From a virus, in the IMG/VR virus record IMGVR_UViG_3300044809_000011, positions 1-21,396 of that record: DNA of 21,396 bases; one strand, given 5' to 3'. The notes below the pieces were generated by a model. The model worked only from the letters and a program-made list of their open reading frames with translations. It searched no databases and was not told the DNA's origin. Both the position numbers and the translations under genes were made by a program. This document shows positions 1 to 21,396 of this stretch, one piece after another. Positions within the stretch are counted from its first letter, which is position 1. The number at the start of each line of letters is the position of its first letter.

Positions 1-1667
1 ATAATCGCCTCCGCATAATCCGTCGACTGCCAGATGATCGTCGCCGCGTCATCCCTTAGCCGCGAAAATGTAAGAAACGAGATCATCGTCGAATCCGTGG
101 GTACGTCCGCCGACAGCGGTGCAGACAATGTAAGCGATTCCGTTCCATTGAAGTTGTCGATCGATCCCGTCACCTGGACGAACCGATTCGCGCCTCCGTT
201 ACGGGAGATCAACGCTAGGAATCGACGCGCCGGATCAGGGAAAAAGAATCGCGTGTAATTCATCGATTGAATATTCAGAACACTCGACGACGAAGTCGCC
301 GTCACCGCCAGCACTAAATCCTGATCCCACGTAGGCTGCCAGAACGGCGCGAACCTTCCCTTCCTCGCGAGAATGAACGCACGAAACGCCGTGATCTTCG
401 AATGCATATCGATCCACCAGGGGAGCTCGTGCGACACGATCGCCGTCCCGCCTTTATCGTCAACCGTGATCGGGCCGATCCCCGGGTCCATCGTCACCGT
501 CGATCGCGCGTAATTTCTTTTCAATCCGGAGGCCCAATTCGGCGGGATTTCCAGAACGTCATATCCCTTGAACTGCGTCAACGATTGCGACGGCGTCGCC
601 GCGATCTGCAACGCTTCGCCTGAAAACTCTATGTCGATCTGATCGCCGCCGCTCCACAATCGCGATAACTCCAATTGATTCGCGCAACGCCCCAAAAATA
701 GAGGCACGATCAACGCGCCCTTCCCTGCTGTCCACGCGAACTGAGTGGGCGCTGATAACGTCACACTCGAGCCCGTCATTGAGAGGATCGTCAACGCTTC
801 GAACGTAAATTCGTCCTTCCAAATCATCAGCAGTCCGCCCGGCGCGAAAAGTCGATCGACCGTGTTCACTTGCAATACGAACGATCCCGCCAATACATCC
901 GCCTGCAGCTCCTGCAAATCAGGCCAGAACGGGACGCCATACGGTCGATGCTGCCATCCCCATATCAACGATTCCATTCCCGCCGCCGATCGCGGATCGA
1001 GAGCCATCGCGCGCATTTTTATTCCCCGTCGCGATAGCGATCGCAACGATCGGCGCTGCTCCGAATCGTCGTAAGCCACCAGGACGTCCGTGAGGTCTTC
1101 GATCTTTTCCTCTATTCCCTCTCCCCAATCCGGCGCGACGGAAAAAACTAAAATCCGCGATCCCGTCACGAACAAATCCGTTCCGGAAATTCCCGCGAAT
1201 GTAAACACCACCGCCTCGGCGATATTCGCGTCGCCGACAGCAGGCACGAGTGCCTGAAAAATTATCGATCCCTGCGGACCGATCGTTTTCGGGAGCGTGA
1301 ACGGATTCGAGATCGTGATTCCTCCGGACCCCGTGATCGTGATCGCCGTCAAATCCTCGTTGTTATCGTGGAACGTGTTCCACACTTCGACGGGAAATTG
1401 CGTCGAACTCAAAACGTTTCCAACGGCTTTCACGCGAGGAATGACGATGATCCGCTCGAAAAGATTGAATCCGAACATCAATTGAAGCAGCCCTGAATGA
1501 TCGCCATGGGCGGAACTCGACGGGATCGCTCCGCCACTCGTTCCGAACAGCGCATTCGAAGAAACGGAGATCGACAATCCCGGACTTCTAACGCCACTCA
1601 CTCCGCTGTAGTTGTAAGGCGTCGCCTGTAGGTTTGGATCGACGATGATCCCTGGATAATCTGCCAT
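1..1667 (-). CDS. Large tail protein (tail-tip/baseplate type), 3' end outside window
   Basis: An open frame starts at ATG 1667, 4 bases after the TAA of the preceding gene, and runs without a stop to base 1, giving at least 555 residues. The N-terminus reads MADYPGIIVDPNLQATPYNY. Around residues 70-140 there is an Ig-like stretch with a 'VEVWNTFHDNNEDLT' segment. Later segments include 'APDWGEGIEEKIEDLTDVL', 'ESLIWGWQHRPYGVPFWPDL', 'LFLGRCANQLELSRL' and 'GRFAPFWQPTWDQDL'. I recall this arrangement from virion tail proteins of siphophages that lie after the tape measure, but I cannot name the family exactly. It is probably part of the tail tip, on the host-contacting side. The gene is incomplete here, so a C-terminal receptor-binding or enzymatic part cannot be judged. 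Confidence 0.8.
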   Translation of the reverse strand, partial: MADYPGIIVDPNLQATPYNYSGVSGVRSPGLSISVSSNALFGTSGGAIPSSSAHGDHSGLLQLMFGFNLFERIIVIPRVKAVGNVLSSTQFPVEVWNTFHDNNEDLTAITITGSGGITISNPFTLPKTIGPQGSIIFQALVPAVGDANIAEAVVFTFAGISGTDLFVTGSRILVFSVAPDWGEGIEEKIEDLTDVLVAYDDSEQRRSLRSLSRRGIKMRAMALDPRSAAGMESLIWGWQHRPYGVPFWPDLQELQADVLAGSFVLQVNTVDRLFAPGGLLMIWKDEFTFEALTILSMTGSSVTLSAPTQFAWTAGKGALIVPLFLGRCANQLELSRLWSGGDQIDIEFSGEALQIAATPSQSLTQFKGYDVLEIPPNWASGLKRNYARSTVTMDPGIGPITVDDKGGTAIVSHELPWWIDMHSKITAFRAFILARKGRFAPFWQPTWDQDLVLAVTATSSSSVLNIQSMNYTRFFFPDPARRFLALISRNGGANRFVQVTGSIDNFNGTESLTLSAPLSADVPTDSTMISFLTFSRLRDDAATIIWQSTDYAEAI

Positions 1668-1671
1668 GCGC

Positions 1672-2703
1672 TTAGACGACCTTTTTCACTGCGAAATACG
1701 GAAACATCGTGTAAGTGTCCGCGCCGATCACATAATCTGACGCGGGAGAGAATCCCTGCCCTACTGCGCTCGTTACGAAGATCGTCGGGACGGTTCCCAG
1801 CGGGGAATATCCCGGTCCTGATCCATCGCGCTGCGCGTAGAGCAAGCACGGCAATAAATTAGCGCGTCCGTCCTGCGCGCTCACCTGATGATGCTGGAAC
1901 GATCCGGCATTGCCGGTATTCGACGCCGCGTAACAAGGGAACTGCGTGTGCTGCGCTGGGGCCGAGAATACCCCGCTCCCTAGGATCGGAGACGATCCTA
2001 TTTTCCCCGTATATCCATCCGCTCCGACCGTGGTGTCCGAAAAACTGATCCATTTTCCCGTGAAGGCATCCACGTCCGCGCGTACAAATCCGCATGCCAA
2101 TCCCAACCCATCTCCCGACGTGAACGGACATCCCGCCGTCACCGTCGTCGCGTCTCCCGCATACGTGTTCGCGGGAAGCGTTTGGTGCAAAAAAACTCCG
2201 TCGAACGTTCCCCAGAAATAATCGCCGCCCGTCCACGTCCCAACCTTTGACAGGCTCGATCCCCATCCCATGTGAGTGTAGATACCCGACGCACACTGGG
2301 CGACGACAACGACATGCGCGTTCGTCGCGTCCGTAAAAAAATAATAATTCGGGATCGCGCCCGACTGGAGACGCATTCCAGCGCCTACCGGATGCGTGGC
2401 ATCCGCCGAGCTCGCCGGAGCGCCCGCCTGCTGATTGTTCCACGCGTTCCCGCCGACATACGCCGTCCCGAGATACAACGCGATCGAATACCCGAATGCC
2501 CCGGCAGAGAAATCCTTGAACGGTCCGACTTCGTTCGTACTCGCACGGAGGTGCACGTACTGCGCGCCTTTGTGAATGTGAACGCGCCATCCCACGCCAT
2601 CCGCCACGCTTGAATCCAAAGTCCAGCCATTCGCCACCAGGAAGGTTTTCAATTTCTGAACGAGATCGACAGGACTGGAAGCCGTAGAATTTTCGAACGC
2701 CAT
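1672..2703 (-). CDS. Tail protein B, 343 aa, related in layout to the preceding tail protein A
   Basis: ATG 2703 lies 3 bases after the TAA of the upstream gene, and the next gene starts 4 bases after its TAA, so it is tightly packed in the tail operon. The protein begins MAFENSTASSPVDLVQKLKT and continues with 'FLVANGWTLDSS', then is rich in Gly, aromatic residues and small polar residues, as in beta-rich virion proteins. It ends with 'MFPYFAVKKVV'. The upstream 313-residue protein has a similar plan: a short N-terminal helix with a Phe/Trp 'tF...W' segment and an end reading 'TDYFAIKEA'. No signal peptide or membrane segment is seen. By position after the tape measure it is likely a distal tail or tail-tip structural component. 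The exact role is unknown. Confidence 0.75.
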   Translation of the reverse strand: MAFENSTASSPVDLVQKLKTFLVANGWTLDSSVADGVGWRVHIHKGAQYVHLRASTNEVGPFKDFSAGAFGYSIALYLGTAYVGGNAWNNQQAGAPASSADATHPVGAGMRLQSGAIPNYYFFTDATNAHVVVVAQCASGIYTHMGWGSSLSKVGTWTGGDYFWGTFDGVFLHQTLPANTYAGDATTVTAGCPFTSGDGLGLACGFVRADVDAFTGKWISFSDTTVGADGYTGKIGSSPILGSGVFSAPAQHTQFPCYAASNTGNAGSFQHHQVSAQDGRANLLPCLLYAQRDGSGPGYSPLGTVPTIFVTSAVGQGFSPASDYVIGADTYTMFPYFAVKKVV

Positions 2704-2706
2704 CTT

Positions 2707-3648
2707 TTAAGCCTCTTTGATCGCGAAGTAGTCGGTCTGGGTAGTTCTGAAAACATTCGGTACCACATAGTGAGCGACTCCGCCGATCGTCACCGTATTT
2801 TCCGCAGCATTCGAAAATCCCGTCACCGCGAAAATCCCATCGAGCTCGCCGTACACATTTGGAGACGCATCAGTGAGAATGATGGGAAGCAGCACGTATC
2901 CGCCGCCCAAATTATCGCGGAGATCAGAAGCTTGATTATTTCCCCAATTTCCATACGGCCAAACTTTCCCTCGATTCGATCCAAAGGCCGGCTCAACCGA
3001 TCGATCGAATCCCATCCAGAAACCATCCGGACGACGCAATCGCAAACTGCTTCCCCACAATCCGGATACGCTGCGCTGCGGGGCGGGACAATTCGCCATC
3101 TCATTCCCGGCGTAACTCCATCTCCATCGCGCGTCCGTCGCTGCGGGTTCCGCGCCATCCCACGCCATCGATCCTCCGACAACGATCGGCGATGGAAACG
3201 CGCCAGGAGCCATATAGGACTGCAAATATCCTATATACGCGACGACGTACACCGTCGAAATTTTCGCGAGAATAATCGCCCGCCGCCCCGTCGCATAGAA
3301 CCGATATGGAATCGACGCGTTCCAACAATTCAAAACCGGAGACGACTGCGACCCCGATACCGCGCCCAGAAATCCCGCCTGCGCTTCAAACGCCAGGGAA
3401 GAATCGAACGCGCCGAACGCGCCTAATCTCCAGTTGTAATAATCCGCGCCCACGTTCGAAAACGCTTTCGCCCCAAGGATCAGAGGATCAGCCGGAGAAC
3501 CTAGCGATCCAGGCGCAGTCCAGATATATTCCGTCGAGGTCGCTCGATTCGCCGTCCATGCGTTTCCGCCCGCAAGTCCGGTGACGAACGTATTGAACAG
3601 CGCCATTAAATTTAGATAATCCGTCGCCGTTCCGTTTGCCGTTGCCAT
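2707..3648 (-). CDS. Tail protein A, 313 aa
   Basis: ATG 3648 directly follows the TAG (3651-3649) of a 56-residue ORF, so translation is probably coupled. The protein starts MATANGTATDYLNLMALFNT and has segments typical of a conserved siphophage tail protein: 'GADYYNWRLGAFGAFDSSL', an 'IPYRFYATGRRAIILAK' core, and 'VYVVAYIGYLQSYMAPG' followed by 'PSPIVVGGSMAW'. It ends 'TDYFAIKEA'. There is no catalytic motif. It shares its overall plan with the next gene and may be an old duplicate of it. I infer a structural part of the distal tail from its place between the tape measure and the large tail-tip gene. Confidence 0.75.
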   Translation of the reverse strand: MATANGTATDYLNLMALFNTFVTGLAGGNAWTANRATSTEYIWTAPGSLGSPADPLILGAKAFSNVGADYYNWRLGAFGAFDSSLAFEAQAGFLGAVSGSQSSPVLNCWNASIPYRFYATGRRAIILAKISTVYVVAYIGYLQSYMAPGAFPSPIVVGGSMAWDGAEPAATDARWRWSYAGNEMANCPAPQRSVSGLWGSSLRLRRPDGFWMGFDRSVEPAFGSNRGKVWPYGNWGNNQASDLRDNLGGGYVLLPIILTDASPNVYGELDGIFAVTGFSNAAENTVTIGGVAHYVVPNVFRTTQTDYFAIKEA

Positions 3649-3819
3649 CTACCTGATCTCCGATTCGACGTGAACTCCCAATCCCATAACGAACGATGCG
3701 AGTTTTATCAGTAGAATTCCGCAACGAATCCGGAATGCCACGGCTTTTCCATGAGTGATTTTCACGTCCAGCGTAAGTTCCTTCACCGCATCGCGTGCGT
3801 CATAAATTGCTTCCGCCAT
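3649..3819 (-). CDS. Small tail-region protein, 56 aa
   Basis: This short frame fills the space between the tape measure stop (TAA 3824-3822) and the next gene start (ATG 3648). It starts at ATG 3819, with AAGGAG about 9 bases upstream as a strong ribosome binding site, and ends in TAG directly abutting the following ATG. The product begins MAEAIYDARDAVKELTLDVK, is basic in the middle ('HGKAVAFRIRC') and has a hydrophobic run 'GILLIKLASFVMGLGVHV' near the C-terminus. That run could be one membrane or amphipathic helix. The ribosome site, exact packing and sensible composition argue for a real gene. Its function is unknown; a small tail-assembly factor is possible. Confidence 0.7.
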   Translation of the reverse strand: MAEAIYDARDAVKELTLDVKITHGKAVAFRIRCGILLIKLASFVMGLGVHVESEIR

Positions 3820-3821
3820 TT

Positions 3822-6788
3822 TTACTGACTCCTTCCGATCGCTTTCGCCGCGCCTTTCGGATTATTCGCAAGATGGGAGACGACAACTTTTCCCGCCGCG
3901 TCCGACTTGAGATGTTTTAGCACGATCCCTTCATCGAGCCCGACTTGCAGATGGACGGAATGCGACGACGACGCTCCGCCCGTTCCGCCAACAAGCCCGC
4001 CGTGCGCGAATTGCGCCACCGGTGCCGCGTGAATCATTTTCCCGACGTTGAATCCGCGGTTCATGCTGGATAACGTCGCCACGCCGATCGCCCTCACCGC
4101 CGCCGCGCGCATGACGAACTCACCCGTCGAGAGACGCGCGGGGATCGAATCCGACGTTCCCGTCCCTGGCCCGAGGATCAATCCGCCTTCCGCCGCCCCG
4201 CCCCCGCCGCCGCCGCCCGACGCGTTCGCGATCAACATCGTATCCGCCGCCACCTGGAGTTGCGCCGCCGCGACTTCGATCGCCGTCGCGCCCGCCAACA
4301 ACGTCGCCCCCGTCGCCGTTAACGTCGCCGCGCCCGTTACGAGGGACGTACCGCCCGCGACGATCTCCGTTCCCGCCGCCGCCAACGCCGTCGCCGCCGC
4401 TGTCAAAGGGGCCGCCTGGGCCGTTCCCGCCGCCGCCGACGACGCGATCTTCGTCGCCGGATTATCGTTCGCGCTCAGGCCGGGGATCGCCTTCAATAAT
4501 TTCTGCGTCGCGATCTGGGCCAACATCCCCCCGACGATCTTTCGCAACGATCCTGTAATCGAATCCGCTAGTCCCGCGAACGCCTGCCCCAACGTCCTCG
4601 CGCCAATGATCCCCGTATCGAAGAATGATTCGAACGATCCCTGCAAACCCTGCTGAAATCCGCCTTTGATTTTCGCGAGGTCTTTCGCCGCGTCGTTCGC
4701 TTCAAGCTCGATCTGTGACACCGATCGCTTGAAGTCCAACGCCTGCTGGATATTCGCTTCGTTGCCCGTCGCCTTCGCCGACGCGAGCTGGGCGTCCGCG
4801 ATTTTATTCAGATTCGCGAGACGCGACGCGTCGAGATCGCGGAGTTGTTCATCCGCCTGAATCTGGAAAATCTGTCCCGACTGGACGCGCAACTCGATCG
4901 CCGCTCGATCGTCCGCGAGAGATTTCAGCGCGTCTTCGCCCGCTTTACGCTGATCGGTGAACGTCGCCGCCGCCGCCGTCAGGTCCTTGTACTGCTGAAT
5001 TTGAACTTCGATTTCCGGATTTCCCGCGCCAAGCTGTGAAGTCAGCAAGAGACGGAATTCCGCTTCCTTCGCGTCCGCCTCGATCTTCGCCGCTTCCGCC
5101 GTCTTCCCCTGGATATCGAGAATCGTTTTCCGGAATGCCGTCAGCTTTTGCAACTGATCCTGCTCGGCCTTATATCGAGCGAGATCCTGTTGGACTAACT
5201 TTGTTTTTCCCGCTTCCTCCGTTACTTGGATTTTCGTATCGAGCGCCGCGATCGCTTCTTTCGCCTTGATGACAGACTGCTGATCCTTCGCCGCCGCCGC
5301 TGAAAATTCCTGCCCTACCGGCGTATCGACGCCCGCCTTTGTCGCCTTCGCTCGATTCCCGCGCGCCTCCGATTGGAATCGATCGGCTAACTTTTGCTCG
5401 TTCGATTTCTCCGCCTGCAGCGCCGCCAACTCTTCTCGATTCCCCTGCTCGATCTCGACTTTTCGCGCTGCGTAATAATCACGTAACGACAGCAGTCCGC
5501 GTTCGAACTCCGATTGAGCGACCGCCTCGCGTTGATTCGCGAACGCTTTCTCGATCTCCACGTCCGCAAGAAGCTGTTTATTTTTTCCCTCGATCGTGAG
5601 ACGGAACAGTTCGTCGGCCTGCTGCTGCGCCTTGAGCGCGCCTTTCGTCGCTTCGTCGTTCTGGATCGGGGGATTCTTCGCGCGTTTCGCGTTCGCATCA
5701 TCGATCCGCGCTTTCGCTTCGTCCTGCTCGCGGTGAAGGCCCTGAAGCTCCGCGATCGCCGCATCCTCGCGCGATTGAAAGAAATCATCGATCCGCTTGT
5801 AATCCGCCTGCGTGTTAGCGCTCAACAAACGATTCGCTTCCGCAAATCCTTTCGTGAACGTGTCCGCCGCCGCACGCCCGAGATTCTGAATATCCGCCGA
5901 GCCCTTCGCGAATGCGCGCCCGATCGTATCCACGAATCCGATCGCGATCGTCGCGATCTCGCGGAATACGTCGCCCGCGACTTGCCCCATTTTTCTGAAT
6001 CCCGAGACGCCCTCGCCCGTCGTCGCCGCGAGGATCGCGTTCGCCACGTCCGTCAACGCTGGAACGATTCCCGCTTCGAATTGCCGCGCCGCGCCTTCCG
6101 CCGCCGCCTCGAGGTCCTTGAGCGCCGCCTGCGTGATAAGCAAATCCCGCGCGGTATCCGTCGTCAGCAGGTTCCCGAATTTTTCCGCTTCTTCCCGCGC
6201 GTGATCGAATCCGTCGCCCGCGAGATTCGTCATCGCGTTGATCGTCGCGCCCGTCGCGTCGCCCAACAATTTCGACGCCGCCGCTGTTTTCTGGAATCCA
6301 GGAGGCAGTGCGCCCAACGCGTCCGTTACCTTGCGGATTTTCTGATCGGAATTTAATCCGATGAAATCCTTCGTCGAGAGTCCGACGAGCGCGAGGGATT
6401 TCGCCGCTTTCTGATTTCCCTGCTCCGACTGGGTGATGACCGTCGATAATTTCCCGAGCGACGCCTGCATATCGCCGACTTCGCCGCCCGCATCCTTCAC
6501 CGCCTGCGCGTAAACGGAGATCGTCTCCGTCGAGATTCCCGTTACCTGGGAGAGCCGCGCGATCTTGACGCCCGATTGGAAAACTTCGTTTCCGAATTCG
6601 GCCAGCTTTTCGACCGCGAGAATTTCGATAAACCCCTGGAACGCCTCTTTCAAACCCTTCGTCGAATCCGCGACTTCTTTTTCTTTGGATTTGAGCGTCT
6701 GCAACTGCGCGATGAGTTGCTTGATCGCCGCCGCGACTCCGCCGTCTTCCGCTGTTATTTTTACTTTTACGTCTGGGGCGTCAGCCAT
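3822..6788 (-). CDS. Tail tape measure protein, 988 aa
   Basis: This is the longest gene in the window and lies directly after the tail-assembly chaperones, where siphophages carry the tape measure that sets tail length and passes into the host envelope. Residues 1-50 form a charged helix. Residues about 60-260 carry the usual Ala/Gly/Ser-rich segment ('LSQVTGISTETISVYAQAV', 'LLGDATGATINAMTNLAG'). A hydrophobic patch ('IATIAIGFVDTIGRAF') follows, then long charged coiled coil from roughly 320 to 700. A second hydrophobic stretch ('LADSITGSLRKIVGGMLAQ') leads to a regular Ala/Thr/Leu heptad region (about 795-851) and a run of seven Gly (about 858-864). The C-terminus has the common 'GGLILGPGTGTSDSIPARLS' and 'GEFVMRAAAVRAIG' motif. 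No lysozyme or peptidase domain is evident. Confidence 0.93.
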   Translation of the reverse strand: MADAPDVKVKITAEDGGVAAAIKQLIAQLQTLKSKEKEVADSTKGLKEAFQGFIEILAVEKLAEFGNEVFQSGVKIARLSQVTGISTETISVYAQAVKDAGGEVGDMQASLGKLSTVITQSEQGNQKAAKSLALVGLSTKDFIGLNSDQKIRKVTDALGALPPGFQKTAAASKLLGDATGATINAMTNLAGDGFDHAREEAEKFGNLLTTDTARDLLITQAALKDLEAAAEGAARQFEAGIVPALTDVANAILAATTGEGVSGFRKMGQVAGDVFREIATIAIGFVDTIGRAFAKGSADIQNLGRAAADTFTKGFAEANRLLSANTQADYKRIDDFFQSREDAAIAELQGLHREQDEAKARIDDANAKRAKNPPIQNDEATKGALKAQQQADELFRLTIEGKNKQLLADVEIEKAFANQREAVAQSEFERGLLSLRDYYAARKVEIEQGNREELAALQAEKSNEQKLADRFQSEARGNRAKATKAGVDTPVGQEFSAAAAKDQQSVIKAKEAIAALDTKIQVTEEAGKTKLVQQDLARYKAEQDQLQKLTAFRKTILDIQGKTAEAAKIEADAKEAEFRLLLTSQLGAGNPEIEVQIQQYKDLTAAAATFTDQRKAGEDALKSLADDRAAIELRVQSGQIFQIQADEQLRDLDASRLANLNKIADAQLASAKATGNEANIQQALDFKRSVSQIELEANDAAKDLAKIKGGFQQGLQGSFESFFDTGIIGARTLGQAFAGLADSITGSLRKIVGGMLAQIATQKLLKAIPGLSANDNPATKIASSAAAGTAQAAPLTAAATALAAAGTEIVAGGTSLVTGAATLTATGATLLAGATAIEVAAAQLQVAADTMLIANASGGGGGGGAAEGGLILGPGTGTSDSIPARLSTGEFVMRAAAVRAIGVATLSSMNRGFNVGKMIHAAPVAQFAHGGLVGGTGGASSSHSVHLQVGLDEGIVLKHLKSDAAGKVVVSHLANNPKGAAKAIGRSQ
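4236..4406 (-). repeat. Degenerate heptad repeat inside the tape measure gene
   Basis: Residues about 795-851 can be written as eight consecutive seven-residue units with Ala/Gly at positions 1-2 and Leu/Ile/Met at position 5, for example 'GAATLTA', 'GATAIEV', 'AAAQLQV'. The periodicity is exact in length. A rigid helical rod or bundle segment of the tape measure is likely. The run of Gly codons follows a few residues downstream. Confidence 0.7.
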
Positions 6789-6798
6789 TTTTCGTCGC

Positions 6799-7466
6799 TC
6801 ACCTTAAAATCTTCGGCGGTTCTGGCGGTTTGCCAGGTCTTTTCTTGTGTGGAGCAATCGTCGCCCAGATTAGAAGGTCAATGTGGTAATTTTCCCGCGC
6901 GGATTCCTGTAGGTAATCGATGAATGCTAGAAAAATATCGCGCAGCGGCCAGTTAACGACTATCTCGACCCTCTCCGGATCGAATCGCGCGACTTTTCGG
7001 ATTATCGGGGCGAAGGTGCCGAGATCGACTGATCCGCGCTCACGGTATCTGGGACCGGAGCGATCGGGCTCGAAGATTTCGGGGAAGTCGTCGATGATTC
7101 CTCCCCTAATAGAAAAAAAGCGATCACGAAATTCACGATCTGAGTTCGCATCGCGACTTTCTCGGCGGTGTCGGTGATGTCCGCGAATATTTCCGCGTTC
7201 CGCTCCGCTTCGTCGCGCCGCCATTTCTGTCCGACTTCTGTGAGGATTCCCGCGACGATATGATTCGCCATCCCCGATCCCATGATCGTCACGAGCAATT
7301 CGTGCGCGGATTTATTCGTCTTCTGACCGCTCGCGAGTCGAACTAGGCAATCGTTCGCGCCCGATTGACCCAGCCAATACAGGATGTAATCGTCCTGCGC
7401 CGCCGTGACGCGCTGGGATACGCCCTCGAAATCTCTTCCGTCGAGCCTAATCGTTTCTCCCGCCAT
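6799..7466 (-). CDS. Tail assembly chaperone GT-type fusion, made by -1 frameshift at 7113-7119
   Basis: The 0 frame from ATG 7466 meets a run of seven T on the coding strand (7119-7113), read GCT TTT TTT. A one-base backward slip there moves ribosomes into the frame that ends at 6799, 10 bases before the tape measure start. The fusion would have 118 residues from frame 0 plus 104 from the -1 frame, 222 in all. The extension reads 'SIRGGIIDDFPEIFEPDRSG', later 'YHIDLLIWATIAPHKKRPG', and ends 'PPEPPKILR'. Just upstream of the T run the -1 frame gives Arg-rich nonsense-like sequence, so the extension has no convincing start of its own. Lambda G/GT and many siphophage equivalents use the same layout. 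In that family the longer protein recruits the tape measure while tail-tube subunits add. Confidence is high for the arrangement, though actual slippage is inferred. Confidence 0.85.
7002..7466 (-). CDS. Tail assembly chaperone, unshifted (G-like) product, 154 aa
   Basis: This is the product if no frameshift occurs. It starts MAGETIRLDGRDFEGVSQRV and is largely helical. Segments 'DYILYWLGQSGANDCLVRLA' and 'AERNAEIFADITDTAEKVA' resemble small alpha-helical tail chaperones. After the slippery site the 0 frame continues as a low-complexity Ser/Pro/Thr tail ('ESSTTSPKSSSPIAPVPD') and stops at 7002. Position between the tail-tube gene and the tape measure fits lambda gpG. Two stem-loops, one terminator-like, separate it from the tail-tube gene, so the chaperone may be made at lower level than the tube. 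Confidence 0.85.
   Translation of the reverse strand: MAGETIRLDGRDFEGVSQRVTAAQDDYILYWLGQSGANDCLVRLASGQKTNKSAHELLVTIMGSGMANHIVAGILTEVGQKWRRDEAERNAEIFADITDTAEKVAMRTQIVNFVIAFFLLGEESSTTSPKSSSPIAPVPDTVSADQSISAPSPR
7081..7119 (-). promoter_or_regulatory. Programmed -1 frameshift signal: T7 slippery site plus stem-loop
   Basis: The coding strand has T TTT TTT (7119-7113) in the correct phase for the X XXY YYZ rule relative to ATG 7466. After a 6-base spacer, GGGGAGG (7106-7100) can pair with CTTCCCC (7087-7081): seven pairs including one G-U, with a 12-base loop. A structure at this distance is typical for stimulating -1 slippage. The heptamer and pairing are seen directly; efficiency is unknown. 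Confidence 0.8.
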
Positions 7467-7485
7467 TTTTCCTCGTTGAAATAAA

Positions 7486-7527
7486 AAGCGCGCTGATCGC
7501 TTCTAGTAGGAAACGATCAGCGCGCTT
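7486..7527 (-). terminator. Intrinsic terminator-like hairpin after the tail-tube gene
   Basis: On the minus strand AAGCGCGCTGATCG (7527-7514) pairs perfectly with CGATCAGCGCGCTT (7499-7486) around a 14-base loop. T-rich sequence continues beyond the stem (TTTATTTC). It lies between the tail-tube stop (7564) and the chaperone start (7466), so it could stop or attenuate transcription after the highly expressed tube gene. Confidence 0.75.
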
Positions 7528-7530
7528 GTG

Positions 7531-7551
7531 ACCGTTCCTATCTGGAACGGT
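7531..7551. other. Second stem-loop directly downstream of the tail-tube stop
   Basis: ACCGTTCC (7531-7538) and GGAACGGT (7544-7551) form a perfect 8-bp stem with a 5-base loop. It is 13 bases after the tail-tube stop and just before the longer hairpin at 7486-7527. On the plus strand it is followed by TTT. A role in protecting the mRNA end or in two-way termination is possible. Confidence 0.55.
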
Positions 7552-7563
7552 TTTACCACGTTT

Positions 7564-8358
7564 CTACGCTAAGAACGTCGCGCGATAGAACGGCTGCGTT
7601 GGGTGATTCACATAATCGCCCAGGATCAGCCCGTCCAATTGCCAATTTCCGTAGTCATCCGAGATCAATCCAATCTGACCAGTCGGCGACATGTTTATGT
7701 TCCAAACATCGAGCGCGATTTTCTGCCCGTCCGTTGGATCGGGCGAGAACTTAATCGCACCTTTGATCGTCGGAGAGACACCGCCCGCGACTTCCGTCTG
7801 CGATCCCACCAGCGTGTGGTAGGTGATCGTCGTCGCCATTCCATCAACCGCCCCCGTGGTCGACGGGAAATAAATAATTCCCTGGACCGGGTCCTGCAGG
7901 ACGTAATCCGTTCCCGCAACGAGCGGCACGGAATTGTTGGTGACCACAGGCACCGTTCCGGTGCCATCGACGTTTCGATGAAGGGTTTGGAAATACCGTC
8001 CCTTGTGCGTGAGCACCGTCGCGGGCACGAGAATTTCCGCCGTGAACGTCACCGCCGTGGTGCTGACGGTCGTCTTTCCGTTGCCCATCAAAACCAAATC
8101 CATCACGTCGTCTTTGAAATCCGTCCCGGTGATCGCAATCTTGATCTGACGCTTTTTCAAAGCCGTCGCGATCAGGGACGCCGCCGAATTGATCGACTCA
8201 TACAACTCCGCGATATCATCCTTCGGTTCGAGTTCCAACTTCGTGCAGTTCCCCAACGGATAAAAACCCTGCTGCACACCGTTGAGAATCTTCGCGAACA
8301 TGATCAGCCCTTTTCCGAGCATAGGGACGTTGGGCAGGGCGTAAATTAAAGCTGTCAT
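7564..8358 (-). CDS. Major tail tube protein, 264 aa
   Basis: ATG 8358 is preceded by AAAGGAG about 9 bases upstream, one of the best ribosome sites in the window, which suits an abundant virion protein. The sequence starts MTALIYALPNVPMLGKGLIM and has segments typical of siphophage tail-tube subunits: 'LGNCTKLELEPKDDIAELYE' near residue 37, 'IAITGTDFKDDVMDLVLMG' near residue 75, and a C-terminal 'GLISDDYGNWQLDGLILG'. The product would polymerise around the tape measure to form the tail tube. The gene lies between the terminator-like protein and the chaperone pair, the usual place. Hairpins on both sides suggest its transcript is controlled or stabilised separately. Confidence 0.88.
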   Translation of the reverse strand: MTALIYALPNVPMLGKGLIMFAKILNGVQQGFYPLGNCTKLELEPKDDIAELYESINSAASLIATALKKRQIKIAITGTDFKDDVMDLVLMGNGKTTVSTTAVTFTAEILVPATVLTHKGRYFQTLHRNVDGTGTVPVVTNNSVPLVAGTDYVLQDPVQGIIYFPSTTGAVDGMATTITYHTLVGSQTEVAGGVSPTIKGAIKFSPDPTDGQKIALDVWNINMSPTGQIGLISDDYGNWQLDGLILGDYVNHPTQPFYRATFLA

Positions 8359-8388
8359 TTGCTGATTCTCCTTTGACTAAGCTACTTC

Positions 8389-8422
8389 AAAAAAAGCGGG
8401 CGCTGCGGATTTTTATCCGCTT
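8389..8422 (-). promoter_or_regulatory. Alternative hairpins plus T7 run ahead of the tail-tube gene
   Basis: In the 83-base gap before the tail-tube gene the minus strand can form GCGGAT/ATCCGC (8420-8415 with 8410-8405, 4-base loop). Alternatively, AAGCGG (8422-8417) can pair with CCGCTT (8399-8394), which runs into seven T (8395-8389). The two pairings share 8420-8417 and exclude each other. This may be a weak terminator or attenuator, or simply an RNA-processing hairpin that leaves a strong ribosome site downstream. Confidence 0.45.
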
Positions 8423-8441
8423 GTTGTCGGAACGTCATCCT

Positions 8442-8888
8442 CTAACTTCGCCTGCTAGGATCGACTCGCAATGTCCGATACGAGATCGTGAACTGAATCA
8501 TCGCCGACGCGATCGGTGTCTCACCCGACTTGGAGTTCCATTTCGTCGGCCCTTCCTCCACGCCATTCGCGAGGTCGCCAAATTTTTCATCCACGAACAT
8601 TTGTGTCGTCACCCACTGAATGACCGAATCCAACGCCGCGTCCGCAGGGTTTCCAGAATTTCGGCACTCCAACTCCAGGACTAATTTTCTATGGGTCAAC
8701 GGGGAATGTGCATGCATCTTGTCCGTGGGAATCGGCATGTCGTCCTGCGCATAAATCAGGATCAACGGCATCGAACCTTTTTCCATCGGATACATTCGCT
8801 CACGCAGGACCGTCAAATTCGCTGGCGCTCCGCTCGCCGTCATCGCCACGACGACTCTACTTATAATTTGCTCTCGAATCGTCGCCAT
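8442..8888 (-). CDS. Tail terminator / minor tail protein (gpU- or gpZ-like), 148 aa
   Basis: ATG 8888 follows the upstream stop after a run of nine A and has no clear ribosome site, so translation may depend on coupling. The protein starts MATIREQIISRVVVAMTASG and then reads 'NLTVLRERMYPMEKGSMPLI', 'LILIYAQDDM' and 'RKLVLELECRNSG', ending with a beta-strand-like 'ASAMIQFTISYRTLRVDP'. This order, an N-terminal helix then strands around a 'P.iliya.dD' motif, is seen in small tail-completion proteins located just before the tail-tube gene. In that role it would cap the finished tail and join it to the head. The exact family (gpU or gpZ type) is not resolved. Confidence 0.7.
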   Translation of the reverse strand: MATIREQIISRVVVAMTASGAPANLTVLRERMYPMEKGSMPLILIYAQDDMPIPTDKMHAHSPLTHRKLVLELECRNSGNPADAALDSVIQWVTTQMFVDEKFGDLANGVEEGPTKWNSKSGETPIASAMIQFTISYRTLRVDPSRRS

Positions 8889-8898
8889 CTATTTTTTT

Positions 8899-9237
8899 TT
8901 ACGCACTCCATCCCGTGACGGAATCGTCAAACACGCCGTTGTACAGATTCGGCCCGACACCGGCAATCTGCGCGTTGCGGCGCGTCCAGTAGTTGAGAAG
9001 AAAATCCTTCATGCTCGCGGTCGCGAGCCCGGTCGGAAACTGAAACGACTGCTGCTCCTCGATCACCGTGCCGTTCTGAATCGCGGTATTTTCCCCGGCA
9101 GTCGCGCCGGCCCACGCGGACCCGGCTGTAACCGCTTTCGCAGTGCCGCTCTGCGTTACGGGAAACCAGAACAACGCGTTCACGGAAGTCCACAGCGAAC
9201 TTTGATTGACGCCCAGAATGATTATCTGTTTTGCCAT
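8899..9237 (-). CDS. Conserved-looking phage protein, 112 aa
   Basis: I place the start at ATG 9237, where GAGGG sits a few bases upstream and just after the previous TAG (9250-9248). A frame-compatible start at 9261 would overlap the previous gene and has less support. The product begins MAKQIIILGVNQSSLWTSVN and contains 'ALFWFPVTQSGTAKAV', then an Ala/Gly-rich stretch, 'VIEEQQSFQFPTGLATASMK' and 'NLYNGVFDDSVTGWSA'. I recall similar small proteins in siphophages, but know of no assigned function. It is the last member of the low-GATC segment that also holds the fibre-type genes, so it may travel with them. Confidence 0.7.
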   Translation of the reverse strand: MAKQIIILGVNQSSLWTSVNALFWFPVTQSGTAKAVTAGSAWAGATAGENTAIQNGTVIEEQQSFQFPTGLATASMKDFLLNYWTRRNAQIAGVGPNLYNGVFDDSVTGWSA

Positions 9238-9247
9238 TTTCCCTCTT

Positions 9248-9937
9248 CTAGAGTCCGACACCCACCATGCTGCGCTGGCGCGGGCTACTCAAAACGAATG
9301 TCACGAGTCCGACGTATGCCGCCGTGATGCTGCCCGTGAACGTGGCCGTTACCGTGGTTGATTGCGCCGCCGCCGTTGAAAAGGTTTTCCAGTTCTGGTC
9401 GATAAACATGGCGGTTTGCCAATAGCCAAAATTGTCGGTGTACGAGTTCGTGCCCACGAAACTGGTTGGAGCCGCACCCACTCCAAAAGAGCAGGCGATA
9501 GCAACTCCGTTCGCCGCGCCCGGCGTGATCGTCGGGGATGCCATCGCTTTCGGCGACGCGCCAGAATAAACACTCGATACCGCGTACTGATCGAACGCGT
9601 TCACGCCGGAAAATTCTGTGATGTTCAAGCCGTGGCCTGACAGATTTGTGGCTGCCATCGTTACTGAAACGGTGTTCGCGCCCGTGGACGGCGCGAATCC
9701 GTACCAGCCCGCCGCCCAGTTCCCCGCGGTGATTTGAAAAACAGCCTGAAATGGAATCCACGTCGTGCCTACTGAATCCGAAATCGACGGCGTGCCGGGA
9801 TTGTACCCGCCCGTCGCGCCGTGAATTTGCGCCAACACAACTAGTAAATCGCCCTTTGTGACCGAACTCGTGTAGGCCAGCGAGGCCGTCCCGCCGTTGC
9901 CCGTGAACGCGCCCTTCCCTTGAACAAACGCCGACAT
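9248..9937 (-). CDS. Beta-rich surface/fibre-associated protein, 229 aa
   Basis: The start ATG at 9937 shares a base with the TGA of the preceding fibre frame (TGATG), pointing to translational coupling. The protein starts MSAFVQGKGAFTGNGGTASL and is full of Gly, Ser, Thr and Ala in alternating strand patterns: 'SSVTKGDLLVVLAQIHGATG', 'TGANTVSVTMAATN', 'HGLNITEFSGVNAFD', 'STTVTATFTGSITAAYVGLV'. This looks like a jelly-roll or lectin-type sandwich, as found in phage surface proteins that bind glycans or decorate the virion. No catalytic motif is seen. By coupling to the repeat-rich fibre gene it is likely part of the same surface assembly, but the function is inferred. Confidence 0.65.
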   Translation of the reverse strand: MSAFVQGKGAFTGNGGTASLAYTSSVTKGDLLVVLAQIHGATGGYNPGTPSISDSVGTTWIPFQAVFQITAGNWAAGWYGFAPSTGANTVSVTMAATNLSGHGLNITEFSGVNAFDQYAVSSVYSGASPKAMASPTITPGAANGVAIACSFGVGAAPTSFVGTNSYTDNFGYWQTAMFIDQNWKTFSTAAAQSTTVTATFTGSITAAYVGLVTFVLSSPRQRSMVGVGL

Positions 9938-10890
9938 CAGACTTCCACGTAGGCGAGCGAGCCGCCCACGGCCACGGCTGCGGAGAGGTTGATGTCGAGC
10001 GCTTCACCAGCGACCGTTTCAAACCAGCCGTACTCGCTCTTCGGCATCACTTCGCCGCCGTTCGCCGCGTAGTAAGCGAGCCCGGTGAGATCAGTGGGCG
10101 TCACGTGCGACTGCCATTTCACGTTCACCGCCGCGCTCGCGGAGATTCTCAACTCGATCACGCGGATTTTTTTGCTGGTGACGGCCGCCACAATCGTCGT
10201 GGCCCCCGAGGCCGACGCGACGATTTTTGCAAACTTGACGGTGAGCGCCACGCCCGCCATGTAAAGTGAGCCAGCCTCGGTCGCGCAGTAGGCCGGAAAA
10301 TTCGATACGTCGATGGGAACTTTTCCGCTTACGAGCGCCGGAGTTTTTGTATCGATTGACGACAAGGACGTCGCCGCCGTAGCTTGCGCCGCTGATGTCG
10401 CTGCGCCCGCAGGAAGTGGAAGCGCTGCTGCGGAAATCGCCTGAGTGTCAGCGGGCTTCGTTCGCGTCGAAAGCAGAACGTCGATGTTGTCCGTTTTCGC
10501 TTTGATCAGCGCGAGTGTTGCTTCCGTTGACGCGCCCGCTGGAAGAGGCAGGGCCGCTGCGCTAACAGGTTGCGTAGCCGGAAAATTAGAAACAGAAATC
10601 GATTCGCCGCCCACATCGACGGGAACTTTGCCGGACACCAGCGCCGGTGTTTTTGTATCAATCGATGAGAGCGACGTTTGCGCCGTCGCCTGATTCGCAG
10701 ATGTGGCCGCGCCGGTCGGCAATGGTAGCGATGCTGCGCTGACTGCCTGCGTATCCGCTGGTTTCGTTCGCGTTGAAAGCAAGACGTCTATGTTGTCTGT
10801 TTTCGCCTTGATCGAAGCGAGAGTCGCCTCCGTCGATGCCCCTACCGGGAGAGGAAGCGCGACCGCTGAAACGGGTTGAGTGGCCGGGAA
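9937..10890 (-). pseudogene. Downstream part of a frameshifted fibre gene (repeats plus C-terminal beta domain)
   Basis: This frame continues the fibre protein after a frame break. It can be read from TTC at 10890 ('FPATQPVSAVALPLPVGAST') through two long repeats to 'GKVPIDVSNFPAYC', then a C-terminal domain 'AAVTSKKIRVIELRISASAA', 'GLAYYAANGGEVMPKSEYGW' and 'NLSAAVAVGGSLAYVEV'. That last domain is a compact beta fold that I recall from the ends of phage fibre or head-surface proteins. The first in-frame start-like codon is a TTG at 10782 lying inside a repeat with no clear ribosome site. I therefore read it as the separated 3' part of the gene starting at 11156, unless ribosomes shift frame or the break is a sequencing or assembly error. 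About 318 codons are open. Confidence 0.7.
10300..10890 (-). repeat. Tandem 306-bp fibre repeat, two copies
   Basis: Copy one (10890-10585, 102 residues) and copy two (10584-10300, 95 residues) are nearly identical in protein: 'FPATQPVS', 'ASTEATLA', 'IKAKTDNIDVLLSTRTKPAD' and 'TSLSSIDTKTPALVSGKVP'. Copy two lacks seven residues near the end (the 'GGESIS' segment). Each also contains the 'SID.KTPALV.GKVP.DV' core that forms the 135-bp repeats upstream. Confidence 0.85.
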
Positions 10891-11156
10891 ATCGATTCCC
10901 CTCCAACGTCTACCGGGATTTTTCCGCCCGAAAGCGCTGGGAGTTTTCCGTCGATAGACGCCAACGACGTGTTGCCCGTATCCTGTTTCGCCGCCGTGGA
11001 CGCGCCAGCAGGAATCGCGATCACTACACTTTCGCCGCCGATATCGACTGGAACTTTTCCAGCAACGAGCGCGGGAGTTTTCGCGTCGATGTTCGCGAGC
11101 GAAGTATTTCCCGTGTCCTGCTTCGCCGCCGTCGATCCGCCCGGTATATACGTCAT
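10842..11156 (-). pseudogene. Upstream part of the frameshifted fibre gene, 104-aa frame
   Basis: ATG 11156 overlaps the TGA of the preceding connector gene (ATGA), so the start is well supported. Residues 9-88 are two 45-residue repeats with units such as 'AAKQDTGNTSLANIDAKTPA' and 'GKVPVDIGGES'. After 'VDVGGESIS' near residue 90 the frame runs into unrelated sequence ('RPLNPFQRSRFLSR') and stops. The intact copy of the same junction about 300 bases downstream continues as 'VSNFPATQPVS', and that continuation exists here in another reading frame. Comparing the two copies shows 13 bases missing at about 10886-10898. A full-length product would have about 410 residues. This may be a truncated but expressed gene, a decayed gene or an assembly artefact. 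Confidence 0.7.
10893..11132 (-). repeat. Tandem 135-bp fibre repeat, two copies
   Basis: Residues 9-53 and 54-88 of the 11156 frame align without gaps: both carry 'AAKQDTGNTSLA', 'PAL', 'GGK', 'PVD' and 'GGES' in the same positions. Copy one is 11132-10998. Copy two begins at 10997 and is cut at the frame break. Confidence 0.8.
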
Positions 11157-11770
11157 TCGATCACCCAGGACGAAATCCCATCCGCCAGAAAATCAATCGA
11201 CGTATTCGGCGCGTCGAAAGAAACGCTCGTGTCATCTTCCACGTCATCCGAACCGGACGCCGCAACCGTCACCAAATGCGCATCGGAAGAAATTTTCTTT
11301 ACCGTTATTCCTCTATCGCCATTCGCCGCCGACAGAGGGAGCGTGATCGTCACATTTCCAGCCGAAGAATCCACTAGCACCGAATCTCCCGCGATCGCGA
11401 CGTAACTTGCTGAGACTTCCACGACACGCCCGCCCGCAGCCGCGTGAGGTACCGAAGCTGTCCCTGCCGTGTTCACGAAAAGGATTTGCGTCAAACCACC
11501 ATCGCCAATCTTCAATCGCCGTCCGACGATTCCCGTCCGTCCATCGATCGTCATCGCATCGTCGATCCGAGCATCCGGAAACGCAGACGTTTGAACCGTG
11601 ATCGTCGAGACTTGATCTTGGACCTGACCGTGTTCGACATCGCCGCCAAATACCTGCTCCACTTCGTCTAACAAACCGATACCCGCGACGCCGCCGATCA
11701 CACACGGCAACGCCCCGCACGCCAGGAGCATGAGGGGAATGTCAGCGTCGCGGAATATCGTTTCAGTCAT
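11153..11770 (-). CDS. FII-like head-tail connector fused to a fibre-type C-terminal domain, 205 aa
   Basis: The start at ATG 11770 lies 5 bases after the upstream TAA, and the stop overlaps the next ATG. Residues 1-105 follow the plan of lambda gpFII: 'GLLDEVEQVFGGDVEHGQVQ', a strand 'VSTITVQTSAF', 'DAMTIDGRTGIVGRR', then 'DGGLTQILFVNT'. FII-type proteins bind the head connector and receive the tail, and are usually close to 110-120 residues. Here about 90 more residues follow: 'YVAIAGDSVLVDSSAGNVTI', 'GDRGITVKKISSDAHLVTV' and 'TSIDFLADGISSWVIE'. That pattern is common in domains at the ends of phage fibres. The extension may give the neck a surface projection. The connector assignment rests on pattern resemblance and position, not an alignment score. 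Confidence 0.65.
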   Translation of the reverse strand: MTETIFRDADIPLMLLACGALPCVIGGVAGIGLLDEVEQVFGGDVEHGQVQDQVSTITVQTSAFPDARIDDAMTIDGRTGIVGRRLKIGDGGLTQILFVNTAGTASVPHAAAGGRVVEVSASYVAIAGDSVLVDSSAGNVTITLPLSAANGDRGITVKKISSDAHLVTVAASGSDDVEDDTSVSFDAPNTSIDFLADGISSWVIE

Positions 11771-11775
11771 TCCGG

Positions 11776-12123
11776 TTATTTAGAAGCGCTGGTCGACTTA
11801 CCAGGGCCACTCGCACTTGCGCCCTTCGCCGATCCTTGCACGTCCTCCTGCTGCTTTTTCGCGTCCGCATCCATTCCACGCGTCATTGCCGCGTTAGCAG
11901 GTTCGCCCTTGTTGATATCCGCCTCGGTGGGATTCTCTTTTGCAAGATCATCCTGCGACGGTTTTATATTCTTCGAGATCGCTCCCTTCGCGATCAAATC
12001 TTTCGCCTGATCGTCGTCGTCGAGATAAAAGAAATCGCCCGCCTTGACCGGCGCGCGATCCTTCCCGAACGAGACATTCGTCACCGCTCGATATTGAGTG
12101 CCCTTCGATTTCGAATCTGACAT
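11776..12123 (-). CDS. Small hydrophilic protein after the capsid gene, 115 aa
   Basis: I choose ATG 12123, preceded by AAAGGA about 10 bases upstream. The longer frame from 12198 would run through a stem-loop and has no ribosome site. The product starts MSDSKSKGTQYRAVTNVSFG and has a short folded-looking part ('APVKAGDFFYLDDDDQAKDL', 'IAKGAISKNIKPS') followed by about 50 residues of Ala/Lys/Ser-rich disordered tail. The N-terminal 'G.........v..G....ld......l...G.i' pattern resembles small phage head-completion or structural proteins found between capsid and connector genes. A role in head completion is an inference from position. Confidence 0.65.
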   Translation of the reverse strand: MSDSKSKGTQYRAVTNVSFGKDRAPVKAGDFFYLDDDDQAKDLIAKGAISKNIKPSQDDLAKENPTEADINKGEPANAAMTRGMDADAKKQQEDVQGSAKGASASGPGKSTSASK

Positions 12124-12158
12124 GTGTTCATTCCTTTCCCTTCTTAGGATTGTGAAAC

Positions 12159-12202
12159 CCCGATGACTCCTGGACGAAAATGAAAATCCAGGAGCCATCG
12201 GG
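12159..12202 (-). terminator. Stem-loop just after the major capsid gene
   Basis: Arms 12159-12174 and 12187-12202 pair over 16 positions with one mismatch, around a 12-base loop. It begins 11 bases after the capsid stop. The flank in the transcription direction is GTTTCAC, with only a short T run, so it is a poor classical terminator. It may protect the capsid mRNA end or partly terminate. Confidence 0.6.
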
Positions 12203-12212
12203 TCCGAAGTTA

Positions 12213-13142
12213 TTACGAATGAGCGTTGCTGAACAGATAACCGAGATCGTTCGCGGTGATTAATTCTTTCACCGATTCGCCGATCCGGAGACGCACGCCG
12301 CCGCGCATCCCGAGGTCCTGATCGATAATCCGGCCCGCGATCCGCGATCCGAATTGGGCCGTCAGGCCGAAAGAGACGCCTTGATCTGCACTCGCGAGGT
12401 TATCGCGATACAGCAACGCCGCCATGTTTCCCCACACGCGTTGGAGCGTAGGAGTTTGTCCCGGCTTCGCCGTGTTCAAGAATCCTTCGCCGACGTATAC
12501 CGCCTCCATCTCGAACAACTCTGCCAAGAAAGAGAGTGGAGCCACGCCCGCATCAGCGAGGTTCCCGTAATACGCCTTCACGATCTGAGGATTCGAACGC
12601 AACGACGTCGCGACGTTTCTCGCGAGAACGAGGATATTCGGGCGCATGAGCATCGAATCCCTCGCGGTCGTGATATCCGCGATAGGTGTCGATAGCGTGT
12701 AATCGTCCCACGCATGCGCGAGAGTGCTCTTGTTCGCGGTCGCGTAATTCGCCGCGTTGAAAACCAGATTCGCCGCTCGCACTTCGCGATCGAGCAAAAT
12801 CAGGTTTGTCGTGACTTCCGTCCCGCGAGATTCGGGATCGTATCCGGTCCCCGCCGCGTTTTCGATATCCACCTGAGGAATCGGATTATCGAGTGCATAA
12901 TCCACGGTGGAAGCCGTCAGTGCGGTCGCGCCGAATTCAGCCTGCGTTACCTTCGAGGTCCGGCCTACTTTCGTATCCGGAATCGTGAAGTTATCCGCCA
13001 GGTTGTACTTCAAATACCGAAAATCCTGCTTTCCCACAGGAACTCTCGGCAGAACATCGTCCGCAATCAAACGCGAGTTACGGTAATTCACCGTGATCGA
13101 CGTCAGAAACGGAATTACTGGAATCGGTGTATTTGTGGCCAA
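12213..13142 (-). CDS. Major capsid protein, 309 aa
   Basis: The protein follows the decoration gene and has the profile of an HK97-fold capsid subunit of the lambda gpE type, usually 300-350 residues. It has an N-terminal strand region 'SRLIADDVLPRVPVGKQDFR', a helical middle 'ILLDREVRAANLVFNAANYA', 'LMRPNILVLARNVATSLRSN' with the common 'pnilv....a...L..np' motif, and a C-terminal 'IGESVKELITANDLGYLF'. I prefer a TTG start at 13142 (MATNTPIPVIPF). An AAGGTAGG element is then correctly spaced, and the leader matches that of the decoration gene at the same 34-base distance. A TTG at 13160 would place the ribosome site inside the gene. A strong hairpin follows the stop. Confidence 0.87.
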   Translation of the reverse strand: MATNTPIPVIPFLTSITVNYRNSRLIADDVLPRVPVGKQDFRYLKYNLADNFTIPDTKVGRTSKVTQAEFGATALTASTVDYALDNPIPQVDIENAAGTGYDPESRGTEVTTNLILLDREVRAANLVFNAANYATANKSTLAHAWDDYTLSTPIADITTARDSMLMRPNILVLARNVATSLRSNPQIVKAYYGNLADAGVAPLSFLAELFEMEAVYVGEGFLNTAKPGQTPTLQRVWGNMAALLYRDNLASADQGVSFGLTAQFGSRIAGRIIDQDLGMRGGVRLRIGESVKELITANDLGYLFSNAHS

Positions 13143-13176
13143 GACGTACCTACCTTTCAAACTTTAGATTTTTCGT
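13143..13176 (-). promoter_or_regulatory. Leader copy 2, upstream of the capsid start
   Basis: The 34 bases before TTG 13142 open with ACGAAAAATCT then AAAG, followed by the GAAAGGTAGG ribosome site. They match the leader of the decoration gene at most positions and at the same distance from the start codon. Confidence 0.65.
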
Positions 13177-13223
13177 GCGCCCGACGAATCGGGGCCAAGA
13201 TTTTTTGTGAACGAAACGGGAAA

Positions 13224-13586
13224 TTACGGAAGCAAGCTGCGCTCGACCAGGACCGGGATCACATCTCCCACTACGCCCGACTCCAGCGCCTCTCCGATTA
13301 CTCGATTCGTTGTCGCCGCCACGATCCCCAATCCCGCCGCATTCGCCGTGACTAGTGCTCCACGCGCAACCGTGCCGCCCAGTTTCACTTCCATGATCCC
13401 CATCAGCGTAACGTCGAGACGATCGCCGAGGGCTGGATTGCAAAACGGGTCAGTCACTCCGAGCAGCGCATCGGTTGCCGCCGCCGCCAGAACTACGGTT
13501 CCCGCCGCCGAAAACTTCACAATCGAACTCGGTGTGATCCCCGCCGCTCCAGCGATATAGCTCTTTTTCAGAATTTGATTCGACAC
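13224..13586 (-). CDS. Capsid decoration / cement protein, 120 aa
   Basis: The start is GTG 13586 with GAAGGGAG about 8 bases upstream. The protein reads MSNQILKKSYIAGAAGITPS, then 'IVKFSAAGTVVLAAAATDAL', 'LGVTDPF', 'DRLDVTLMGIMEVKLGGTVA', 'RGALVTANAAGLGIVA' and 'GDVIPVLVERSLLP'. This short beta-rich, Ala/Gly/Val-heavy sequence with 'G.v..G..v' turns is typical of the cement proteins (DUF2190/gpD-like group) that bind the outer face of the capsid. Such genes normally lie just before the major capsid gene, as here. The family is clear in style, but I cannot separate the gpD fold from the DUF2190 type. Confidence 0.82.
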   Translation of the reverse strand: MSNQILKKSYIAGAAGITPSSIVKFSAAGTVVLAAAATDALLGVTDPFCNPALGDRLDVTLMGIMEVKLGGTVARGALVTANAAGLGIVAATTNRVIGEALESGVVGDVIPVLVERSLLP

Positions 13587-13620
13587 TGTGCAACTCCCTT
13601 CGATCTTTAAGATTTTTCGT
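13587..13620 (-). promoter_or_regulatory. Leader copy 1, upstream of the decoration gene
   Basis: The 34 bases before GTG 13586 open with ACGAAAAATCTTAAAG and contain GAAGGGAG. The capsid leader repeats this with few differences. It could be an AU-rich translation enhancer shared by the two most abundant head proteins. Confidence 0.65.
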
Positions 13621-13644
13621 TCTACTTCCGATCTCGCTTACCGC

Positions 13645-14145
13645 TTACCGCGTGGGCACACCTGCCCGCTTGTAAACGAATTCCGTCGCCTCGATCATCG
13701 AAATCTTGGCTCCCTTGGCGTTCATTTCGTCGTGATACGTCTTCGCCTCGCGGGCGAGCGCGTTCGCGTCAACTGGTTTTTTGTCCTTCGCATTCGGAAC
13801 GATTTCTTCCGTCGCGACGTGATCGACTGGCTTGGGCGCGTCATTGCGGATCGCTGTCAGCTGCGACGCTTTCTTTTCGTTCTCCGCCTGGACAACCCTG
13901 ACAGCCGCTTCGGGTCCGGTGGTCTTCCCATCGAACTTTAATCCGGCGATCAATTTCTCGTGCCCAGGAATCAAAACGCCCTCGACTGCCTGGATTCGCT
14001 CGCGCTCCGTTTTTGCGCCGTCGTCGAAGCCCGCCGTGAAATGCGTATCCGCGATCGCTTCGAACTGCGGTTCAAGCGTCGCCTGCATTTCCTTAGAGAG
14101 CCCCTCGATCGGAGCGACCGGAACTAACTTAAGTTTTGTCTTCAC
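13645..14145 (-). CDS. Scaffold-like capsid assembly protein, 166 aa
   Basis: The start is GTG 14145 with AGGAGA about 8 bases upstream. The sequence is charged and mostly helical: MKTKLKLVPVAPIEGLSKEM, then 'DDGAKTERERIQAVEGVLIP', 'GHEKLIAGLKFDGKTTGPEA' and 'ARVVQAENEKKASQL'-like helix (observed as 'AVRVVQAENEKKASQLTAI'), then a Lys/Pro linker and a C-terminal 'AREAKTYHDEMNAKGAKISM'. The 'GA.tERERI..V....PGHE.LI..lk.DG.t' block is what I recall from the C-terminal part of fused phage S49 protease-scaffold proteins. Here it is a separate gene 26 bases after the protease. It probably acts as an internal scaffold that the protease removes during head maturation. Confidence 0.7.
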   Translation of the reverse strand: MKTKLKLVPVAPIEGLSKEMQATLEPQFEAIADTHFTAGFDDGAKTERERIQAVEGVLIPGHEKLIAGLKFDGKTTGPEAAVRVVQAENEKKASQLTAIRNDAPKPVDHVATEEIVPNAKDKKPVDANALAREAKTYHDEMNAKGAKISMIEATEFVYKRAGVPTR

Positions 14146-14171
14146 TTATGTTTCTCCTCTTCCTCAGAATT

Positions 14172-15059
14172 TTATTTCTGGTACCGCTGCGCGAGACGTG
14201 CCACCGCACCTTGCAGCTTTATTTCATTTTCATGATTCAGCGCCGCGACTTGCGCGCCCATCGTGGAAACACCGTCCACGAGGCCCGCCTTGACCGCCTG
14301 CTGCCCAAGAAAAATTCTTCCGTCCGCCATTTCGTCGGAGACTTTCGCGACTCCGACGCTGCGATTCCTCGCAACGGTTTCGACGAAATTCGAATAGATG
14401 TGATCGACCATCGATTGAATCGACGCCCGCCCATCCTGAGTCAATGGTTCGTGACTCGACGCGATCCGCTTGTACTTCCCCGCCGTGATCTCCGTCACCT
14501 TCACGCCCGCCGCGTGCTCCGCCTGCGAATAATCCTCGTGCGTCGCCACGACGCCGATCGATCCGACTTTCGTCGAATTATCCGCCGCATAAATTTTATC
14601 CGCCGCTGATCCGATCCAATACGCCGCCGACGCCATCGTGCCATCCGCGATCGCCACGATCGGTTTCGATCCGCGCGCGCTGTAAATCGTGTTCGCGAGT
14701 GATTCCGTACCGTCAACCGTTCCACCAGGGGAATCGATCAACAATACGATCGACTTCACTTCCGGATCAGCCATCGCGGCCTTAAAATCCGACTCGATCA
14801 TCTGCATCGAGGTCCCACCAGAAATATCCATGAACAGATTTGCTTTCTTTGCCAGCACGCCTTCGATGTTTACGATCGCCGTCGATCCGTCCAACGCATA
14901 CGGAACGCGTTCATTCTTGACGGGCCGTCCGATCCGCGCTTCTACCGCCGCGATATCGATCTTGTCGCCACGAAGATGCGTCGCATAAATCGCGCGAATC
15001 TCCAGGAGTTTTTCGGGCAGGATCGCCCACGGTGAATTGAGAACGTCGATCACTTTCAT
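14172..15059 (-). CDS. S49 (SppA/ClpP-like) prohead maturation protease, 295 aa
   Basis: ATG 15059 overlaps the portal stop (ATGA). The N-terminus is MKVIDVLNSPWAILPEKLLE. Core motifs are 'GSTAIVNIEGVLA' (59-70), 'IVLLIDSPGGTVDGTE' (about 104-119) with the PGG oxyanion turn, 'ADGTMASAAYWIGSAAD' (about 138-154) with probable nucleophile Ser144, 'STKVGSIGVV' (162-171) and 'ITAGKYKRIASSHEPLT' (191-207), which supplies the catalytic Lys (195 or 197). This is the phage S49 family that degrades scaffold and trims head proteins inside the procapsid, as lambda gpC does. It lacks the fused scaffold C-terminus, which is supplied by the next gene. There is no signal peptide, unlike the bacterial membrane SppA. 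Confidence 0.92.
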   Translation of the reverse strand: MKVIDVLNSPWAILPEKLLEIRAIYATHLRGDKIDIAAVEARIGRPVKNERVPYALDGSTAIVNIEGVLAKKANLFMDISGGTSMQMIESDFKAAMADPEVKSIVLLIDSPGGTVDGTESLANTIYSARGSKPIVAIADGTMASAAYWIGSAADKIYAADNSTKVGSIGVVATHEDYSQAEHAAGVKVTEITAGKYKRIASSHEPLTQDGRASIQSMVDHIYSNFVETVARNRSVGVAKVSDEMADGRIFLGQQAVKAGLVDGVSTMGAQVAALNHENEIKLQGAVARLAQRYQK

Positions 15060-16828
15060 TGTTTTTCCCCGTCGCCTTGTTCCGGCGTATCTGGATTATC
15101 CGCAGGTGGAACAGTCGGATTTTCCGTCGTATTCCCCGGCTTCGCTGGATTCTCCGATCCCTTCGCGCCCAGGGGCTTGATCGGCTGTACCGCTTCCGCT
15201 TCGAGTCCGCCCGCGACGCGTGCTTCTTTCTCGCGCACCTGTTGAGCATGGACGTCTTCCCACACCGTCCCGCGAAGCTCCATCGTTTCCTGTTTGCGCG
15301 TCGATAGGCCGACTTCCAATCGCAACTCCGCGGCTTGAACTTCTTTCAGCGGATCGATCTGCCCGGGGGCATCGCCGACCCAATTCGCGGAGACATACGC
15401 CGCGCGGATCACCGCATCATCGAAAAATCCCGGTGCGTCAACGCGTCCGCTCGCGATCGCTTCCTCCAGGAATGCTTCGTAGATCGGCTGGCAAAACTGC
15501 GTCGCCATGAAATCCCGCCGCAATTTGAAAACTTGCCACGCCTGGAGCAACGCCGCGCGCGCCGCCGAATAACTCGCCGTGAAATGTTTTATGAGAACTT
15601 CGAACGGAAGGCCCAGCGCGACACCGATCTGCCGGAGAATCGATTCGACGAATCCGTCATACGCCGTATTTGGCCGCGTAGGATTCGCGAACTCGATCGT
15701 CTCTCCCGGAACTAGATCGACAATCGATCCGTTCCCCATTCCAATCTGTTTTTTATTATCGACCAGCGTTCCGCCGCCCGCCGCGCCGATCCCCGGCGTA
15801 CCTAATCCGTCGCCCGCCTCCGTTTTCACAAACACCGTGAACATTCCGGAGACTACCGCCGCCATCAACTCCGCTTCGGTATAGCGATCGAGTTGCTTGA
15901 GCTGCTCCATCACCGTCGCGAGGTATGGAACTCCGCGATTCTGTCCAGGACGTTCGCGAGGGAAAAGATGCAAAACATTTCGCCGCCCGGTTTGCGTTCC
16001 GAACGCTTTGACGCGATCCCACTTGAGAGACGCCGCCGCGACATCTCCAGGATGCTGACTCGCGATGTGATACGCGATCGGCGCACCCGTCTTATCGATC
16101 TCGACTCCGCCGACGATCCGATTCCCCGGCGTCGCTCCGTTATACGCCGTTGTCGTCGTCTGCCCGGAAGTCGTAACGATCTGCGAGGTGATCGCTTGAG
16201 CGCCGAGCTCTGGAACGAGCGCCACGATCCCCGCTGCCCCAGGCGTCGCGATCCGATCCGCCTCGATCAACTGAATCCGGAGCGAATAAGCACTCGACTT
16301 CCCGCTCTGGCCCACCATAGGAAGGAGCGCGAAGTTATCACCGGATTCCAGCATCGAACGAAATGCGAGCGCCTGGAGGCCGTAGAAATTCTGGGTCCGC
16401 GTGATATCACAATCCGGCGACTCCGCCCAGCACCGAAATTGACGCTCGACGTTTTCGATCCATTCCGCCTTCGCGTCGTCCGTCATTTTCAGATATTCGG
16501 AATCAGGCTCCGCCTGGAGAGACAATCCTGATCCGATGACGTTCGTTAACATCGTCCCGATCGCGCCCGTCGCGATCGGCGTATTCCGAACTAGATCGCG
16601 GGATCGCGATCTCAAGGTGAGCAAATCGTAAACCGTATCCACGTCCGCGCTGTTCGCGTTCGTGAACCACGACTTCGTAGAAGTCCGATCGTATCGACCG
16701 CCGACGTATCCGCCGATGATCGCCATCGTCGCGCGGGCCTTCATTCTCCGAACAGCCATATTCGGAGACACATATCCGATCACGCGATCGAGAAGCGTCG
16801 CCGGACTAGCGTCTTTTTTTTCTGCCAT
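15056..16828 (-). CDS. Portal protein, lambda gpB family, 590 aa
   Basis: ATG 16828 directly follows the TAA of the gpW-like gene. The product matches the lambda portal family in length and order: 'ADVDTVYDLLTLRSRSRDLV' and 'RNTPIATGAIGTMLTNVIGS' near residues 75-110, 'FRCWAESPDCDITRTQNFYG', 'AFRSMLESGDNFALLPMVG', 'LIEADRIATPG', 'VLHLFPRERPGQNRGVPYLA', 'FTASYSAARAALLQAWQVFK' and 'FCQPIYEAFLEEAI'. The last 50 residues are Pro/Glu-rich and probably disordered. Twelve copies would form the ring at one capsid vertex through which the terminase drives DNA and to which the connector binds. The stop overlaps the protease start. Confidence 0.93.
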   Translation of the reverse strand: MAEKKDASPATLLDRVIGYVSPNMAVRRMKARATMAIIGGYVGGRYDRTSTKSWFTNANSADVDTVYDLLTLRSRSRDLVRNTPIATGAIGTMLTNVIGSGLSLQAEPDSEYLKMTDDAKAEWIENVERQFRCWAESPDCDITRTQNFYGLQALAFRSMLESGDNFALLPMVGQSGKSSAYSLRIQLIEADRIATPGAAGIVALVPELGAQAITSQIVTTSGQTTTTAYNGATPGNRIVGGVEIDKTGAPIAYHIASQHPGDVAAASLKWDRVKAFGTQTGRRNVLHLFPRERPGQNRGVPYLATVMEQLKQLDRYTEAELMAAVVSGMFTVFVKTEAGDGLGTPGIGAAGGGTLVDNKKQIGMGNGSIVDLVPGETIEFANPTRPNTAYDGFVESILRQIGVALGLPFEVLIKHFTASYSAARAALLQAWQVFKLRRDFMATQFCQPIYEAFLEEAIASGRVDAPGFFDDAVIRAAYVSANWVGDAPGQIDPLKEVQAAELRLEVGLSTRKQETMELRGTVWEDVHAQQVREKEARVAGGLEAEAVQPIKPLGAKGSENPAKPGNTTENPTVPPADNPDTPEQGDGEKQ

Positions 16829-17074
16829 TTACACGAAGTCCAGCGGAACAACCCTGCGGACTCGCGCGCCAGCGGTTCCGTTCACTTGATCGCGCGTTAA
16901 TCGATCCACCAGATTCTGGTAGAACACGACGATGTTATGAACCTCTGACAACTGCGCACGCTTGAACGCTCGACCGCCGACAGAATATTCCTGCGCTCCA
17001 GTTGCAAGCGCCAATTCCGCCGCCGCATACGCGTCGAACGCAATCTGAGCCGTTGCCAAAGTGAAAGCCGCCAT
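16829..17074 (-). CDS. gpW-like head-tail joining protein, 81 aa
   Basis: This small frame sits between TerL and the portal, the position of lambda W. The sequence starts MAAFTLATAQIAFDAYAAAE, then has 'EYSVGGRAFKRAQLSEVHNI', 'VVFYQNLVDRLTRDQV' and a basic end 'GARVRRVVPLDFV'. The order helix, beta hairpin ('sVGGRaf'), helix and basic tail is that of gpW, which is 68 residues in lambda. It would bind the portal after packaging and prepare it for the FII-type connector. The start has only a weak ribosome site, and the 65 bases between TerL and this gene show no clear signal. Confidence 0.8.
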   Translation of the reverse strand: MAAFTLATAQIAFDAYAAAELALATGAQEYSVGGRAFKRAQLSEVHNIVVFYQNLVDRLTRDQVNGTAGARVRRVVPLDFV

Positions 17075-17139
17075 AGTGTGTCGAGCGTATCTGGTTTGTT
17101 AACGCTATTGGAAGAGATTCGCCGGATGTGTTCCGCGAA

Positions 17140-19038
17140 TTAGCTAACGCCTGGGTTTCTGACCGATCGCACGGGGGTATTTTCCGACACTTCGATTTTA
17201 TTTTCGCTCAACAAATCCGCCCGCACTTTCAACTCGCGCAATGTCTGCGCGCCCAACGAATAAAGCGCCGCGAGCGCATAGACCTCCAGGTCGAGCGCCT
17301 CGTTTCGCGTTCGCGTCTTAATGTACTCGCGGATCGCTCCGCGTCCCTTTCGATATCTCCGCACGGCTTTTTCCGCCGTCAACTGCGCGAGATATTCATC
17401 GTCGATCCAATCCGGGAGATGCATGTATCCAGGACCGCTCGCGGGGATTTTCATTCGCGCGAAGATTCGATCTTTCGCCGTATCCGTTCCGATCATCCAC
17501 AATTTTATTTTGTATTGATTGTTCAGTGAATATTTTCCAAGGATTTCCTTCCCCGCCTCGCTCGATCCTTTCAAAGCCCACACTCGCCGATTCTGCCGCG
17601 CCTTCACGAATCGGTACACCGAATCGGAATGCGATCCCCCCGAGTCGATCATCGTCGCGCGAATGTTCGTCGTCGCTCCACTGTCATGCGTGAACGGATG
17701 CAGCAGAAATTCGTCCAACTCTTCCCATACCGCCTCCTGCCCTGGATCACCGAAGAATTGCTGATACGCGACGAGCCAGGATTCCTCGCGATCGCCCCAT
17801 CCCTTGACGACAGCTTCGATTCGGTCGTTCTGCACGTCCGCCGACGCCGTGAGAATCCCTACGCCCTTCGGTACGTCCGCCTTATATTTTTCCACGCGCG
17901 CGCGCAGCGCCGAATGCTCAACCGCTTCCGAATCCTCTTCCCACGTCTCGCCCAATCGAAGATTGATAAACGCTTTCAACTTTTCCGGATTTCGCTCGAC
18001 CGCCGTCGCCTCGTGCCACTCCGCCGCGAGCGCCGGCCACAATTCCCGCCACGGCGAATACAACGCGTTCAAACTGAATCCGACGATCTCGCGATCCGGA
18101 AATTTCGCGATCCACTTCCCTCCGTTCAACATCTGCTGTTTATACCGCTCAGGAATTCTCTGCTTACATCCCGCGCAGATATACGCGACTGATTCCGCGA
18201 CGATCGATCCGTCGTCGCGCACTTCATAAGTCAGCCGATATTCTTTCGTTAGGGGATCGCGCCATTCTAGAGGTTGCATCTTCTGGCAGAACGGGCACGG
18301 CACATGGAAATATCTCTGATCCGACTTTAGAAAATCTCTCTCGATCGGTGAAACGCCTTTCGGTTTCGCTGGCGTCGATCCCTTGATGTGCTTCCAATCC
18401 GAGAACGCATCCGACCGCCGCGCCGCGATCGCCTGCGGATCGCCTTCGCCGTCCACGTCCAGGGGATACGCGTCTACTTCGTCGTAAAGAATTATCGGCA
18501 CCGGATCGGATCGCAACCCCGCGCCCGAGTTCGCGCCCGTCAATTTCAGAAATCCACCAGGGAATTCTTTCAGGGACAGCGTGTTCCCAGCCTTTCGCGA
18601 AGTCGCGGGCCGGATCGCCGCGCGGAGACTCGGCGTCGATTCGATCATCGGCGTGATGCGCTTCTTGCCGTAATCCTTCGCGTTGTCGATCGTGGGCTGA
18701 ATCATCATGATCGGTTTTGGATCAGCGGAAATGTAGTAACCGATTATTGAATTCAGGACCGCTTCGCTGTATCCGACCTGAGTGCTTTTTTTGATAACGA
18801 CTTCATGAACGTTCGGCGAGAGGATCGCGTTCATCATTTCGATTTGAAATACTTCCGGATGGAACGGGCCAGGGCGTGACGTCGTTCCTTTCTGCAGGAC
18901 GCGATTCCGCATCGCCCATTCCGAGATCGTGATATCGCTCGGAGGCCGAAAGAGATCAAACGATTCGCGGATTATTCTTCCGAGGCTACTTCCTTGATGG
19001 GTAATTACTTCCATCGTCCGCCAATTGGTTGAGGGCAT
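17140..19038 (-). CDS. Terminase large subunit, GpA family, 632 aa
   Basis: This is the packaging ATPase and nuclease. Features in order: 'DLFRPPSDITISEWAMRNR' (28-46) as in lambda gpA; a Walker A-like 'KKSTQVGYSEA' (about 83-93); Walker B 'PIILYDEVDAYP' (about 181-192); zinc-type pairs CPFC (248-251) and CAGC (288-291); and a C-terminal RNase H-like nuclease with 'LTASADVQNDRIEAVVKGWG' and 'ATMIDSGGSHSDSVYRF' supplying acidic residues. Length matches gpA (641). The first ATG (19038) overlaps TerS by 53 bases. An ATG at 19014 (MEVITHQGSS) would overlap by 29, and neither has a decisive ribosome site. GpA-type enzymes suggest cos-like or lambda-like cutting, but no cos site is identifiable here. 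Confidence 0.95.
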   Translation of the reverse strand: MPSTNWRTMEVITHQGSSLGRIIRESFDLFRPPSDITISEWAMRNRVLQKGTTSRPGPFHPEVFQIEMMNAILSPNVHEVVIKKSTQVGYSEAVLNSIIGYYISADPKPIMMIQPTIDNAKDYGKKRITPMIESTPSLRAAIRPATSRKAGNTLSLKEFPGGFLKLTGANSGAGLRSDPVPIILYDEVDAYPLDVDGEGDPQAIAARRSDAFSDWKHIKGSTPAKPKGVSPIERDFLKSDQRYFHVPCPFCQKMQPLEWRDPLTKEYRLTYEVRDDGSIVAESVAYICAGCKQRIPERYKQQMLNGGKWIAKFPDREIVGFSLNALYSPWRELWPALAAEWHEATAVERNPEKLKAFINLRLGETWEEDSEAVEHSALRARVEKYKADVPKGVGILTASADVQNDRIEAVVKGWGDREESWLVAYQQFFGDPGQEAVWEELDEFLLHPFTHDSGATTNIRATMIDSGGSHSDSVYRFVKARQNRRVWALKGSSEAGKEILGKYSLNNQYKIKLWMIGTDTAKDRIFARMKIPASGPGYMHLPDWIDDEYLAQLTAEKAVRRYRKGRGAIREYIKTRTRNEALDLEVYALAALYSLGAQTLRELKVRADLLSENKIEVSENTPVRSVRNPGVS

Positions 19039-19474
19039 CTTTGATCGCCTGCTCGATCTTCGCCTGGATCATCACCCGCGATCCCTCGCCCATCACTTCG
19101 ACCGCGAGACGCGGAGGCACCGCCAGCAGTCGCGCCTTCGTCATCAACACTAGATCAGACAGCGCCGCGCGAACATCAGCCAGCTTTGCCGTCTGCCCCC
19201 TTTTTAACGCGAGCTCCATTTCTTTCAACTCCGCATCCGCGCGCAATCCGCGAACGCGCTGATCGTTCAATCCCAGGAATTCTCCGCCGCCGACGTTCGC
19301 AGATTTTTTCTCGACTAAATCCTGGAGATACCGGATGTACCACAGCATGCACGCGCCGAGGTCGTACTGACCGCGCGCTTGGCGGGGCATTCCCTCTTTC
19401 ACAAGTTGCTGGATTCGCCGCGTGTCCCGATTGAATGCCTTGGCGAGTTTCTCGACGTTGACGAGTGTCGCCAT
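18986..19474 (-). CDS. Terminase small subunit, Nu1-like, 162 aa
   Basis: ATG 19474 directly follows the TAA (19477-19475) of the upstream gene. Residues 1-50 form a winged helix-turn-helix of the Nu1 type: 'VNVEKLAKAFNRDTRRIQQL' then 'VKEGMPRQARGQYDLGACM', with the typical 'GmP....g.yDl' wing. A linker 'LNDQRVRGLRADAELKEMEL' and helix 'ALKRGQTAKLADVRAALSDL' resemble the Nu1 dimer and TerL-contact part. It would recognise the viral packaging site and load TerL. The gene end overlaps the TerL start. Length is close to lambda Nu1 (181). Confidence 0.87.
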   Translation of the reverse strand: MATLVNVEKLAKAFNRDTRRIQQLVKEGMPRQARGQYDLGACMLWYIRYLQDLVEKKSANVGGGEFLGLNDQRVRGLRADAELKEMELALKRGQTAKLADVRAALSDLVLMTKARLLAVPPRLAVEVMGEGSRVMIQAKIEQAIKDALNQLADDGSNYPSRK

Positions 19475-19711
19475 TTATTCTTTCGGTAAAACTTGCGCGA
19501 ACGTGCCGAACTGCGAGAGAAAAGTTTTCAGCGCATCGATCGCGCCGCGCGGGATCAGGCAGTGTCCCGTCGTTTTCAAAGCCAGGAGAACGTCGTCCAG
19601 GTCCTCAGTGCATCGATCGACATCGAAACGCTTTTCCCTGCGAAGGTGGATCAGGACCGCTAACAGGATGACGTGTTCTTCTGGCCGGATTACTTCGGGC
19701 GACTTCTCCAT
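19475..19711 (-). CDS. Unknown small protein, 78 aa
   Basis: ATG 19711 starts 3 bases after the TAA of the glycosyltransferase-like gene, and its TAA abuts the TerS ATG, so it belongs to the same transcript. The sequence is MEKSPEVIRPEEHVILLAVL followed by 'IHLRREKRFDVDRCTEDLDD', 'VLLALKTTGHCLIPRGAIDA' and 'LKTFLSQFGTFAQVLPKE'. It looks like a small soluble helical protein with no cysteine cluster, signal peptide or known motif. Location before TerS is often used by packaging or host-takeover helpers. I do not recognise it. Confidence 0.65.
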   Translation of the reverse strand: MEKSPEVIRPEEHVILLAVLIHLRREKRFDVDRCTEDLDDVLLALKTTGHCLIPRGAIDALKTFLSQFGTFAQVLPKE

Positions 19712-19714
19712 GAC

Positions 19715-20503
19715 TTACACCCCAGGGATCGGTATATGAATTATCGGGTTATAGTCGAAACCTTTCGACTTATTTTCCCGCATGTGCGCCTTCCGCCCCG
19801 TGTCGATCTTGACGATCGTCGATCCCCATTTCATTTGTAGGGCGAACAACTGCGCTTTCTCCCGCTCCATATTCCGATACGTCGCGCATCCGCCGCGCTG
19901 CTCCGACTGCCGCGCCATGTAATACGCCTTGTTCACCCGCAACGTGCAGCGATATTTATTCAGATGCTGGAGCGAGAAATCGTAATCCTCTTTCAGCGGC
20001 AAATTTTCGTCGTATCGAAGCGCGCATCCCCGCATGATCGCCTGGAAAGGCCCGCCGATATACGCCGTCATCGAGAACGGGGTGTACTCGCGATAACACG
20101 CCTTGTCGTTGTTGACGTTCAATCCCCACAGGAACGCCCCGAGATCGCGCGCCATGATGGAATATTTCTCGACGAATCCGAGGAACACTTTCGTCTCGAC
20201 GCGAATCCTCGCAGGCTTCACCGCGTCGCCTTTCTGCCAATAATAAATTCCCTCGAGGTCGTCATCGACGATCAGGCAGACATCCGCTCCGGACCGCAGT
20301 TCCCGATCGATGATGTGATTCCGCACACGACAAAGATTCCCCTGCACGCCTTTCGCGCACTCGACGATCGTCACGCCTGGATTCGCGCGCCGATATTCCT
20401 TCGCTTCACTGGGATCGACATACACGCGAACGAACGGAAGATAGGCCGGGGTTTCGCATCCAGAGGGCCGCTTATAAGACGGGGCGCAAACCGCAATCCT
20501 CAT
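19715..20503 (-). CDS. GT-A-like glycosyltransferase, candidate DNA-base glycosyltransferase, 262 aa
   Basis: I choose ATG 20503 (MRIAVCAPSYKRP), which overlaps the TGA of a 38-residue ORF. A GTG 24 bases upstream is less natural because it adds eight residues before the first strand. Features: an N-terminal nucleotide-sugar strand 'IAVCAPSYKRP' (3-13); 'RVYVDPSEAKEY' (27-38); 'GVQGNLCRVRNHIID' (52-66); an acidic 'CLIVDDDLEGIYYW' (76-89) with DDD at 80-82 as metal-binding DxD; 'GGPFQAIMRGCALRYDENLP' (150-169); and 'KEDYDFSLQHL' (171-181) as the second acidic site. This order is that of GT-A enzymes, and the style recalls the phage TET-associated glycosyltransferase group. The acceptor could be modified DNA, a virion protein or a host glycan. 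Fold confidence is moderate; the substrate is unknown. Confidence 0.6.
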   Translation of the reverse strand: MRIAVCAPSYKRPSGCETPAYLPFVRVYVDPSEAKEYRRANPGVTIVECAKGVQGNLCRVRNHIIDRELRSGADVCLIVDDDLEGIYYWQKGDAVKPARIRVETKVFLGFVEKYSIMARDLGAFLWGLNVNNDKACYREYTPFSMTAYIGGPFQAIMRGCALRYDENLPLKEDYDFSLQHLNKYRCTLRVNKAYYMARQSEQRGGCATYRNMEREKAQLFALQMKWGSTIVKIDTGRKAHMRENKSKGFDYNPIIHIPIPGV

Positions 20504-20616
20504 CGGGGAAGGATAATTCCGAGCCACAGCACGCCGTAATGCACGCTGTTCGAATACTGCATCCGATCGAACGCCTTCGCGATGCGCGGGTACCAGTGCC
20601 GAAAATAAATCGTCAT
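20500..20616 (-). CDS. Possible 38-aa protein upstream of the glycosyltransferase-like gene
   Basis: The frame starts at ATG 20616, 4 bases after the preceding TGA, with GGAGG 11 bases upstream, and its TGA overlaps the next ATG (ATGA). The product is MTIYFRHWYPRIAKAFDRMQ then 'YSNSVHYGVLWLGIILPR', basic and aromatic with a hydrophobic end. The overlaps at both ends support it. It is too short to recognise and might only serve translational coupling. Confidence 0.45.
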   Translation of the reverse strand: MTIYFRHWYPRIAKAFDRMQYSNSVHYGVLWLGIILPR

Positions 20617-20620
20617 GTGA

Positions 20621-20782
20621 TCAATCGCCTCCGCGCCGAAATAGATAGACCACCACGCACACGATCACCACGACCCCGAAAAATCCGAATCCAGGGCCGG
20701 GGCCGTAATGCGAATAGCCGTAGTACCCGCCGCCGCCGCCGAAAAGCAGAATGAGCAAGATGATCAGTAATAGTAGATTCAT
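20621..20782 (-). CDS. Gly-rich membrane miniprotein, 53 aa
   Basis: ATG 20782 overlaps the TGA of the ParB-like gene (ATGA). The product has a hydrophobic start 'MNLLLLIILLILLF', a 'GGGGGYYGYSHYGPGPGFG' loop, a second hydrophobic run 'FFGVVVIVCVVVYLF' and a basic end RRGGD. Two short membrane helices joined by a Gly/Tyr loop are likely. The plan resembles small DUF3309-type proteins found in bacteria and phages, though I cannot assign it. A longer frame in phase from 20950 is only overlap with the ParB-like gene. Function is unknown; membrane placement in a late phage transcript leaves lysis-related roles open, without evidence. Confidence 0.65.
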   Translation of the reverse strand: MNLLLLIILLILLFGGGGGYYGYSHYGPGPGFGFFGVVVIVCVVVYLFRRGGD

Positions 20783-21396
20783 TTTTTCCCCCGCTTCCTC
20801 GAACTCTCGATCGCGCCCGCCGATCTCTGGATCAACGTAATCGCGTCGTTCCCTTTTACCACGCGCCCGACGCCCGCCGACATAAATCCATCCCGCGCGT
20901 GCAACGCCTTCACCGTTGGCAACTCCACGATCGAAAGAAAATTCAGCCAATCGACGCTGTTATCGAAATACAGAACGACGAAGTTATGCTCCTCCAGTAA
21001 CTCTTCCGTGAACGCGACTTCCGCTTTCGGTTCCTCGCCGCCCGCATCGTCGAGATCGATCGACGCCGCGAGCTCCGCCAGGACTGGATCGACCGATCGC
21101 TGCTCGAAATGCACTTCGTTCAAGAGGGATTCGAGAATATCCGGCTTCGCCTTCGCCATCGCGCCGATTGAATTCAGCGTGACGATAATTTTGTTTTCGT
21201 CCGACTTCGAAACTGAAATGTAATCCACGGGCACGGTTTTTTCTTCGCGCCGCATCGCCTCTTGTACGCGGAGATGTCCGTCCACAATGTGGCCCGTTTT
21301 TTCGTTAACGATGATTTTCTGCACCCATCCGAGTTCGTCCAGGATGCCGACCATCGCCTCGGTCTGCGCTTTCTGGTGCACGCGCCAATTGAACGG
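20779..21396 (-). CDS. ParB/sulfiredoxin-fold domain protein, 5' end outside window
   Basis: The frame is open to the window edge. Its first visible residues, PFNWRVHQKAQTEAM, match the 'NPRNWR.H...Q' entry of the ParB-like nuclease domain, so the GTG at 21381 is internal and the true start is upstream. The core follows: 'ILDELGWVQKIIVN', then 'TGHIVDGHLRVQEAMRR' with the GHLR signature, then 'VDYISVSKSDENKIIVTLNS'. A second part has 'EEHNFVVLYFDNSVDWLNFL' and 'FMSAGVGRVVKGNDAI'. I recall the same two-part arrangement in phage proteins near terminase genes. ParB-fold domains bind or hydrolyse CTP or act as nucleases; here a role in genome packaging, partition or modification is inferred. At least 205 residues are present. 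Confidence 0.82.
   Translation of the reverse strand, partial: PFNWRVHQKAQTEAMVGILDELGWVQKIIVNEKTGHIVDGHLRVQEAMRREEKTVPVDYISVSKSDENKIIVTLNSIGAMAKAKPDILESLLNEVHFEQRSVDPVLAELAASIDLDDAGGEEPKAEVAFTEELLEEHNFVVLYFDNSVDWLNFLSIVELPTVKALHARDGFMSAGVGRVVKGNDAITLIQRSAGAIESSRKRGKK

Follow-up and report, generated by a model that had tools for sequence, protein, structure and literature searches.

What does a TET-associated glycosyltransferase (TAGT), encoded by a phage between a ParB-like gene and the terminase genes, add its sugar to? We addressed this question for a locus in an IMG/VR record that is exactly 21396 bases long (the window) and ends inside the ParB-like gene. The record is probably a fragment of the phage genome, and therefore holds nothing past base 21396. 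A sequence-only reading of the window had proposed that the virion DNA is glycosylated and had described the locus as a closely packed run with two miniproteins. The close packing held, with ATGA overlaps and a 53-base overlap between the genes for the small (TerS) and large (TerL) terminase subunits, but we counted three mini-ORFs rather than two. The locus lies on the minus strand and starts with the ParB-like gene (20779–21396), whose N-terminal part is cut by the contig end. Its stop overlaps as ATGA (20779–20782) with the gene for a small hydrophobic, DUF3309-like protein of 53 residues (20621–20782; PF11752, 29.8 bits); a similar small ORF occupies this position in L002, the closest relative (97% identity). 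A short ORF of about 37 residues (20500–20616), read from the sequence, shares an ATGA with the start of the TAGT gene (19715–20503) and was not seen when the window was compared with L002. An ORF of 78 residues without a Pfam or PHROG match (19475–19711) stands between the TAGT gene and TerS (18986–19474; PHROG 57, E = 1.1e-28), which is followed by a GpA-type TerL (17140–19038; PF05876 and PF20454). Elsewhere in the window, two adjacent genes (1672–2703 and 2707–3648) both match the structural family PHROG 687, which points to a tandem duplication; a tape-measure-like protein with an endolysin-like stretch at its C-terminal end is encoded at 3822–6788; and the GC content reaches up to 64% at 4–5 kb.

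Judged by its sequence, the 262-residue product of the gene at 19715–20503 is a bona fide TAGT. The minus-strand ORF is intact from its ATG at 20503 to its stop at 19715, and it carries the features read earlier from the letters: APSYKR near the start, DDD at 80–82 and KEDYD at 171–175. Comparison with the TAGT profile, as the sequence-only reading had suggested, gave a PF20691 match of 53 bits (E = 5.5e-14) against a curated cut-off of 27.5 bits. The protein also matched PHROG 842 with 66 bits (E = 7.7e-18), a family whose namesake is the T-even enzyme that adds glucose to hmC already bearing a glucose. TAGT was its sole Pfam match at E ≤ 1; no cell-wall or capsule glycosyltransferase family scored in Pfam. 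A best match of that kind had been named among the outcomes that would speak against the proposal. The AlphaFold model (pLDDT 89) has a GT-A fold with a conserved acidic motif and a GG-x4-R region. Its Foldseek matches are generic GT-A enzymes, protein glycosyltransferases among them, and do not indicate the acceptor; a sequence search against solved structures gave zero matches. The active-site pattern of D80-D81-D82, D173, GG at 204–205, R210, R12 and R61 is common to the ParB-linked clade described below and to TET-linked TAGTs, and the T6 TAGT has D80-D81, D173, GG, R210, R12 and R61 of it. In the one pair compared, window against L002, dN/dS was 0.036 for TAGT and 0.045 for TerS, which indicates strong purifying selection on TAGT, comparable to that on TerS. 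The ORF is not a chance one, because it has Pfam and PHROG matches, relatives in many viral contigs and this low dN/dS. Sugar transfer from a nucleotide-sugar donor is predicted.

We searched for an enzyme that could supply a modified base. The Pfam profile PF12851 detects the TET of the positive control S-CBWM1 and scores those of Acadian and Altadena below its cut-off; we therefore built a dedicated TET profile, A11, from 80 gathered TET loci. A11 recovered both of its positive controls (420 and 374 bits) and gave no match at E ≤ 1 in 48 records with the ParB–TAGT pair, including two complete phages, Javan291 and Phorgeous. Neither PF12851 nor PF00145 (C5-cytosine methylases, which would supply 5mC) nor PF13640 (2OG-FeII oxygenases) gave a match above its cut-off in the ParB–TAGT records, and PF00303 (thymidylate synthase/hydroxymethylase) was found in 0 of 50. 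No alpha- or beta-glucosyltransferase appeared among the Pfam matches listed for the proteins of the window and Javan291. Most of the records come from metagenomes and are probably incomplete, so the weight of these absences lies in how many records were searched and in the two complete genomes. The TET/JBP or hydroxymethylase partner that the sequence-only reading had looked for upstream or elsewhere was thus not found in the relatives. Since no source of a hydroxylated base turned up, these phages seem to lack the classical acceptor of TAGT.

A TET gene could in principle lie in the same phage genome beyond the contig end. The TET–TAGT operon of Mycobacterium phage Acadian (gp1–gp6) has the same layout, with ParB, TET/JBP, TAGT, a PIG-L deacetylase, TerS and TerL in this order, and the window stops inside ParB. 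However, L002 extends 9 kb upstream without a TET, the 48 related records have none, and the TAGT tree parts TET-linked TAGTs from the ParB-linked clade, save for the long-branch row L235. The profile searches of relatives lead us to reject this explanation; from the sequences, a TET partner just past the window edge is very unlikely, and one anywhere in the genome highly improbable. The window locus resembles the Acadian operon in that ParB comes first, TAGT is present and the run stands directly before the terminase genes, but it differs in having neither TET nor deacetylase, in the C-terminal domain of its ParB and in the separate clade of its TAGT.

We next turned to the neighbours of TAGT across its relatives, gathered by a three-sequence search that used two peptide patterns only; it yielded 329 confirmed viral stretches, and we kept 80 of them. 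Apart from L002, these are 46–64% identical to the window protein. Further relatives were one Streptococcus prophage (Javan291) and 56 Microbacterium phage records, and a profile search with a widened alignment found the ParB–TAGT pair at 11 loci in contigs of bacterial genomes that span several phyla. A ParB-like gene lies upstream of TAGT in every kept locus with upstream DNA, a count that leaves aside L005, a TET phage outside the family. The two genes overlap by 4, 11 or 17 nt at 54 of the 78 junctions measured; in L043 the pair is spaced by 771 bases. A reverse search from the ParB alignment found TAGT after the gene with the ParB tail in 76 of 77 loci, the single remaining one being cut by a contig end. 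The two sets of loci share contigs and are therefore not independent samples, but outside contig ends the pairing has no counter-example. TerL follows within 4 kb downstream at 111 of 126 loci, not all of them on separate contigs, and belongs to one of three families (Terminase_3, Terminase_6 and GpA). This position by the terminase supports a putative late, packaging-linked role. In the TAGT tree the main ParB-linked clade (support 99/99) stands apart from the TET-linked clade (95/86), whereas Quhwahvirus, T6, L235 and Cr30 sit on long branches of unsure placement.

Several relatives have features of their own. The pairs in L028 (9558–10759) and L029 (170–928) have TGA codons in frame precisely where glycines are conserved, which fits TGA read as glycine, as in Absconditabacteria/Gracilibacteria and their phages. 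A Phycisphaerae contig (L094, 2470–3941) has a tandem pair of TAGT genes after ParB; the first is a distant, long-branch sequence that clusters weakly with T6 and possibly makes a second sugar transfer. In L095 a second ParB-like gene without the TAGT-associated tail (3913–4515) directly follows TAGT. In Quhwahvirus phages the ParB–glycosyltransferase pair is directly followed by a partial gene for UDP-glucose dehydrogenase (L004, 8564–9346), which may hint at the sugar donor.

The real invariant partner of TAGT in these loci is the ParB protein with the tail. The ParB-fold protein reported in the first reading is real, though the window copy is truncated; the full-length protein, known from L002, has 238 residues. 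The window copy matches PHROG 498/620 (E~1e-15) and has no match to PF02195 (ParB), and the ParBs of L003 and L004 score above the PF02195 cut-off. The AlphaFold model of a full-length relative matches ParB structures (E 4.8e-06), and the N-terminal fold carries NPR, GHxR and DN motifs; binding of DNA or a nucleotide is predicted. This domain belongs to a phage ParB type known from fusions to methylases. Most of the near-invariant columns fall in the C-terminal tail, which has the motif F-x-EEL-x-EEHNY-x-VLYFDN-x-VDW ... G-x-GRV-x-x-G (alignment A8) and is modelled as strand-helix-strand-helix, with lower confidence there. The tail was found in 0 of 80 TET-operon loci, and homology to the C-terminus of TET-linked ParBs found no support (hhalign probability 0.4%). 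Tail distances correlated with TAGT distances (rho 0.66, n = 50), compared with 0.12 for ParB-domain distances, but without one deep-split clade the values were 0.23 and 0.20, so a single deep split accounts for most of the correlation. At the 26 loci with a Terminase_3-type TerL, ParB-domain distances correlated with TerL distances (rho 0.52) and TAGT distances did not; one clade drives both this result and that for the tail.

ParB domains of this kind occur in three settings: tied to TET, tied to TAGT or fused to methylases. The ParB of TET operons (L185–L264) ends in a distinct C-terminal domain and is encoded ahead of TET at each of the 75 loci whose upstream DNA is present; TAGT turned up at only 16 of the 80 loci. 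The ParB domains closest to that of the window belong to phage ParB–DNA methylase fusions (PHROG 498; FP_Lagaffe), where a methylase domain takes the place of the tail and separate TAGT gene. The same ParB domain, upstream of TET and fused to methylases, thus repeatedly accompanies DNA-modifying enzymes. The ParB domain of the window is 44% identical to those of Stenotrophomonas phages, and the ParBs of Suso and QH16 are probable remnants of ParB–methylase fusions; they are annotated as DNA methylases (L175, 4983–5732; L176, 3986–4717) and have a short end resembling a methylase start. In QH16 an FtsK-like gene and the terminase come after the ParB gene. Two further TET/JBP matches stand under other annotations: Acadian gp2 (L182, 813–1691), annotated as queuine tRNA-ribosyltransferase, matches TET/JBP, and S-CBWM1 gp8 (L005, 3729–5165), annotated as an SNF2 repair protein, has a TET/JBP match inside it and lies beside a TAGT annotated as hypothetical.

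The closest functional precedent is the beta-glucosyl-HMC-alpha-glucosyltransferase of T6, which has PF20691 and the catalytic pattern in common with the window TAGT. The T6 gene adjoins a gene annotated as thymidylate synthase, and T6 has an alpha-glucosyltransferase; in contrast, no thymidylate synthase family gene was found in the ParB–TAGT records, where the ParB partner is fixed. A 2026 study (PMC13216743) names TAGT, places it in the GT-A group next to GT2 and counts solitary TAGT homologues in 288 of 753 phage genomes without an alpha- or beta-glucosyltransferase. Their role is left open there, and the accessible text reports neither a ParB partner nor a terminase position for them; like them, the window TAGT apparently occurs without either glucosyltransferase. 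We found no description of ParB–TAGT pairing and no biochemistry on this clade in a literature search that fell short of key earlier papers, so a prior mention is possible.

We propose that the ParB-like and TAGT genes form an obligate, TET-independent two-gene module. TAGT would move a sugar from its donor to the acceptor, the ParB domain would bind DNA or a nucleotide, and its tail would hold TAGT and steer it to phage DNA for glycosylation before or during packaging, which may shield that DNA from host nucleases. We give such a DNA-directed module an even chance of being correct. The pair is probably a distinct sugar-tagging system, because it belongs to a DNA-decorating family and has the same ParB partner in all checkable relatives but never an oxidising enzyme. 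Of the original proposal, the TAGT assignment holds and the ParB neighbour and terminase position recur across the family, whereas a TET or hydroxymethylase partner is not supported; the virion DNA may nonetheless be glycosylated. A stronger form, which we consider doubtful, makes the pair self-sufficient, with ParB as a targeting or activating subunit and the sugar placed on a base that has not first been hydroxymethylated.

The main rival is that the pair glycosylates a protein, such as the terminase, capsid, portal or ParB itself. A protein acceptor would fit the absence of a base-hydroxylating partner from 48 records, the usual linkage to terminase and head genes, the protein glycosyltransferases among the structural neighbours of TAGT and the capsid glycosylation suspected in other phages (PMC4351075, PMC11256854). 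However, profile and tree put the window TAGT in the family of a T6 member that acts on DNA, as reported in PMC13216743, its partner carries the kind of ParB domain seen with DNA methylases and TET, and the neighbouring head-gene families vary between loci, with three TerL families in use. We regard a protein acceptor as unlikely. Also unlikely, and ranked below it, is a conventional two-step pathway with a hidden first step, in which an unrecognised phage enzyme or the host modifies the base. The T6-type enzyme needs prior modification according to the same study, viral records are probably mostly partial, and N6/N4 methylase genes occur in 10 of 49 records. Yet within 10 kb of the pair no other non-structural family extends beyond a small minority of loci, and a Pfam scan of the 42 proteins of the complete Javan291 showed no other modification enzyme among the matches listed.

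These results tie part of the solitary TAGT class counted in PMC13216743 to a constant partner gene and a typical place in the genome, and they point to tractable hosts, namely the Microbacterium Quhwahvirus phages, the Streptococcus marmotae prophage Javan291 and Bacteroides stercorirosoris DSM 26884. Such hosts make the acceptor question directly testable. Were the pair self-sufficient, it would add a third way of glycosylating DNA to those through TET and through hydroxymethylases. More broadly, our findings suggest ParB domains as a recruiting element shared among phage DNA-modification enzymes.
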